Source: an uncultured Lysobacteraceae bacterium
GTDB lineage: Bacteria > Pseudomonadota > Gammaproteobacteria > Xanthomonadales > Xanthomonadaceae
Reading direction: 5' to 3'
Length of the DNA: 64,000 bases
NCBI GenBank assembly: GCA_902825775.1
Contig: CADECF010000007.1
Span: 114,457 to 178,456, forward strand
Shown here: positions 1-64,000 of the stretch, piece after piece
How positions within the stretch are numbered: position 1 is the first letter of the stretch
Layout of the letters: every line of letters begins with the position of its first letter
Notes under the pieces: generated by a model
Told to the model about the DNA's origin: nothing
The model's database searches: none
The model's input: only the letters and a program-made list of their open reading frames with translations
Program-made: the position numbers and the translations under genes

Positions 1-762
1 CGCAGTCTGGTTGAACAGGATGTCGTCGAGATAGGCGCGATACGCCGGATCCGGATGAGACAAGGCCGCGCTCAGCATCGGCACCAGCCACAACGCCGCG
101 GCGGCGGCGAAAGCCAGCGGCGCCAGCCAGAAACGCGCATCGCGCGCATGCAGGCGCACGCGCGGCCAATCGCGCCACACCGCGAACAGCGCCGGCACGA
201 CCATCACCAGCGCCAGCACGCCCACGCCTTTGGTGACCGTACCCAGGCCCGCGGCGAACCAGCCCAGCCACCACATCTTCCAGTTCGGCCCGAGCAGCAG
301 ATGCCGCAATAAACCGTAATTGGCCAGCGTGATCCAGAACGTGACCAGCGGGTCGATCTGCGCCTTCTTCGACTGGTAGACGAATTGCAGCGCGAACAGC
401 AGGGCCCATGCCGCGTACAAGCCTACGCGCCGCGTCCACAGCCGGCGGCCCAGGTCGTACACGCACCAGAGCGTGCCGAGCGAGGCCAACAACGAGGGCA
501 GCAGGAAAGCGATGCGCCATTCGCGCAGCACGGTGTAGGCCGCCGCCTGCAACCACATCAGCATCGGCGGCTTGTCCGAATACAGCTCCACGCCGCGGTG
601 CGGGAAGAGCCAGTCGCCGCTTTCCACCATCTGCTTGGCGACCAGCGCGAAACGCGGCTCGTCGGCGGGCCAGGGGTCGCGCAGGCCCAGGCCTGCGCCG
701 ATCACCAGCAGCGCAGTGAAGGCCAGCAGCCAGAAATCGCGTGAGGCGCGGGTCTTGAGCAT
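1..762 (-). CDS. ArnT/PMT-like GT-C glycosyltransferase, C-terminus outside window
   Basis: The reading frame is open from an ATG at 762 to the window edge (254 codons), so only the N-terminal part is present. The protein opens with a membrane segment (FWLLAFTALLVIGAGLGL) followed by a first periplasmic loop carrying DPWPADEPRFA and SDKPPM. These Asp/Glu-Arg and K-P-P motifs are typical of ArnT-like integral membrane glycosyltransferases that use polyprenyl-phosphate sugars. At least five more hydrophobic segments follow. By family it would move a sugar from a lipid carrier to an envelope acceptor such as lipid A; the acceptor cannot be told from sequence. It is separated from rsmB by a REP-type palindrome. 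Family assignment is fairly sure, substrate unknown. Confidence 0.8.
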   Translation of the reverse strand, partial: MLKTRASRDFWLLAFTALLVIGAGLGLRDPWPADEPRFALVAKQMVESGDWLFPHRGVELYSDKPPMLMWLQAAAYTVLREWRIAFLLPSLLASLGTLWCVYDLGRRLWTRRVGLYAAWALLFALQFVYQSKKAQIDPLVTFWITLANYGLLRHLLLGPNWKMWWLGWFAAGLGTVTKGVGVLALVMVVPALFAVWRDWPRVRLHARDARFWLAPLAFAAAAALWLVPMLSAALSHPDPAYRAYLDDILFNQTA

Positions 763-809
763 GCGGCCATGATAGTGGGCTGGCCCGCTTTTTTGCGAAG
801 CGGCTTTTT

Positions 810-932
810 GTGGGAGCGGCTTTTGTGGGAGCGGCTTCAGCCGCGAGCTCTTATCAGCATCTCATGCATGCTCAGGCCGAAAGCAGATCAAAAGATCGCG
901 GCTGAAGCCGCTCCCACAAAAGCCGCTCCCAC
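810..932. repeat. REP family 1 inverted pair
   Basis: Two arms of the repeat gtgggagcggctt...agccgc face each other, at about 810-850 and 894-932. Each arm contains a doubled gtgggagcggctt unit, and each can fold on its own. The pair lies between the convergent-side ends of the glycosyltransferase gene and rsmB. The same family recurs at 28313-28387. It probably forms an RNA hairpin at the 3' end of rsmB. Confidence 0.85.
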
Positions 933-955
933 GAAAAGCCGCTTCGGCAAGGCCG

Positions 956-2245
956 TCAAGCTTTACGTAGACGGGCGTAATAGAAGCCGTCCATGCCCTC
1001 TTCGCCCGGCAGACGCTGCCGGCCATGGCCTGCGATCCGGCCGAAGCGTTCGTCCAGCGCATCGGCCGACGCGTCCGGCGTTCGCGCCAGGAATTGCGCC
1101 ACCTGCGTTTCGTTCTCGGCTTTCAGGATCGAACAGGTCGCATACAGCAGCACGCCGCCCGGCCGCAGCATCGTCCAGGCCGCATCCAGCAATCGCGTCT
1201 GCAATGCGACGACGGCGGCCAGATCGCTTTCGCGACGATGCAGCAGGATGTCCGGCTGGCGCCGCACGATGCCGGTCGCCGAACAGGGCGCATCGAGCAG
1301 GATGGCGTCGAAAGCGGCGCCGTCCCACCAGGCATCCGGCTTGCTGGCGTCGCCGGCGCGCAACACCGCGCCGTCGCCTAACCGCAACCGCGCCAGGGTT
1401 TCGGCGACTTTGCGCAACCGCTTTTCGTCGCTATCGACCGCGGTCAGCGCCAGCGACGGATCGCGTTCGAGCAGATGCGCGGTTTTGCCGCCCGGCGCGG
1501 CGCAGGCATCCAGCACGCGCGCGCCGGGCGGCGGCGACAACGCATCGGCGACGCGTTGCGCCGCGCCGTCCTGTATTGAGACTGCGCCGGCGGCAAAGCC
1601 GGGCAGCGCGGCTACCGATACGGAGCCGTCCAAACGCAAGGCATCGGCGAAACCTTCCGGCACGGCGGCTTCGATTCCGGCTTCGAGCAACTGCGCCGCG
1701 TATTCGTCGCGCGCCGCGCGACGCGCGTTGATGCGCAACCAAGTCGGCGCCGGGAATGCGCTCGCGGCGAAGATGGCGCCGGCTTCTGCCTGCCACTCGG
1801 CACGCACCCGTTCGCGCAGCCATGCGGGCCATGCGTCGGCGGCTTCCGCTTGCGGCAAGGTTTCGCGCAGAGCGCGCCGCAACAGGGCATTGACCATGCC
1901 GGCCTGATGCGCGCGGCCGAGCGAACGGGCCGCTTCCACGGTGGCATCGACGGCCGCATGCGCGGGCAAGCCGAGCGCATCGATCTGCGCGAAACCCGCC
2001 AATAGCAATGCGCGCAATTCGCCGTCACGCTTGGGCAGGGGTTTGGCGATCCAGGCTTTCAACGCGGCGTCGTAGCGCGCGCGTTGGCGCAGTGCGGCGA
2101 AGCAGATCGCTTCGACCAGTGCGCGATCGCGCGCATCTTCGAGTTTCGGCAAGGCGCCGGCAAGTTCGGCCTTGAGCGATCGGCCGCGGTGCAGCACCGC
2201 GTGGAGCACGCGTGCGGCGGCGACGCGCGAAGCTGCGCCGCTCAT
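956..2245 (-). CDS. rsmB: 16S rRNA (cytosine(967)-C(5))-methyltransferase RsmB
   Basis: 429 aa. RsmB (Sun/Fmu) methylates C967 of 16S rRNA with S-adenosylmethionine. The N-terminal 140 residues resemble the NusB-like RNA-binding fold. The SAM site is [15 protein letters not shown], and the two catalytic-cysteine motifs are DAPCSATG and YATCSI. The start chosen is the ATG at 2245, giving [14 protein letters not shown]. It overlaps the fmt stop by ATGA, the usual fmt-rsmB coupling, and an upstream in-frame extension has no family resemblance. It is the last gene of def-fmt-rsmB. Confidence 0.95.
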
Positions 2246-3168
2246 GGGGTTTTCAGGTCGCGGCGCGCGTTCAAATAATCGGCGGCGCTGACCGGCTTGC
2301 CGCCATCGCGCTGCAGCGTACGGATGCGCAGCGCGCCTTCGCCGCAAGCGATGTCGATGCCGTCGCGATTCGCGACCAGCAACGTGCCGGGCGCGGCGCG
2401 ATGCGCCCGCGGCAGCGCCTGCGCGGCATGGATGCGTACGCGTTCGCCGGCGACTTCGCCCTCAGCGATGGGCCACGGGTTGAACGCGCGGACTTTATTC
2501 GCCAGCGCGGTAGCCGGTTGCGCCCAGCCGAGCTTGGCTTCGTGCTTTTCGATCTTATGGGCGTAGGTCACGCCGTCTTCCGGCTGCGGCTGCGCCACCG
2601 GTCGGATGCCGGCGCGCCACAGGCCCAGGCCGTCGGACAACGTCTGCGCACCGAGTTCGGCAAGGCGGTCGTGCAATTCGCCGGCCGTCTCCTCATCGCC
2701 GATCGCCAGCTTCTGCGACAACAGGACCGGGCCGGTGTCCAAGCCTTTTTCCATCCGCATCAGGCAGATGCCGGTCTCGCGGTCGCCGGCTTCGATCGCG
2801 CGCTGGATCGGCGCCGCACCGCGCCAGCGCGGCAGCAGCGAGGCATGCACGTTCCAGCAGCCGTAAGCCGGGATGTCGAGAATCTTCTGCGGCAGGATCT
2901 GGCCGTAGGCGACCACGATCATCAAATCCGGTTTCAACGCGCGCAATGCGTCGCGGGACAACTCGGTCTTCAGCGTTTCCGGCTGCAGTACGGGGATGCC
3001 GCGCTTCAAGGCTTCGAGTTTGACCGGCGATGCCTGCAACTCGCGGCCGCGACCGGCGGGACGATCGGGCTGCGTGTATACGGCGACCACTTCGCCGCGC
3101 GAAATCGCGGCGCGCAGCGAAGGTACGGCGAACTCCGGCGTGCCGGCGAAGACGATTCTCAGGGACAT
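2242..3168 (-). CDS. fmt: Methionyl-tRNA formyltransferase
   Basis: 308 aa, the usual length. It formylates Met-tRNAfMet using 10-formyl-tetrahydrofolate. The N-terminus [16 protein letters not shown] is characteristic. The formyl-transfer site [17 protein letters not shown] supplies Asn106 and His108, with Asp144 in GLDTGP. The C-terminal OB-like domain covers roughly residues 205-308. It is coupled to rsmB by an ATGA overlap and lies downstream of def, so initiator formylation and deformylation are encoded together. Confidence 0.97.
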
Positions 3169-3235
3169 GCTCGCTGCTTCGTTGCGTCATCAGGAACGAA
3201 GCGGTTGACCTGCTGTTGACGCCGCCGACGCGGGA

Positions 3236-3264
3236 GCAGATCCCTCACTTCGTTCGGGATGACA
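3236..3264. repeat. Palindromic repeat (gatccctcac/cgggatgac family), single arm
   Basis: One arm of the repeat reading gatccctcacttcgttcggg followed by atgac lies between def and fmt. The same arm occurs as a full inverted pair at 41718-41784. It lies inside the def-fmt operon, so it may affect mRNA processing. Confidence 0.65.
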
Positions 3265-3309
3265 GTGAAAAAGATGGCGCGTGTTGCGGCGCCAGCGGAA
3301 CGCCGGGAC

Positions 3310-3825
3310 TTACGCAGCGTCCTGCCGCTTCTGCTTGGCCAGCTTCTTGCGCACCATCTCGCGCTTGAGCGGCGACAGGTAGTCGACGAACAGTTTGCCG
3401 TCCAGATGATCCATCTCGTGCTGGACGCAGACCGCGAGCAGGCCGTCGATATCCAATTCGAAAGGCTGGCCGTGGCGGTCGAGCGCGCGCACCCGGATGC
3501 GGTTGGCGCGGGTCACGTCGGCGAAGATGCCCGGCACCGACAGGCAGCCTTCCTGATAGACCTGTTCGCCGTCTTTTTCGACGATGTCCGGATTTATGAA
3601 CACGAGCGGCTGGTTCTTCTCTTCCGAGACGTCGATCACCATGAAGCGCTGGTGCACGTCGACCTGGCTGGCGGCCAGACCGATGCCCGGCGCCTCGTAC
3701 ATGGTTTCGAACATATCGTCGAAAAGGCGCTGGAAAGCCGGATCGGCCAGGCGCGAGGGGTCCACGGGCACTGCCTTGGTGCGCAGGCGCGGATCGGGGA
3801 ATTCGAGTATTGGGAGCAGGGCCAT
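3310..3825 (-). CDS. def: Peptide deformylase
   Basis: 171 aa. A metal-dependent hydrolase that removes the N-formyl group from nascent proteins. All three class motifs are present: GIGLAASQ (47-54), EGCLS with metal ligand Cys94, and QHEMDH with two His ligands and catalytic Glu137. It is first in def-fmt-rsmB and divergent from the LysM gene at 3960; the 134-bp gap must hold both promoters. Sequence and context agree. Confidence 0.97.
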
Positions 3826-3959
3826 GGCTGGAAAATGGGGGTATCGGTCACAAGCGCAAGCGCTGGTGCGATTGTAACGCCGACGGGCTTGCCTTGTTGC
3901 GCTGTTTGTGGGCTATATTGCCGTCGCTGTTTGGGGAAATTCTCAAGGGGAGCGGGTAC

Positions 3960-5144
3960 ATGGCCGCCATGCTTAAGCGCCTTTCTCGGGGGCTTCGTAC
4001 GGTTTTTGCGGTAGCGATGCTCACTGTCGCCACCTATGCTGCGGCAGTCGAACTGCGCGGCGATCATCCTGACACCTACGTGGTCAGGCGCGGGGACACG
4101 TTGTGGGACATCTCGGCCCGCTTCCTCAAGAAGCCGTGGCTGTGGCCGGAGGTTTGGCAGGCCAACCCGCAAATCAAGAATCCGCACCTGATCTATCCGG
4201 GCGACGTGATCAGCCTGGCTTACCTGGACCGGTTGGCCGTCCAGCCCGGTCCGCGCCAAGAGGCCGCGCCGATCAACGCGATCCCGCTGGACCAGGTCGA
4301 GGCCTTCCTGAAGGACATGCGCGTCGTCGACGACTTCGAGCAGCTGCCCTACGTGGTCAGCATCGAAGGCGAACGCCTGCGCGGCACCCAGAACCACGTG
4401 GTCTACGTCCGCGGCCTGGCCGGCGCGCAACCGGGCCAGCGCTATATGGTGGTCCGCCCCGGCCAGCGCTACACCCAGACCCGGCGCGTCTCCAACGGCA
4501 AGTACCTGCCGTTCAAGGAAGACCTGGACTACCGCGGCAAGCGCATCCTCACCGAGACCAACGACCTCAACACCGGCTGGACCAGCATGGTCCTGTCCGA
4601 AGGTCCGCTGGAGCTGCTCGGTTACGAATTGGCGCGGGTCAACATCGGTACGGTCACCCGCGGCGAAGTGGGCGACATCCAGGTCAGCACGCTGCTGCTG
4701 GATGAAGTCGGCCGTGAAGTCCGGGTCGGCGACCGCGTGATTCCGGTCGATGCCCTGGCCTACGACCTGCAGTTCTTCCCGCACGCGCCCAAGACCCAGC
4801 TGCCGGTCGGCAAGGCGCAGGTGCTGGCGGTCGCCGATGCCAATATGTACGGCGGTCCGCGCGACGTGATCGCGATTTCGGCCGGCGCCCGCGACGGCAT
4901 CGACAACGGCACCGTGTTCTCGATCTGGAGCAACGGCAACAAGGTCATCGACCGCGTCGAATACGGCGACGACCGCAGCGACCTGTCCGTGCCCAAGGGC
5001 TCGCGCGTGCAGTTGCCCGACGAGTTCACCGGCCACGTGATGGTGTTCCGCACTTTCGACAAGATGAGCTACGGCCTGGTGATGGAAGGCATCAAGCCGA
5101 CCCGCATCGGTTATTCGCTCAAGCATCCCGACGCGACTTACTGA
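3960..5144 (+). CDS. LysM-domain cell-wall-binding protein
   Basis: 394 aa. It starts at the ATG at 3960, which has the purine-rich caaggggagcggg upstream; a longer open frame to 3810 overlaps def and is not protein-like. Residues 1-29 form a signal peptide ending TYAAA. A LysM follows (YVVRRGDTLWDISARFLKKP, with PGDVISL near its end), a domain that binds peptidoglycan glycan strands. The remaining 300 residues match LysM proteins found divergent from def in Xanthomonadaceae. I do not see a catalytic domain. Probably a periplasmic wall-associated protein of unknown exact role. Confidence 0.85.
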   Translation: MAAMLKRLSRGLRTVFAVAMLTVATYAAAVELRGDHPDTYVVRRGDTLWDISARFLKKPWLWPEVWQANPQIKNPHLIYPGDVISLAYLDRLAVQPGPRQEAAPINAIPLDQVEAFLKDMRVVDDFEQLPYVVSIEGERLRGTQNHVVYVRGLAGAQPGQRYMVVRPGQRYTQTRRVSNGKYLPFKEDLDYRGKRILTETNDLNTGWTSMVLSEGPLELLGYELARVNIGTVTRGEVGDIQVSTLLLDEVGREVRVGDRVIPVDALAYDLQFFPHAPKTQLPVGKAQVLAVADANMYGGPRDVIAISAGARDGIDNGTVFSIWSNGNKVIDRVEYGDDRSDLSVPKGSRVQLPDEFTGHVMVFRTFDKMSYGLVMEGIKPTRIGYSLKHPDATY

Positions 5145-5170
5145 GCGGGGTTTTCCTACGCTGATATGCG

Positions 5171-5198
5171 ACGGCGCCTTCGGGCGCCGTCTTCGTTT
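5171..5198 (+). terminator. Intrinsic terminator after the LysM gene
   Basis: An 8-bp perfect stem acggcgcc / ggcgccgt with a ttcg tetraloop is followed by cttcgttt, 27 nt after the LysM stop codon. Confidence 0.8.
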
Positions 5199-5216
5199 CG
5201 GGACTAGCCTGAAGCG

Positions 5217-6398
5217 ATGCGCGCCCAATCCCACGAACACCTGTTGAGACTGCATGCCGCCGGCGGCCCGGTGGCGCCGCGACGGAAGTTGCTGGACACC
5301 TATGCCGCACCCGCCGCCGTGCTCGCCGCCGGACGCCGCGCGTGGCGCGAGGCCGGATTGAACGATACGCAGATCCGCGCGATCGAGGACGACACCGCCG
5401 CGCACCTCGCGCGCAGCCGCGACTGGCTGAGCCAGCCCGGCCATCATCTGATCGGCTGGCACGACGCCGATTACCCGCCGCAGTTGCGCCGCATCCCTAG
5501 CCCGCCGCTGGCGCTATTTGTGGCCGGAGACCCGGCGCTGTTGTGGCATCCCTCCGTGGCCGTGGTCGGCAGTCGCGTACCGACCGCGGGCGGACGCGAC
5601 AACGCCTACGAGTTCGCGCAAACGCTCGCCGCTTCCGGCTTCGCAGTGGCCAGCGGCCTGGCCGCCGGCATCGATGCCGCCGCGCACCAAGGCGCCCTGG
5701 CTAACGAATCGGGGCTGACGATCGCCGTGCTCGGCACCGGTCCCGATATACCCTACCCGCGCGAGAACGCCGGACTGATGGCGCAAATCGCCGCCCGCGG
5801 CGCGGTGATCAGCGAGCATGCGCCGGGCACGCAGGCGCGGCCCCCGCATTTCCCCAGCCGCAACCGGATCCTGGCCGGGCTGGCGCTGGGTACGCTGGTG
5901 ATCGAGGCGACGCTGCGTTCCGGCGCGCTGATCACCGCCAAGCTGGCCGGCGACTACGGTCGCGAGGTATTCGCGGTGCCCGGCTCGATCCACAATCCGA
6001 TGATCCGAGGCTGCCACCAGCTGATCCGCGACGGCGCCAGCCTGGTGGAACGCGTCGATGAAGTGATCGCGGCTGTCATTCCGGTCGCCGCAGAATTGGC
6101 GGCGACCTTGCGCAGCCGCCTGGAGGCCCCCATTTCGATGCCTGTCGAGCCTCGGGAAACGGTCGTTCAGCCCTCCCTGCTCGACGACCCGGACTACCAG
6201 AGCTTGTGGACAGCGCTCGGCCACGACCCCACCGGTATGGATCGTTTGATCGACCGTACCGGATTGACGGCCGCGGAACTGTCCTCCATGCTGCTGGTCA
6301 TGGAGCTTGAGGGCCACGTGAGCAACCACCACGGGCGATACACCCGCAAGACCCTGTCCCCCAACGCGCCGGAGACCGGCGCAGGCCGAGGGAAATGA
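5217..6398 (+). CDS. dprA: DNA-processing protein DprA
   Basis: 393 aa. DprA binds single-stranded DNA and loads RecA during natural transformation. The Rossmann-like core shows [29 protein letters not shown] and [13 protein letters not shown], then [20 protein letters not shown]. The C-terminal 70 residues look like the winged-helix DprA domain ([20 protein letters not shown]). It overlaps smg by ATGA. This dprA-smg-topA order is common in gammaproteobacteria. Confidence 0.96.
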
Positions 6399-6868
6399 AA
6401 GAGAGCATCCTGGATGTACTGCTGTACCTGTTCGAGCACTACTTCACCGACGACGCCGATCCCGTCCGCGATCGCGACTCCCTCCAGAACGGATTGATCC
6501 AAGCCGGCTTCAGCCCGGCTGAAATCAGCAAGGCTTTCGACTGGCTCGATGCTTTGGCCGAGCAGCGCCCGCTCGCCGGCACCGCGCGCAGCGATGGCCC
6601 GACCCGTGTCTATTTCGGCGCCGAACTGGACAAGCTCGACGTCGAATGCCGCGGTTTCCTACTGTTCCTGGAGCAACACGGCATCCTCGACGCCGACCAG
6701 CGCGAACTGGTGTTGGACCGCGCGATGGCCCTGGACCAGGACGAACTGGACCTGGACGACCTGAAATGGGTCGTGCTGATGGTGCTGTTCAACCAGCCCG
6801 GTTCCGAAGCCGCCTACGCCTGGATGGAAACCCAGATGTTCGCGGACGAGCCCGAGCCGGTGCATTGA
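6395..6868 (+). CDS. smg: Smg family protein (DUF494)
   Basis: 157 aa, the family length. It begins [17 protein letters not shown], the diagnostic Smg start, and is acidic and helical throughout, with [12 protein letters not shown] and [14 protein letters not shown] near the end. Its biochemical role is not established. Start and coupling are clear: the ATG overlaps the dprA stop (ATGA). Transcription is probably stopped by the palindromic repeat at 6877. Confidence 0.93.
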
Positions 6869-6876
6869 GGCTGTTC

Positions 6877-6983
6877 CTCCCCCTTTGAAAAAGGGGGATC
6901 GAGGGGGATTTGCCCTTGATCTTTTTCCCAGGGCAAAGCGCAAAAGCAAATCCCCTTGTGCCCCCATTTTTCAAAGGGGGAGA
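6877..6983. repeat. cccctttgaaaaaggggg inverted repeat element
   Basis: The ends are inverted copies: tccccctttgaaaaaggggg at the left and cccccatttttcaaaggggg at the right. Inner inverted copies of gggggatttgc flank a variable middle. It lies between smg and topA. Related elements are at 26737-26851 (inside priA) and 59346-59521. The remainder of the gap to topA (6984-7164) holds a short gc-rich palindrome, gcccgaggc...gcctcgggc, near 7081-7104. Confidence 0.9.
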
Positions 6984-7164
6984 AAGCAAGCTGGAGTGTG
7001 ATTCCCGACGCGATTGACCCGGCTGGTGCTTGACAGGCCCCTCCCCGGCGTGATTCCACTATAAAAAGAACGAACCTGAACGCCCGAGGCTCCGGCCTCG
7101 GGCGTTGCCTTCTGTATTCATGTTTGGCGCCGGCTTCACGCCCCGCCCGGAAACCTCCCCCGCA

Positions 7165-9669
7165 ATGGCCAAGAACCTCCTCATCGTCGAATCGCCCGCC
7201 AAGGCCAAGACGATCAACAAATACCTCGGCAAGGACTTCGTCGTCCTGGCCTCGTACGGCCATGTCCGCGACCTGGTGCCGAAAGAAGGCGCGGTCGATC
7301 CGGCCGACGGCTTCCGCATGCGCTACGACCTGATCGACAAGAACGAGAAGCACGTCGAAGCGATCGCGAAAGCGGCGAAGTCCGCCGAAGGCATCTATCT
7401 GGCGACCGACCCGGACCGCGAAGGCGAAGCGATCAGCTGGCATATCGCCGAGATCCTGAAGGAACGCGGCCTGCTCAAGGACAAGACCCTGCAGCGCGTG
7501 GTGTTCACCGAGATCACGCCGCGCGCGATCAAGGAGGCGATGCTCAAGCCGCGCGCGATCGCCAGCGACCTGGTCGACGCGCAGCAGGCGCGGCGGGCGC
7601 TGGATTACCTGGTCGGTTTCAACCTGTCGCCGGTGCTGTGGCGCAAGGTCCAGCGCGGCCTGTCCGCCGGCCGCGTGCAATCGCCGGCGCTGCGCATGAT
7701 CGTCGAGCGCGAGGAAGAGATCGAAGCCTTCATCGCCCGCGAGTACTGGAGCATCGAGGCCGAGTGCGCGCATCCGTCGCAGTCGTTCACCGCCAAGCTG
7801 ACCAAGCTGGACGGCAAGAAGTTCGAGCAGTTCACCATCACCGACGGCGACACCGCCGAAGACGCGCGGCGCCGCCTCGTCGCCGCCGCGAACGGCGCGT
7901 TGCACGTCACCGACGTCGCCAGCAAGGAACGCAAGCGCCGGCCTTCGCCGCCGTTCACCACCTCCACGCTGCAGCAGGAAGCCTCGCGCAAGCTCGGCTT
8001 CACCACCTCGCGCACGATGCGCGTCGCGCAGAAGTTGTACGAAGGCGTATCGATCGGCGACGAAGGCACGGTCGGCCTGATCAGCTATATGCGTACCGAC
8101 TCGGTGAACCTGTCGGCCGAAGCGCTGAGCGAACTGCGCGACGTGATCGCGCGCGACTTCGGCACCAAGGCGGTGCCGGACAAGCCCAATTTCTACCAGA
8201 CCAAGTCGAAGAACGCGCAGGAAGCGCACGAAGCGATCCGTCCCACTTCAGCGCTGCGCACGCCTGCGCAGGTCGCCAAATACCTGGACGACGACGGCCG
8301 CCGCCTGTACGAACTGATCTGGAAGCGCGCCGTCGCCTGCCAGATGGTGCCGGCCATCCTCAACACCGTCAGCGTCGACCTGGCCGCCGGCAGCGAACAC
8401 AGCTTCCGCGCCAGCGGCACCACCGTGATCGATCCGGGCTTCCTGGCCGTGTACGAGGAAGGCAAGGACCAGAAGACCAGCGACGACGAAGACGAAGGCC
8501 GCAAACTGCCCGCGATGAAGCCCGGCGAGCGCATACCGCTGGACCGTATCCATACCGACCAGCATTTCACCGAGCCGCCGCCGCGTTTCTCGGAAGCCTC
8601 ACTCGTGAAGGCGCTTGAGGAATACGGCATCGGCCGGCCGTCGACGTATTCGTCGATCATCCAGACCCTGCAGTTCCGCAAATACGCGGAACTGGAGAAC
8701 CGGCGTTTCCGGCCCAGCGACGTCGGCCGCGCGGTGTCCAATTTCCTCAGCGGGCATTTCACCCGCTACGTCGATTACGACTTCACCGCCAAGCTCGAGG
8801 ACGAGCTGGACGCGGTGTCGCGCGGCGAGGAGGAATGGGTGCCGCTGATGGAGAAGTTCTGGGGCCCGTTCAAGGAACTCGTCGACGAGAAGACCGAATC
8901 GGTCGATCGCAGCGAAGCCACCGGCGCGCGCGAACTCGGCACCGATCCTAAATCCGGCAAGCCGGTCAGCGTGCGCCTGGGCCGTTACGGACCGTATGCG
9001 CAGATCGGCACCGCCGAGGACGAAGACAAGCCCACTTTCGCCAGCCTGCGCCCCGGCCAGAGCATGCATACGATCACGCTGGCGGACGCGATCGACCTGT
9101 TCCGCTTGCCGCGCAAGCTCGGCGAGGACCAGGGCGCGGAAGTCAGCGTCGGCATCGGCCGCTTCGGCCCGTTCGCCAAGCGCGGCAGCGTGTACGCGTC
9201 GTTGAAGAAGGAAGACGACCCTTACACCATCGATCTGGCGCGCGCGGTTTTCCTGATCGCCGAGAAGGAAGAGATCGCGCGCAACCGCATCATCAAGGAC
9301 TTCGAAGGCAGCGACATCCAGGTGTTGAACGGGCGCTACGGCCCCTACATCAGCGACGGCAAGCTCAACGGCCGCATTCCCAAGGACCGCGAACCCGCTT
9401 CGCTGACCTTGGAAGAAGTGCGGAAGCTGATGGAGGAAACCGGCAAGCCGATGCGCGGGCGCGGCCGTTTCGGCGCCAAGAAGGCCGCGGCGAAGAAGGA
9501 AGCCGCACCGAAGAAGGTTGCCAAGAAAGTCGCCAAGAAGACTGCGACCAGGAAGGCGGCGAAGAAAACGACCAAGAAAACCGCGAAGAAGGCCACGAAG
9601 AAAACGGTTGCCAAGAAAACGGCGAAGAAGACTGCGACAGCGGCGTCCGGAGACGATGCGCCGTTCTAA
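7165..9669 (+). CDS. topA: DNA topoisomerase I (type IA)
   Basis: 834 aa from the ATG at 7165 (MAKNLLIVESPAKAK); a TTG 20 codons upstream adds only unlike sequence. It relaxes negative supercoils. The Toprim domain occupies residues 1-145 and contains ATDPDREGEAISWH. The catalytic Tyr is in SYMRTDSVNLS. Instead of Cys4 zinc fingers, the C-terminus has three or four repeats of the cysteine-free topoisomerase C-terminal type (GRYGPYAQ, GRFGPFAK, GRYGPYIS). The last 65 residues are an AKK/TKK lysine tail that likely binds DNA. The gene is followed by a hairpin repeat at 9678. Confidence 0.97.
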   Translation: MAKNLLIVESPAKAKTINKYLGKDFVVLASYGHVRDLVPKEGAVDPADGFRMRYDLIDKNEKHVEAIAKAAKSAEGIYLATDPDREGEAISWHIAEILKERGLLKDKTLQRVVFTEITPRAIKEAMLKPRAIASDLVDAQQARRALDYLVGFNLSPVLWRKVQRGLSAGRVQSPALRMIVEREEEIEAFIAREYWSIEAECAHPSQSFTAKLTKLDGKKFEQFTITDGDTAEDARRRLVAAANGALHVTDVASKERKRRPSPPFTTSTLQQEASRKLGFTTSRTMRVAQKLYEGVSIGDEGTVGLISYMRTDSVNLSAEALSELRDVIARDFGTKAVPDKPNFYQTKSKNAQEAHEAIRPTSALRTPAQVAKYLDDDGRRLYELIWKRAVACQMVPAILNTVSVDLAAGSEHSFRASGTTVIDPGFLAVYEEGKDQKTSDDEDEGRKLPAMKPGERIPLDRIHTDQHFTEPPPRFSEASLVKALEEYGIGRPSTYSSIIQTLQFRKYAELENRRFRPSDVGRAVSNFLSGHFTRYVDYDFTAKLEDELDAVSRGEEEWVPLMEKFWGPFKELVDEKTESVDRSEATGARELGTDPKSGKPVSVRLGRYGPYAQIGTAEDEDKPTFASLRPGQSMHTITLADAIDLFRLPRKLGEDQGAEVSVGIGRFGPFAKRGSVYASLKKEDDPYTIDLARAVFLIAEKEEIARNRIIKDFEGSDIQVLNGRYGPYISDGKLNGRIPKDREPASLTLEEVRKLMEETGKPMRGRGRFGAKKAAAKKEAAPKKVAKKVAKKTATRKAAKKTTKKTAKKATKKTVAKKTAKKTATAASGDDAPF

Positions 9670-9677
9670 GCCCTAAA

Positions 9678-9711
9678 AGCCGTCATTCCCGCCTTCGCAG
9701 GAATGACGGCT
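9678..9711. terminator. Hairpin repeat likely terminating topA
   Basis: Arms agccgtcattccc and ggaatgacggct pair across a short gccttcgca loop, 9 nt after the topA stop. It has no T-run, so termination is inferred. The same gtcattcccgc motif is part of the repeat pair at 63626-63713. Confidence 0.6.
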
Positions 9712-9745
9712 GAAAAGCAAAGCGACATCCGAAAGCCACATCCGA

Positions 9746-10309
9746 ATGATCCCAAGCGCGACTCTCGCCGGAGCCACTCACGCCCTCAAAAGCGGCGGCG
9801 TGCTCGCCTACCCCACCGAAGCCGTGTGGGGCCTGGGCTGCGATCCGAACAACGAGGCCGCGGTCATGCGCCTGCTGGCCATCAAACAACGCCCGGCCGA
9901 CAAAGGCCTGATCCTGATCGCAGCCAATCTCGACCAACTGCGCCCCTATCTCGATCTGCCCGCATTGCCGAGCGAGCGCCTGGCAGAAGTGCTGGCGACC
10001 TGGCCCGGCCCGCATACCTGGGTGATGCCCGCCCACCGCGATGCGCCGCGCTGGATCACCGGTTCGCACGACGGCATCGCGGTGCGCATCACTGCGCATC
10101 CGGTCGTCGTCGCGTTGTGCCTGGCTTTCGGCGGCCCGCTCGTATCGACCAGCGCCAACTTCGCAGGCGTGGCGCCACCGCAAACGCGCGACGCGCTCGA
10201 TCCCGATTTGCTGGCGTCCATCGACGGAATTCTGGACGGCGACACCAGCGGCCTCACGCGCCCCACGCCGATCCGCGACGCGCGCACCGGCGCGGAGCTG
10301 CGCGCCTGA
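9746..10309 (+). CDS. tsaC: L-threonylcarbamoyladenylate synthase (TsaC/Sua5/YrdC)
   Basis: 187 aa, the short TsaC form without the Sua5 C-terminal domain. It makes threonylcarbamoyl-AMP from Thr, bicarbonate and ATP for the t6A37 modification of ANN-decoding tRNAs. Diagnostic motifs are GGVLAYPTEAVWGLGCDP near the start, the lysine-containing KQRPADKGLILIA, and LVSTSANFAG. In Xanthomonadaceae it is usually near topA and smg, as here. Next to it is a 125-bp gap with a gc-rich hairpin at about 10319-10341. Confidence 0.95.
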   Translation: MIPSATLAGATHALKSGGVLAYPTEAVWGLGCDPNNEAAVMRLLAIKQRPADKGLILIAANLDQLRPYLDLPALPSERLAEVLATWPGPHTWVMPAHRDAPRWITGSHDGIAVRITAHPVVVALCLAFGGPLVSTSANFAGVAPPQTRDALDPDLLASIDGILDGDTSGLTRPTPIRDARTGAELRA

Positions 10310-10434
10310 GTTTGCTGCGGGCGCGGGATGCCGCCCGCGCCGGCCGTTGACGGAAATGAACACCGGCGAAAGCGCGCACGGCGGCTGGGTTAAGCCCGCT
10401 TCCAGGCTCCGGTTTATGCGAGCAAGATAAGGCC

Positions 10435-11097
10435 ATGCGTCCCGGACTCCCTATCGCGATCGCCGCTGCGCTGATGCTGACGCCGGTGCTGCAGGCGGCC
10501 GAAATCACGTTGTATCGCTGCGTCGATGCGAAAGGAAAAGTCACTTTGCGCGACTCGCCCTGCGCCAAGGGAGAGACGCAGGAAACCCGCACCTTCCAGC
10601 GTCCGGTCGATCCGCCGCCGCGTCCCGCCCCACAGCCCGCGCCGGCGCCGGCCGCGGTCGCCAAACCCGAAGTGCGCTACGTAACCGTGAGTGCGCCGCG
10701 GCCGCTGTACGAATGCGTCACGCCCGACGGCGAGCGTTACACCAGCGACACCAACGCCGGCAATCCGCGCTGGGTGCCGTTGTGGACGCTCGGCTATCCG
10801 ATGTCGCGCAGCTTCCGCAGCGAAAGCCTCACGGTCACCACGCCCGTGCAGCGTCCGCCGGACGTGCGCCCGCCCGGACGGCCGCAGCCGGTCCATCCGG
10901 CGATCTACGCGTCCAGCACCTATATCGCCGACGAATGCCACGCCTTGCCGCAAGAAGAGGTCTGTTCGCGCCTCAACGACCGGCGCTACGAAATCAAGCG
11001 CCGCTTCTTCAACGCCATGCCCAGCGAACGCGCCGTGCTGGATAACGAGGAACGCGCCATCGTCGCGCGCATGAACAGCGATTGCGGTACTTACTGA
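10435..11097 (+). CDS. DUF4124-domain exported protein, copy A
   Basis: 220 aa. A signal peptide (about 1-22, ends LQAA) precedes a DUF4124 unit, ITLYRCVDAKGKVTLRDSPC, in which a short beta-rich domain is closed by a Cys pair. A proline-rich linker follows (PPPRPAPQPAPAPA), then a second Cys-bearing unit (LYECVTPDGERYTSD) and a helical C-terminus with DECHALPQEEVC. The role is unknown; DUF4124 proteins are exported and common in this family of bacteria. The stop overlaps the next gene's start (TGATG), and the two proteins are related, suggesting tandem duplication. Confidence 0.85.
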   Translation: MRPGLPIAIAAALMLTPVLQAAEITLYRCVDAKGKVTLRDSPCAKGETQETRTFQRPVDPPPRPAPQPAPAPAAVAKPEVRYVTVSAPRPLYECVTPDGERYTSDTNAGNPRWVPLWTLGYPMSRSFRSESLTVTTPVQRPPDVRPPGRPQPVHPAIYASSTYIADECHALPQEEVCSRLNDRRYEIKRRFFNAMPSERAVLDNEERAIVARMNSDCGTY

Positions 11098-11738
11098 TGC
11101 GCATGCTCGCGGCAGCCGCGTTCGCGCTCGCCTGCACGGGCGCATGGGCCCAGACGAATGTGATGTACCGCTGCACCGATGCCCAGGGCGCGGTGACATT
11201 GCAGAACGACGTGCCCTGCCCGAAAGGCAGCAAGCAGGTGAAACGCGTGATCGATGCGCCGCAATCCGCGCCAGCGAACGCGGCACCTCCGGCGCCCTCG
11301 CCCGCGGCGCCAAGCGTGCCAGCGGTCGCAGCGCCTGCGGCCGCTGCGCCTGCTACACCCTCTACGCCCGTCAAGAAACCCGAAGCGGCTCCAGCGCCGC
11401 CGATCGTCGATCGGCAACCGCCGCCCGCGGTCTTTCGCTGCGTCACGCATCAGAAAGAGCAGTACTTCAGCGACACCGACCTGCAGCCTTCGCGCTGCCT
11501 TCCGCTGCAGACCGTCGGCTTGGACGGCAATCCCGGTACCGGCACCGGCGCCGCCTGCGAAATGGTCAAGGACCGCTGCGAACGCATCGCCGATAGCGGC
11601 CTGTGCGAGGTCTGGCAGCAACGCCTTCACAATGCCGAATCCAAGTTGCGCTTCGGCGAGCCCGCACAAGCCGCGACGGCGCGCGAAGAATCCAACCGGG
11701 CCGAGAAAGTCCTGCGCGAGAGCACCTGCAGCCAATAA
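11097..11738 (+). CDS. DUF4124-domain exported protein, copy B
   Basis: 213 aa. The start is taken at the ATG at 11097 that overlaps the preceding stop; five upstream codons would enter the previous gene. The order is the same as copy A: signal peptide ending GAWA, DUF4124 unit (VMYRCTDAQGAVTLQNDVPC), an Ala/Pro-rich linker of about 50 residues, a second unit (VFRCVTHQKEQYFSDTD) and a C-terminal helix with CEMVKDRCERIADSGLCEVW. Copies A and B are probably made together and act in the periplasm; function unknown. Confidence 0.85.
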   Translation: MRMLAAAAFALACTGAWAQTNVMYRCTDAQGAVTLQNDVPCPKGSKQVKRVIDAPQSAPANAAPPAPSPAAPSVPAVAAPAAAAPATPSTPVKKPEAAPAPPIVDRQPPPAVFRCVTHQKEQYFSDTDLQPSRCLPLQTVGLDGNPGTGTGAACEMVKDRCERIADSGLCEVWQQRLHNAESKLRFGEPAQAATAREESNRAEKVLRESTCSQ

Positions 11739-11762
11739 CGCTCTTGCCGTGGCCGTTGCGCG

Positions 11763-12746
11763 TCATGCGGGCACTTCCCATAACCGCCGCGCTTCCTCGG
11801 CGAGGATGTCGGGAAATTCTTCCGGCCAGAAAGTCTTGCCGCCGGCCAGCCGCCGCACGCCGTGCGAGTTGCCGAAGCTGCGATCCAAGCGTTCGGGACT
11901 GTCCGGCGAAAAGATCTTGTCGTCCGCGCCCCACACGATTCGCGTCGGCGCCTTGCATCGCTTCAGCGCCGGGCCGATGCCCGCCAGCGGGTTGGGTTCG
12001 AATCCGACCAAAGTGGCGTCCACCAACGCCCTTTGCGCGCGGGAACCGATCAATGGCGAAAAGTAGTAGTCGATGGCTTCGTCGGTAAGGATCGCGGGAT
12101 CGGCATAGACCGCGCCGCCGAACGTTGCGCGCGCAGAAGCTTTGTCCGAGAGCCAGCCAGGAAAGACGTCCGTGGATTTCCCCGCCCGCGCCAGCGCGAG
12201 CAGCGGTTTTAGTGTCGGTGGCGGGCTGTCCTGCTCTTCGTCGCAATTGGTCAGCAATATCGATCGCACGCGTTGCGGATGGTGGGCGGCGATAAGTTGC
12301 GCCACCGCGCCGCCGCTGTCGCTGGCGATCAGGTCGACGGCGGGAATGGAGAGTTTGTCCAGCAACGCCACCAGCATCGCAGCCTGCGCGGCGGGCGCAA
12401 CGCTCTGGCCGTCGGCGACGCGCGTGTAGCCCAAGCCCAGGAAGTCGGGCGCGATGCAGCGACGATGGCTCGCCAGCCGGTCGAGCGCACCGCGCCATTG
12501 GAATCCGTTGAGCGGATGGGCATGCAGGAACAAGGCCGCCGGTCCTGTTCCGCGCTCGACATAGGCGATGTCGCCGAAATACGTGCTCGCGTAACGCCGC
12601 AAGGCGCGGAACCGCGCGACGTCCATCGGTTGCGACAAGCCTGCGCCTGCAGCGTTGCGGCGGGTATCGACGAGCGGCATGCATGCGCCGGCGGCGCCGG
12701 CCGCGAGCGTAGCCGCGGCCAATGCCATGAATTGCCTACGTCTCAT
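11763..12746 (-). CDS. Exported alpha/beta-hydrolase, paralogue 1
   Basis: 327 aa. It begins MRRRQFMALAAATLAAGAA, a Tat-like or lipoprotein-like leader (AGAC resembles a lipobox). The alpha/beta-hydrolase fold shows FLHAHPLNGFQWR (oxyanion region) and the nucleophile elbow SDSGG; the acid and His are probably in VWGADDKIF and near the C-terminus. The substrate is unknown. A close paralogue with the same leader and elbow is at 36741-37721. Both copies lie head-to-head with a transcription regulator, here AraC-type, which suggests inducible expression. Confidence 0.85.
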   Translation of the reverse strand: MRRRQFMALAAATLAAGAAGACMPLVDTRRNAAGAGLSQPMDVARFRALRRYASTYFGDIAYVERGTGPAALFLHAHPLNGFQWRGALDRLASHRRCIAPDFLGLGYTRVADGQSVAPAAQAAMLVALLDKLSIPAVDLIASDSGGAVAQLIAAHHPQRVRSILLTNCDEEQDSPPPTLKPLLALARAGKSTDVFPGWLSDKASARATFGGAVYADPAILTDEAIDYYFSPLIGSRAQRALVDATLVGFEPNPLAGIGPALKRCKAPTRIVWGADDKIFSPDSPERLDRSFGNSHGVRRLAGGKTFWPEEFPDILAEEARRLWEVPA

Positions 12747-12890
12747 TCCAGGTCTCCCATGTGATGGATATCATGCGGACGATCCTGGCAGCGTCGACCG
12801 CAGACGCGCGCGCACGAACGGCCGGTAGCGGACATGTACGGATGATTTTCGGCACATGCGGCCCGCCCGGCTGCGGAGCAGCATCGGGCG

Positions 12891-13748
12891 ATGATCGACC
12901 GGCCCGCTTGCTATCCCAAACCTCCGGCCGTACTGAGCGCCGGTGGAGACCGTGCACCTCTGCTCGACATCCTTACCTCACCGGTCCCTTCAGGCGTTTT
13001 CGATTCGCCGGTGGACGGCCGCCACGTGCTCTGCCTTCACCTGGGCCAGCCGGTGCCCGTGTCCTACCGCATGGACGGCCACGAACGGCAGGGCGTGCGG
13101 CTGCATGGCCAGTTTTGCGTGGTGCCGGCCGGCGCGAGCACACGCTGGATCGTGTCGCAGCCTGCGCGGTCGCTGCTGCTTCGGCTGACGCCGTCGCTGC
13201 TGCCGGCGACCGCGGACGCGATGGGCATAGGATCGCAAGACGCCGACCTCGCGCCTTCGATCCACGTGCGCGACCCGCAGATCGAACGCATCGGCTGGAT
13301 GATGCAGGCCGAAGATCACGATGCGTATCCGGGCGGCCGCCTGTTCGCCGACAGCCTCGCCTCCGCGCTCGCCGCGCGCCTGCTCGCGCTGCAGTCGCGC
13401 AAGCGCGTCGCCGACGGCAAACCCGCGCGTGCGCTGCCGGCTTGGCGATTGCGCCGCGTGCTCGAATACATCGAAGCGCATCTCGACGAGGAGCTGTCGC
13501 TCGCCGAACTCGCAACCGTGGCGGGATTCAGCCTGTCGCACTTCAAACCGCTGTTCAAGCAAGCCGTCGGCATGCCTGTGCATGGTTTCGTGCTCGAGCG
13601 GCGCGTCGAGCGCGCTCGGTCGCTGCTGCTGCAAGGCGAGAAAAGCATGAGCGAAATCGCGCTGGAAACGGGCTTCTCGCACGCTAGCCACATGGCCCGT
13701 TGCATGCGCCGCGTGCTGGGGCTCAGCCCGTCGCAAGTCGCGAATTGA
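12891..13748 (+). CDS. AraC-family transcriptional regulator
   Basis: 285 aa. The N-terminal 170 residues form a cupin-like sensory region (AraC_binding type). The C-terminal 100 residues carry two helix-turn-helix units: ELSLAELATVAGFSLSHFKP, then MSEIALETGFSHASHMARCM and RRVLGLSPSQ. It is divergent from the hydrolase at 11763-12746 across 144 bp, so it most likely controls that gene. I could not pick out a clear direct-repeat operator. The ligand is unknown. Confidence 0.9.
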   Translation: MIDRPACYPKPPAVLSAGGDRAPLLDILTSPVPSGVFDSPVDGRHVLCLHLGQPVPVSYRMDGHERQGVRLHGQFCVVPAGASTRWIVSQPARSLLLRLTPSLLPATADAMGIGSQDADLAPSIHVRDPQIERIGWMMQAEDHDAYPGGRLFADSLASALAARLLALQSRKRVADGKPARALPAWRLRRVLEYIEAHLDEELSLAELATVAGFSLSHFKPLFKQAVGMPVHGFVLERRVERARSLLLQGEKSMSEIALETGFSHASHMARCMRRVLGLSPSQVAN

Positions 13749-13770
13749 TCTCAACGCACTACGGGCATGC

Positions 13771-14577
13771 TCAGTCGGCAACGGCTTTCAGGTAACGATC
13801 GAACGAAGCGTCCACAGCCGCACTGCCCCCGCCGATGATGTTGCGGCCCCAGGTGTAGCCGAACACATCTTCGAACGCGTAACCCTGCAACCGCGAGCGC
13901 ATGCTGCGCACATCGCTGGTCTTCATCGGAATGTAGTTGGGATAGCTGTACATGAAGGTGACGTGGCGCCGGTCGAAAACGACCTGCAAGGCGTCGCCCG
14001 GGAACAGCGCGCCGCCGGCGCGCGGGCCGTCTTTCCAGTGGATGGCCGTGCTGCCGGGGAAATGGCCGCCGCAGCGCAGCAGCGTGACGGCGTCGGACAG
14101 TTTCAATTCGTCCCCGCTCCAGAACTCGATGCGCGAAGAGGGCCGCTGCACCCATTCCTTATCGGCTTCGTGCAGCAGGATCGGCACGTCGCCCAGCGCC
14201 TCGCTCCATTCCACCATCGAGGTGTAGAAGTGCGGATGCGAGACGACGATCCTGTCCACGCCGCCGCGCGCTTTCAACGCGGCGACCGCTTCATCGGTGA
14301 CCAGGCTGATGCATTCCCAAAGAAGGTTGCCGGCATCGGTCGGCAGATAGAGCGCTCTCTGGTTGATCGCGAAGCCGGGCGTCATGCCGATGCCCAACAG
14401 GCCCGCATCGTCCTCGAGCCGCTGCCGGTATTTCGCGGCCAGCGCCTGATGCGTGGTCCAGGTCTGTCCCTCCCAACCGACGTATTGGCGTTCGTCCTCG
14501 CAGATCGGGCACTGGGCTGGCGGCGCGGACGATGCCGCGAACTGGGTTCCGCAGGTTTCACAGATGGAGAGCGTCAT
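13771..14577 (-). CDS. Metallo-beta-lactamase-fold protein with N-terminal zinc ribbon
   Basis: 268 aa from the ATG at 14577. The N-terminus has two CxxC knuckles (CETCGTQF, CPICEDE), a likely zinc ribbon. The rest follows the metallo-beta-lactamase order, but the usual HxHxDH site reads SHPHFYTS, so the third to fifth metal ligands are not canonical. GGHFPGSTAIHW and LFPGDALQVV supply the later His and Asp. Family members with this HPHFYT signature exist, but their substrate is unknown to me. It is divergent from a MocR regulator (84 bp), whose target it probably is. Confidence 0.8.
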   Translation of the reverse strand: MTLSICETCGTQFAASSAPPAQCPICEDERQYVGWEGQTWTTHQALAAKYRQRLEDDAGLLGIGMTPGFAINQRALYLPTDAGNLLWECISLVTDEAVAALKARGGVDRIVVSHPHFYTSMVEWSEALGDVPILLHEADKEWVQRPSSRIEFWSGDELKLSDAVTLLRCGGHFPGSTAIHWKDGPRAGGALFPGDALQVVFDRRHVTFMYSYPNYIPMKTSDVRSMRSRLQGYAFEDVFGYTWGRNIIGGGSAAVDASFDRYLKAVAD

Positions 14578-14626
14578 GGCAGCACCTGATCGTCGGGGTG
14601 GGACTGGATCGAAGCTTAGGTGTAAT

Positions 14627-14647
14627 CTGGACCCGCAATCAGTCCAG
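14627..14647. promoter_or_regulatory. Candidate MocR operator
   Basis: Inverted repeat ctggac-N9-gtccag in the 84-bp divergent region between the metallo-beta-lactamase-fold gene and the MocR gene. Further half-site-like pieces (actggatc at 14603, ggaaccag just inside the coding start) surround it. GntR/MocR proteins usually bind paired sites beside their own promoter. Confidence 0.5.
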
Positions 14648-14661
14648 TTTCCATTGATTCC

Positions 14662-16110
14662 ATGGAACCAGTTTTCCCATTTTCGTTGACCCTCCCGGTT
14701 CGCGGCGACGGCACTGTGATGCACGCACTGCATCGCCAATTGCGCTCCGCGATCCTCGACGGACGCCTGCCTGCGGATTCGCCCTTGCCGGCCACGCGGC
14801 AGGCTGCGGCCGCGCTCGGCGTGGCGCGCAACACAGTGATCGCCGCTTACGACCTGTTGATCGCAGAGGGCTATGCGCTTCCGCGCAGAGCCGCCAAGGC
14901 GGTGGTCGCCGATGTCGCCGCGCGGCGTCCCGCCAAGCCGCAACCGTTGGCGCAGAACTTCCGGGATCCGCGTCTCAACGCGAATTTGCGCAAACCGTTC
15001 CTGGGACCTACCGCGCCTGCCGATCTGCCCGAGCGCAGCTTCCGCGTAGGCGTTCCGGAGCATCGCTATTTTCCGCACGACGTGTGGCGGCGGCTGTCTG
15101 CGCAATCGTTGCGCGTTTGGGCGAAGAAGGGTTTCGGCTATCCGCCGTCGGAAGGCGTCGCCGAACTGCGCGACGCCATCGCCCAGCACGTGGCCTTTGC
15201 GCGGGCCGTCGCCTGCACGCGCGACGACGTGGTCGTGACATCAGGCGCGCAGCAGGCCTTCGACCTGCTCGCACGCCTGCTGGTGACGCCGGGCAAAACG
15301 CGCGTGGCCGTCGAGGAACCCGGCTACCCGCCGCTGCGGGCGGCGTTCGCCGCGGCCGGCGCGCGATTGGTGCCGTTGCCGGTGGACGACGAAGGCCTGC
15401 GTGTCGACCGTTTGCCGCGCGACGTACGCGTCATCAGCGTGACGCCCTCGCACCAGTCTCCCACCGGCGTCGCGCTGTCGCTGCGTCGCCGCGCTGCATT
15501 GCTGGAGTTCGCCAGGAAGCACGACGCCACGATCATCGAGGACGACTACGACGGCGAATTCCGTTTCGGCGCCCGGCCGCTCGATGCGCTGCAGACGCTG
15601 GACCGCGAGGCACGCGTGTTCTACGTCGGCACGTTCTCCAAGAGCCTGTTCCCGTCGTTGCGCACGGGCTTCGTGGTCGCGCCGCGCTGGGCGCGCGAGG
15701 CGCTCATCGGCGTCAAGCAGTGCGCCGATTCGCATTGCGACGCCGCCGCGCAATCCGCGCTGGCCGCTTTCATGCGCGATGGCCACCTCGTACGCCATGT
15801 GCGGCGGATGCAGCCGATCTACGCCGCGCGCCGCAAGACCTTGCTCGAAGGACTGCGACGCGATCTCGGCCGATGGCTGCAGCCCATCCCATCGGAAGCC
15901 GGCCTGCATCTGGCCGCGCGCATCCGCGATCCGCAACGCGCCGCCGACATCATCGCCAAGGCGAAACGGTATGCGCCGGGCGTGCAGTCGATCGCCGAAT
16001 ATTCGCTGGCGCCGCTCGAACAGCCGGGACTGTCGTTCGGCTATGGCGTGATCGATGCGGACGATATCCCGGCGATGTTGTCGCGCCTGCGCCGGGCTTT
16101 GGAAAGATAA
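14662..16110 (+). CDS. MocR-type (GntR HTH plus aminotransferase-like) PLP-dependent regulator
   Basis: 482 aa. A winged-helix GntR domain (about 15-85; MHALHRQLRSAILDGRLPAD, LPATRQAAAALGVARNTVIA) is joined by a linker to a fold-type I aminotransferase-like domain. This retains DDYDGEF and the PLP-binding Lys at about residue 327 in TFSKSLFPSLRTGF. These PdxR-like proteins use PLP as a cofactor or effector and seldom catalyse transamination. The likely target is the divergent metallo-beta-lactamase-fold gene or itself. Specific ligand not predictable. Confidence 0.9.
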   Translation: MEPVFPFSLTLPVRGDGTVMHALHRQLRSAILDGRLPADSPLPATRQAAAALGVARNTVIAAYDLLIAEGYALPRRAAKAVVADVAARRPAKPQPLAQNFRDPRLNANLRKPFLGPTAPADLPERSFRVGVPEHRYFPHDVWRRLSAQSLRVWAKKGFGYPPSEGVAELRDAIAQHVAFARAVACTRDDVVVTSGAQQAFDLLARLLVTPGKTRVAVEEPGYPPLRAAFAAAGARLVPLPVDDEGLRVDRLPRDVRVISVTPSHQSPTGVALSLRRRAALLEFARKHDATIIEDDYDGEFRFGARPLDALQTLDREARVFYVGTFSKSLFPSLRTGFVVAPRWAREALIGVKQCADSHCDAAAQSALAAFMRDGHLVRHVRRMQPIYAARRKTLLEGLRRDLGRWLQPIPSEAGLHLAARIRDPQRAADIIAKAKRYAPGVQSIAEYSLAPLEQPGLSFGYGVIDADDIPAMLSRLRRALER

Positions 16111-16137
16111 CGACGCGCCGGTTCAGGGCGGGCCGGA

Positions 16138-16914
16138 TCAAAATCCGTAACGCAGGAAGCCGCCGTCCACCGCGATGCATTCGCCGGTGATGTAGCTGGC
16201 CGCGGGCAGGCACAGGAAGGCGACCGCGGCGGCGACTTCCTCGGGTTCGCCGATGCGGCCGATCGGCGTGCGCATCAGCACTTCGTCCAGGTAATCCGGA
16301 TCGGCGAGCTTGTCCGAGGTGCGGCGGGTGCGGATGTACCACGGCGCGACCGCATTGACGCGTACGCCGTCCTCGGCCCACTCCACGGCCAGATTCTTGG
16401 TCATCTGGTGCATCGCCGCCTTGCTCATGCCGTAGGGCGCGCCGGAACGCACATGGGTCAGGCCGGATACGCTGCCGACGTTGACGATGCTGGAAGAGGC
16501 GTGCTGGGTGAGCAACGGATGCGCGTAGCGCGACAATTCGAACGCCGAGAACAGGTTGACCTCGAAGATCTCGCGCCACTCGTCCTCGGTATAGTCCGTG
16601 CTCGGCTTGCTGAGGTTGCCGCCGGCGTTGTTGACCAGGATGTTGAGGCCTTCGCCGTGATCCTCGACCCAGTCGAGCACTTCGCGGCGCTGCTCTTCGT
16701 CGACCACATCGCCGACCAGGCCGCGGACGTCGCCATCGGGAAACTCTTCGGCCAATTCGTCGCGCGCGGATTCCAGCGCATCCGGGTCGCGCGCCACGAT
16801 CAGCACGCGCGCGCCCAGGCCGAGCAGTTCGCGCGCGATCGCGCGGCCGATGCCGGCGCTGCCGCCGGTGATCAGCGCCAGTTGGCCGTCAAGACGCCAG
16901 CGGTTGGGATTCAT
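16138..16914 (-). CDS. Short-chain dehydrogenase/reductase (tropinone-reductase-like)
   Basis: 258 aa from the ATG at 16914 ([18 protein letters not shown]). Classical SDR motifs are present: [16 protein letters not shown] for NADP(H) binding, LVNNAGGN, the catalytic Ser in GSVSG, and [10 protein letters not shown] with catalytic Tyr and Lys. The C-terminus [13 protein letters not shown] is standard. The closest family memory is tropinone reductase-like bacterial SDRs; the substrate is unknown. Divergent from the small lipoprotein gene. Confidence 0.9.
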
Positions 16915-16974
16915 GCTCGTCTCGCCTGCACCGGTTGGGCGTAGCATAGCGCCAGGCCCACCGAGGACGCTCCC

Positions 16975-17202
16975 ATGCCGCTATCCGCCCGCGTTTGCCT
17001 GCTCGCGATCCTGCTCGCCGCGGCCGCCGGCTGCAGCCGTCCCAAGCCGCCGCCGACCGAGCAGCAACCCGAGCCGCAGGCGCAGCACACCGAATTGCGC
17101 GATGCGATCGAGGAACCGATCGACAAGGCCAAGGCCGTGGAAAAAACCGTGCAGGATGCGGCGGATCAGCAAAAGGCGCAGATCGAAGCCGCAGGCGGAT
17201 AA
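16975..17202 (+). CDS. Small lipoprotein
   Basis: 75 aa. Signal peptide with lipobox LAAAAGC (Cys at about 20). A proline- and glutamine-rich stretch ([15 protein letters not shown]) follows, then a charged helix ([20 protein letters not shown]). Such small lipoproteins with an AKAVE..Q.A helix are common in Xanthomonadaceae and have no assigned function. It is transcribed away from the SDR gene. Confidence 0.75.
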
Positions 17203-17624
17203 GCGGCGACTTCGCTCCGGCTTTGTAGAGCGGAGCTTGCTCCGCTGCTCTTGCCCTTAAGCCGTCATCCCGTCGCACGCCGGACTGCGGAGGCAGGATG
17301 CCGGAGCGAACATCTGCGCTGCAGATGGCCCGAAGGGCATGCCGCAGGAGCGGCATGTCATCCAGGCCCGATGTGGCCGTTGAACGACGCAGCGACTCGC
17401 GCCATGGAAAAAAAACTTCCGGCTGCGCAGTGGTCGCTTTTATTTTTGGGCCGTACAAAAGGAAAATACCCCGGCCGCGTTTTCAGCGGACGGAACACCG
17501 ACCTGAAAGGCCGGAAGATCGCGAGAACCCATAAGCAAAAGCAGCGGAGCAAGCTCCGCTCTACAAAGAGCAGAGCAACGGCGCTGGATCCCGACATTCG
17601 CCGGGATGACGTCCGATAGAACGG
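17203..17624. repeat. Repeat-mosaic intergenic region
   Basis: 422 bp without a credible gene. It holds an inverted pair of REP family 2 arms (17225-17248 and 17541-17564), fragments of the gtcatcccg palindrome family, and a block gccggagcgaacatctgcgc (about 17301) that recurs at about 44481. It also holds an inverted copy, near 17375-17445, of the catggcgcgagtcg/ggaagctttttt block seen at 44850-44890. Short open frames here are not protein-like. Confidence 0.75.
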
Positions 17625-19511
17625 TCAGAAACCGCAGAAGCAGTACGCCAGCGCCTTCACTCGCAGGCCCTGCCCCGGCTTCATCGCGTTCTCGATGAAA
17701 CGCAGATCGTCGGCGCTGCGCGGCACGGCGCGCGCGAGCAGGCCGCGGGCGATATCGGAATCGCGCAGCCAGACGGCACCGATGCGGCTTTCGGCGAAAC
17801 CGGCGAACCAGCGCTGGAACGGCGTGCCGCCGTCTTCGTAGTAACGCACGCGGTACTCGGCCGGCTTGCCGAGTTTAGCGCGCTTCGCCACATCGGCGAC
17901 CGCATCGTCGATGCCGCCGAACGCGTCGACCAATCCACGCTCCTTCGCCTGCGCACCGGTCCATACCCGGCCGCGCGCGACCTCGTCGACCTGCTCGACG
18001 CTCTTCTTGCGCGCCTGCGCCACCTTGCCGGTGAAATCGCGATAACCCTTGTCGATCACCGACTGGATCACCTGCCCGACATCCGGATCCAGTTTGCGGG
18101 TGATGTCGAACGCGCCGGCGAAACGCGTGGTCGACACGCCGTCGGTATGCACGCCGATCTTGTCGAGCGCGCGCGGCAGCGTCGGGAAGATGCCGAAAAT
18201 GCCGATCGAACCGGTGATCGTCGACGGATCGGCGTAGATGCGGTCGGCATTCATGCTGATCCAGTACCCGCCGGATGCGGCCACGTTGCCCATCGACACC
18301 ACCACCGGCTTGCCGGCGTCCTTCAAGCCGACCACTTCGCGGCGGATCTGCTCGGACGCGAACACTTCGCCGCCGGGCGACGAGACGCGCAGCACCACGG
18401 CCTTGACCTTCTCGTCGTCGCGCGCCGCGCGCAGCAGCGCCGCAGTGGATTCGCCGCCGATGCGGCCCGGCGGCTGCTCGCCGCCCGTGATCTCGCCTTC
18501 GGCTACGACGACGGCTACCTGCGGCCGCTCGTCGACCGCGGACAGGCCGCTGTCGACCTGCCTCAAATAACCTTCCAGATCGATCTGGCGAAAACCGCCC
18601 GGCGCATCGCTGTCGGCGACGCCGCGTTCGGCCAGCAGATCGTCGACGTCTTCCTCGGTCTTGAGGCCGTCGACCAATTTCTGCTGTAGCGCGAAGCGCG
18701 CCAGATCGCCGCCGGCGGCGGCGATGCCTTCGGGCATGGTGTCGACGCCGGCCGCCAGCTGCTGCGCGGTGAGCTTGCGCGCCTTGGCGATATCGTCGAG
18801 ATAGCGTTGCCACACGTCGCTCATCCAAAACAGGTCGGCCTGTTTGGATTCGGGCGAGGCGGCATCGAGGATGAAGGGCTCGGCGGCGGATTTGTATTCG
18901 CCCACCTTGAACAGGTGCACGTCTACGCCGAGCTTGTCCTGCAGGCCCTGGCGGTAGTACTGGCGATAGCCGGCAAGGCCTTCGATCAGCATGCCGCCCA
19001 TCGGGTCGAGATAGACCTCGCTGGCCTGCGCGGCGAGCAGGTATTGGCCCTGGCCGTACTGGTTGCCGAATGCGATCACTTGCTTGCCCGATGCGCGCAA
19101 CCGCGCCAGCGCCGCGGCGACTTCGCGCAGTTGCGCATAGCCGCTGGGCTGCAGTTCATCCACGCGCAGCAGCACTCGCTCGACGCGCTTGTCGTCTTTG
19201 GCCGCTTCGATCGCGCGCAGCAGGTCGCGCAGTTGCACTTCCTTGGCGTCGTCGTCGCCCATCGCTTTGGCCAGCGTGCGGGTGAAGGCGTCGGTGCTGT
19301 ATTGCTCCACCAGACGGCCTTCCGGCGCGATCACCAGCGTGGTGCGGCCGACCATCGGCTTGACCCGGTCGCCCGCGCCCAGCGCGACCAGGAACAGCAG
19401 CAACAGGAAGAAGAACACCAGGTTGAACACCAACCGGCGCGTGAAATTCATCGCATTCCAGATACCGACGAAAACGCCAGCGATCGGGCCGCGGCGGCGG
19501 ACTTCGTTCAT
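17625..19511 (-). CDS. sppA: Signal peptide peptidase SppA, 67K type
   Basis: 628 aa, the long double-domain form. A single N-terminal membrane anchor (LVFNLVFFFLLLLFLVALGA, about 28-47) precedes two tandem S49 domains. The catalytic Lys is in GEYKSAAEPF of the first domain and the nucleophile Ser in MGNVAASGGYWIS of the second, as in the E. coli enzyme. It degrades cleaved signal peptides in the inner membrane. The gene precedes the repeat-rich gap at 17203; the gap to the MATE gene upstream is 53 bp. Confidence 0.95.
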   Translation of the reverse strand: MNEVRRRGPIAGVFVGIWNAMNFTRRLVFNLVFFFLLLLFLVALGAGDRVKPMVGRTTLVIAPEGRLVEQYSTDAFTRTLAKAMGDDDAKEVQLRDLLRAIEAAKDDKRVERVLLRVDELQPSGYAQLREVAAALARLRASGKQVIAFGNQYGQGQYLLAAQASEVYLDPMGGMLIEGLAGYRQYYRQGLQDKLGVDVHLFKVGEYKSAAEPFILDAASPESKQADLFWMSDVWQRYLDDIAKARKLTAQQLAAGVDTMPEGIAAAGGDLARFALQQKLVDGLKTEEDVDDLLAERGVADSDAPGGFRQIDLEGYLRQVDSGLSAVDERPQVAVVVAEGEITGGEQPPGRIGGESTAALLRAARDDEKVKAVVLRVSSPGGEVFASEQIRREVVGLKDAGKPVVVSMGNVAASGGYWISMNADRIYADPSTITGSIGIFGIFPTLPRALDKIGVHTDGVSTTRFAGAFDITRKLDPDVGQVIQSVIDKGYRDFTGKVAQARKKSVEQVDEVARGRVWTGAQAKERGLVDAFGGIDDAVADVAKRAKLGKPAEYRVRYYEDGGTPFQRWFAGFAESRIGAVWLRDSDIARGLLARAVPRSADDLRFIENAMKPGQGLRVKALAYCFCGF

Positions 19512-19564
19512 TTACCGATTACTCCGAAAATAGGCCTGCAGCTTAGCCGCGCCCGCAAGGGGTT

Positions 19565-20950
19565 TCATGCGCCTTTGGTCACTGCGCCTTCTCGCACGAT
19601 GGGGGCGGTCCGCGAGGATCGCAAGAACCGGGTGCTCAGCAGCACCGCCGCCGCCGACAGGCCCACGATCAAGCCGATCCACATGCCTTTCGGGCCCCAG
19701 CCCAGGCCCAGGCCGAGCCCGGCCCCCAAAGGCATGCCCAGGCCCCAGTAGGCGAAGGCGGCCAGGAACATCGGCACCCGCGTGTCCTTGAGCCCGCGCA
19801 GCGCGCCGGCAGAGAGCACCTGGATGCCGTCCGGGAACTGGAACGCGGCCGCGTACAGCAGCAACGTCGCGGCCAACGCCGCCACCGTCGCATCGCCGGT
19901 ATACAGCGACACGATCGCGTCGTTGCCGACGAGCAGCACCACCGCCGAAAGCATTTGCGTGGCCAGCACGATCGTGTAGCCGGCGAAGGCGGCGCGACGC
20001 AGCCCTTCGCGGTCGCCGCGGCCGATCGCGTGGCCTACGCGCACCGTGGTCGCCTCGGCCAGGCCCAGCGGAATCATGAAACACATGCTGGCGACGTTGA
20101 TCGCGATCTGGTGCGCCGCCACGGGCACGTCCCCGAGCCGGCCGATCAACAACGCGGTGGTGATGAAAAGTCCGCCCTCCATCGCCACGGTGATGCCGAT
20201 CGGCAGGCCGTTGGCGAGCAGGTTGCGGATCGGCGGCCATTGCGGCCCGTCGAAACGCGCGAACAGACCCAGGTCCGCGAAACGCTTCGCGCGCCGCAGA
20301 TACACCGCGAACGCGATCGCCTGCGCCCACATCATGATCGCCGAAGCGATGCCCAGCCCGCCCGCGCCGAGTTCCGGCAAGCCGCCGAAACCGTAAGTGA
20401 GCGCATAGCCGAGCGGTATCAGCACCAGCAAACCGCCGAAACCGAGCAACATCGTCGGCAACGTCCAATGCATGCCGTCGCTCAAATAGCGCATGCATAA
20501 GTACAACGTGAAGGCCGGAATGCCCCAGCGGATGCCGTGCAGGAAATCGGTCGCGCCCGGACGGATCTCCGGCGCGATGCCCATCGGCTCCAACGCGTAG
20601 ACCACGAACGTGAGGAATGCGAACAGCACCAGACCCAAACCTGCGGCCAGCCACATCGCCTGCCGGAACAAAGGACCGACCAAATCGCGGCGCCCGCTGC
20701 CGTCGAGTTGCGATACCGATGGCGGCAGCGACATCAACGTGCCCATCGGGATCATCATCGGCAACCAGAACAAAGCGGTGCCGACCGCCACCGCCGCCAG
20801 CGTGTCGGTGCCGTGATGGCCCGCGATCACGCTGTCGACGAAGCCGATCAGGCCGGACGACAAATGTCCCGCCACCAGCGGCGCGGCGAGCGTGGCGGAC
20901 GTGCGCACTTCGCGGACGAAGCGCGCCTGCGAAGGCGTCGATTGCGACAT
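19565..20950 (-). CDS. MATE-family multidrug/Na+ efflux protein
   Basis: 461 aa, 12 predicted membrane segments. The start is the ATG at 20950 (MSQSTPSQARFVREV). N-terminal LAAPLVAGHLSSGLIGFVDS and the internal GVxxA/IGRLGDVPVAAHQIA repeats fit the NorM branch of MATE exporters, which use a Na+ or H+ gradient to expel cationic drugs. Same strand as sppA and only 53 bp from it, so possibly co-transcribed. Substrates unknown. Confidence 0.9.
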   Translation of the reverse strand: MSQSTPSQARFVREVRTSATLAAPLVAGHLSSGLIGFVDSVIAGHHGTDTLAAVAVGTALFWLPMMIPMGTLMSLPPSVSQLDGSGRRDLVGPLFRQAMWLAAGLGLVLFAFLTFVVYALEPMGIAPEIRPGATDFLHGIRWGIPAFTLYLCMRYLSDGMHWTLPTMLLGFGGLLVLIPLGYALTYGFGGLPELGAGGLGIASAIMMWAQAIAFAVYLRRAKRFADLGLFARFDGPQWPPIRNLLANGLPIGITVAMEGGLFITTALLIGRLGDVPVAAHQIAINVASMCFMIPLGLAEATTVRVGHAIGRGDREGLRRAAFAGYTIVLATQMLSAVVLLVGNDAIVSLYTGDATVAALAATLLLYAAAFQFPDGIQVLSAGALRGLKDTRVPMFLAAFAYWGLGMPLGAGLGLGLGWGPKGMWIGLIVGLSAAAVLLSTRFLRSSRTAPIVREGAVTKGA

Positions 20951-21051
20951 GGCGGAAACCACCGGAAGCGACTGCGGCCGCGCGAATGGGAGGCATGCGC
21001 TGGCGCCGGGTCGCGGCTGACCCTATCTTAGCGGCTCCGGGGAGAGCGCAG

Positions 21052-22350
21052 ATGACCGAAAACGAAGAATCCGTACCGCCGCAGGCGCCTGTCGCCGCCG
21101 GCGCCGCGCCTGCGCGCAACTGCGAGAACTGCGGCCGAGCATTGCTGGGCGACTACTGCTACGCCTGCGGCCAGCCGGTGAAAGGGCTGGTGCGGCATTT
21201 CTCCAGCATCATCGGCGACTTCGCCGACAGCGTGCTCAACCTGGACACGCGCCTGCCGCGCACGTTGTGGCCGCTGCTGGGCAAGCCCGGCTTCCTCACC
21301 ACCGAATATTTCGCCGGGCGCCGCGTGCGTTACGTCAGCCCGGTGCGGCTGTTCGTGTTCATCAGCATCGTGACCTTCTTTGTCGCGCAATTCACCGTCA
21401 GCTTCGGCGACGGGACGGTCAATTTCGACGATAGCGGCGACAGTTTCGACAAGGCGGCCACGGTCCAGGAGGTCGAGAAGATCCGCGACCAGACGCTGGC
21501 CGAAATGGCGAAAGCGCGCGAAAGCGCCGCCGGCGCGCCGGGCGCCGACGTCGGCATAGACATCGGCGAAAGGGCGATCAAGAAGAAGGCGCAGAAGCGC
21601 ATCGAAGCCTTGCGCGAAGCGCAGGCCGAATCGGCTGCGCCCACGGGCGCGGCGGCGGAAGCGGAAGCCGCGGCGGCAACAACGCCTGCGACAACGCCGA
21701 CATCCGCCACCGCGCAGACGACGCCCACGGCACCGACGACGCCGACGCCGCCGACGGCCGCCACGAAGAACGACGACGACGAAGAATTCGACATCGCGTT
21801 CAACGACAAACCCTGGGACGCCAAAACCAATCCGATCGCGGTGGCATGGCTGCCGCGGTTCGCCAACAACTGGCTCAATTCGCAGGCGGGCCGCGTCAAG
21901 GGCAACTTCAAACGCCTGAAGGAAGATCCGAACGCGTTGAAGGACGCCATGTTGAGCGCGGTGCCGTCGACGCTGTTCATCCTGCTGCCGGTGTTCGCGG
22001 TGATGCTGAAGATCCTGTACGTCTTCAAGCGGCGCTTGTACATGGAACACCTGATCGTGGCGCTGCACAGCCACGCCTTCCTGTGCCTGGCGCTGCTGCT
22101 GATGTTCGTGACCATGGCCCTGCAGAACTGGCTCGCCCCCGATTCCGGGCCCCTGCACAGCCTGTTCGGTTGGATCGAGGCGTTGCTGTGGCTGTGGATG
22201 CCGGTTTACCTGCTGATCATGCAAAAACGGGTCTATGGGCAGGGCTGGCCGATGACGCTGGTCAAATACTGTGTTCTGGGCTTCTGTTACTTCCTGCTGC
22301 TGACAACCGGCGCCGTGTTCACCATGCTATTCAGTCTGGTCAACATGTGA
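21052..22350 (+). CDS. DUF3667 membrane protein with N-terminal zinc knuckle
   Basis: 432 aa. The start ATG at 21052 follows ggggagagcgcag. A Cys4 knuckle (CENCGRALLGDYCYACGQ, about 24-41) is followed by the DUF3667 core, with the first membrane segment VRLFVFISIVTFFVAQF. A charged, then Ala/Thr/Pro-rich loop of about 150 residues (ATTPATTPTSATAQTTPTAP) comes next, then four C-terminal membrane segments. The function of the family is unknown. The low-complexity loop is much longer than the core would need. Confidence 0.85.
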   Translation: MTENEESVPPQAPVAAGAAPARNCENCGRALLGDYCYACGQPVKGLVRHFSSIIGDFADSVLNLDTRLPRTLWPLLGKPGFLTTEYFAGRRVRYVSPVRLFVFISIVTFFVAQFTVSFGDGTVNFDDSGDSFDKAATVQEVEKIRDQTLAEMAKARESAAGAPGADVGIDIGERAIKKKAQKRIEALREAQAESAAPTGAAAEAEAAAATTPATTPTSATAQTTPTAPTTPTPPTAATKNDDDEEFDIAFNDKPWDAKTNPIAVAWLPRFANNWLNSQAGRVKGNFKRLKEDPNALKDAMLSAVPSTLFILLPVFAVMLKILYVFKRRLYMEHLIVALHSHAFLCLALLLMFVTMALQNWLAPDSGPLHSLFGWIEALLWLWMPVYLLIMQKRVYGQGWPMTLVKYCVLGFCYFLLLTTGAVFTMLFSLVNM

Positions 22351-22357
22351 CGCTTAA

Positions 22358-22705
22358 ATGACAGAACGGGCTCCTCCGGGCCATATCGTCTACGAAGTGA
22401 ACGTGGAGGTCGATGCAGCGCTTGCGGACGACTACCGCGCCTGGATGGACACGCACGTGCGCGAGATGGTGTCCCTGCCGGGATTCTTCGGCGCTTATGT
22501 CCACAACGTGCTCGCGCCCGCGCCGCCGGCGGGCATGCAGGCCATGTCCGTGCAGTTCTTCCTGCGCGATACCGCCGCGCTCGACCACTACCTGCGCGAG
22601 CACGCGCTGCGCTTCCGCGCGAACAGCCTGGAGGTTTTCGGCGACCGTTTCCGCACTACGCGCCGGGTGATGCGGCACACCACTATTTTCGATCCCGGTT
22701 CCTAG
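22358..22705 (+). CDS. DUF4286 family protein
   Basis: 115 aa. A small soluble protein with IVYEVNVEVDAALADDYRAW and REMVSLPGF, the hallmarks of DUF4286, likely an alpha/beta (dimeric ferredoxin-like) fold. It starts 7 bp after the DUF3667 stop and is probably co-transcribed. Function unknown. It converges on the DUF3106 gene with 12 bp between them. Confidence 0.85.
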   Translation: MTERAPPGHIVYEVNVEVDAALADDYRAWMDTHVREMVSLPGFFGAYVHNVLAPAPPAGMQAMSVQFFLRDTAALDHYLREHALRFRANSLEVFGDRFRTTRRVMRHTTIFDPGS

Positions 22706-22717
22706 GGACCGTCGGCG

Positions 22718-23356
22718 CTATTGGTCCAAACGTTGGCGCAGCCATTCGCTGCGTTGCGCGGACGATGTCGACAACAGTTCGCGGCGCAGCGCATCGCGCG
22801 CTTCCGGCGGCGTGCGCTGGGCGAGCGTCGCCAGGTCGTTGCGTTCGGCTGGCGTCATCGTACGCAGCGCATCGAGCAACTGCGCGCGCTCGTCGTCGAC
22901 GACGAAGGCCAGCAGCGGCTGCAGCCGCGGATACTCGGCCCCCAGCGCGGGGCCGAGCAGCCAGCCGTGGCGTACGCGGCCATCCAAGGCATCGAATTCC
23001 GCACGCAACCGCTCCCGCTCGGCCGCGGGCAGGGCGGCGAATTGCGCCGCGGTGCGCCGCAACTGCACGCGTTCGGGTTCGGGCAGCGCACGCCAGGACT
23101 GCCAATGCTCGCGCTGCACGCGGCGCTCTTCTAGCGGCAGCGACTGCCAGCGCAGTTGGCGTTGTCCGTAAACGGCGCGTTCGACCGGCGTCAGCGCCTG
23201 CCATCGTGCCTGGCGCTGTTGCAGCTCGACGCGTTGCGCGGCCGGCAACCTTTCCATCCAGGCGTGCCACGAGGGCGACAGCGCTATCGCCGCGGTCGAG
23301 GCGATCGCCACCAGCGCCACCGCAGCGCCCAGCGTCGCAGGACTAAAGCGTCGCAT
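22718..23356 (-). CDS. DUF3106-domain membrane-anchored or exported protein
   Basis: 212 aa. An N-terminal hydrophobic segment (ATLGAAVALVAIASTAAIAL) is followed by Trp-rich helical repeats (RQARWQALTPVERAVYGQRQ, RQLRWQSLPLEERRVQREH). This pattern is the DUF3106 signature and resembles CpxP/Spy-like LTPxER/LPLEER repeats. It overlaps the sigma-like gene upstream by 14 bp, so the two are translated together. Inference: a periplasmic sensor or chaperone partner of that protein. Confidence 0.8.
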   Translation of the reverse strand: MRRFSPATLGAAVALVAIASTAAIALSPSWHAWMERLPAAQRVELQQRQARWQALTPVERAVYGQRQLRWQSLPLEERRVQREHWQSWRALPEPERVQLRRTAAQFAALPAAERERLRAEFDALDGRVRHGWLLGPALGAEYPRLQPLLAFVVDDERAQLLDALRTMTPAERNDLATLAQRTPPEARDALRRELLSTSSAQRSEWLRQRLDQ

Positions 23357-24317
23357 CGCTCGTCTCCGGTTCTTCGCTGACGTCGTGCGGCGTCGCCGGC
23401 GCCAGCGTATCGGGCGCTGCGTTCCGCGTCTCCTGCGCTGCTTCCCGCACCGCGTACCAGGCGTAGAAATCCAGGTCGCGATAGACCGCTTCGTCCCGCG
23501 GATCCAACAGCAGGTCGAAATCGCGATCGCTCAGCAGCGCCATGTCCGCATCGAAGCGCGCGGCCGGCGCTTCGGCCTGCGGCAGCGATACGGTGCGGAT
23601 GTCCGGCGTGAGATCGGTAGTCTCGCGACGCGGCTGCGGCCACAGGAAGCTGATCGCCAGCGCCGCGACGCACGCGGCCACGCCCACCCAGAGCATCGTC
23701 GGAAGCCAACGCCGATGCGTGGGGTCTGTCGCGCGCACCGCTGTCGGCGCGATCGCACGTTTGGCCGGCGCCGGCGCCAATGCCGCCTCGCGCAGTTTCG
23801 CCAGATGCGCCAGACGTTGCGGAGGCAAACTCTTGATCGTGTCCTGCACCGCGGCGGCCAGCGCGCGCCAGGCTTCGGCGTGCGGCGTGCCGTCGGCGTG
23901 GTGCGGCAGTGCGCGTTGCAAGGCCAGGCGATAAGTCCCCGGCGATATGCCCAATGCCGCGGCGGCCTCGGCTTCGCCCAGACCGGCGGCGAGCCGCAGC
24001 AGCAACGCCGCCCGCGGCCCGTGCCCGACCTGGCCCAGCGGCGCCAGCGCGTCCGCCCGCGGCGGCAACGCGGAAGCCCGGCGCAGCATCGGCGTGGCCA
24101 GCAACAGGCTCCAGAAGCGTTGCGGCCACTCGCCGAACGGCGCCTGCGCGGCACCGGCGTGGAAAGCCCGCATGGCTGCCGCCAGGGCGGCGTCCCCGGC
24201 CAGGGCCTCGCCGCTTTGCAACTCCGCGAAGACGGCGCCGCGTCGCTCGACGCCGCGCAAGAAGGCATTGATCGCGGCCGGCGCGCCGCTGGCATCGGAA
24301 AGGGAGCGGGCGGTCAT
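23343..24317 (-). CDS. Sigma-70 region 4-like protein fused to a membrane segment and acidic C-terminal domain
   Basis: 324 aa from the ATG at 24317. Residues about 1-170 are helical and include a region-4-like helix-turn-helix (RAALLLRLAAGLGEAEAAAALGISP). One membrane segment follows (TMLWVGVAACVAALAISFLW, about 207-226), then a C-terminal domain with ADMALLSDRDFDLLLD and RDLDFYAWYAV, a motif I associate with DUF3619-type anti-sigma-like proteins. The HTH and the membrane-anchored part are usually separate genes; here they are one. It sits directly upstream of DUF3106. Regulatory role is inferred. Confidence 0.65.
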   Translation of the reverse strand: MTARSLSDASGAPAAINAFLRGVERRGAVFAELQSGEALAGDAALAAAMRAFHAGAAQAPFGEWPQRFWSLLLATPMLRRASALPPRADALAPLGQVGHGPRAALLLRLAAGLGEAEAAAALGISPGTYRLALQRALPHHADGTPHAEAWRALAAAVQDTIKSLPPQRLAHLAKLREAALAPAPAKRAIAPTAVRATDPTHRRWLPTMLWVGVAACVAALAISFLWPQPRRETTDLTPDIRTVSLPQAEAPAARFDADMALLSDRDFDLLLDPRDEAVYRDLDFYAWYAVREAAQETRNAAPDTLAPATPHDVSEEPETSDATL

Positions 24318-24761
24318 CGGGCAGGTTTCATCGTCGCCGCATGATACCGACGGCGCCTTCCCAAACCATGCTTGACAGACCGCACAAAACTCGCTCCTCA
24401 AGGCAGGACAAGGCTTTCGCGAAAATCCAGTTGTTCACAGCGGTCAATAAACTGTCACCGAACTGGGTTTAACAGGCGCCTTAACCCGTATTTCGCTTGT
24501 GTTTCACAGCCATCTCTTTGATTTAAATGGAATTATGCCCAGTGGCGCTTTTTTCACCAGCTTGCGTTAAATGCTTACTTTCACGTGTTTGCACGATGCG
24601 GCCGGGCCGACTTGCACAGGTTTATCCACAGCTAGTGTGGATAAAGGCGAATCTCCTTATGCGGCCGTAAGTTGCGCGGCTTATCTGCGCCTTGCGGCAA
24701 GGTTTAGCGCGCAACTGCATGGGTCTCACGGCGTGGCCTTGGCGGTCGCTAGACTGGTGCG
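24318..24761. other. AT-enriched intergenic region upstream of priA
   Basis: 444 bp between divergent genes. AT-rich compared with its surroundings, especially 24410-24580. It contains DnaA-box-like elements: the inverted consensus pair at 24621-24645 and a looser tgttcacag near 24432. No credible gene is seen. Promoters for priA and for the sigma-like gene must lie here. Confidence 0.7.
24621..24645. promoter_or_regulatory. Inverted pair of consensus DnaA boxes
   Basis: tttatccaca-gctag-tgtggataaa: two copies of the 9-mer DnaA box TTATCCACA in perfect inverted orientation, 5 bp apart. It lies 117 bp upstream of priA. Likely DnaA binding; the role (priA regulation or a titration/reactivation site) is inferred. 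Confidence 0.7.
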
Positions 24762-27041
<2,280 letters not shown>

Positions 27042-27042
27042 C

Positions 27043-28299
27043 ATGCCCGAATCTGCGCACCCGCACCTGCTCATCGTCGGCGGCGGTTTCGCCGGCTTGT
27101 GGGCGGCGCGCGCTCTGGCCGGCGCGCCGGTCCGCATCACCCTGCTCGACCGCGGCAACCATCATCTGTTCCAGCCGTTGCTGTATCAGGTCGCGACCGC
27201 GGGCTTGTCCTCGCCCGATATCGCCGCGCCGCTGCGCCATATCCTGCGCAAGCAGAAGAACGTCACCGTGCTGATGGGCGAGGCGGTCGCCGTCGATAGC
27301 GCCGACCGGCAAGTGCGATTGGCCGACGGCGATACGCTCCGTTACGACTTCCTGCTGCTGGCCAGCGGCGCCACGCATGCCTACTTCGGGCATGACGACT
27401 GGGCCCCGCACGCGCCGGGCCTGAAGACGCTGGACGATGCGTTGCTGATCCGGCGCCGCATCCTGTCCGCTTTCGAACGCGCCGAAGCCAGCGACGACGA
27501 TGCCGAACGCAAGGCGCAGCTGACCTTCGCGATCGTCGGCGGCGGCCCGACCGGCGTGGAGCTCGCCGGCACGCTCGCGGAGATCGCGCGGCAAACTTTG
27601 AAGCGCGAATTCCGCCGCATCGATCCGCGCCAGGCGCGCGTGCTGTTGCTGGAAGCCGGGCCACGCGTGCTGTCGACTTTTCCCGAATCGCTGTCGCTCA
27701 AAGCGCAACGGCAATTGGAAAGACTGGGCGTGGAGGTGCGCACCGGTTCGGCAGTGACGCATATCGATGCGGATAGCGTGATGCTCGGCGACGAGCGCAT
27801 CGCTACGCGCACGGTGCTCTGGGCGGCGGGCGTGGCCGCGTCGCCGCTCGCGCGTTCGCTCGGCGTGCCGTTGGATCGTGCCGGCCGCGTGCCGGTCGAA
27901 CCCGATTTGAGCGTGTCCGGGCAGCCGCAGATCTTCGTCGGCGGAGATCTGGCGACGCTGCTGCAAGTCAACGGAAAATCCGTACCCGGCGTGGCGCCGG
28001 CCGCCAAACAGATGGGCAACCATATCGCTGCGACGATCCTTGCGCGCATCGCGGGGCGCGCGACCAAACCGTTCCGTTACCGCGACTGGGGCAATCTCGC
28101 GACGATCGGCCGCCGTGCGGCGATCGTCGATCTGGGCAAGCTGCGTTTCTCGGGTTTTCCGGCTTGGTCGTTTTGGCTGGTGGCGCACATCTTCTTCCTG
28201 ATCGGCTTCCGCAACCGCATGGTCGTGTTGCTCGATTGGGCAGTGGCGTATTGGACGCATCAGCGCAACGCGCGGATCATCGTCGGCCGCGACGACTGA
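27043..28299 (+). CDS. ndh: Type II NADH:quinone oxidoreductase (NDH-2)
   Basis: 418 aa. A single-subunit, non-proton-pumping FAD enzyme that passes electrons from NADH to quinone. The FAD Rossmann motif LLIVGGGFAGLWAARAL is at the N-terminus, and the NADH motif FAIVGGGPTGVELAGTLAEI at about 165. FAD-contact IFVGGDLATL follows. A hydrophobic C-terminal stretch (FWLVAHIFFLIGFRNRMVVL) anchors it to the inner membrane. The start at 27043 is 1 bp after priA, so it is translated with priA or from a joint transcript. Downstream is a REP pair. Confidence 0.93.
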   Translation: MPESAHPHLLIVGGGFAGLWAARALAGAPVRITLLDRGNHHLFQPLLYQVATAGLSSPDIAAPLRHILRKQKNVTVLMGEAVAVDSADRQVRLADGDTLRYDFLLLASGATHAYFGHDDWAPHAPGLKTLDDALLIRRRILSAFERAEASDDDAERKAQLTFAIVGGGPTGVELAGTLAEIARQTLKREFRRIDPRQARVLLLEAGPRVLSTFPESLSLKAQRQLERLGVEVRTGSAVTHIDADSVMLGDERIATRTVLWAAGVAASPLARSLGVPLDRAGRVPVEPDLSVSGQPQIFVGGDLATLLQVNGKSVPGVAPAAKQMGNHIAATILARIAGRATKPFRYRDWGNLATIGRRAAIVDLGKLRFSGFPAWSFWLVAHIFFLIGFRNRMVVLLDWAVAYWTHQRNARIIVGRDD

Positions 28300-28312
28300 C
28301 GCGCGTTTTTTT

Positions 28313-28387
28313 GTGGGAGCGGCTCCAGCCGCGAGCTTTTTGCAGCGATGAGGGACAATAAGAGCTCGCGGCTGAAGCCGCTCCCAC
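28313..28387. repeat. REP family 1 inverted pair
   Basis: Arms gtgggagcggctccagccgc (28313) and gcggctgaagccgctcccac (to 28387) face each other and each has internal dyad symmetry. They lie between the convergent ndh and DUF1203 genes and could act as a bidirectional 3' hairpin. Confidence 0.9.
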
Positions 28388-28404
28388 AGAGTGCCCCGCT
28401 CGGC

Positions 28405-28872
28405 TCAAGCGCGATCGATCCGGCACGCGTAACAACCGCGGCGCGCGTTGTGCACGAGCAGGTAGCCGATCTTGGGATCCGCGAAGAACTTTTCGATCTT
28501 CGCTTCCAGCGCTGCGCCATCGACCACATCGGCCGCATGCATCCATCCGGCATCGTCGTAAGCACGCACCGACAGCAAGCGGCTGCGCTGCTGTTCCGGA
28601 ATTTCGTTGCGCGCTTCGAACGTCGCCCGCGCCGATTCGTTTACGAAGATCGGCCCGTCGCTGCGATAAGGCGTATCCGAATCCTGGTGCCGCCAATTGA
28701 GCAGCAATAGCGTTTCGCCGGGCTCCGCGTCCTGCAAAGTGACTCGGCACGGAAACCCGGGCTTGGCGTCGGCGACGTAACGCTTCGCACCGCGCGCGCT
28801 CAGCGCTTCCTCGCTCAAACCGAACAGCGGCCGGAAATCCTCCAGCGGCAATCCTCTGACGACATAGTTCAT
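28405..28872 (-). CDS. DUF1203 family protein
   Basis: 155 aa, starting at the ATG at 28872 (MNYVVRGLPLEDFRPLFGLS). The body shows the family's VADAKPGFPCRVTLQDAEPG and LLNWRHQDSDTPYRSDGPIF, and ends with CYACRIDRA. Function unknown; soluble and cytoplasmic by sequence. It lies downstream of rpoH but is separated from it by a strong terminator, so it is probably transcribed on its own. Confidence 0.85.
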   Translation of the reverse strand: MNYVVRGLPLEDFRPLFGLSEEALSARGAKRYVADAKPGFPCRVTLQDAEPGETLLLLNWRHQDSDTPYRSDGPIFVNESARATFEARNEIPEQQRSRLLSVRAYDDAGWMHAADVVDGAALEAKIEKFFADPKIGYLLVHNARRGCYACRIDRA

Positions 28873-28948
28873 GGCGCACTCCGTTCGTGGGAATGCGCGC
28901 AGGCTAACGGCCGCCCGCCGGAGCCGATATCCGCATCGTGCGCAACGC

Positions 28949-28974
28949 AAAACGGCCCGGTTTCCCGGGCCGTT
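28949..28974 (-). terminator. Intrinsic terminator of rpoH
   Basis: On the minus strand a 9-bp stem acggcccgg/ccgggccgt with a 4-nt loop is followed by ttttgcg, about 25 nt after the rpoH stop. Confidence 0.85.
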
Positions 28975-28998
28975 CGCGATCTATCGTGCCAGGCGCAA

Positions 28999-29874
<876 letters not shown>

Positions 29875-29885
29875 GGGCTCCGATT

Positions 29886-29912
29886 TTAGCAGTCGCCAGA
29901 TATGACTGCTAA
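29886..29912 (-). promoter_or_regulatory. Perfect inverted repeat in the rpoH leader
   Basis: Arms ttagcagtc and gactgctaa are separated by 9 nt and end 12 nt before the rpoH ATG. In RNA they would form a stem immediately before the ggag ribosome-binding site; in DNA they could be an operator. Confidence 0.55.
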
Positions 29913-30031
29913 GGGCGCCCAGAGTTCCCCAGCGTTTCGCTGATGGAACGCCGGAATGGGAAAACCACCCCCTTGCAGTCTCCGGATACTTAATTCGGTA
30001 CGCCAGGCCAGGAAATCAAGGCCCGCCATAG

Positions 30032-30063
30032 AATTATCTTAACTTATTGAAAAATAGATAATT
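30032..30063. promoter_or_regulatory. AT-rich dyad in the rpoH upstream region
   Basis: aattatct and agataatt flank 16 nt of AT-rich DNA in the 274-bp gap between rpoH and the EAL gene. Minus-strand gataat-like hexamers make it a candidate rpoH promoter region. No gene lies in this gap. Confidence 0.4.
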
Positions 30064-30148
30064 TTAGCGAGACACGAACGACGTCTGGGCGGAAGGCAGG
30101 CGCCCTAGCGGCGGTAAGGTGGGCGCCCATGGTCCAGCAGCTGTCTAC

Positions 30149-30952
30149 TCAGAAAGCCAGCCAGGAAAAATCCGGCTCCGGCAAGGCCTCCAGTCCGGGC
30201 CGCGCGTACAGGTAGCCTTGCTGCAGGTGAATGCCCAACGCGAGCAGCCGGCGGGCGTCGGCCTCAGACTCCACGCCTTCGGCCACCAGCGCGCAGCCGA
30301 GTTTGCCGGCGATGCCGATCACGCTCTCGATGATGGCCTGGCGCACGCTGTCGCCGCCGACGCCGCGCACCAGATGCATGTCGATCTTGAGCAATTGCGG
30401 CTGATAGCTGGCCAGCAAGCCGAGCCCGGCATGGCCGGCGCCGAAGTCGTCGATCGCCACGATGAAACCCATCGCCTGGTACGCCTGCAGCGATTCGGCG
30501 ATGCGTTGCTGATTCAACGGTTCGGATTCGGACAGTTCGAGGATCACGTGCCTGGGCGCCAGGCCCACGCTCTCGGCCGCGGCGCGCAGCGACATGATGG
30601 TGCCCGGGTGCACGAATGCGCTCGGCGCGAGATTCAGCGCCAGCCGCGTGCGCAGATCGAGCCGCGCGGCAGCGAACAGCGCCAGCAGCATGGTGCGATG
30701 GTCGAACACCGGGCGCCGCGCGTGCGGCACGGCGGCGAGCATTTCCAACGCACCCTGCCCTTGCGGGCCGCGTACCAACGCCTCGTAGGCGTACACCGAT
30801 TGGCGCTTGAGATCGACGATCGGTTGAAAAGCGATCCGCACGTGGCGGAATGCACCGCTCTCGGCGGCTTCGGTCGGATGGGCGCCCGCGACGGAGGCCA
30901 GCATGGGACTGTCGACCAGAGAATGCGACAGCGTGGAATCCAGGGATGTCAT
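30149..30952 (-). CDS. EAL-domain cyclic-di-GMP phosphodiesterase
   Basis: 267 aa. A stand-alone EAL domain without GGDEF, PAS or membrane part. The metal and catalytic positions look intact: YEALVRG (EAL motif), the Asn in ALNLAPS, LELSESE, AIDDFGAG, LLKIDMHL, VAEGVE and LQQGYLYARP. It should hydrolyse c-di-GMP to pGpG. The ATG at 30952 overlaps the stop of the outer-membrane gene (ATGA), so the enzyme is made in step with a surface-structure operon. Natural inference: local feedback that lowers c-di-GMP when the structure is expressed. Confidence 0.9.
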   Translation of the reverse strand: MTSLDSTLSHSLVDSPMLASVAGAHPTEAAESGAFRHVRIAFQPIVDLKRQSVYAYEALVRGPQGQGALEMLAAVPHARRPVFDHRTMLLALFAAARLDLRTRLALNLAPSAFVHPGTIMSLRAAAESVGLAPRHVILELSESEPLNQQRIAESLQAYQAMGFIVAIDDFGAGHAGLGLLASYQPQLLKIDMHLVRGVGGDSVRQAIIESVIGIAGKLGCALVAEGVESEADARRLLALGIHLQQGYLYARPGLEALPEPDFSWLAF

Positions 30953-32907
30953 CGCTGGCGTCCTGCGGGAATATCGAGTCGGGTGGTCTGCCGCACGTGC
31001 ACTTCGATCGTCCGCTGCGCGGCGGCGTCTTCGACGAACCACGGCAGCGGCAGATTGTCCGGCAGCACGGTCACGCGATGCGCGCCGACGGCCACGCGCG
31101 GGAATTCGAATTGGCCGTTGCTGTCGGTGCGCAACGAATAGCGGCCGTCGAGCACGATGGTGACGTTGGCCGCCGGCAGTTCCGATGCCGCGCGTACGCC
31201 GTCGTTGTTGTCGTCCAGGAACAGCGAGCCGGCGACGCTGCCGACCGCGGCGCCCGGCGCGCCGCCGATCACGGCCAGCGGCTGTCCGGCCTGACGGTCG
31301 TAGCGCAAGGTGAGGAACACCGAACGGTCGCGCGGCAGCGAAATGAACGGCGTATCGGTGACCAGCGGATCCAGGATGAAGGGCGAGCGCTGCGAACCCT
31401 GGCTCTGGTAGAACGCCGCGGCCAGCGACCAGCGCGGACGGATGCGCCAGTTCAAACCGATATTGAAATCCACGCCGCGGGTCGCGTTGGGACCATCTCC
31501 ATGGGTCCAGCGCGCGGTGCCGTCGATCGACAGGGTATCGGTGAGATCGCGCCCGCCATATAGCGAGACCGTGGTGGTCGCGGTGGCCGGTTCGCCGTCG
31601 TAGCTCAGTTCGCCATAGGCCAGCGACGCAGACAAACGCGCGCCGCCTCGCATCGGAAACGCCTGGTCGACGCTGGCCAGCCAGCTGTCGCCGCCGCCGT
31701 CGCCGCCTTCCGCGACATCGAACTGCAGGCGCGTCTGGCCCCAATGCGTGCTCTTGTCGGCGAACAACTGCGCGGCGTAGGTGTTCTCCGGCGTGTGGCG
31801 CACGCTCAAGCTGCCGCCGTAACCGAACGTGCTGCTGGCCTGATAGCGCGCGAAGCCGGTGCCGTACTGGCCGTCGAAGCCTTCGCCGCTGATCGAACGG
31901 ATGTCGTCCAGGCCCAGGTTCCAGCTCCAGCGCGCGAACTGGTACGCGATGCGGTAATAGCCGCCGCGGATATCGTTGTTGATCGGCAGCGCGCCCCACG
32001 CCAAACCGGGATCCAGCGAGAACACGCCGTAGTTGTGGCGGTAGCGCCCGCGCCTGGCGCTGGCGTCGATCCATGCGCCCTGCGCTTGGCCTTCCTCGGC
32101 ATCGCTCGCCAATGCGTTGAACTGCACCGTATCGCGCTCGCCTTCCCAACCGGTGGCCACGTGCACGGCGTGCGTTTCGTCGTCGACGAAAGTGGCTTCG
32201 CCCAGATCGTCCGGCTCGATGCGGCCATGCGTGCCGAGATAAGACGCCGCACCGGTCCAGCCCGGCGCCCATTGCCATTGCGCGCCGGCCGAAGCGACGT
32301 AGCCGTCGGCCAGATCGAAACCGACTACGCGCGAGCCGTTGTACATGCCTGCGCGGCCTACCGCGCCGAAGAGAGTAACGCCGCCTGCATTCTTGGTCGC
32401 CTGGCTGCTGACGCCGGCGAAAGCCACGGTCGGTAGGAAGAAGCGGTATTGCTCGCGCTGCAATCCCAGCGAAGGCGTGTTGATCACGCCCAGGCCGTTG
32501 TCGACGCGCCAGCCGCCGTCGACGTACAGATTGCGCTGCCAAAGCGTCGCCGCGCCGCCCCAGCCGCCGTCGCGCTCGAAGCGCTCGCGGTCGCTGTGGA
32601 ACAAGGTGGCATCCAACGAAAAGCTGCCCCAGGTCGGCGTTTCCCAGAAGCCGCCCGCGGCGATGCCTTCTTCGTTGAAAGTTTCATCGCCGCGCTCGGT
32701 GCGCGCCGCCACGGCTTCGAGGTGATAGGCGCGCGGCAAGCCGCCGGCGTCGACGGGCTCTTCGTCGTCCGGCGGCAACGGCGCCAGCGATTCGGCCGCG
32801 ATGATGCGGTCGCGGTAGGGCGCGTCCTGCGCGTGCGCGGCGCTCGCGACGATGGCGGCGAGCGCCATGGCCAGCGTTCGCCGACGGATGTTGTGCCGGA
32901 ATTTCAT
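30949..32907 (-). CDS. Large outer-membrane protein of a fimbria-like operon, usher-like in position but not FimD-like in sequence
   Basis: 652 aa, start at the ATG at 32907 overlapping the chaperone stop (ATGA). A signal peptide (about 1-27, ends SAAHA) leads to roughly 480 residues of alternating aromatic and polar residues typical of beta-barrel strands (SFSLDATLFHSDRERFERD, TVSLYGGRDLTDTLSIDGTA). The C-terminal 90 residues form an SdrD_B/carboxypeptidase-regulatory-like beta-sandwich (VAGSLFLDDNNDGVRAASEL, SNGQFEFPRVAVGAHRVTVL). I do not recognise the FimD N-terminal and plug domains. Position after subunits and chaperone suggests an export pore or anchor. Confidence 0.7.
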   Translation of the reverse strand: MKFRHNIRRRTLAMALAAIVASAAHAQDAPYRDRIIAAESLAPLPPDDEEPVDAGGLPRAYHLEAVAARTERGDETFNEEGIAAGGFWETPTWGSFSLDATLFHSDRERFERDGGWGGAATLWQRNLYVDGGWRVDNGLGVINTPSLGLQREQYRFFLPTVAFAGVSSQATKNAGGVTLFGAVGRAGMYNGSRVVGFDLADGYVASAGAQWQWAPGWTGAASYLGTHGRIEPDDLGEATFVDDETHAVHVATGWEGERDTVQFNALASDAEEGQAQGAWIDASARRGRYRHNYGVFSLDPGLAWGALPINNDIRGGYYRIAYQFARWSWNLGLDDIRSISGEGFDGQYGTGFARYQASSTFGYGGSLSVRHTPENTYAAQLFADKSTHWGQTRLQFDVAEGGDGGGDSWLASVDQAFPMRGGARLSASLAYGELSYDGEPATATTTVSLYGGRDLTDTLSIDGTARWTHGDGPNATRGVDFNIGLNWRIRPRWSLAAAFYQSQGSQRSPFILDPLVTDTPFISLPRDRSVFLTLRYDRQAGQPLAVIGGAPGAAVGSVAGSLFLDDNNDGVRAASELPAANVTIVLDGRYSLRTDSNGQFEFPRVAVGAHRVTVLPDNLPLPWFVEDAAAQRTIEVHVRQTTRLDIPAGRQR

Positions 32908-33701
32908 TTGGCGACGGCGGTATCGATGGCCAGGCGCTGCGCGCCCCACTCCAACCTGCCTTTCAGCTGCACCGGAAACGCGATCGGCGGCGCCGGCGTG
33001 TCGGGGTCGTCGCCTTCGGGCACGAGCGAAATCGCACGCGTTTCCCCGGGCAGAAGCGGGATGCTGGAGGGCGCGAACACGAACTTGCGGCCTTGCGCGT
33101 CGACGCCGTCGATCAAGCCGGCGAGACGGCCGTGCGCGTTGCCGCTATTGCGGATCTGCAGCACAGGCACGACGCGGCCATCGACGGTCTCGGCCTTGCC
33201 GCCGACGAGGGACAGCTGCGCGGCGGCGTTGCCGATGGTGAGATAGACGATGATGCCGATGCGGCCGGAGACGTCCGGCACGGCGCTGCCGGCGACCCGC
33301 TCCGGATCGCCTTCCAGCAGGATCGCGAAACGGCACTCGCCGGTGGGCGCATCGGCGGGCACCGCCACTTCGAAGCGATAGCGGCGTTTGCCGTTGGCGG
33401 CGACGTTGATCTCGGCCGCCTCCAGGCCCACCCAAGGCCTGCAGCTGTTCGGCGCCAGCGCATCGGCGAATACCGCGGCGGCGTTGCCGTCCAGCGTCCA
33501 GTCCGCGGTGCGCAGGGTGTAATGCGCGCTCGAGTTGGAGACGTTCGAAATTTCCACCACGTTGCGGTACGTCGTGCCGGGCTTCACGGCGTCTTCGAAA
33601 CGCGGCGGCGACACCAGCGCGGAAAAACCTTGCGCGGCGGCGGCGGCCGAAGCCAGCGAGCCGAACGCCAAAAACGCGGCCTGCATCAAGATGCGCGACA
33701 T
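32904..33701 (-). CDS. PapD-like periplasmic pilus chaperone
   Basis: 265 aa. Signal peptide (about 1-23, ASAAAAA), then two immunoglobulin-like domains. Domain 1 starts ALVSPPRFEDAVKPGTTYRN and includes IKVF-like strand RIGIIVYLTIG, where G1-strand donor residues of fimbrial chaperones lie. Domain 2 (about 150-265) contains LQIRNSGNAHGRLAG. The canonical PapD Arg-Lys pair cannot be assigned with confidence by eye. It is coupled at both ends (TGATG upstream, ATGA downstream). It most likely binds the subunits encoded upstream and delivers them to the outer-membrane protein. Confidence 0.75.
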   Translation of the reverse strand: MSRILMQAAFLAFGSLASAAAAAQGFSALVSPPRFEDAVKPGTTYRNVVEISNVSNSSAHYTLRTADWTLDGNAAAVFADALAPNSCRPWVGLEAAEINVAANGKRRYRFEVAVPADAPTGECRFAILLEGDPERVAGSAVPDVSGRIGIIVYLTIGNAAAQLSLVGGKAETVDGRVVPVLQIRNSGNAHGRLAGLIDGVDAQGRKFVFAPSSIPLLPGETRAISLVPEGDDPDTPAPPIAFPVQLKGRLEWGAQRLAIDTAVAK

Positions 33702-34168
33702 CACGGACCCTCCAGGTCGATCTCGAACGTGAAATTGAGTTGCTCGGTGCGCTCCAGCCGCTGGCCGTCGGCCTGGATGACCAGCCGCATCGTGTCTTCG
33801 AGCAGTCCGCCGGGCATCGTGCCGGCGTACACCAGCGTGCGTTCGCCGGCGCGCAACGTGCCGGGCAGCAGGCGGCCGCGCGTCGTCCAGGTGGCGGTCA
33901 CCGGGCCGGTCGCCTGCGCGGGCAGCGTCATGTAGACGCGGCCCGTGCGGCCCTGCCACGGCGCCAGGTTCAAGCGCACCAATACGGTGATCGCACCGGA
34001 GACCGTCGGCCGTTGGCCGCGCTGCGGAGCGGCCGTGTCCCACTTCATCTTCAACGTGCTGCCCAGCACCTGGCTGGCGCTGTCGTCGACGCGATGCGTG
34101 GTCTTGGCCATGGCCGGCGATGCCGCCAGCAGCAGGCCCAACGCGAGCGAGAGCGCGCGCAGGCTCAT
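33701..34168 (-). CDS. Small secreted protein of the fimbria-like operon
   Basis: 155 aa from the ATG at 34168, which overlaps the preceding stop (ATGA). Signal peptide about 1-21 (SPAMA). The mature 134 residues are beta-rich with no Cys and end QLNFTFEIDLEGP, an alternating hydrophobic strand of the sort fimbrial subunits or adaptors use for donor-strand pairing. I recognise no named family. By position it could be a tip, adaptor or anchor subunit. Confidence 0.65.
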   Translation of the reverse strand: MSLRALSLALGLLLAASPAMAKTTHRVDDSASQVLGSTLKMKWDTAAPQRGQRPTVSGAITVLVRLNLAPWQGRTGRVYMTLPAQATGPVTATWTTRGRLLPGTLRAGERTLVYAGTMPGGLLEDTMRLVIQADGQRLERTEQLNFTFEIDLEGP

Positions 34169-34800
34169 GGCGCGCTCAACGTGTACACGACACGTCCCGT
34201 GTAGGTGCCGGCGGCCACGACCGCATCGTTGCTGTAACGGAAGCTGTGGCAGCTTTCGCGCCAAGTGTTGGATGGGAAACTGGCGAGCGTTTGCGTACCG
34301 GTGCTGAAGCTGCCGGCAGGCACCGGCTGCGCGGCGTTGCCGTCGCCGTTGCCGCTGCTGGTCCAGTTGATCTGCGAGAACGGAATGGTGTCGCCGGTCC
34401 CATTGGTCAGGCCGGCCGGCACCGCCGCTGTCAACGTGGCGGTGCCCGAGCCGCTCGGGCGCCGGTAGAAACCGCCGATATAGATTTCCGCGGGCACGTT
34501 GCAGAAGGCGTAGCCGTCGTAGTTGCTGATGCCGGTGGTCGCGTTGGTCGTCATCGCCAGATCCGTACCGTTGCCCAACACGGCGGCGGGCACGGCGACG
34601 GAGACGAGATTGATGGCGCCGCCGTTCTGCGGCGTGCCGCCGTTGCTGTAATTGTTGCTGCTGAACGCGCCATTGCCCACGCGCAGGTACACCATCCGCG
34701 GGCCCGGATCGATGCTGACCACGAAAGCATGGGCCGCATCGCTGGCGCACAGCGCGAACAACAGCAGCAGCCCTCGCAGGCCGCGCGCAGACAAAGACAT
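34165..34800 (-). CDS. Secreted subunit-like protein, minor paralogue
   Basis: 211 aa. A good ribosome-binding site (ccggggagag) precedes the ATG at 34800. Signal peptide about 1-23 (ASDAAHA). The mature part is Gly/Asn/Thr-rich and contains MVYLRVGNGAF near the start and VAAGTYTGRVVYTLSAP at the end, matching the layout of the protein encoded upstream (ILYLRVGAGND, SRVTYTASMP). It has two Cys residues (FCNVP and ESCHSF) that could form a disulphide, which the other paralogue lacks. Probably a minor pilus-like subunit. Confidence 0.7.
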   Translation of the reverse strand: MSLSARGLRGLLLLFALCASDAAHAFVVSIDPGPRMVYLRVGNGAFSSNNYSNGGTPQNGGAINLVSVAVPAAVLGNGTDLAMTTNATTGISNYDGYAFCNVPAEIYIGGFYRRPSGSGTATLTAAVPAGLTNGTGDTIPFSQINWTSSGNGDGNAAQPVPAGSFSTGTQTLASFPSNTWRESCHSFRYSNDAVVAAGTYTGRVVYTLSAP

Positions 34801-34822
34801 GGGACTCTCCCCGGTTCCATCG

Positions 34823-34857
34823 AAAAAACCGCAAGGCCGATTCCCCCGGCCTTGCGG
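34823..34857 (-). terminator. Intrinsic terminator between the first and second subunit-like genes
   Basis: On the minus strand a perfect 11-bp stem (ccgcaaggccg/cggccttgcgg, 7-nt loop) is followed by six T residues, 17 nt after the stop of the first gene. It should make the first gene's mRNA more abundant than that of downstream genes. Confidence 0.88.
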
Positions 34858-34873
34858 GTACAGCAGCCTTCGA

Positions 34874-35497
34874 TTACGGCATCGAAGCGGTGTAGGTCAC
34901 GCGGCTGTTGTTGGCGTTGGTGCCGCCGTAGACGCCGGGCGCCACGACGTTGTCGTTCTCGTACGCGAAGGTCCAGCGCGCGTCGCGGTTGATCACCTTG
35001 CCGCTGGCCGGGGTCAGCGCGACGGTCGTGGTGGCGCCATCGGCCAGGGCCGGGTGCGGCAGCGGCGTGCCCGGAGTCAGCGCGGCGACCGCGGCGCTGA
35101 TCTGGCTGTAGCTGATGGTGTCGCCGGCGCCATTGTTCAACGCGCCCAGCGTGGTGGAACTGAAAGTGATGTTGCCGTTGTTGCCGATGACGCGAGCGGT
35201 CACGGTGCCGTTGTTCAAGTCGCCCGAGGCCGGCGTGGCCGCGATCGCGCCGCCGTCGCCGATGTTGGCGGCGGGCACGACGAAGGCGATCTGGTTGATG
35301 GTGCCCAGGTTCGCGAAGTCGTTACCGGCGCCCACGCGCAGGTACAGGATCTTCGGCACCGTCACCTGGAAGTCCAGGCGGGCGCTGGCGGTGAGCGGCG
35401 TGCCGGTGCCGGTCGTGAAGGTCGACTCGGCATTGGCCATCATCGGGACGGCAGCCAGCATTGCAGCGGCCAGCAAGGTCTTGGTCATGGTGCGCAT
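34874..35497 (-). CDS. Secreted subunit-like protein, probable major subunit
   Basis: 207 aa. The ATG at 35497 has ggggag 8-9 nt upstream; an internal ATG at 35488 is also possible. Signal peptide about 1-23 (VPMMANA). The mature part starts ESTFTTGTG, has LDFQVTVPKILYLRVGAG, many Gly/Asn/Thr/Ala, no Cys, and ends PGVYGGTNANNSRVTYTASM, an alternating final strand. It is first in the operon, 17 nt before a strong terminator, and 75 nt after a sigma-54-like promoter: a typical arrangement for an abundant structural subunit. No named family recognised. Confidence 0.72.
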   Translation of the reverse strand: MRTMTKTLLAAAMLAAVPMMANAESTFTTGTGTPLTASARLDFQVTVPKILYLRVGAGNDFANLGTINQIAFVVPAANIGDGGAIAATPASGDLNNGTVTARVIGNNGNITFSSTTLGALNNGAGDTISYSQISAAVAALTPGTPLPHPALADGATTTVALTPASGKVINRDARWTFAYENDNVVAPGVYGGTNANNSRVTYTASMP

Positions 35498-35570
35498 AGC
35501 GGAAAGACTCCCCAGTCATTTATTAGGTAATGGGCCGAGAAGTGATTTCTCCTGCCTCGCGGGGGGATAG

Positions 35571-35587
35571 AGCAGAAACCATGCCAA
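35571..35587 (-). promoter_or_regulatory. Sigma-54 (RpoN) promoter candidate
   Basis: Minus strand ttggcatggtttctgct has the invariant GG-N10-GC spacing of -24/-12 promoters and matches the consensus at all but two positions of the conserved blocks (TGGCAC to tggcat, TTGC to ctgc). It would start transcription near 35560, about 63 nt before the first subunit-like gene. Confidence 0.7.
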
Positions 35588-35613
35588 ATAGCGATTTAGG
35601 CCCGTTTTTTTCA

Positions 35614-35625
35614 TGACGGCCGTCA
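35614..35625. promoter_or_regulatory. 12-bp perfect palindrome upstream of the sigma-54 promoter
   Basis: tgacggccgtca lies about 30 bp upstream of the -24 element. It could be an activator half-site pair. The rest of 35498-35770 holds no gene. Confidence 0.35.
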
Positions 35626-35770
35626 AACTTTAATGTTATGGCCACGTGAAACCGATTACCTTAACCTGAACAGGCTCAATGACTTAGCTCAGAAACGGCA
35701 GTTAGTGCCTTAACGCGTCAATTTTCCGCGTTCGGCAGGGCTCGGCAGCCTGGGATCGGAGCGGAACGCC

Positions 35771-36601
35771 CTACCCGGCGGTATCCACGCACGCCAGTTC
35801 GCGACAGAACGCGGCAGTCGCCTCGTCCTCCGGAAACGCGCATTCGATCCGCAGTTCTTCCAGGGTCACATCGCGCGGCGTGCCGAAGGTGGTGATGGTG
35901 GAGAAGAAGCGCAGGTCGCGGCCATTGTGGCGGAAGTGCGTCGTCAGCAGCGGCGTCGGCGCGGCGGCTACGTCGCGGTTGCGCCAGTGTTGCGGCACGT
36001 CGGGATAGGCCAGCGTCTGTTCGAGCAGATCGCGAAGCCCGGCATCGGTCGGCGTCGCCGCCACTTCGCTGTGCAGATGGCGGATCAGGTCGCCTGCGAT
36101 CTCTTCCCAGTTGACGATCTTCGACCGCAGGTCCGCCGGATCGAAGATGTTGTGCAACATGTTGGTATGCGGGCTTGCGCGCCCGTCGAGCACGAATGCG
36201 CTCACGCGCGCCGCGGCCGCATTGGCGGCCAGCACGTCCCAATGCCGGTTGAGCAGGAAGGCGGGATAAGGTTCCTGCTGCGCGAGCATCGAATCGATCG
36301 CGCGCCTGATCTGCGCCATCATCGGTGTGGCGAGCGCGGTTTCAGGGTATTTGGGCGCGTAACCGGCTGCGACCAGCAACGCATTGCGTTCGCGCAGCGG
36401 CATCGCCAGCGTATCGGCGAGCTTGTCCACCAGTTCGCGGCTGGGTTGGGCTTTGCCCGTCTCCACGTAACTGAGATGGCGGGCCGAAACGCCGGCGTCC
36501 AACGCCAGGCTCAGCTGGCTCAATCGGCGCGAGGCGCGCCATTCGCGCAGCAGCGCGCCGATCGGCGCGATCCCGGCGACGCGGTGTTCGATCGTAGGCA
36601 T
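35771..36601 (-). CDS. XRE-family regulator with MmyB-like ligand domain
   Basis: 276 aa from the ATG at 36601; an ATG six codons earlier (36619) is also open. The N-terminal helix-turn-helix is RLSQLSLALDAGVSARHLSYVETGK. The remaining 190 residues match the MmyB-like ligand-binding domain (PAFLLNRHWDVLAANAAAA, FSTITTFGTPRDVTLEELRI). It is divergent from the alpha/beta-hydrolase at 36741 across 139 bp that contain two tandem 17-bp palindromes, so it probably represses that gene and itself until a ligand binds. Confidence 0.9.
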   Translation of the reverse strand: MPTIEHRVAGIAPIGALLREWRASRRLSQLSLALDAGVSARHLSYVETGKAQPSRELVDKLADTLAMPLRERNALLVAAGYAPKYPETALATPMMAQIRRAIDSMLAQQEPYPAFLLNRHWDVLAANAAAARVSAFVLDGRASPHTNMLHNIFDPADLRSKIVNWEEIAGDLIRHLHSEVAATPTDAGLRDLLEQTLAYPDVPQHWRNRDVAAAPTPLLTTHFRHNGRDLRFFSTITTFGTPRDVTLEELRIECAFPEDEATAAFCRELACVDTAG

Positions 36602-36634
36602 GCGGCGAGCATAAGCCACCGCCGTAGCGAAGCC

Positions 36635-36674
36635 ATGACCTGCCAGGTCATGGCGCCATAACCTGGCACGTCAT
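36635..36674. promoter_or_regulatory. Tandem 17-bp palindromic operators
   Basis: Site 1 atgacctgccaggtcat (36635-36651) is a perfect dyad, extended to gcc...ggc. Site 2 ataacctggcacgtcat (36658-36674) differs at three positions. The centres are 23 bp apart, about two helical turns, so two dimers would sit on the same DNA face. They lie between the XRE gene and the hydrolase. Confidence 0.8.
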
Positions 36675-36740
36675 TGAGTCCATGCGGGCCGCTGCCCAAG
36701 ATCGTCTCCCAACGGGCGCATCGCCCTAGGGAGCGCAGAC

Positions 36741-37721
36741 ATGCGACGCAGACAATTCATGGGATGGGCAGGCGGCGCCCTGGCGATGGTCGCCACCGGT
36801 CTGCCCGCCATCGCGCGGGCCGCTTCGTCCGGCGCATCCGCACAACCGGCCACGATCACCGATGCCAAGGCTTGGAACGCCGCGCGTCGTTTCGCGAAGA
36901 CCCGCTTCGGCGAGATCGCCTACGTCGACCGCGGCAGCGGACCGGCCGCGCTGTTCCTGCACGGATTTCCGTTGAACGGCTTCCAATGGCGCGGCGCGTT
37001 CGACCGCCTCGCCGGCGATCGTCGCCGTTGCCTGGCGCCGGATTTCATGGGCCTGGGCTACACCAAAGTCGCGGCAGGCCAAAGCCGCGATCCGCAAGCG
37101 CAGGTGGACATGTTGATCGCATTCCTGGACGAGCGCGGCGTGGATGCGGTGGATATCGTCGCCAACGACAGCGGCGGCGGCGTCGCCCAATTGTTCGTCG
37201 TGCAGCATCCCGGACGGGTGCGCAGCTTGTTGCTGACCAATTGCGACACCGAACCCGACTGCCCGCCGCCCGCGCTGAAGCCGGTGCTGGATCTGTCGCG
37301 CGAGGGCAAGTTCGTCGAGCAATGGCTGGCGCCGGATCTGGCCGACAAGAAACGGGCGCGCTCGGCGCAGGGCCTGGGCGGGGCGACGTTCTCGTTCCGG
37401 GTCAGCCCGACCGACGAAGCGGTGGATATGTATCTGGGACCCTTGGTTCGCAATCCCGACAACACCCATGCCTATGCCCTGGGATTGGAAAAAAACTTCC
37501 TGGCCGGGATCGAGGCCAAGCTCAAAGCCAGCCGCGTGCCGACGCGAATCGTCTGGGGGATGGCCGACGATATTTTCCTGTCGTCGAGTCCGGACTACTT
37601 GGACCGCGTCCTCGGCGCATCGCGCGGCGTGCGCAGGATCGCCGAAGCCAAGCTGTTCTTCCCGGAAGAGTTCCCCGACGTGATCGCCCAGGAAGCGCGC
37701 ACATTGTGGGACGTGGGCTGA
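36741..37721 (+). CDS. Exported alpha/beta-hydrolase, paralogue 2
   Basis: 326 aa. Twin-arginine-like leader MRRRQFMGWAGGALAMVATG, cleavage near ARAASS. The fold shows FLHGFPLNGFQWRGAFDRLA and the nucleophile elbow NDSGG, with VWGMADDIF towards the end. Very close in sequence and leader to the 11763-12746 protein (shared PLNGFQWRGA, LLTNCD, FPEEFPD). Such proteins are annotated broadly as haloalkane dehalogenase- or epoxide hydrolase-like, but the serine elbow does not allow a substrate call. Probably controlled by the divergent XRE/MmyB-like regulator. Confidence 0.87.
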   Translation: MRRRQFMGWAGGALAMVATGLPAIARAASSGASAQPATITDAKAWNAARRFAKTRFGEIAYVDRGSGPAALFLHGFPLNGFQWRGAFDRLAGDRRRCLAPDFMGLGYTKVAAGQSRDPQAQVDMLIAFLDERGVDAVDIVANDSGGGVAQLFVVQHPGRVRSLLLTNCDTEPDCPPPALKPVLDLSREGKFVEQWLAPDLADKKRARSAQGLGGATFSFRVSPTDEAVDMYLGPLVRNPDNTHAYALGLEKNFLAGIEAKLKASRVPTRIVWGMADDIFLSSSPDYLDRVLGASRGVRRIAEAKLFFPEEFPDVIAQEARTLWDVG

Positions 37722-37750
37722 TCGCGCAGCGGCCTATGCCGTGGCTCTTT

Positions 37751-37856
37751 GTAGAGCGGGGCTTGCCCCGCTGCACCTGCTTTTCGTAGGTGCGAATTCA
37801 TTCGCACGCTTTTCGGCTTATCAAGAGCGTGAGCGTGCGAATGAATTCGCACCTAC
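37751..37856. repeat. REP family 2 arm plus a family 3 inverted pair
   Basis: 37751-37774 is one gtagagcggggcttgccccg arm. 37786-37808 and 37834-37856 are inverted copies of gtaggtgcgaattcattcgc followed by acg, and each arm is itself a near-palindrome. They sit between the convergent hydrolase and DUF418 genes. Confidence 0.88.
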
Positions 37857-37879
37857 CTGTGTAGAGCTCTTGCGTTCGG

Positions 37880-39148
37880 TTAGAGCACTGCGTCCGGCGC
37901 ACGCAATGCGCCGGACGTCTGCGCGCGCGGCGCGCGTCCGTAGCTCAATCGCCGCCACAGCGCTTCCATCGGCCCGAACGGATAACGCTTCAGCCAGATC
38001 CGGCACAGCAGCGCGAGCGCCAGCCACACCGCCAGCGCGACCAGCAGGCTGACGCCGACGCTGGTCTTCTGGAACATGCCGAAACCGATGCCGTAGAACA
38101 GCGTCACGCAGACCACGCTTTGGCTCAGGTAATGGGTCAGCGCCATGCGTCCGCTGGCGACGAAGAGGTTGCCGCTGCCGCGCGTCTTGCGCCAATACAA
38201 TGCGAACATCGCGGCATAGCCCAGGCTGAGCAGCGGTATGCCCACCGATCCCAGCGTGATCGACAACAGGCCCGTGAGGCTGGCCGGCACCAACACGTCG
38301 TTGCCGCCGATCGCGGCGAACGCCAGATTCATCGGCAAGCCGATCGCCAAACCCAACGCCAGCCAGCGCTTGAGCATGGGTCGCAGCGCATCGCGTGCGG
38401 CCAGCAGGCCGATTTTGCCGGCCCAAGCGCCGAGCAGGAACATGCCGAAGATGCGCAGCAACTGGAAACGGTAGATGCGCCGGACCCAGGCGAAAACATA
38501 GATCATCGTGTTGGATTCCAACACGTCCGGGTAACCGCCGCGCGCGTAGTTGTCGATGATCTTCTGCATGCCGGCGCTGGTTTCCGGCGGCGCGATCAGC
38601 GCCGCCTGGGTCATCAGCGCGAATCCGAGATATGCCGTGTACAACCAGATCGGCGCGGTGAGGAAGAAGATCGCCCAGCCCAGCAACGCGCGTGCCGACA
38701 TCTTGCGGAACAGCAGCAGCGCGAAGCCCATCAACGCGTAGAAATTCAGGATGTCGCCGAACCAGATGAAGATCGCATGCGCCAGGCCGAACGCCAGCAG
38801 CCAACCCATGCGCCGCCGGAACACCGTCTTGAAATCGCCGCCGCGCGCTTCGGCGCGCTGCAATTGAACGGCGAAACCCAAACCGAACAGGAACGAGAAC
38901 AACGAATAGAACTTGGCTTCGACCAGGGCATGCTCGAGATAGTTCAGCACGCCGTCGGCGCCGCTCCACGGCAACGAAGCTTTCGCATCCGGCCCCATGA
39001 ACGCGTAACCGCTGAAGGCGATGATGTTGGCGAACAGGATGCCGAGCAAGGCGAAGCCGCGCAGCGCGTCCAGCCACTCGGAACGTTCGTTGAGGCTGGT
39101 CGGCGCTAACGCCGCTGGAACCGGAAATTCGGAGGATGGGTTGTTCAT
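37880..39148 (-). CDS. DUF418 membrane protein, copy 1
   Basis: 422 aa. About ten membrane segments. The N-terminus ERSEWLDALRGFALLGILFANI and the C-terminal half (GRMALTHYLSQSVVCVTLFYG, ending KRYPFGPMEALWRRLSYG) are the DUF418 signature (YeiB-like). Family function is unknown; a link to envelope or acyltransferase-like chemistry has been suggested from the DALRGFALLGI motif shared with acyltransferase 3 proteins. It lies 39 bp from a second DUF418 gene on the same strand. Confidence 0.88.
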   Translation of the reverse strand: MNNPSSEFPVPAALAPTSLNERSEWLDALRGFALLGILFANIIAFSGYAFMGPDAKASLPWSGADGVLNYLEHALVEAKFYSLFSFLFGLGFAVQLQRAEARGGDFKTVFRRRMGWLLAFGLAHAIFIWFGDILNFYALMGFALLLFRKMSARALLGWAIFFLTAPIWLYTAYLGFALMTQAALIAPPETSAGMQKIIDNYARGGYPDVLESNTMIYVFAWVRRIYRFQLLRIFGMFLLGAWAGKIGLLAARDALRPMLKRWLALGLAIGLPMNLAFAAIGGNDVLVPASLTGLLSITLGSVGIPLLSLGYAAMFALYWRKTRGSGNLFVASGRMALTHYLSQSVVCVTLFYGIGFGMFQKTSVGVSLLVALAVWLALALLCRIWLKRYPFGPMEALWRRLSYGRAPRAQTSGALRAPDAVL

Positions 39149-39187
39149 CGATAAGACTCTATAACGTGAGCGGCGTTAGCGCCGGGA

Positions 39188-40786
39188 CTAGGCGCTTTCG
39201 GCAGTAATGGCGGGCGCGGACGCGCGACGCCTGAATAGGGGCGGCCAGCGCGCATAGGTCGCCGCGCGCCACAGCCATTCGGCGGGGCCGAAATGGAAGC
39301 GAGACATCCACCAGCGGCTCGCGAGCACCTGCAGCGCGAAGACGCCGATCACCAGCGCCAGTTGGCCGATACGATCGATGCGGTTCGACAGACCCAGACC
39401 GTAGCCGTAGAAGATCAACGTGCCGATCGCCGATTGCATCAGATAATTCGTCAACGCCATGCGCCCCGCCGGCGCCAGCCACCGTAGCCGCAAACCGTCG
39501 CGGCCGTGGATGAAGAGCACCAGCGCGCTCACATAGCCCAGGCTCAGCAGCAAGTTGGCGACCGTCATCAGATTGGCGGCCAGGAACGCTTGATCGCGCT
39601 TCGCGGGATCGTCGCCGGTGTAGAACGCCGCGCTGCATAACGCCAGCGCCGCACCGACGGCGACGCCGAACGCCGCTAACCGCCGGAACAATCCTCGATG
39701 CGCTTGCACATTGCCGATCACGTCGGCGCGCACGAACCAGAATCCGATCAGGAACATGCCCATGACCGAAATCAGCAAATACACTTCGCCGGCGGACAGC
39801 ATCTCGGTGAAATAGTCCCAGCGCAGCGCGACGTTCTCGGCATAGCTGCCGTGGGCGTTGATCGACGCGGCTTGCGCGGCCTCGGCTTGCACGGCGGCGA
39901 AGGCGGCATGGGCCGCTTGCGCGGTCGGCGCCGGCGCCGACGCGTCCAATTTCCCGAGCAGGATCGTCGCGCTGATCGCCAACGGCAGGATCAGATAGAT
40001 CGCCGCGCCGGCCCGCCACAATCGCGACATGCCGGGCGGCCGCAGGAAAGCCGTGGCCGCGGCCAGCAAGCTGGCGCTGACCGTCGCCGCCAGCGGAACG
40101 AAACCGGGCGAAGCGATCCAGAGCGCACAGAAACCCACGGCGGCCGCTGCAAGCAGCCACGACAACGCCTTCGCGTACGGGAATCGTCGTCGGCCGTTCT
40201 CCGCCGCGGGCTTTTCCTGCAGGAAAGCACCAGCGCCGGCGAACATCAGGAACGCGATCATCGCGGTGAACAGCGGCCGGCTGCTGCCCCAGAACACCTG
40301 CGCGAGCAGGAACCCGAGCGAAGGCAGCAACAACCACCACCAGCGTCCGCGCAGCGCGATCAGCAGCACGCAGGCCGCGATCGCGTAGCTGTGCAGGATG
40401 TCGCCGCCCCATACCAGCACGGCATGGGCCACGCCCATCGCCATCAACGCGGCGGTGCGGCGCAGATAAGGCGCCGCGAAACTGCGGCCCTGCGCCTGCG
40501 CGCGGCCCAGCATCACCGCGAAGCCCATGCCGAACAGCAAGGCGAACATGGTCCAGAATTTGCCGTGCATGAACACGTATTCGAACCAGGCCAGCGCGTG
40601 GTTCAGGCCATGCAGGCCGGGTTCGATCATCCGCTCCGCCGCCTGCAGCGGTCGCGCGAAGTATTCGACGTTCATCAGGAACACGCCGAACAACGCGACG
40701 GCCCGCACGATATCGAGCGTGACGATGCGTTGCGGCTCGGCAATGGGCGACAACGCCGATGGCATCGGCGCAGGAGGGCTGTGCAT
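39188..40786 (-). CDS. DUF418 membrane protein, copy 2
   Basis: 532 aa, about 110 longer than copy 1 because of an extra central block with several additional hydrophobic segments and an Ala-rich loop (APTAQAAHAAFAAVQAEAAQ). It shares the family start (IVTLDIVRAVALFGVFLMNV) and end (GRMALTNYLMQSAIGTLIFY, SRFHFGPAEWLWRAATY). Tandem with copy 1 and probably co-transcribed, so duplicated and diverged. Function unknown. Confidence 0.88.
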   Translation of the reverse strand: MHSPPAPMPSALSPIAEPQRIVTLDIVRAVALFGVFLMNVEYFARPLQAAERMIEPGLHGLNHALAWFEYVFMHGKFWTMFALLFGMGFAVMLGRAQAQGRSFAAPYLRRTAALMAMGVAHAVLVWGGDILHSYAIAACVLLIALRGRWWWLLLPSLGFLLAQVFWGSSRPLFTAMIAFLMFAGAGAFLQEKPAAENGRRRFPYAKALSWLLAAAAVGFCALWIASPGFVPLAATVSASLLAAATAFLRPPGMSRLWRAGAAIYLILPLAISATILLGKLDASAPAPTAQAAHAAFAAVQAEAAQAASINAHGSYAENVALRWDYFTEMLSAGEVYLLISVMGMFLIGFWFVRADVIGNVQAHRGLFRRLAAFGVAVGAALALCSAAFYTGDDPAKRDQAFLAANLMTVANLLLSLGYVSALVLFIHGRDGLRLRWLAPAGRMALTNYLMQSAIGTLIFYGYGLGLSNRIDRIGQLALVIGVFALQVLASRWWMSRFHFGPAEWLWRAATYARWPPLFRRRASAPAITAESA

Positions 40787-40975
40787 GACGGCAGGACAAC
40801 GGGGGAGTGGGCGGAATCGTGACGGCGATTCCGGATCGCGTGCAGCCCTGCAAGTGGGCGTCGAGCCCTGCCTTTAGTGAGGACGCGCCCCGCGACACGT
40901 CGGAAACCTGTCGAAAGCCAGTGTCATGACATTGCCTGGGTCATGGCGTGGAATCGGCTCGGCGAACGCGATGCG

Positions 40976-41698
40976 TCAGTCCACGGCAAGTTCGGCACGC
41001 GGCGGCAGCGACCAGTCGATCGGCTTGGCGCCGCGTCGCGACAGGTATTCGTTGGCCGCGGAGAAATGTCCGCTGCCGAGGAAGCCGCGATGCGCCGACA
41101 GCGGCGAGGGGTGCGTGGTCTTCAGCACGCGATGCCGCCGCGTGTCGATCACCTTGCCCTTGGCCTGCGCGTAGCTGCCCCACAGCATGAACACCAGGCC
41201 TTCGCGTTCGCGGTTGAGCGTGTCGACCACATGATCGGTGAAGCCTTCCCAGCCTTTGCCCTGGTGCGCGCCGGCGCGGCCGTCTTCGACGGTGAGTACG
41301 GCGTTGAGCAGCAACACGCCGCGCTGCGCCCAAGGCATCAGATAGCCATGATCGGGGCGCGGTACGCCGAGGTCGCGCTGGATTTCCTTGAAGATATTGT
41401 CCAGCGACGGCGGCACCGGCACGCCCGGCAGCACCGAGAAGCACAGTCCATGCGCTTGACCGGGCCCGTGATACGGATCCTGGCCGAGGATCACCACTTC
41501 GACCTTGTCGAACGGCGTCGCGTCGAACGCGGCGAAGATCTGCGGCCCTGGGGGATAGATGCGCGCGCCGGCGGCCTTGCGCGCGCGCAGGAAACCGGAC
41601 AGCGCATGCATCTCGTCGCGCTGCAGGTAGTCGCCTACCTTTTCCTTCCACGAGGGTTCGAGTTTGATGCGGTCTTCCGGCATCACACGCTCATTCAT
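40976..41698 (-). CDS. ung: Uracil-DNA glycosylase, family 1
   Basis: 240 aa. It removes uracil from DNA. The water-activating motif [14 protein letters not shown] holds Asp74; the DNA-intercalation motif [11 protein letters not shown] carries His and Leu; [12 protein letters not shown] and FMLWGSYAQ complete the family pattern. The ATG at 41698 gives [20 protein letters not shown]. No operon partner; a strong palindromic repeat precedes it. Confidence 0.97.
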
Positions 41699-41717
41699 TC
41701 ACTTCAAGCGACTTTGC

Positions 41718-41784
41718 CATCCCGAACGCAGTGAGGGATCTGCTTTGTCGCGCGGGCGGATCCCTCACTGCGTTCGGGATGACG
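41718..41784. repeat. Inverted gatccctcac repeat pair
   Basis: Arms catcccgaacgcagtgaggg (41718) and ccctcactgcgttcgggatg (to 41781) form a 23-bp perfect stem with an 18-nt loop, between ung and the response-regulator gene. A single arm of the same family is at 3236-3264. Confidence 0.9.
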
Positions 41785-41793
41785 GAAACATGG

Positions 41794-42636
41794 CTAGGCA
41801 TCCAGGTTGCGCTGCTCCGGCAGCTTCGACACGCGCAGTTGGAACAAGGTCTTGGTCACCAGCGGCCGCTCTTCGATCGGCTTCATCACCAGATCGTTGG
41901 CGCCGGCGCGCAGCAGCTCGGATTGGTTCTTGGCGTTGGCGTCGCCGGTCATCACCAGCACCGGCAGGCGGCGCTTGCCGTAGCCCAGCGTTTCGCGGAT
42001 ATGCGCGAGCAGATCGCCGCCTTCCATCTCGCCTTTGAGGTAAACGTCGGTCAGCACCAGGTCGAACGCGGGCGAACCGTCTTCCTCGCGTTGGGTGGCC
42101 AGTATTTCCAGCGCGTCCTCGACGCTGATCGCGTGCGTCACCTGGATGCCGCTGTGCTCGAGCATGCGTTTGGTGGCCAATGCGACCACGCGGCTGTCTT
42201 CGACATACAGCACGCGCGCGCCGGGAATCGGTTCGGGTTGCACATAACCGCGGATGAAGGCGGCCAGCGCGCTGTGGCCGAGCGATTTGTCGAAATAATC
42301 GGTGATGTCCTCGCTGAAGCTGCGCGATTCCAGATGCTCCTGCGCATTGCCGGACACCACGATCACCGGCACGTACGCCTGCTGCCCGGACGCGCGCACC
42401 GCGCGCGCGACTTCCAGGCCGGTGCCGTCCGGCAATACCAGAGCGGTGGTGACCAGGTCCACCGGCCCTTCGGCGAGCGCGGCGCGCGCGGCGGCCAAGC
42501 CGTCGCAGGCGACCAGTTGCGTGTTGGGCAATTCGCGCGACAGCACGTCGCCGATCAGCTTGCGCACCAGCTTGGAGCCGTCGACGACCATCACGCGCGG
42601 CGCATCGCTGGCCAAATGGCGGAGATCGCGCGTCAT
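41794..42636 (-). CDS. Double-receiver response regulator without output domain
   Basis: 280 aa from the ATG at 42636, overlapping the ftsX stop by one base (TGATG). Two REC domains in series: REC1 (about 12-130, MVVDGSKLVRKLIGD) reads LVTTALVLPDG where the phosphoacceptor Asp is expected, so it is probably not phosphorylated. REC2 (about 150-275, VLYVEDSRVVALATKRML, FDLVLTDVYLKGE, VLVMTGDA, VMKPIEE) keeps the acidic pocket, the Asp and the Lys. There is no DNA-binding or enzyme domain. Coupling with ftsEX suggests a link to cell division or envelope state. Confidence 0.87.
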   Translation of the reverse strand: MTRDLRHLASDAPRVMVVDGSKLVRKLIGDVLSRELPNTQLVACDGLAAARAALAEGPVDLVTTALVLPDGTGLEVARAVRASGQQAYVPVIVVSGNAQEHLESRSFSEDITDYFDKSLGHSALAAFIRGYVQPEPIPGARVLYVEDSRVVALATKRMLEHSGIQVTHAISVEDALEILATQREEDGSPAFDLVLTDVYLKGEMEGGDLLAHIRETLGYGKRRLPVLVMTGDANAKNQSELLRAGANDLVMKPIEERPLVTKTLFQLRVSKLPEQRNLDA

Positions 42637-43574
42637 CAGGTTTCCGTCGGCCGGGTCTGGCGCAAATAATGGTTGGCGACCAGGCCCGCGCCGAGCCAAC
42701 CGAGCACGGTCGCGGAGACGAGCACTATCGCTACTTGCCGAGGGTCGAAACCGCTCAGCGCGAAATGGCTGCCATAACTTTGCGCAAGCGTGGCCAGCGG
42801 GGCTTTCAGCGCGAAATGGGTCGCGGTAAGCAAGCCCAGCGCGGCCGCGCCCGCGGCGAGGCCGTACCAAGCGCCCAGATACAGGAACGGCCGGCGGATG
42901 AAGCCATCGGTGGCGCCGAGCAGTTGCAGCACGCCGATTTCTTCGCGCCGCGATTGGATATCCAGACGCACGGTGTTGCCGACCACCAGCAGCGCGCCCA
43001 GGCCTAGCAATGCCGCCAGGACCCAGGCCACGCGATTGCCGAAACGCAGCCAGCCGTCGAGCCGTTGCCGCCACAACGCGTCGCGCTGCACCAGATCGGC
43101 CTCGGGCAAGGTCTGCAGCGATTCGGCCAGCATGGTTTCATCGCCCTTGGGCGTGATCACCAGCAGGCTGGGCAACGGATTGCCATCGACGGCCGCGATC
43201 GCCTCGCCCAATCCGCCGCGCTCGCGCAATTCGGCCAGGCCTTGTTCCGGCGTCTTCAGTTCGACCTTGGCGATATCGCCGCGGCCGCGCATTTCTTCGG
43301 TCAGCTTGCGCGCTCGCTCCAAACCGATTTCGGGTTTCAGGAACAGATTGATCTGCCGCGATTGCTGCACATCGCCGGTGAAGCGTTCGACGTTGGCCAG
43401 CACCAGCCACAGGCCCAGCGGCAACGCCAGCGCCACGGCCATCACGCCGACCGTGAGCACGGTCGACCACGGCTTGCCGATCACCCGGCCGAGGCTGGCG
43501 ACGAAACTGTAGAGATGATGGTCGAACCAGGTGCCGATGCCCGATCGCGACCGCGGCTCGCGCAACTCATTCAT
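42636..43574 (-). CDS. ftsX: Cell-division ABC transporter permease-like protein FtsX
   Basis: 312 aa. Four membrane segments in the usual FtsX order (first at about 37-57, three in the C-terminal half) with a periplasmic domain between the first two. FtsX transmits ATP hydrolysis by FtsE to periplasmic peptidoglycan amidase activators. It overlaps ftsE by 8 bp and the response-regulator start by 1 bp, so the three are one operon. Confidence 0.93.
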   Translation of the reverse strand: MNELREPRSRSGIGTWFDHHLYSFVASLGRVIGKPWSTVLTVGVMAVALALPLGLWLVLANVERFTGDVQQSRQINLFLKPEIGLERARKLTEEMRGRGDIAKVELKTPEQGLAELRERGGLGEAIAAVDGNPLPSLLVITPKGDETMLAESLQTLPEADLVQRDALWRQRLDGWLRFGNRVAWVLAALLGLGALLVVGNTVRLDIQSRREEIGVLQLLGATDGFIRRPFLYLGAWYGLAAGAAALGLLTATHFALKAPLATLAQSYGSHFALSGFDPRQVAIVLVSATVLGWLGAGLVANHYLRQTRPTET

Positions 43575-44256
43575 CGGCCAGATCCTCCGGCCGGATATCG
43601 TCGGCCAGGCGGCCGTGATCGAGCACCAGCACGCGCCTCTTCATGCGTTTGACCAGGCCCAGGTCATGGCTGGCCACGATCACGCTGGTGCCGCGTTCGG
43701 GCAATGATGCGAACAGCGCCATGATTTCGGCCGACAGCGTGGGATCGAGGTTGCCGGTGGGCTCGTCGGCCACCAGCAGCAACGGCTCGCCGATCACCGC
43801 ACGCGCGATGCCGACGCGCTGCTGTTCGCCGGCGGACAATTGCGACGGCAACGCGCGCTCGCGCGGGCCCAGCCCCAACCGTTCGAGCAGGCTGCGCACA
43901 CGCTTGCCGATGTCGCCGCGCCGCATGCCGCGCAGGATCAGCGGCAGCGCGACGTTGTCGTAGATGCTGCGATCCATCAGCAGTTGGTGGTTTTGGTAGA
44001 CCACGCCGACGTCGCGCCGATGCAGCGGCACGCGCCGGCCGCGCACCTTCATCAGATTGCGCTCGCCGAACAGCACCGCACCGCGGCTGGGCCGTTCGCT
44101 GAGGTGGATTAGCTTGAGCAGCGTGCTCTTGCCGGCGCCGGAATGACCGGTGATGAACAGCATTTCGCCGATAGCGACTTCGAAGCTGACTTCGCTCAGC
44201 GCATCGTGCCCGCCGGGATAGCGTTTGCTTACGTTGTCGAAGCGCAGGACGGCCAT
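43567..44256 (-). CDS. ftsE: Cell-division ATP-binding protein FtsE
   Basis: 229 aa from the ATG at 44256 (MAVLRFDNVSKRYPGG), the usual start. Walker A GHSGAGKSTLLKL, signature LSAGEQQRVGIARA, Walker B LLVADEPTGNLDP and the H-loop ASHDLGLV are all present. Cytoplasmic partner of FtsX. First gene of ftsE-ftsX-response regulator, downstream of a long repeat-rich gap. Confidence 0.95.
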   Translation of the reverse strand: MAVLRFDNVSKRYPGGHDALSEVSFEVAIGEMLFITGHSGAGKSTLLKLIHLSERPSRGAVLFGERNLMKVRGRRVPLHRRDVGVVYQNHQLLMDRSIYDNVALPLILRGMRRGDIGKRVRSLLERLGLGPRERALPSQLSAGEQQRVGIARAVIGEPLLLVADEPTGNLDPTLSAEIMALFASLPERGTSVIVASHDLGLVKRMKRRVLVLDHGRLADDIRPEDLADE

Positions 44257-45118
44257 GGCCGAATTATGCCGGACCGGCACGGAATTTTGGCCGGCGCAGG
44301 GTCATTACGAGACGCGAGCGTGATGCCTGTCCGGCTTTGGCTTTGTTCATGACCTAAGTCGCGTCCCGGCGAATGCCGGAATCCCGCGTCGTTGCCGTTG
44401 CTTTGTAGAGCGAGGCTTGCCCCGCTGTCCCTGCCCTTAAGCCCTCATCCCTGCGAGGCGGGACTGCTGAGGCAGGATGCCGGAGCGAACATCTGCGCAG
44501 CAGATGGCCCGAAGGGCAAGGCAGGATGCCCGGAATAAAGAAAAAGAGCCTTTGGAAGGGATTACGGCGAGGTGCCGCCGCTTGTTCTTGGCAACTTCCC
44601 GTCGCACTCAGGATTCCTCCGTGGCTTCGATACTTAGATTCGACGCGATCGACCCGAACGCCTCCTTAGCGCCAATCCGCAAAAAGCCACGTCACCGCAC
44701 ATGCTACGAATCAAAATCTAGTGCCTGCGTAAGAAGGTCAACCATGACGAAAGCTAAGGTCACCCGCGGCCTTGCAGACGCAACGAATCTCATAAGCTTC
44801 GGGCCCTTTCTTTGGTTACTTTCTTTGGGCCAACAAAGAAAGTGACCCGGCGCAGCCGGAAGCTTTTTTCCATGGCGCGAGTCGCAGCACCGTTCACCGG
44901 CCACGTCGGCCTGGATCCCGGCATGTGCCGGGATGACGGCTTAGGGCAAGAGCAACATGGGTCCCAGCGTTCGCCGGGATGAAGGCATGAAGCAAGAGCA
45001 GCGGAGCAAGCTCCGCTCTACAGAGACAGAACCAAGGCGCTGGATGCCCGCCTTCGCGGGCATGACGGCTTTAAAGGCAAGAGCAAGCAAGCCCCGCTCT
45101 ACAAAGCGAAGGGCGCGG
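44257..45118. repeat. Repeat-mosaic intergenic region between ftsE and rhlB
   Basis: 862 bp without a credible gene. It contains REP family 2 arms at 44405-44428 and 44998-45021 and a degraded one at about 45083-45102. It also has the gccggagcgaacatctgcgc block (about 44481) shared with the 17-kb mosaic, a ttactttctttgggccaaca block (about 44817), and gtcatcccggc/gcgggcatgac palindrome arms near 44440, 44920 and 45045. A 122-codon open frame at 44477-44845 runs through these repeats and is not protein-like. Confidence 0.8.
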
Positions 45119-46810
45119 TTAGTGTTGCGTGCGTGGAGCGCGCGTGACCAATTTCTTCAGGCCTTGGCCGATACGCGACAGCAGTGAACCCGACGAACGT
45201 TCCGACGCGGCCGAAGCCGGCGGCGACTTACCGGACGCCGGCTTGGATGGCGAACGGGTTGCGGGATTGGCATTGTTCTGCACGACCGCCTCGCCGCCCT
45301 CGACACGACGCCCGCCACGCCGGCGGCGCGGCTTACGCGGCGGACGCGCGGCATCGGTCGCCGTTGCCGGCACCGCAGCGGCGACCACGGCTTCCGACGG
45401 CGCACGCGGCGCATCCGGCTTGCGCGGCGGACGCGGACCGCGATCGCGGCGCGCTTCGCCGCCTGAGCCGCTGCGGCTGCGTCCCGAAGGACCGCCACGA
45501 CCGGAACCGCTGCCGCTGCGGCCACCGCCGCGACGCTGCTCGTCGGCATCGCGCTGCTCGCGCGCTTCCTTGAAGATCGTGCCGATGCTTTCCTCTTCCT
45601 CGCCTTCCATCTTGGCGCGCGGCGCGCGCGGCAAAGCGATCAGCAGGTCCGGCGTCACTGTCTGCACCGGGATCTTCTGCTCGATGTAGGCCTCGATGTC
45701 CGGCAGCGACATCGCATAGCGCTCGCAGGCGAAACTGATCGCATCGCCTTCGGCGCCCAAGCGCGCGGTGCGGCCGATGCGGTGCACGTAATCTTCGGCG
45801 TCGAACGGCAGATCGTAGTTGTAGACATGGCTGACGCCGTCGATGTGCAGGCCGCGCGCGGCCACATCGGTGGCGACCAGGATCTCGAGCTGGCCTTTCT
45901 GGAATTTGTTGAGCAGCGACTCGCGCTTCTTCTGCGGCACGTCGCCGCTGAGCACGCCGACCCGGTAGCCGGCGCGCTCCAGCGAGCGCGCCACGCGCTC
46001 GACGAAAGCCTTGGTGTTGACGAACACCATCGTGCGCGCGCCTTCGCTGCGCGACAGCAGGCCCAGCAGCAGCGGCAGCTTCTCCTCGTCGGCCGGGAAA
46101 TACATCGCCTGGCGCACTTTGGCGTTGGTGATGTATTCGGTCTCGACGATGAGCTTTTCCGGCTCGTTCATGTGCTCGTAGGCGAGCTCGAGCACGCGAT
46201 GGCTCAGCGTGGCCGAGAACAACAGCGTCTGCCGCTCGGTGCGCACCGGCATGCGGCGCAGCAGGAAGCGGATGTCCTTGATGAAGCCCAGATCGAACAT
46301 GCGGTCGGCTTCGTCGAGCACGCAGATCTCGCAGGCGTGCAGCGACACCACTTTGTGCTGCTTGACGTAATCGATCAGGCGGCCGGGCGTAGCGATGATC
46401 ACGTCCACGCCCTGCTGCAGCAGCGCGCGCTGCTTGTCGTAATCCACGCCGCCGTACACCAGCGCGAAGCGCAGGCCCAGGTCGCTGCCGAACTTGACCG
46501 CATCCTTATGGATCTGGATGGCGAGCTCGCGGGTCGGCGCCAGGATCAGCGCGCGCGGATCTTCGGGCTTGCGTTCGGCCAGGGCCGGACGCGTGAGCAG
46601 GCGGTTGATGACGGCGATCAGGAACGCGAGCGTCTTGCCGGTACCGGTCTGCGCCTGGCCGGCGACGTCGCGACCGGGCAGCGCCACCGGCAACGTGAGG
46701 GCCTGGATCGGCGTGCAACGGGTGAAGCCGGCGGCTTCCAAACCGGACAGCAGCGCGGGATGCAGATCGAAGGATGAAAAGGTGATATCGGTTAACGGTT
46801 TGTCGGACAT
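45119..46810 (-). CDS. rhlB: DEAD-box RNA helicase RhlB
   Basis: 563 aa. The helicase core (1-410) has AQTGTGKT (53-60), [21 protein letters not shown], and HRIGRTAR. The N-terminus [20 protein letters not shown] fits RhlB, the helicase of the RNA degradosome. The C-terminal 150 residues are a disordered Arg/Gly/Ser-rich, then Pro/Ala-rich, tail ([26 protein letters not shown]), longer than the E. coli tail and probably RNA- or partner-binding. Divergent from trxA. The rhlB-trxA-rho order is conserved in Xanthomonadaceae. Confidence 0.95.
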
Positions 46811-46974
46811 GCTCTGGCGTCGATGAGCGCGATTCGCGCTTGCGTGGGCGGCGTCGGCGTCGCAGACTGCCGGCTGGATTTGGGGCGGCGGACGGGTCTT
46901 GAAACCGCCGCTTTAACGCCCCAGTTTACCGTACTCGGCGCGCCATGACCCGCGCGCCCCAGCAGGAGATTCCC

Positions 46975-47307
46975 GTGAACGACAAGGTCATCCACGCCAG
47001 CGACGCCGATTTCGACACCACCGTGCTGCAGTCCTCCGAGCCCGTGCTGGTCGACTTCTGGGCGCCCTGGTGCGGCCCCTGCAAGATGATCGGGCCGGTG
47101 GTGGACCAGTTGGCGGACGAATACGACGGCCGCGCCAAGATGGTCAAAGTGGACGTTCAGGCGTTCCCGAACCTGGGCATCCGCTTCAATGTGCGCAGCA
47201 TTCCGATGCTGCTGCTGTTCAAGGACGGCCAGGTCCAGGCCAGCCAGATGGGCGCGCCGGGCAATATCAAGACCGTGCTGAACCAGATGATCGAAAAGGC
47301 GCTTTAA
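46975..47307 (+). CDS. trxA: Thioredoxin 1
   Basis: 110 aa using a GTG start at 46975, chosen because aggag lies 6-7 nt upstream and the result (MNDKVIHASDADFDTTVL) matches thioredoxin length and start. An ATG ten codons earlier (46945) is also in frame but lacks family similarity. The redox motif WCGPC puts Cys at 33 and 36; the cis-Pro is in RSIPMLLLFKDG. It reduces disulphides with thioredoxin reductase. It precedes rho. Confidence 0.96.
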   Translation: MNDKVIHASDADFDTTVLQSSEPVLVDFWAPWCGPCKMIGPVVDQLADEYDGRAKMVKVDVQAFPNLGIRFNVRSIPMLLLFKDGQVQASQMGAPGNIKTVLNQMIEKAL

Positions 47308-47328
47308 GCGCTTTGGCTTCTGCTTTTC

Positions 47329-47497
47329 TCCTTCCCCTTCAAGGGGGGTGAAGAGGTGCGTTTGCGAGCCGCAGGCTCGCGCGCCGATGAACGCCACGCG
47401 CGCTGCGGGTGGCCGGACAGGTCGGGATGGGGATGGTTTGAGATCGCGAAGATTAAACCCATCCCCACCCAACCCTGCCCTTGAAGGGAGGGCTAAA
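47329..47497. repeat. Large imperfect inverted element between trxA and rho
   Basis: Outer ends ccttccccttcaagggggg and cctgcccttgaagggagggc face each other. An inner pair tggggatggttt/aaacccatcccca is separated by 15 nt around 47434-47470. A MITE- or terminator-like structure. The rest of 47308-47668 has no gene, but the rho promoter and leader must lie at 47500-47668. Confidence 0.75.
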
Positions 47498-47668
47498 AGC
47501 ACCATATTCTCTGAACGACACCGCTTCATGGCGCTTGCCGCGACAGCTTAGCGGTGCTAGTTTCCGCATCACCCGGCGCGTTTTCGGCGCCGCACCCCCT
47601 CTCCGAACACTTCTTAACTCACGTCCGCCCGCAGACCGCTGGCGCTCGCATCAGCGAGGAATTCGAGC

Positions 47669-49381
47669 TTGTCCAAGAACACCCCCGACTCCGGCGAAAC
47701 CGCCGTGAAGCGCGTACGCAAACCACGTGTCGCCGCCGCCGAAACTGCCGCAGAAGCGGCGCCGCCGGCCCCGTCCGCACCTCCCGCAGCCGCTCCCCCA
47801 CCTGCCCCCGCGCCGGTGATGGCCGAGCCGTCCGCCCCGCCCGCTCCAGCCGGCCACACCCCCGCTTCCGATGCCGGCCCCTCCGGCGGCAATACGGAAG
47901 GCGGCGGCCAGGAAGGCGGCGAGACGCGCGAGCAACGCGACCAGCGCTTCAATAACAACAGCAACAACAACAACCGCCGCGACCGCTTCCGCAATCGCCG
48001 CGACCGCCAGCGCGATCGTTTCCGCGACGACGGCCTGCCGCAGGACAACCCGCAAGGCAACGGCGACAACAACTACCAGCCGCAACCCAAGCTGGCCAAT
48101 ATTCCCGAAGGCTTTCCGCAATACTCGTTGAGCGACCTGAAGCGGATGCCGGCGCAGAAGCTGCTGGATATCGCCGAGCAGTTGGGCATCTCCGAAGGCG
48201 TGGCCCGCGCCCGCAAGCAGGACGTGATCTTCGCCCTGTTGAAAGTGCTGACCCGCCACGGCGAAGGCGTCGCCGCCGACGGCGTGCTGGAAATTCTCCC
48301 CGACGGCTTCGGCTTCCTGCGTGCCGCCGAAGCCAGCTATCTGGCCGGCCCGGACGATACCTACATCTCGCCCAGCCAGATCCGCCGCTTCAATCTGCGC
48401 ACCGGCGACCATCTGGGCGGCCGCATCCGCTTCCCTAAAGAAGGCGAACGCTATTTCGCGCTGTCGATGGTCGACACGATCAACGGCGAACCGCTGGAAG
48501 CGTCCAAGAACAAGGTGCTGTTCGAGAACCTGACGCCGCTGTTCCCGCGCCGCCGTTTCACCCTGGAGCGCGGCAACGGCTCCAGCGAGGACATCGCCGG
48601 CCGCATCCTGGATCTGATGGCGCCGCAGGGCAAAGGCCAGCGCGCGCTGATCGTCTCCCCGCCGAAAGCCGGCAAGACGATGATGATGCAGCAGATCGCC
48701 ACCGCGATCACCACCAACCATCCGGACGTGCACCTGATCGTGCTGCTGATCGACGAGCGCCCGGAAGAAGTCACCGACATGCAGCGCACCGTGCGCGGCG
48801 AAGTGATCAGCTCCACCTTCGACGAACCCGCCGCGCGCCACGTGCAGGTCGCCGAAATGGTGATCGAGCGCGCCAAGCGCCTGGTCGAACACAAGAAGGA
48901 CGTGGTGATCCTGCTCGACTCGATCACCCGCTTGGCCCGCGCGTACAACAACGTGGTGCCGAGCTCGGGCAAGGTGCTCACCGGCGGCGTCGACGCCAAC
49001 GCGCTGCACCGGCCGAAGCGTTTCTTCGGCGCCGCGCGCAACGTCGAGGAAGGCGGCTCGCTGACCATCATCGCCACCGCGCTGGTCGAGACCGGCAGCA
49101 AGATGGACGAGGTGATCTACGAAGAGTTCAAGGGCACCGGCAACAGCGAAGTGCACCTGAACCGCCGCATCACCGAGAAGCGCGTCTATCCGGCGATCGA
49201 CATCAACCGCTCCGGCACCCGCCGCGAGGATCTGCTGATCGAGCCGGAAATGCTGCAGAAGATCTGGATCCTGCGCAAACTGCTGCACCCGATGGACGAA
49301 ATCGCGGCGATGGAGTTCCTGCTCGACAAGATGAAGAACACCAAGTCCAACGACGAATTCTTCTCTTCGATGAAGCGCTGA
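47669..49381 (+). CDS. rho: Transcription termination factor Rho with a long disordered N-terminal extension
   Basis: 570 aa, compared with about 420 in E. coli. It uses a TTG start (47669) with gcgagga 7-8 nt before it; no ATG or GTG is better placed. Residues 1-145 are Ala/Pro-rich and then Asn/Arg-rich ([20 protein letters not shown]). The Rho core follows: the N-terminal RNA-binding domain ([20 protein letters not shown]), OB fold ([13 protein letters not shown]), Walker A SPPKAGKT, and R-loop/Q-loop region with [14 protein letters not shown] hexameric RNA-dependent ATPase. The extension may bind RNA or drive condensation. Confidence 0.96.
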
Positions 49382-49401
49382 CCGCATCGCATCCGCAAAA
49401 G

Positions 49402-49430
49402 AAAACGCCCCGCATCGCGGGGCGTTTTTC
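49402..49430 (+). terminator. Intrinsic terminator of rho
   Basis: Stem aaaacgccccgc/gcggggcgtttt with a 3-nt loop and T-run, about 20 nt after the rho stop. The A-run on the other side makes it potentially bidirectional, and it could also stop the 49436 gene. Confidence 0.92.
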
Positions 49431-49435
49431 AGCGA

Positions 49436-50200
49436 TCATTCTTCGAATGGACGCACGCCTATCTGCATCTGCAGGCCTTCCTTCGCTTTTCGTTCCATTC
49501 TTCTGTGATGGAGAACCAAAGCCCTTCTTTCTGCGATCTCAAGTTCATTCAACGTGATTCTGGGATGCTCGACATACAGTTGCATAGGAGCCTTCCAATC
49601 CCCCTCGATGTAGGCCAGCCGGTAATAAGCCGCGCTTTCGCTAAGATCCTCATCCTTGTACGCTTCAGCAAGCTTGTAGTAAGCATAGATGCTACTTTGA
49701 AGAGTGGCCCGATTAAGCAGCCAAAGCCCGCGCTCCTTCGCGCCGCCGCCCGATTTCACCAAACGATCTCCATAGACGGCCATAGCCGCGAGATTATTGG
49801 CGGCAGCAAGCTTTTCGATCTGCGCTGACGGCATGGCCTCCAAATCCAGCAGCTCGCTATCAGAAGGATAGCCCCTGCGTTCCAGCCAAAGCGCTTCGGT
49901 ACGCGAACTGGCGGCATTGATGGTCCGCGCGCAATCGATTTCAGGCGCGCAGGCATATTCTTCCATTAGCTTATCGAGATGTTGCGCGAACTGCGGGTCT
50001 ATGGGCTGTGGTTTTCGTACCGCCGGCGCCCTCTTTTTGTTTGCTGGGGAGACCTCTTCCATATCATATTCCAACATGGAAACTTCATTACTTGCCTTCA
50101 CCGCGAGGTCGGTATTCTTGTGTCCGAAATGCTTCAGTCCCAACAATGACGCTAAGGCCAAAACAACAACTACTGCTACGATCTGGAAAAAACGCTTCAT
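49436..50200 (-). CDS. Membrane-anchored unknown protein, lower-GC cassette
   Basis: 254 aa from the ATG at about 50200, which overlaps the preceding stop (TGATG); an upstream in-frame extension lies inside that gene. A single N-terminal membrane segment (FFQIVAVVVVLALASLLGL) precedes a soluble domain of alpha-helical repeats (LEAMPSAQIEKLAAANNLAA, GLWLLNRATLQSSIYAYYKL, KDEDLSESAAYYRLAYIEGD), loosely like Sel1/TPR repeats. Two Cys in ACAPEIDC could form a disulphide, so the domain is probably periplasmic. Function unknown. GC content is well below that of its neighbours, and it is coupled to the secreted protein gene. Confidence 0.75.
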   Translation of the reverse strand: MKRFFQIVAVVVVLALASLLGLKHFGHKNTDLAVKASNEVSMLEYDMEEVSPANKKRAPAVRKPQPIDPQFAQHLDKLMEEYACAPEIDCARTINAASSRTEALWLERRGYPSDSELLDLEAMPSAQIEKLAAANNLAAMAVYGDRLVKSGGGAKERGLWLLNRATLQSSIYAYYKLAEAYKDEDLSESAAYYRLAYIEGDWKAPMQLYVEHPRITLNELEIAERRALVLHHRRMERKAKEGLQMQIGVRPFEE

Positions 50201-50994
50201 CACTGGACCCCGCACTGGTTTTTTTGCACGTTTACCCACCATGTTGAACATTTCACTTGCGCCTCCACCTTCTTAGCCTTAGCGCTGAGTGAATTATCCG
50301 GAGCTTGCGTGCTCACCAGTCCCTGCAAGCTGAGAACGCCAACCCCAATATCAACATCGTTTGTTTCTAGCCAATCTTTAAAGGTGTAAAACCACCCACC
50401 CCAACCGGCCTCTTGGTGCAATCGCGCAAGCGTCGTTGCACATTTGCTGGTTCCGTAGGCGCCCGGCAGTGCATACATTTCCTGATAGGCACAGGCGTAC
50501 CGTAGACCTTCTTTCAGATTGTCGTCTACTACTTGCTGCGACATGGTCATCTTCGACAAATCAGTCGTATGCTTCGCTAATTGAAATTCGAATATGCCTA
50601 TCGAACCTGGCAACATCTCGCCGCTATTTTTAAGCGCTATCGCCTTTGCAAGACCGGAACCTGCCGCATACGTGCCCTTTCCGTATTCTGCTCCGGTCGG
50701 AAACCCGATGGGATTCGGGCAATTCGGTGGCTTGTTTTGCACAAGTTCTGCGCATCTCTGCTCACGAGTGAGCCCACCACCGCCTCCGCCGCCCCCTCCA
50801 GGCCCATCGCCTTTGCCACCTCCACCGCCACCATCATCACTGGCGTAGTAGTTACAACCCCACCCCGAGAATTGATCGCCGCTGCCAGTATTCACCCAAG
50901 ATGGGTGACAAACTGCATACATGGCCGCCGAGGCAGATTTAGGCGAGAACGAAAGTATCAATGCAATTGCAGCAAACGCCGCCATCTTGCGCAT
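50200..50994 (-). CDS. Secreted Cys-containing protein with polyglycine segment, lower-GC cassette
   Basis: 264 aa. aaggagaa lies just before the ATG. Signal peptide (about 1-23, KSASA). The mature protein has a Cys-bearing N-terminus (VCHPSWVNTGSG), a glycine run (GGGGGGKGDGPGGGG, about 56-74) and a C-terminal domain of about 190 residues with paired Cys (RCAELVQNKPPNCPNPIGF, CAYQ, KCATTL, KCSTWW, NQCGVQ). No family recognised. It is translated with the membrane protein downstream, with which it may form a pair. Confidence 0.72.
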   Translation of the reverse strand: MRKMAAFAAIALILSFSPKSASAAMYAVCHPSWVNTGSGDQFSGWGCNYYASDDGGGGGGKGDGPGGGGGGGGGLTREQRCAELVQNKPPNCPNPIGFPTGAEYGKGTYAAGSGLAKAIALKNSGEMLPGSIGIFEFQLAKHTTDLSKMTMSQQVVDDNLKEGLRYACAYQEMYALPGAYGTSKCATTLARLHQEAGWGGWFYTFKDWLETNDVDIGVGVLSLQGLVSTQAPDNSLSAKAKKVEAQVKCSTWWVNVQKNQCGVQ

Positions 50995-51400
50995 AGCTTC
51001 TCCTTATTGGATTCAGCTCGACCGGAGGCGATTCCTCGCGGTCGACACGCAGACGTAATTCATCGTTCGCAATGGCCAGTAGATGAGCTGGTTGCGATGG
51101 ATGCGTGCTGGGAATGTGACTGTCGTCGCTAACCGTTCTCGCGAAATGAGAGCGCATCTTTACTCGAGAGCTTTCTATTGCAACCTATAGAGCGCTTTTC
51201 TGAAACGTGTCTCCGACTATCGATTTTGATTTGCGTGTTACTCACTACCGAGGTTTAACCTTGAGGCCGACGATCTCTCGGCTCGACATACGATCTCCCT
51301 CTCGCTTCGACCGCCTGCAGCCCAGGCGGCCCGGCGGGGTCGTCGCGTAACGTGGATTGGAGTAACCTCCGGCCAAGCGTTCCGAGGGAGCGGGAACGAC
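50995..51400. other. Lower-GC intergenic region
   Basis: 406 bp with no credible gene between the divergent cassette and GAF gene. It holds the ribosome-binding site of the secreted protein and presumably promoters for both sides, including AT-rich DNA at 51150-51260. I recognise no specific element. Confidence 0.5.
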
Positions 51401-51931
51401 ATGTCGCTAGCCGCCGCCGCGTTCCTCGCAGAGGCCCAGGCCAAGCTGGCCGGGCTGTCGAGCGAGCTGTTGCGGGTGGATTCTGCGCAGGCGGTGGCCT
51501 GGAGTTTGTGCGATTTCTGCGGTCGCGAGTTGGGGCTGGTCGATTGCGTGGTCTACCTACTGGACCCCGGCGGCGCCAGCCTGACCCAACACGCCGCCTG
51601 GGGACCGAAACGGGCCGCGGATCATGTGATGGAATCGCGCATCCAGCTGGCCATGGGCGTGGGTATAGTCGGCCGCTGCGCGCAGTTGCGGCTGCCGCAA
51701 CGCACCGTCGACGCGCGCTTGGACGAGCGCTACGTGATCGACGACCAGCCCAACCTGTCCGAACTGGCGTTGCCGATCATGGCGGGCGATGCGCTGTACG
51801 GCGTGCTCGACAGCGAGCACCCGCAGGCCGACTACTACCGGCTCGCGCACGAGCACGCGATGGCTGCGATCGCCGAACGGGGCGCACTGCGCCTGCATGA
51901 GTTGAACGGGGTCAGCGCTCCAGGCGCTTGA
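51401..51931 (+). CDS. GAF-domain protein
   Basis: 176 aa, one GAF domain and little else. It begins after cgggaacgac with MSLAAAAFLAEAQAKLAGLS. The core shows GLVDCVVYLLDPGG, MGVGIVGRCAQLRLPQRTVD and ELALPIMAGDALYGVLDSEH, the usual order for GAF sensors. No catalytic Cys pattern of methionine-sulfoxide reductases was evident, so a ligand-binding sensor is likeliest. The 3' end overlaps the convergent oxidoreductase gene by 20 bp. Confidence 0.85.
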   Translation: MSLAAAAFLAEAQAKLAGLSSELLRVDSAQAVAWSLCDFCGRELGLVDCVVYLLDPGGASLTQHAAWGPKRAADHVMESRIQLAMGVGIVGRCAQLRLPQRTVDARLDERYVIDDQPNLSELALPIMAGDALYGVLDSEHPQADYYRLAHEHAMAAIAERGALRLHELNGVSAPGA

Positions 51932-53126
51932 AGCCGAACAGCGCGGCCAGCGGGTGACGCCGCTTTTCGATCAGCGCGCGCAGCAAGCCTGCGCCGAGCA
52001 TGCTGTAGGTGATGCCATTGCCGCCGTACGCCATCGCGAAATGCACGCGCGGGCCGTATTGCGGATGCGGGCCGAAGAACGGCAGGCCATCTTCGGTTTC
52101 GGCGAACGTGCCCGCCCACGAGAACGCGGGCTGCACGGGCAAAGCGGGAAACAGGCCTTGCACGTGCGCGGCCAGGATACGGGCCTTTTTTTCGACGCGC
52201 GCGTCGCGTTTGGCCGGTATGTCGATAGCGTCGTCCTCGCCGCCGACGATCAGGCGGCCGTCGGCGGTCGTACGCATGTAGAGATAGGGCCGCGCCGATT
52301 CCCACATCATCGTGCGGGTCAGCGCACCCAACAGGTCCGGATCGATAGGATCCGTGACTAGCGCGTAACTGCTGCGATTGCGCGCCACCCGCTGCTTGAG
52401 CCAGCGCTGGTTCGCATAGCCTGCGGCAAGCACCAGATGGCGCGCGCGGATCTGCGGCCCCGTTTCGGAGCGCAAGGTCACGCCGCGCGTATCGGCGACG
52501 ATGCGCGCGATCTGGAAACGGTCGTAGACGCCGGCACCGCGCTTCTCCAGCCGCATGAACAGGCGATAGGCGAAGCGATACGGATCCACATACGCCGCCA
52601 AGCGGCTGAGGATCGCGCACGGCGCTTCGAATCCATAGCGCTCGCGCACGCCTTCGCGATCGAGCCACGACACCGGTAGGCCGTATCGGGTGCGCAGCGC
52701 GAACTCGCGCTCGAGCGCGCGCCGGTGCCCGCGCTTGCTGGCGTAGTAAAGGCTGTCGGCGCGGGAAAAACCGACGTCGCGCAACCCGCGCGCCAACGAC
52801 TGCAGCATCGGAATCGCTTCGGCGCAGGCCGAGTAGGCGAGCGCCGCGTCGGCCTCGCCATAACGTTCGGCCAGGTCGGTCATGTGCGTATCGATTTCGT
52901 ATTGCAGCAGCGCCGTGCTCGCCGCCGTGCTGCCCCAGCCGATGTCGCGCTGCTCGACCACCGCGACCCGGTGGCCGTGCTTGGCCAGCTCGTCGGCGAT
53001 CAGCGCACCGGTGATGCCGCCGCCGAGCACGGCGACATCCACGCGCAGATCCTCCTGCAACGCCGGAAACGCGTGCATCAGGCCGTTTTTGACCGCCCAC
53101 CAGGGGTAGCCGCTCTTCAGATCCAT
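51912..53126 (-). CDS. FAD-dependent oxidoreductase (DAO family)
   Basis: 404 aa from the ATG at 53126 (MDLKSGYPWWAVKNGLMHAF), a start I associate with this DAO family; an ATG at 53153 is also in frame and neither has a strong ribosome-binding site. FAD motif VDVAVLGGGITGALIADELA (about 31-50), then RDIGWGSTAAST, and a C-terminal PAFSWAGTFAETEDGLPFFG. DAO enzymes oxidise amino acids, glycerol-3-phosphate and similar amines; the substrate is unknown. Divergent from the Kef-type antiporter gene. Confidence 0.85.
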   Translation of the reverse strand: MDLKSGYPWWAVKNGLMHAFPALQEDLRVDVAVLGGGITGALIADELAKHGHRVAVVEQRDIGWGSTAASTALLQYEIDTHMTDLAERYGEADAALAYSACAEAIPMLQSLARGLRDVGFSRADSLYYASKRGHRRALEREFALRTRYGLPVSWLDREGVRERYGFEAPCAILSRLAAYVDPYRFAYRLFMRLEKRGAGVYDRFQIARIVADTRGVTLRSETGPQIRARHLVLAAGYANQRWLKQRVARNRSSYALVTDPIDPDLLGALTRTMMWESARPYLYMRTTADGRLIVGGEDDAIDIPAKRDARVEKKARILAAHVQGLFPALPVQPAFSWAGTFAETEDGLPFFGPHPQYGPRVHFAMAYGGNGITYSMLGAGLLRALIEKRRHPLAALFGFKRLER

Positions 53127-53212
53127 GCGATTTCGCCGCGGGAATAGGTTCATATCGCCAGCCGCCGTGTCGGCACGGCGTGAGCGCGGCATAATCGGGC
53201 ACGGAGGTCGGC

Positions 53213-55054
53213 ATGCACGGCAGCGGTCTGCAACTGGCATTGGTGTTCCTGCTCGCGGCAGTGATCGCGGTGCCTTTGTTCAAGCGTTTCGGTTTGGGCG
53301 CGGTGCTCGGCTATCTCGCGGCGGGCGTGGCGCTGGGCCCGGACGGCGCGCAAGTGATCGCCGATGCCGAACCGGTGCTGGCCGCCAGCGAAATCGGCGT
53401 GGTCATGATGCTGTTCGTGATCGGCTTGGAACTGTCGCTGCCGCGGCTCAAAGTGATGCGCAAGTCGGTGTTCGGCGCCGGCGGATTGCAGGTGGCGATA
53501 TCGGGCCTGGCGCTGGGCGCGATCGCGCTGATGGACGGGCTCAGCTGGCAGGCGGCGCTGGTGATCGGCCTGGGCCTGGCGTTCTCGTCGACGGCGGTGA
53601 GCCTGCAGTTGCTCGCCGAACGCAAGACCTTGGGCACCGAACATGGGCGCTTGGCGTTCGCGATCCTGTTGTTCCAGGACCTGGCCGCGATCCCGCTGAT
53701 CGCGGCGATCCCGCTGCTGGGGCAAGCCGCCTCCACCCATCCGCAACCGCTGTGGATCGCCACGCTCAAGGCGATCGCCGCGATCGCGGTGGTGATCGTC
53801 GGCGGCCGCTATTTGCTGCGGCAACTGTTCCGCGGCGCCGCGCGCATCGGCGTGCCCGAGATGCTCACCGCCAGCGCGCTGTTCGCGGTGCTGGGCGCGG
53901 CATGGGTGATGCAACTGGCCGGTTTGAGCATGGGCCTGGGCGCATTCCTGGCCGGCGTGCTGCTGGCCGATTCGGAATTCCGCCACGAGATCGAATCGCA
54001 GATCGAACCGTTCAAGGGCTTGCTGCTGGGCCTGTTCTTCATGGCCGTGGGCATGAGCATCGACATCGACCGGGTGGTGATGGAGCCGGTGGTGGTGATG
54101 GCCGGGGTGGCGCTGTTGCTGGCGGTGAAGTTCGCGGTGCTGTTCTTCGTCGCGCTGCGGCCGGGCAATCTCGATCCCAGGGAAGCGTTGAGGCTGGGCA
54201 GCGTGATGGCGCTGGGCGGCGAATTCGCGTTCGTGATCTTCACCGAAGCCGACCGCGCCGGGCTGATCGATGGACCCATGCACGATCGTCTGGTGGCGAT
54301 CGTCGGCGTATCGATGGGTTTGACGCCGCTGCTGATGATCGCGGTGGACCGGCTGATCGGCCTGCGCCCCGCGCCCAAGCAGGAGCGCGAGTTCGACCAG
54401 CTGCCGGACGACCATCCGCCGGTGATCATCGCCGGCTTCGGCCGCTTCGGGCAGATCGTGGCGCGCCTGTTGATCGCGCAACGGATACCGTTCGTGGCGC
54501 TGGAAACCGATGCGCAGCAGGTCGACTTCATGCGCCGCTTCGGCAACAAGATCTATTACGGCGATCCGGCTCGGCCGGAACTGCTGCGCGCCGCCGGCGC
54601 GGCGCAGGCACGGATCTTCATCGACGCGATCGACGATCCCGAGGCCAACCTGCGCACCGCGCGGGTGGTGCGGCGCCTATACCCGGACTTGAAAGTGTTC
54701 GCACGCGCGCACGACCGCCGCCATGCCTGGCAGCTGATGGACTTGGGCGTGGAAGTATTCCGCGAAACCTTCGCGTCCGGCCTGGAAATGGGCCGCGAAG
54801 TGCTGGTGTCGCTGGGCGTCCCGCGCGACGTCGCCATCGACCGCGCCCAGCGCTTCCGCGACCACGACGAACGCCTGCTCGCCACCCAGCACTTGATCTA
54901 CGACGATGAGAACGCGTTGCTGGAAACCGCGTTGCAGGGGCGCGCGGAACTCGAACAGCTGTTCGAGGCCGACCGCGAAGGCGATGACGAAATGCGCAGC
55001 GATGCGCTGAGCATCGTCAGCGGCATTTCGCGGGATTCCGATCCGCGCCGTTGA
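53213..55054 (+). CDS. CPA2 monovalent cation:H+ antiporter, KefB/KefC-like, with RCK domain
   Basis: 613 aa. Residues 1-385 hold 12-13 membrane segments of the Na+/H+ exchanger fold (GYLAAGVALGPDG, FSSTAVSLQLL, LFFMAVGMSIDID). Residues about 400-540 form an RCK_N (TrkA-N) nucleotide-binding domain, VIIAGFGRFGQIVARLLIAQ, then YYGDPARPELL. Kef-type proteins export K+ in exchange for H+ and are gated by glutathione adducts. The C-terminal acidic helix may be regulatory. No KefF/KefG partner lies nearby. Flanked downstream by a REP arm. Confidence 0.92.
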   Translation: MHGSGLQLALVFLLAAVIAVPLFKRFGLGAVLGYLAAGVALGPDGAQVIADAEPVLAASEIGVVMMLFVIGLELSLPRLKVMRKSVFGAGGLQVAISGLALGAIALMDGLSWQAALVIGLGLAFSSTAVSLQLLAERKTLGTEHGRLAFAILLFQDLAAIPLIAAIPLLGQAASTHPQPLWIATLKAIAAIAVVIVGGRYLLRQLFRGAARIGVPEMLTASALFAVLGAAWVMQLAGLSMGLGAFLAGVLLADSEFRHEIESQIEPFKGLLLGLFFMAVGMSIDIDRVVMEPVVVMAGVALLLAVKFAVLFFVALRPGNLDPREALRLGSVMALGGEFAFVIFTEADRAGLIDGPMHDRLVAIVGVSMGLTPLLMIAVDRLIGLRPAPKQEREFDQLPDDHPPVIIAGFGRFGQIVARLLIAQRIPFVALETDAQQVDFMRRFGNKIYYGDPARPELLRAAGAAQARIFIDAIDDPEANLRTARVVRRLYPDLKVFARAHDRRHAWQLMDLGVEVFRETFASGLEMGREVLVSLGVPRDVAIDRAQRFRDHDERLLATQHLIYDDENALLETALQGRAELEQLFEADREGDDEMRSDALSIVSGISRDSDPRR

Positions 55055-55063
55055 TCCTGCTCT

Positions 55064-55087
55064 GTAGAGCGGAGCTTGCTCCGCTGC
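55064..55087. repeat. REP family 2 arm, left of the RAYT gene
   Basis: gtagagcggagcttgctccg followed by ctgc; it has internal dyad symmetry. It lies 29 bp from the RAYT stop codon and is the inverted counterpart of 55666-55689. Confidence 0.9.
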
Positions 55088-55115
55088 TTCGCACAACGAA
55101 AGCGCATAGCCAGAC

Positions 55116-55580
55116 CTACAAATCTGCGCTGCCTCGAATCCATCTGCACCACCAATAAGGATATTCTTCGATCCTGGACGCTATCCCAGCCCTGATCGGA
55201 TTCATCACGATGTATCGAGCCTGCATCAATAAGTCTTCATCGGTCCGTATGCAGCGATCATAGAAGCCCGGCTGCCACACGGTTCCCTTGCCACCGGCCA
55301 TCAAGTTTATCGCCCGGGCAGCGCGTGACTTGAATCTTTGCAGACCGCTTTGCAGGGAATCGGAACGCAGTTCGAATATCCAGTGGATGTGGTCCGGCAT
55401 TACGACCCATGCATAGTTATCCATCCAACCTTCGCGTTCGCAGGTGAGAAATTCCCCTATCACGACCCTTGCCACCGAATCCGGCAGGAATAGCGGCGAC
55501 CGTCCGTTCGCTACGGTCGTGACCGCATAGATCGAGCCGATTCGTGATATCCGGTTGCGCGAGAGCTTTGGGCTGGCCAT
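55116..55580 (-). CDS. REP-associated tyrosine transposase (RAYT, Y1/HUH family)
   Basis: 154 aa. A single-strand Y1 transposase: HUH motif in VVMPDHIHWIFEL, catalytic Tyr probably in GFYDRCIRTDED or ARYIVMNPIRAGI, and the family signature WQPGFYDRCIRT. The ATG at 55580 gives MASPKLSRNRISRIGSIYAV. It lacks the terminal repeats of an insertion sequence but is flanked by inverted REP family 2 arms (55064 and 55666), the typical arrangement. RAYTs cut and move REP elements. Intact frame, so possibly active. Confidence 0.93.
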   Translation of the reverse strand: MASPKLSRNRISRIGSIYAVTTVANGRSPLFLPDSVARVVIGEFLTCEREGWMDNYAWVVMPDHIHWIFELRSDSLQSGLQRFKSRAARAINLMAGGKGTVWQPGFYDRCIRTDEDLLMQARYIVMNPIRAGIASRIEEYPYWWCRWIRGSADL

Positions 55581-55665
55581 GCGTGCAGCATGTCAAGGCG
55601 CATCATTCTCGGGAGCTCATTTTCAACTCATGCGAGCGTAGGGAATCGCCGGTCTTGCAGCCAAA

Positions 55666-55689
55666 GCAGCGGAGCAAGCTCCGCTCTAC
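55666..55689. repeat. REP family 2 arm, right of the RAYT gene
   Basis: gcagcggagcaagctccgct followed by ctac; the exact inverse of the 55064 arm. The pair brackets the RAYT gene at about 0.63 kb span. Confidence 0.9.
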
Positions 55690-55711
55690 AGAACAAAGGC
55701 AAAGCGAAGCT

Positions 55712-58700
55712 TCAGCGCGGTTCGCGCAGAAAGCGGGCCATCGACACGCCGGACTGCAGCGGGGCGAATTCGCCGGCCACGTCGACGAAGCCGCGCATCA
55801 CCGCGATCTCGCGCGGGGTGCGGTTGAGCGCGTCGCGCAGGCCGGGGTCGCTGCCGGCGCGGAGCAGGCGCTGGGTCACGCGCAACAGACCGTGCAAGGC
55901 CGCCAGGTGCAGCGGGCCGAAGCCGCGCGGGTCCTGCGCGTCCAGCGATACTTCTTCGTCCAGCAAACGATCCAGCGCAACCAATACGGTGTCCTCGTCG
56001 CAGGCCGTGCCCGGTTCGGCGCGCGCGCCGAGCAGCAACAGCAGCGGCGTGACGCCGCCGGCGGCGGCGGCGTCCGGTTCTGCGCCGGCCAGCAGCAGCG
56101 TGTCGATCAGGGCGAGTAAGCGCGGACGTTCGCGCGCGGTGAAGCCGTACAGCGATGCGCAATGCAATGGCATCAAGCCCTGCGCATCGCTGGCGTGGAC
56201 GTTGGCGCCGGCGGTGAGCAGGCGCGCGGTGAGATCGGGCAATCCGAGCGCGGCGGCCAACATCAGTACGGTCACGTCGCCCGGCAGGCGTTGCTCGAGT
56301 TCGGCGCCGGAGGCGAGCAAACCATCGACGATGTCGGTCTGACGCATGCTGACCGCCGCCGACAACGGCGTGGCGCCGCTGTTGGCCGCGCGACCCGGAT
56401 CCGCGCCGCGTGCCAGCAGCAGATCGACGGTGGCGCGATGGCCGCCGCCAGCCGCGCGCAGCAGCGCGGTGCAGCCCTGGTTGTCGGTGGCGTCCACCGG
56501 CAAGCCGAGATCGAGCAGACGGCGCACCGCATCGGCATCGCCGACGATCGCCGCTGCCGGCACATCGCCCGGCTGCAAGGCGCGATGCGGCAACGGCCAG
56601 CCGCGCCAGTCGAGCCAGTCGGCCAGATCGCGGCGGCCGCCGGACAAAGCCACGCCGAGCGGCGTCTGTCCGTCGGCGGCGCGCAAGTCCGGCGACGCGC
56701 CGCGCGCGATCAGTTGTTTGAGCACGCTTTCGCGGCCGAGCGCGGCGGCCAGATGCAGCGGCGTCATGCCGTGCCCGTCGCGCGCATCGGGATCGACGCC
56801 GTGTGCGATCAAGCGATCGGCCAAGCGCAGCCAGCCTAAGCGCACCGACAACGCCAGCGCCGGATCGCCCGACGGCGCGGCCGCGAACGGATCGGCGCCG
56901 CGCTCCAACAGATCCAGCGCGCAATGCTCGAGCGACAGATCGGCTTGATCGTCGGCATGGCAGCCGGCCACGAAACGCGCCAGTCCGCCCGCGCCCGCCG
57001 GCGACACCGCGCGGCGCAGCAAGGCCTGCAAGACCGGCAGCGCGGCGCGTCCGCGCGACAGCGCCGCGAAGATCGCGTTGTCGCCCTGGGCATCGCGCGT
57101 TTCCGGATCGGCGCCGCGCGACAGCAGCCATTCCAACGCCTGCGGGTCCAATTCCGCGTCGTGCAGCAGGCTGCCCAGTTCGGATGGGCTCAGCAGCTTG
57201 GCCAACGCATCGTTGTCGCCGTTGCGGCCTTCGTGCAACGCGTCACGCAACAAGGCCAACGGCGCGCGATCGGCGGGCGCTTCCTCGTCGTCGCCCGCGC
57301 CGACATTGCTCGGCAACGGATAGCCGGGATCGAGCGCGGTCACGATCGCCCAACGCCCGGATTCCGCGGCGCGCTCGATCGCGCGCTTGCCATCGCGATC
57401 GAGGTGGTCGGGATCGGCGCCGAGCTCGAGCAGACGCCGCATCAACGCCGGCGTCGCCTGTTCGGAAACGCTGGCGCAGTGCAATGCGTTGCGGCCTTCG
57501 CCATCGGCGGCGGCAAAATCGGCATGCGCCTCGGCCAGGCGTTCGATCGTGGCCGGCGAACCGCCTTGCGCGGCGTCGAGCAACGGCGTGCGGCCGGCGT
57601 CGTCGCGCGCCTGCGCATCGGCGCCGGCGGCCAGCAACGCGGCGACGATCTCGGCGTGCCCGGCCAGACTCGCGGCATGCAGCGCGCTGCGGCCGCGCGC
57701 GTCGCGCGCGTCGACCTTGGCCTTGTGCTTGAGCAGCAATTGCACGCCGGCGGGATCGTCCTCGTCGGTCGCCGCCGCCGACAGCAGCGCCGGCTGGCCC
57801 TGCGCCGGCTCGGCGCGCGCGCCGCGCTCCAACAGGAAACGCGCCAGCCGCCAGTTGCCGGCGGCGCAGGCGATCGCCAAGGGCGATTGGCCTTCGTTGT
57901 TCAAGGCATCGATTTCGGCGGCGGCATCGCGCAGCAGCGCGGCCACGCCCGGGTCGGTGCTGCGCGCGGCGTGATGCAGCGGCGTATTGCCATCGGTATC
58001 GGCCGCGCGCGGATCGGCGCCGTTGGCGAGCAGGGTCATCACCGCTTCCGGGCGACCATGCCAGCTGTCGCGCGTGGCCGCCAGCAGCGGCGTCATGCCG
58101 CCATGCGCCTGGTTGACCTGCACGCCGTTCGCGATCAGCGCGCGTAGCAGGCGCAAGTCCGGCAACACCGCGGCCAGCAGCGGCAGCGTGCGTTGGTCGC
58201 GATCGTCCGCGACAGGTGAAGCATGCGGATCGGCGCCTGCGGCCAGCAATTCCAGCGCGCGTTCGACGCGTCCGCTGCGCGCGGCGGCATAGAGCGCGGC
58301 GTCGGGATCCTCTTCCGCATCCGCGGCCACCGCATCGTCTTCGTCCGCGGCGAAATCTTCGGCCACTGCCAGGGGCGGCGGTGGGGTGCGTTGCAGCAAC
58401 CAGTGCAAAGCCGGCAAAGCGACGACGTATAGACCCCCCACGACCCAGCGCGCTGTCGGCGCCAGCAATCCCGGCCAAACCAACAACATGGCGATAGCGA
58501 GCATCGCACCGGTCAGTGTCGCTGCGCGCCAGCCCGTGGAAATGCCGATCTGCACGTCGTCCAGCCGCTGCCAACGTTCGCGCAGATCACCGCTTTTGCG
58601 CTCCAGGCCGCGCCACACCGGCCAGGTGCGCCATAAACCCAGCCAGACCACGCCCACGACCAGGCTCAGGCCGATCGCCGCACCCAGGCTGCCGCTCTGG

Positions 58701-58981
58701 CGCAAACCCGCCAGCGGCCAGGCGATCAGCAATGCGGTCAGCGCCAAGCCCGCCCCCCACAACATCAGCAGGGTGCCGGCGTCGGTTGCGATCGTTCGCC
58801 GCCCCGTCGCATCCCACTTCGGCTCGACGCGGCTGCCCTGCCACCACGACACCGCCAACGCCAGCGCCGGCTGCGCCAGCCAGGCGCAAAGCGCCGCCAC
58901 GGCGCCGCCGAAACCCGTCAGTGCGGCCAACACCAGTCCTATCGCCAGCGCCGCGGCCGGCAGGCGCCGGAACTTAGGCAT
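55712..58981 (-). CDS. Very large membrane-anchored ankyrin-repeat protein
   Basis: 1089 aa. About four to five membrane segments in the first 210 residues ([40 protein letters not shown]), then a short acidic linker ([19 protein letters not shown]). About 24 ankyrin units fill the rest, e.g. [60 protein letters not shown]. The ankyrins would face the cytoplasm and bind proteins; partners are unknown. The start overlaps the ycgL stop by 8 bp. Such long ankyrin proteins with a membrane anchor are uncommon; GC codon use matches its neighbours. Confidence 0.9.
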
Positions 58982-59231
58982 CGGCGGCGGTCTCCGGCTC
59001 GATGCGCGGCGGGAATTGGATATGGAAGCCGCGTGCGGCCAGATTCTCGCGTACCACTGCGACGTCTTCGCGGGCCAGTTTGCGCTCCGGCGTCAGCGCC
59101 ACCTCCAGCACGAAGCGCAGCGGCCCCAACTGGCTGCGCAACGGTTCGGGCAATTGCGTGAACGCATCGCGCTGGGCGAGATAGACGAAGGTGTCGTCCT
59201 TGCGCTGGCTTTTATAGACGTAGGCTTGCAT
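58974..59231 (-). CDS. YcgL domain protein
   Basis: 85 aa from the ATG at 59231 ([20 protein letters not shown]), the standard YcgL start; a longer open frame upstream crosses a repeat and is rejected. The body shows [20 protein letters not shown] and [20 protein letters not shown]. Function unknown (small alpha/beta protein). Its stop overlaps the ankyrin gene start. Confidence 0.92.
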
Positions 59232-59345
59232 CGGGGGCACGGCGGGGAACCGTGACGATTGTGTCGGAAAGGCCGGGAATAGGGAATCTATGCCTGATTT
59301 TCCCGGCGAATGGCGTCGGCCGTCGCGATTCCCGCTTTTGCCGTC

Positions 59346-59521
59346 GCCCCTTCGAAAAAGGAGCGGACAGCCGAAGATGGCAGGGATTTGCTCCTGATGT
59401 TGCCCCCTTTGAAAAAGGGGGCGAATCGCCGAAGGCGATGGGGGATTTGCTTTTGATCTTGCTCTGTCCGGAGACAGGATCAAAAACAAATCCCCCTCGA
59501 TCCCCCTTTTTCAAAGGGGGA
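59346..59521. repeat. cccctttgaaaaaggggg compound element
   Basis: Three arms: gccccttcgaaaaaggagcg (59346), ccccctttgaaaaagggggc (59403) and the inverted ccccctttttcaaaggggg (to 59521), with inner ggggatttgc copies. Same family as 6877-6983 and 26737-26851. The rest of 59232-59541 has no gene. Confidence 0.88.
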
Positions 59522-59541
59522 AGAACAGCAGGAGCTTCCGC

Positions 59542-60549
59542 TCAGTGATACCCGACGTCGGTCGCGACCTTGCCCTTGAACACGCTGTACGACCAGTAGG
59601 TGTAGCCCAAGATGGCCGGCAGCAGCACGATCAGGCCGGCCAGCACGAACCCCTGCGACGACGGCGGCGAGGCCGCCTGCCAGATGGTCAGCCCCGGCGG
59701 CACGATATTCGGCCATATGCCCAGCACCAACCCGGCGAAACCCAGCGCGAAGAAGCACAGGGTGAGCACGAACGGCGCCGCGTCGCGGCCTTTCCGCATC
59801 GCCGCGCGCCATAGCGCGAAAGCGTTGATCAGCGCCAGTACCGGCACCGGCGCCAGCCACCAGAAATTCCCGCCTTCGAACCAGCGCACCATGATCCGCG
59901 AATCCAGGAACGGCAACCACGCGCTCACCAGCCCCATGAACGCCACCGCCACCAGCACCAGCGGCCGGGTCAAGTCGCGCGCGATCTGCTGCATGCGGCC
60001 TTCGGTCTTCAGGATCAGCCAGGTGGAACCCAACAGCGCATAGCCGAACAGCACCGCGATGCCGGTCAGCATCGAAAACGGGCTGAACCAGCCGAACACG
60101 CCGCTGAGGTATTTGCCGCCGTTCAACGGCATGCCTTCCACCAACGCGCCCAGGATCACGCCCTGCGCGAACGCGGCAAGCATCGAACCCAACGCGAACG
60201 CCGCGCCCCAAGCCGGCTTGCTGCGCTGGGCCTTGAAGCGGAATTCGAAAGCCACGCCGCGGAACACCAATGCGATCAGCATCAGCAGCACCGGCAGATA
60301 CAACGCCGACAGCACCACCGCATACGCTTTCGGAAACGCGGCGAGCAGACCGGCGCCGCCCAGCACCAGCCAGGTTTCGTTGCCGTCCCAGATCGGCGCG
60401 GCGGTGTTCATCATGTGATCCAGTTGCGCTTCGTCTTCCGCGAACGGCGCCAGGATGCCCAGGCCCAGCACGAAGCCGTCGAGCAGCACGTACATCAATA
60501 CGCCGAAGCCGATTACGCCGAACCATATTACGGGTAGCCAATATTCCAT
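59542..60549 (-). CDS. cydB: Cytochrome bd-type (CIO) ubiquinol oxidase subunit II
   Basis: 335 aa, eight or nine membrane segments. MEYWLPVIWFGVIGFGVLMY and DGNETWLVLGGAGLLAAFPK are the CydB/CioB hallmarks. With CydA it forms the cytochrome bd quinol oxidase, which reduces O2 to water without proton pumping. It is 173 bp downstream of cydA with an inverted repeat in between, unusual spacing for this operon. No cydX follows before the next repeat, consistent with CIO types. Confidence 0.95.
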   Translation of the reverse strand: MEYWLPVIWFGVIGFGVLMYVLLDGFVLGLGILAPFAEDEAQLDHMMNTAAPIWDGNETWLVLGGAGLLAAFPKAYAVVLSALYLPVLLMLIALVFRGVAFEFRFKAQRSKPAWGAAFALGSMLAAFAQGVILGALVEGMPLNGGKYLSGVFGWFSPFSMLTGIAVLFGYALLGSTWLILKTEGRMQQIARDLTRPLVLVAVAFMGLVSAWLPFLDSRIMVRWFEGGNFWWLAPVPVLALINAFALWRAAMRKGRDAAPFVLTLCFFALGFAGLVLGIWPNIVPPGLTIWQAASPPSSQGFVLAGLIVLLPAILGYTYWSYSVFKGKVATDVGYH

Positions 60550-60613
60550 TTTCTCACCTATTACCGCGATTCGCCTTGAAGCGAATACACGGCCATTCGA
60601 ACCTTCCCTACTC

Positions 60614-60716
60614 CGTCATCCCAGCGAAAGCGGGGACCCATCTTGATCTTGATCTTGATTCTGGAGCGGAGCGGAAAAGCAAAATGGGTCCCCGCTTTCG
60701 CTGGGATGACGGAATT
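60614..60716. repeat. Inverted gtcatcccagcg repeat pair between cydA and cydB
   Basis: Arms ccgtcatcccagcgaaagcg (60614) and cgctttcgctgggatgacgg (to 60715), extended to ggggaccca/tgggtcccc, form a stem of about 30 bp. It lies within the cydAB operon and ends 7 bp after the cydA stop. Confidence 0.92.
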
Positions 60717-60722
60717 GAAGGT

Positions 60723-62126
60723 TCACGTTTTTTCCTGCAAAGTTTCGCCCGCCGCCGACAATGGCCGCGCCGGGGTTTTCTCGCCGTCGTCGCGCCGCGG
60801 CGGCGGCTCATGCGGCTGCGGGCCTTTACGCAGCAACTTGTACAGATACCAAGTGCCGGCGCCGAATACGATCGCGTAGACCAGCGCGTAAACGATGAGC
60901 GAAGTCATCACGCTGGCGGCTGCGAGCGTGGGGCTCACCGCGTCGGCCGTGCGCAACAAACCATAGATCACATAAGGCTGGCGTCCGATTTCGACCACAT
61001 ACCAGCCGGACAGGATCGCGACGAAACCTCCGAAAGTCAGCGCGCGCCAGCCGTTCAACACCCACTTGGATTCGAAGAGTTTCCCGCGCCGCCACTCCCA
61101 CAACGACACCAGCACCAGCAACAGCATCGCCACGCCGATCCCGACCATCACCCGGAACGCGTAGAACACCGGCTTCACCGGCGGCCGTTCGCTGGCAGGC
61201 ACATCTTTCAGCGGCGTGATTTCCCCGTCCATCGTGTGGGTGAGGATCAGACTGCCGACGCGCGGAATCGCGATTTCGTAATCGTTGCGCTCGGCGGTTT
61301 CGTTGGGCACGGCGAACAGCACCAATGGCACGCCCTCGCCTTTCGGTTTGTGTTCCCAATGCCCTTCCATCGCCGCGACTTTGATCGGCTGATGTTCGAG
61401 CGCGTTGAGTCCGTGCTGATCGCCGACGAACACCTGGGTGGGCACCGTGATCGCGGCGAAGATCACCGCCGCCTTCAACATGCGCCTGGCCGCATCCACA
61501 TGCGCGCCGCGGCGCAGATAAGCCGCGCTGACGCCGCCGATCACGAAACAGGTCGTGATGAACGCGGCCAGCACCATATGCGTCAGCCGGTATGGGAATG
61601 AGGGATTGAAGACGATGTCCCACCAACTCGCCGGTTCGAACACGCCGTTCACCAGCGTGTAGCCGGCCGGCGTCTGCATCCAGCTGTTGGCGGAGATGAT
61701 CCAGAACGTGGAGATCAGCGTGCCCAGCGCCACCATGCACGTGGCGAGGAAATGCAGTTTCTCGCTGACGCGGTTCCAGCCGAACAGCATCACGCCCAGG
61801 AAAGTCGCTTCCAGGAAGAACGCGGTCAGCACTTCGTAGCTGAGCAGCGGACCGAGGATATTGCCGGCCTGCTCGCTGAGCGTGGCCCAGTTGGTGCCGA
61901 ACTGGAAGCTCATCACGATGCCGGACACGACGCCCATGCCGAACGACACGGCGAAAATCTTGGTCCAGAAGAAGAACAGGTCGCGCCAGACGCTGTCGCG
62001 GGTGCGCAGCCAACGCCATTCCAGGAAGGCCAGCCAGCTGGCCAGGCCGATGGTGAAGGCGGGAAACAGGATGTGGAACGAGATGACGAACCCGAACTGG
62101 ATCCGCGACAGCATCAATGCGTCCAC
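60723..62126 (-). CDS. cydA: Cytochrome bd-type (CIO) ubiquinol oxidase subunit I
   Basis: 467 aa using a GTG at 62126 (MDALMLSRIQFGFVISFH), with ggag 6 nt upstream; an ATG at 62114 would drop the first conserved residues. The conserved haem-ligand region SFHILFPAFTIGLASWLAFL is near the N-terminus. EATFLGVMLFGWNRV and the short Q-loop (no long insertion) put it in the CIO/short-Q-loop class, often less cyanide sensitive. Pair with cydB. The 247-bp gap to the divergent adhesin gene holds its promoter. Confidence 0.93.
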   Translation of the reverse strand: MDALMLSRIQFGFVISFHILFPAFTIGLASWLAFLEWRWLRTRDSVWRDLFFFWTKIFAVSFGMGVVSGIVMSFQFGTNWATLSEQAGNILGPLLSYEVLTAFFLEATFLGVMLFGWNRVSEKLHFLATCMVALGTLISTFWIISANSWMQTPAGYTLVNGVFEPASWWDIVFNPSFPYRLTHMVLAAFITTCFVIGGVSAAYLRRGAHVDAARRMLKAAVIFAAITVPTQVFVGDQHGLNALEHQPIKVAAMEGHWEHKPKGEGVPLVLFAVPNETAERNDYEIAIPRVGSLILTHTMDGEITPLKDVPASERPPVKPVFYAFRVMVGIGVAMLLLVLVSLWEWRRGKLFESKWVLNGWRALTFGGFVAILSGWYVVEIGRQPYVIYGLLRTADAVSPTLAAASVMTSLIVYALVYAIVFGAGTWYLYKLLRKGPQPHEPPPRRDDGEKTPARPLSAAGETLQEKT

Positions 62127-62332
62127 GACGCGCTCCGCGGCACGCGGGGTGGTGCCGCGCCGCATATTGTGCGCCGCATCAAGAGCTCCGTAAACCGTAG
62201 GGCGGGCCTAGGCCCACCGCCGCCATTTCGCAGCCGCGGCGCATCCCGGCGAAACCGTCCATTTCCATAACGAATTGGGGAATTGCCGCCCGCGCATGGC
62301 CGCATTTCCGCGGATTTCCGTCCTGTAACCCG

Positions 62333-62350
62333 CTGCCGATCTTGCGGCAG
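62333..62350 (+). promoter_or_regulatory. Conserved leader hairpin of adhesin 1
   Basis: ctgccg-atcttg-cggcag ends 23 nt before the ATG at 62374. The same block (ttccg...gattccgtcc...ctgcc...ggcag...ggagtccgaccag) precedes adhesin 2 at about 63740-63808, so the leader was duplicated with the gene. Confidence 0.55.
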
Positions 62351-62373
62351 TTTCCTTGACGGAGTCCGACCAG

Positions 62374-63594
62374 ATGAACGTTAACCACCGTACCACCCGC
62401 ATGGCGCGACTGCGTCCTGCGGCTTTAGCATTGGCGATACTCGCCGCTGCAACTGTCGCGCCGGCCTATGCCGGCAATGCCAATACCTGCGATATCAACA
62501 ACGGCGTCGACAACGACGAAAAGGACGGCACCAGTTTGGCTACTGGCAACGCATCCTTTGCTTGCGGCTATGTGAATAAGGCCACCGGCAATTTCAGTAC
62601 GGCCGTCGGCTACACCAACACTGCGTCTTCAGTCGACGGCAGTACCGCAATCGGCGCTTTCAACGTCGCCAGCGGCTCGATCAGCACGGCCATGGGTTTC
62701 GCCAACGACGCCACCGCCGCGAACAGCACTGCAGTCGGCCGCGACAACACCGCCAGCGGCGGATTCAGTTCGGCCGCGGGCAATTTAAACACCGCTTCCA
62801 ACTTACGCAGCAGCGCCTTCGGCTCGGCAAACGCGGCATCCGGCGAAAACAGCACCGCGGTCGGCAGCACCAACTCGGTCAACGGCGATTTCGCTACGGC
62901 GGTCGGCAACAACAACGTCGCTTCCAGTGTGGGCAGCAACGCCTTCGGCGCGTTCAATCAGGCCACCGGCGAAACCAGCAGCGCTTTCGGCTCGGAAAAC
63001 GAAGCCAGCGGCGACAGCAGCACTGCGGTCGGCCGAGCCAACCTCGCCTTCGGCACCAACAGCGTGGCCATCGGTAATGCCAACATCGCCAGCGGCGCGC
63101 TCAGCACGGCCATTGGTCAGGGCAACATCGCCGACGGCGACCGCAGCGTTGCCATGGGCTTCAACAGCAGGGCCCTGGCCGATGGCAGCGTGGCGTTGGG
63201 TTCGGAATCGGTGGCCGATCGCGCCGATACCGTGTCGGTCGGTTCGGCGGGCAACGAACGCCAGATCACCAATGTCGCTGCCGGCACGCAGGGCACCGAC
63301 GCGGTCAACCTCAACCAATTGAACGCGATGGTGGGACGAGTCGACCGCCAGATCGGCCGCGTCGGCGCGTTGGGCGCGGCGATGTCGCAGATGAGCGGCA
63401 TCGCAGCGGCGGGCGCGTTCGCCCCCGATGCGCCGCGCGGCATGTTGTCGGTGGGCGCCGGTTTCCACGGCGGAGAAAGCGCGTTGTCGATCGGCTACGG
63501 CAAGGCCGTGGGCAAACGCGCGGTGTTCACGCTGGGCGGCGCGTTCAGCGGTTCCGAACGTTCGGGCGGCGTCGGCTTCGGGTTGAAGTTGTAA
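62374..63594 (+). CDS. YadA-like trimeric autotransporter adhesin, copy 1
   Basis: 406 aa from the ATG at 62374 with ggag 9-10 nt upstream. A signal peptide of about 39 residues (LAILAAATVAPAYA). A Cys pair-bearing segment (TCDINNGVDNDEKDG, FACGY) precedes about 16 left-handed beta-roll repeats of 14-16 residues with the STAVG/SxAxG core (NFSTAVGYTNTASS, GSTAIGAFNVASGS). A neck (ITNVAAGTQGTDAVNLNQLN) and the YadA membrane anchor (GMLSVGAGFHGGESALSIGY ... GVGFGLKL) follow. A short-stalked trimeric adhesin of the outer membrane. Tandem with a second copy. Confidence 0.92.
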   Translation: MNVNHRTTRMARLRPAALALAILAAATVAPAYAGNANTCDINNGVDNDEKDGTSLATGNASFACGYVNKATGNFSTAVGYTNTASSVDGSTAIGAFNVASGSISTAMGFANDATAANSTAVGRDNTASGGFSSAAGNLNTASNLRSSAFGSANAASGENSTAVGSTNSVNGDFATAVGNNNVASSVGSNAFGAFNQATGETSSAFGSENEASGDSSTAVGRANLAFGTNSVAIGNANIASGALSTAIGQGNIADGDRSVAMGFNSRALADGSVALGSESVADRADTVSVGSAGNERQITNVAAGTQGTDAVNLNQLNAMVGRVDRQIGRVGALGAAMSQMSGIAAAGAFAPDAPRGMLSVGAGFHGGESALSIGYGKAVGKRAVFTLGGAFSGSERSGGVGFGLKL

Positions 63595-63625
63595 CGACCA
63601 CTGCCGCGCCGATGCTTTTTTTAAG

Positions 63626-63713
63626 CCGTCATCCCCGCGAAGGCGGGGATCCAGTGACTTCAAAGCCACGAAAAGCCAAGACGCTGGATTCCCGCCTTCG
63701 CGGGAATGACGGC
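63626..63713. repeat. Inverted gtcatccccgcgaaggcggg repeat pair
   Basis: Arms gccgtcatccccgcgaaggc (63626) and gccttcgcgggaatgacggc (to 63712) with inner gatccag/ctggat pieces form a long stem between the two adhesin genes. Confidence 0.9.
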
Positions 63714-63808
63714 TCAGGCATTCGAGCCAAGGCCACTTTTTCCGAGAGATTCCGTCCTTCATGCCACTGCCCAAATGGCGGCAGCCCTTTCACGTGGAGT
63801 CCGACCAG

Positions 63809-64000
63809 ATGAATACCACCTTCCAAAAGACGCGTTTCCCGCGTTCTCGCCCTACGCTGCTGGCCATGGCTTTGCTCGCTTCGTTTAGCATAGCACCCGC
63901 TTGGGCCAGCACCTGCGACCTTGCCAACAACGACCCAAATACCGAAAACAACGGCGGCAGTGGAACGTCTTTTATAAATAGCGGCTTGGCCTGCGGTAAT
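63809..64000 (+). CDS. YadA-like trimeric adhesin, copy 2, N-terminal fragment
   Basis: 64 codons, open to the window end. ATG at 63809 with the same ggagtccgaccag before it as copy 1. Signal peptide (MALLASFSIAPAWA) followed by STCDLANNDPNTENNGGSG and GLACGN, closely paralleling copy 1 (NTCDINNGVDNDEKDG, FACGY). Tandem duplicate, incomplete in this window. Confidence 0.85.
   Translation, partial: MNTTFQKTRFPRSRPTLLAMALLASFSIAPAWASTCDLANNDPNTENNGGSGTSFINSGLACGN

Follow-up and report, generated by a model that had tools for sequence, protein, structure and literature searches.

The closest described relatives of the locus studied here are the chaperone-usher systems. Known ushers carry a barrel of 24 strands, with a folded N-terminal domain that recruits subunits and a plug that closes the pore, and the known Pfam pilin families include Fimbrial, SCPU and CS1-type. 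The plug is described in PMC4356140. We analysed a window of 64,000 nucleotides, the whole stretch of DNA under study, from an uncultured Lysobacteraceae bacterium. Genes 1-5 of a six-gene locus in this window (Table 1) probably encode a fibre assembly pathway resembling the chaperone-usher systems, one not represented in the family libraries searched and with a pared-down pore.

All six minus-strand ORFs described in an earlier sequence-only reading were confirmed in the window (30149-35497), as were the 1-4 bp stop/start overlaps that link genes 2 to 6; the gap between genes 1 and 2 is 73 bp. That reading recognised no named family for three of the six proteins, which understated the case, as five of the six, the products of genes 1-5, have no Pfam match above cut-off (0/5). 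Because these five core proteins of the window escape Pfam, family-based annotation likely misses such surface structures. Phage families gave no match at E<=0.01 for genes 1-5, and tblastn with gene 4 found no match in the plasmid collection. Rfam returned a single match for 28500-37500, far under the threshold of its family, and a scan for sigma-70-type promoters detected none.

Table 1. Features of the locus, with positions in the window
Feature	Position	Strand	Length	Description	Suggested role
gene 1	34874-35497	(-)	207 aa	signal peptide, N-terminal extension of ~25 residues, then pilin-like domain to the C-terminus	probable major (shaft) subunit
gene 2	34165-34800	(-)	211 aa	gene 1 paralogue, Cys pair, shorter N-terminus	probable tip
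gene 3	33701-34168	(-)	155 aa	small secreted, without known family	possible accessory or subunit
gene 4	32904-33701 (ATG) or 32904-33704 (GTG also possible)	(-)	265/266 aa	two-domain PapD-superfamily-like	predicted periplasmic chaperone
gene 5	30949-32907	(-)	652 aa	usher-like outer-membrane protein: tail ~24-58, barrel 59-540, C-terminal domain 555-650	
gene 6	30149-30952	(-)	267 aa	EAL-domain protein, match over residues 36-252	lineage-specific accessory
hairpin	34829-34857	(-)		12-pair terminator-like stem, then TTTTTT, between genes 1 and 2	

The five genes are a conserved module, which encodes a pair of related subunits, one small secreted protein, a protein similar to chaperones and an outer-membrane protein. 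We gathered 80 loci by a collection scan with the gene 4 pattern SCRPW[VA][GRA][IL]E, which by construction makes gene 4 residues 86-94 invariant in this set. ORFs of the subunit, small-protein and chaperone types are present in 80/80 loci and the outer-membrane gene in 78/80. The five gene types recur together in these loci, and strand and order agree in 76 of them, so that the arrangement of the first five genes is non-random. In more distant genomes they remain clustered, also when the gene for the outer-membrane protein is inverted or relocated. The cluster is found in many environmental proteobacteria; of four genomes of the genus, two have the same neighbours without the cluster between them. 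No conserved genomic position emerged: at E<=1e-20, neither RpoH nor a helix-turn-helix gene nor two other neighbours were detected around the 80 loci, where the flanks reached 8 kb at most and many were cut short by contig ends. As a side observation, the cluster points to surface structures in relatives of Lysobacter, Pseudoxanthomonas, Arenimonas, Hydrogenophaga, Variovorax and Polaromonas.

The sixth gene has a different distribution. An EAL gene is present in only 3/80 loci and, in a separate count, in 2/14 regions; it stands directly behind gene 5 in 2/78. On this account the EAL gene is a local addition outside the conserved set, and the earlier idea of built-in c-di-GMP turnover fails as a general trait. 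It is unlikely, given these counts, that the EAL gene is integral to the machinery and links c-di-GMP breakdown with fibre assembly, although its strong domain match (E 3.4e-45), its 4-bp overlap with gene 5 here and the presence of an EAL gene at the matching place in genome G032 and in Lysobacter antibioticus HS124 speak for such a coupling.

The prediction of chaperone-usher logic was supported by gene 4. Profile alignment with hhalign covered 192 columns at 96.5% to five archaic chaperones and 220 columns at 98.0% to the chaperone of locus L154, and a genome search with gene 4 matched a PF00345 protein at E 3.6e-6. Gene 4 is thus, judging from its sequence, a divergent homologue of the archaic and alternative PapD-type chaperones over both domains, with a two-Ig layout read from the profile alignment. 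Its G1 strand has the alternating hydrophobic residues of a chaperone: positions 148, 150 and 156 are I/V/L in 64/64 members, position 152 is V in 62/64 (M and F once each), and position 154 is V/L/I in 48/64 and Ala in 16/64. Arg124, present in 63/64, aligns in one column with L154 and L162, but two columns off the archaic Arg (Arg89 in CsuC, strand F of domain 1). PF00345 (PapD_N) was above cut-off in no gene 4 member and appeared at all in 1/64, at E 0.074; in the genome itself a PF00345 search returned only a gene on contig C2. A strand D1 proline is given as invariant across the PapD superfamily in PMC4654587. The gene 4 column aligned to it (position 95) holds Pro in 0/64, with Pro at position 96 in 14/64, and the column aligned to the archaic anchor Tyr (Tyr196 in CsuC, domain 2), position 215, is Pro in 64/64; both assignments depend on the alignment.

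Some weak similarities of gene 4 lead elsewhere. Seven of its 64 members match WxLIP_PGBD (best E 0.016), and a PDB match to EfmWxLIP1 was found at E 0.2, which would fit a non-polymeric surface complex like the WxL/WxL-interacting-protein clusters of Gram-positive bacteria, where gene 4 would hold secreted Ig-like proteins at the cell surface and gene 5 would act as pore or anchor. In AlphaFold2 models reported in PMC10599100, a DUF916 strand inserts into WxL, which is also consistent with such a complex. However, gene 4 matches pilus chaperones more strongly, the Pfam matches of 120 subunit members include no WxL family, and gene 4 appears by reading to have no C-terminal transmembrane helix. 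As the WxL matches are all weak, we set this explanation aside as very improbable.

The two subunit-like proteins, which were proposed to share a layout, do so, each having a YLRVG block and a C-terminal RV(T/V)YT strand. Profile comparison (99.7%) and BLASTP (33% identity) show that one is a homologue of the other. The AlphaFold2 model of gene 1 (pLDDT 90.8) bears a modest resemblance to chaperone-usher pilins, a further point in favour of chaperone-usher logic. Gene 2 has a conserved pair of cysteines (C100, C184), and its N-terminus is shorter than that of gene 1. We infer from this difference in N-terminal length that gene 1 is likely the shaft and gene 2 likely a tip without a donor strand. 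At E<=0.1, no Pfam pilin family was matched by any of 60 members of the gene 1 type or 60 of the gene 2 type. Gene 3 showed no relation to chaperones, pilins, the subunits, PDB entries or Pfam. A weak NCBIfam match of gene 2 to BasC (E 0.058) raised a link to the "bindosome", a term that occurs, among the papers listed, mostly in work on archaeal type IV pilin structures, and this lead was dropped.

The hairpin between genes 1 and 2 is the longest stem of its scan, which found 5 such sites in total against 4.5 expected; the 86-nt stretch there has a z of -1.13. Long stems recur in the gap between genes 1 and 2 of relatives. The hairpin may serve as an attenuator or stabiliser to the advantage of gene 1.

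The AlphaFold2 model of the outer-membrane protein, gene 5, is a barrel of ~26 strands with one C-terminal domain. The model has no globular N-terminal domain, residues 1-58 being without a domain and mostly of low confidence, and no plug insertion: the longest gap between strands is 24 residues (503-526), and the turn between strands 6 and 7 has 4 residues. The N-terminal tail (~24-58) is conserved, with the motif Y-x-D-R-x-I. At E<=0.1, none of 52 gene 5 members matched PF00577, TcfC or CooC_C. The libraries do recognise ushers, with PF00577 at L148, L149 and L150 and TcfC at L152; because the L152 usher matches TcfC and not PF00577, a missing PF00577 alone does not rule out an usher. The absence of any Pfam usher match, together with a model lacking plug and N-terminal domain, led us to set aside a canonical usher identity. 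The earlier description of a non-FimD outer-membrane part is thus half right: it stands for these features, but Foldseek against the PDB places FimD/PapC ushers at ranks 1-14, although by VIA Z ushers and porins tie.

These data bear on whether the locus is simply a described-class chaperone-usher operon that has diverged and retains a normal usher. Such an operon would account for the chaperone homology, the pilin-like gene 1 and the usher-like barrel of gene 5. Nevertheless, we regard it as improbable in view of the 0/52 usher family matches, the single PF00345 match in gene 4 members, the missing aligned proline, and a pore model without N-terminal domain and plug. Moreover, contig C2 of this genome carries a system that is recognisably of archaic type (PF00345, SCPU, PF00577).

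Another explanation is that the pore does not descend from ushers at all, and that a different large barrel family was recruited to a chaperone-subunit pair and came to look usher-like by convergence, which is compatible with the working we propose below. In sequence, nothing ties the barrel to ushers, in that hhalign of gene 5 with seven usher or usher-like proteins gave only C-terminal or short spurious matches. Its strand number exceeds the 24 of ushers, the fold that follows them in the Foldseek ranking is an Mtr-complex barrel, and barrel relatives of ~430-560 aa without the C-terminal domain occur in 3 genomes with no detected gene 4. Foldseek nonetheless puts ushers first by E-value, and the order of barrel then beta domain is that of ushers. 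Furthermore, the C-terminal domain is common to larger usher-like proteins, whose usher status is by reading only; that of L175 matches at 87% with 35% identity (reverse search E 2.7e-4). Taking both sides together, we hold recruitment to be possible but rather doubtful.

For the chaperone-usher-like pathway, we propose the following working. On reaching the periplasm, the gene 1 and gene 2 subunits would have their Ig/pilin groove open, and the G1 strand of the gene 4 chaperone would cap it. The gene 5 pore would take the chaperone-subunit complexes, possibly via its Y-x-D-R-x-I tail, and export the fibre. The N-terminal extension of gene 1 could act as a donor strand and so build the shaft by donor-strand exchange; gene 2, without most of this extension, would begin the chain as the tip. 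Gene 3 may be a subunit or an accessory in the periplasm, the hairpin that follows gene 1 could hold the shaft subunit in excess, and the EAL protein would be a lineage-specific add-on. A bolder version, a chaperone-assisted fibre-assembly lineage outside the described chaperone-usher families with a large plug-less barrel exporter (possibly not descended from ushers), docking through a short disordered tail in place of a folded domain, and a shaft with and a tip without a donor strand, falls somewhat short of probable. A system apparently without docking domain and plug would show a minimal fibre exporter, and would offer a natural deletion variant for subunit recruitment and pore gating.

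Among the known systems compared, the Gram-positive WxL-interacting proteins (DUF916/DUF3324) share tandem Ig-like domains and a weak N-domain similarity with gene 4; this match is weaker than that to pilus chaperones, the subunits here include no WxL family, and the cell envelope differs. With the archaic (Csu-type) and alternative (Ecp/CFA-type) pathways the locus shares a two-domain chaperone homologous over both domains, a G1-strand Arg with alternating hydrophobics common to most archaic chaperones aligned, a pilin-like subunit in the gene 1 model, and an operon that combines subunits with a chaperone and an outer-membrane protein. It differs from them in a pore without PF00577, TcfC or CooC_C, subunits outside the Pfam pilin families, a gene 5 model without N-terminal domain, plug or second C-terminal domain, a chaperone that in the alignment lacks both the invariant proline and the anchor tyrosine of archaic chaperones, and the additional small conserved protein of gene 3. 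The FimD/PapC ushers are by Foldseek the nearest PDB folds to gene 5 and share its barrel then beta domain, whereas gene 5 has ~26 strands, no plug insertion and no globular domain in residues 1-58. Finally, the proteins of L175 (869 aa) and L154 (833 aa), with SdrD_B/CarboxypepD_reg-type C-terminal domains, are longer and by reading have extra N-terminal and C-terminal parts, but the L175 C-terminal domain matches that of gene 5 and the chaperones of both loci are close to gene 4. Both proteins lack a Pfam usher match, their usher status being by reading only, and may therefore share the undescribed territory of gene 5.

We found in the window a six-gene cluster that we read, at the level of prediction, as a variant of chaperone-usher-type fibre assembly that is real, widespread and unmodelled. 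The cluster lies on contig C7 of the 3.76-Mb source genome, and its genes stand as the sequence-only reading had described them: two subunit-like genes (1 and 2), a small secreted protein (3), a chaperone-like protein (4), an outer-membrane protein (5) and an EAL protein (6). Genes 2 to 6 are joined to their neighbours by overlaps of 1-4 bp; the gap between the first two genes is 73 bp. Genes 1-4 gave no meaningful Pfam match and genes 1-5 only chance-level matches in NCBIfam; gene 5 showed sub-threshold CarboxypepD_reg/SdrD_B matches at its C-terminus only, and gene 6 is assigned as an EAL protein by Pfam. Elsewhere in the window, the repeated stretches inside a PriA-like ORF look like an inserted palindromic repeat translated in frame, and two membrane-protein ORFs look like a tandem pair.

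Coordinates of the cluster and of features in the window and in loci from other genomes (L numbers)
Feature	Locus	Coordinates	Strand	Remark
Genes 1-6	window	30149-35497	minus	arrangement as first described
PriA-like ORF	window	26587-26838		coordinates of the repeated FPPFEKGG / PPPFSKGG stretches inside the ORF
Neighbouring membrane-protein ORFs	window	37880-40786		422 + 532 aa, alike in layout, upstream of operon
Short barrel	L036	1393-3072		559 aa
Short barrel	L037	1456-2748		430 aa
Short barrel	L038	174-1703		509 aa
Large usher-like protein	L175	3992-6598		869 aa, beside PapD_N-type chaperone
Large usher-like protein	L154	6798-9299		833 aa, beside PapD_N-type chaperone
Second module gene set	L105	168-5214		Hydrogenophaga borbori, immediately upstream of first
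Second module gene set	L113	1770-5166		Burkholderiaceae MAG, immediately upstream of first

The module recurs in the best 80 of 168 relatives confirmed in a scan of named genomes, from Lysobacter, Pseudoxanthomonas, Arenimonas, Vulcaniibacterium, Hydrogenophaga, Variovorax, Polaromonas, Ideonella and many metagenome-assembled proteobacteria. When profiles were run on these loci, subunit-type, gene 3-type and gene 4-type ORFs were each found in 80/80 and gene 5 in 78, missing from L090 (a 3.6-kb contig) and L121 (Polaromonas). The same-strand order subunit-3-4-5 is kept in 76 loci and at least two subunit ORFs occur in 71, several loci ending at contig ends. Ten of the 80 (L094, L096, L100, L103, L110, L111, L114, L116, L118 and L120) carry an extra gene 1-type subunit ORF of ~160 aa behind gene 5. 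Of 14 more regions, each retrieved because it surrounds a gene 4 or gene 5 match, 13 have the gene 5 type in company with gene 4 and subunit types; gene 5 is inverted in L173, L174 and L178 and stands in first place in L176 and L177. The gene 3 type occurs in 12 of them and not in L177, and L175 matches gene 4 alone among the module profiles.

Searches of 274 genomes of the class matched gene 5 in 21 (11 strong, E<=1e-16; 10 weak, seven by the C-terminal domain only and three by part of the barrel) and gene 4 in 15 (12 strong, E<=1e-30; three weak). Gene 4 is strongly matched in each of the 11 strong gene 5 genomes; its one other strong match is in G384, a genome of 55% completeness. Within the same family 23 of 149 genomes matched gene 4 (22 strong, one weak), and across the phylum 9 of 398 did (three strong, six at E 1.6e-20 to 3.6e-6). 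Gene 3 matched nine of the 274 genomes, all among the 11 with strong gene 5; it was not detected in the other two, G185 and G270, and in G270 an additional subunit-type ORF is called ahead of the chaperone, so the exporter can probably work without gene 3.

Within the genus, two of four genomes have the cluster. G099 has 115 bp between the two flanks of the window's cluster (28399-30021 and 35778-37733), and G072 has 614 bp between matching flanks (to 29954, from 35820); the cluster is thus present or missing as one unit between a sigma-factor-type gene, RpoH-like by reading, and a helix-turn-helix gene. Neither neighbour was found at E<=1e-20 in the 80 other loci, whose flanks span at most 8 kb and in many cases stop at a contig end.

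The first proposal was correct in its broad lines, but it had made c-di-GMP turnover by the EAL protein integral to the machine, and this part did not hold. An EAL gene is present in 3/80 loci and in 2/14 further regions (G032 and G116); G116 appears to be the same genome as L052 (L. antibioticus HS124). It lies immediately behind gene 5 in 2 of 78 loci, L052 (4-bp overlap) and L126 (10-bp gap). The EAL gene is accessory.

Behind gene 1 lies a hairpin of 12 pairs followed by T6. The scan overall found 5 such sites against 4.5 expected, and the 86-nt stretch, taken in full, shows no unusual stability (z -1.13; 29/200 shuffles equally stable). Among relatives, which are related and not independent, a strict terminator-like hairpin occurs in 5/73 gene 1/gene 2 gaps (shuffles 0.14%) and a stem of at least 11 pairs in 26/72 (mononucleotide shuffles 1.6%). 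If shaft protein is needed in surplus, a hairpin after the gene for the major subunit would make sense.

The pore had been set apart from FimD too quickly. The predicted gene 5 model (pLDDT 88.2, pTM 0.79) has ~26 strands between residues 59 and 540, by a count of the listed elements, and a single C-terminal beta domain; its N-terminus forms no domain. Its top 14 Foldseek matches are FimD/PapC (E 8.5e-14 to 6.6e-8), followed by an Mtr-complex barrel (1.1e-7), four further usher entries and porins from 9.2e-7, with TM-scores of ~0.3-0.4. None of 52 gene 5 members matches a Pfam usher family, and the model has no plug, its longest inter-strand gap of 24 residues being too short to hold one. PapC and OpdQ tied in VIA at Z 16.8, with 416 aligned residues for PapC vs 298 for OpdQ and a worse rmsd for PapC (12.2 vs 7.9). 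SdrD_B and CarboxypepD_reg match 52/52 members at E<=0.1. Profile comparison with seven usher or usher-like proteins gave no match for the barrel; the C-terminal domain has a counterpart in the 869-aa protein of L175 (87%, 35% identity), and the reverse search recovered gene 5 at E 2.7e-4. Since Pfam recognises no usher in the proteins of L175, L154 and L180, these count as ushers by reading; the large ones of L175 and L154 are possibly another unmodelled usher group. Short outer-membrane-type barrels kin to gene 5 in its first half, lacking the C-terminal domain and any Pfam match, occur in three genomes in which gene 4 was not detected, so the pore may have been recruited from another barrel family instead of descending from ushers. 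A conserved Y-x-D-R-x-I block in the N-terminal tail, with D33 listed as invariant, is a candidate docking peptide.

One other family also has gene 4 relatives, in four genomes (L158-L161), where subunit or pore genes were not noticed beside them in the short stretches covered; those of L158 and L159 lie near genes that read as Maf-type and phosphatase-type. Searches of open-access papers for new, minimal or plug-less usher pathways, and for pathways of this kind in Lysobacter, Hydrogenophaga and Variovorax, showed no description of this system, nor did the abstract of PMC10599100; this is weak evidence of novelty.

Among known systems, an archaic-type cluster with PF00345, SCPU and PF00577 matches lies on contig C2 of the same genome. 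The alignment of a 64-member gene 4 profile to five archaic chaperones (PF00345 matches adjoining SCPU genes) spans 192 columns (96.5%, E 7e-10); that to the L154 chaperone, a single sequence, spans 220 columns (98.0%). Other single sequences gave 98.8% (L159), 82.8% (L163), 35.5% (L151), 31.9% (L153) and 13.0% (L152), and FimC 0.6%; reversed-sequence controls gave 5.9% for L154 and <1% for all others. Whole-genome searches with this profile returned L163 (E 3.6e-6), which matches PF00345 (E 7e-14) and adjoins two SCPU proteins, and L162 (E 2.2e-10), whose PapD_N match is borderline (E 0.0042, under the cut-off) and which adjoins an 869-aa usher-like protein. Gene 4 is thus, as judged from sequence, kin to non-classical chaperones. 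In the alignment, its G1 strand has an Arg and alternating hydrophobics common to most archaic and L154/L162 chaperones. Of the chaperone features described in PMC4654587, the superfamily proline and the archaic anchor Tyr are each at the aligned column in 0/64 members, and the characteristic Arg is found with its column shifted. We therefore call gene 4 a divergent homologue, outside the described chaperone classes, with a predicted pilus-chaperone-like role.
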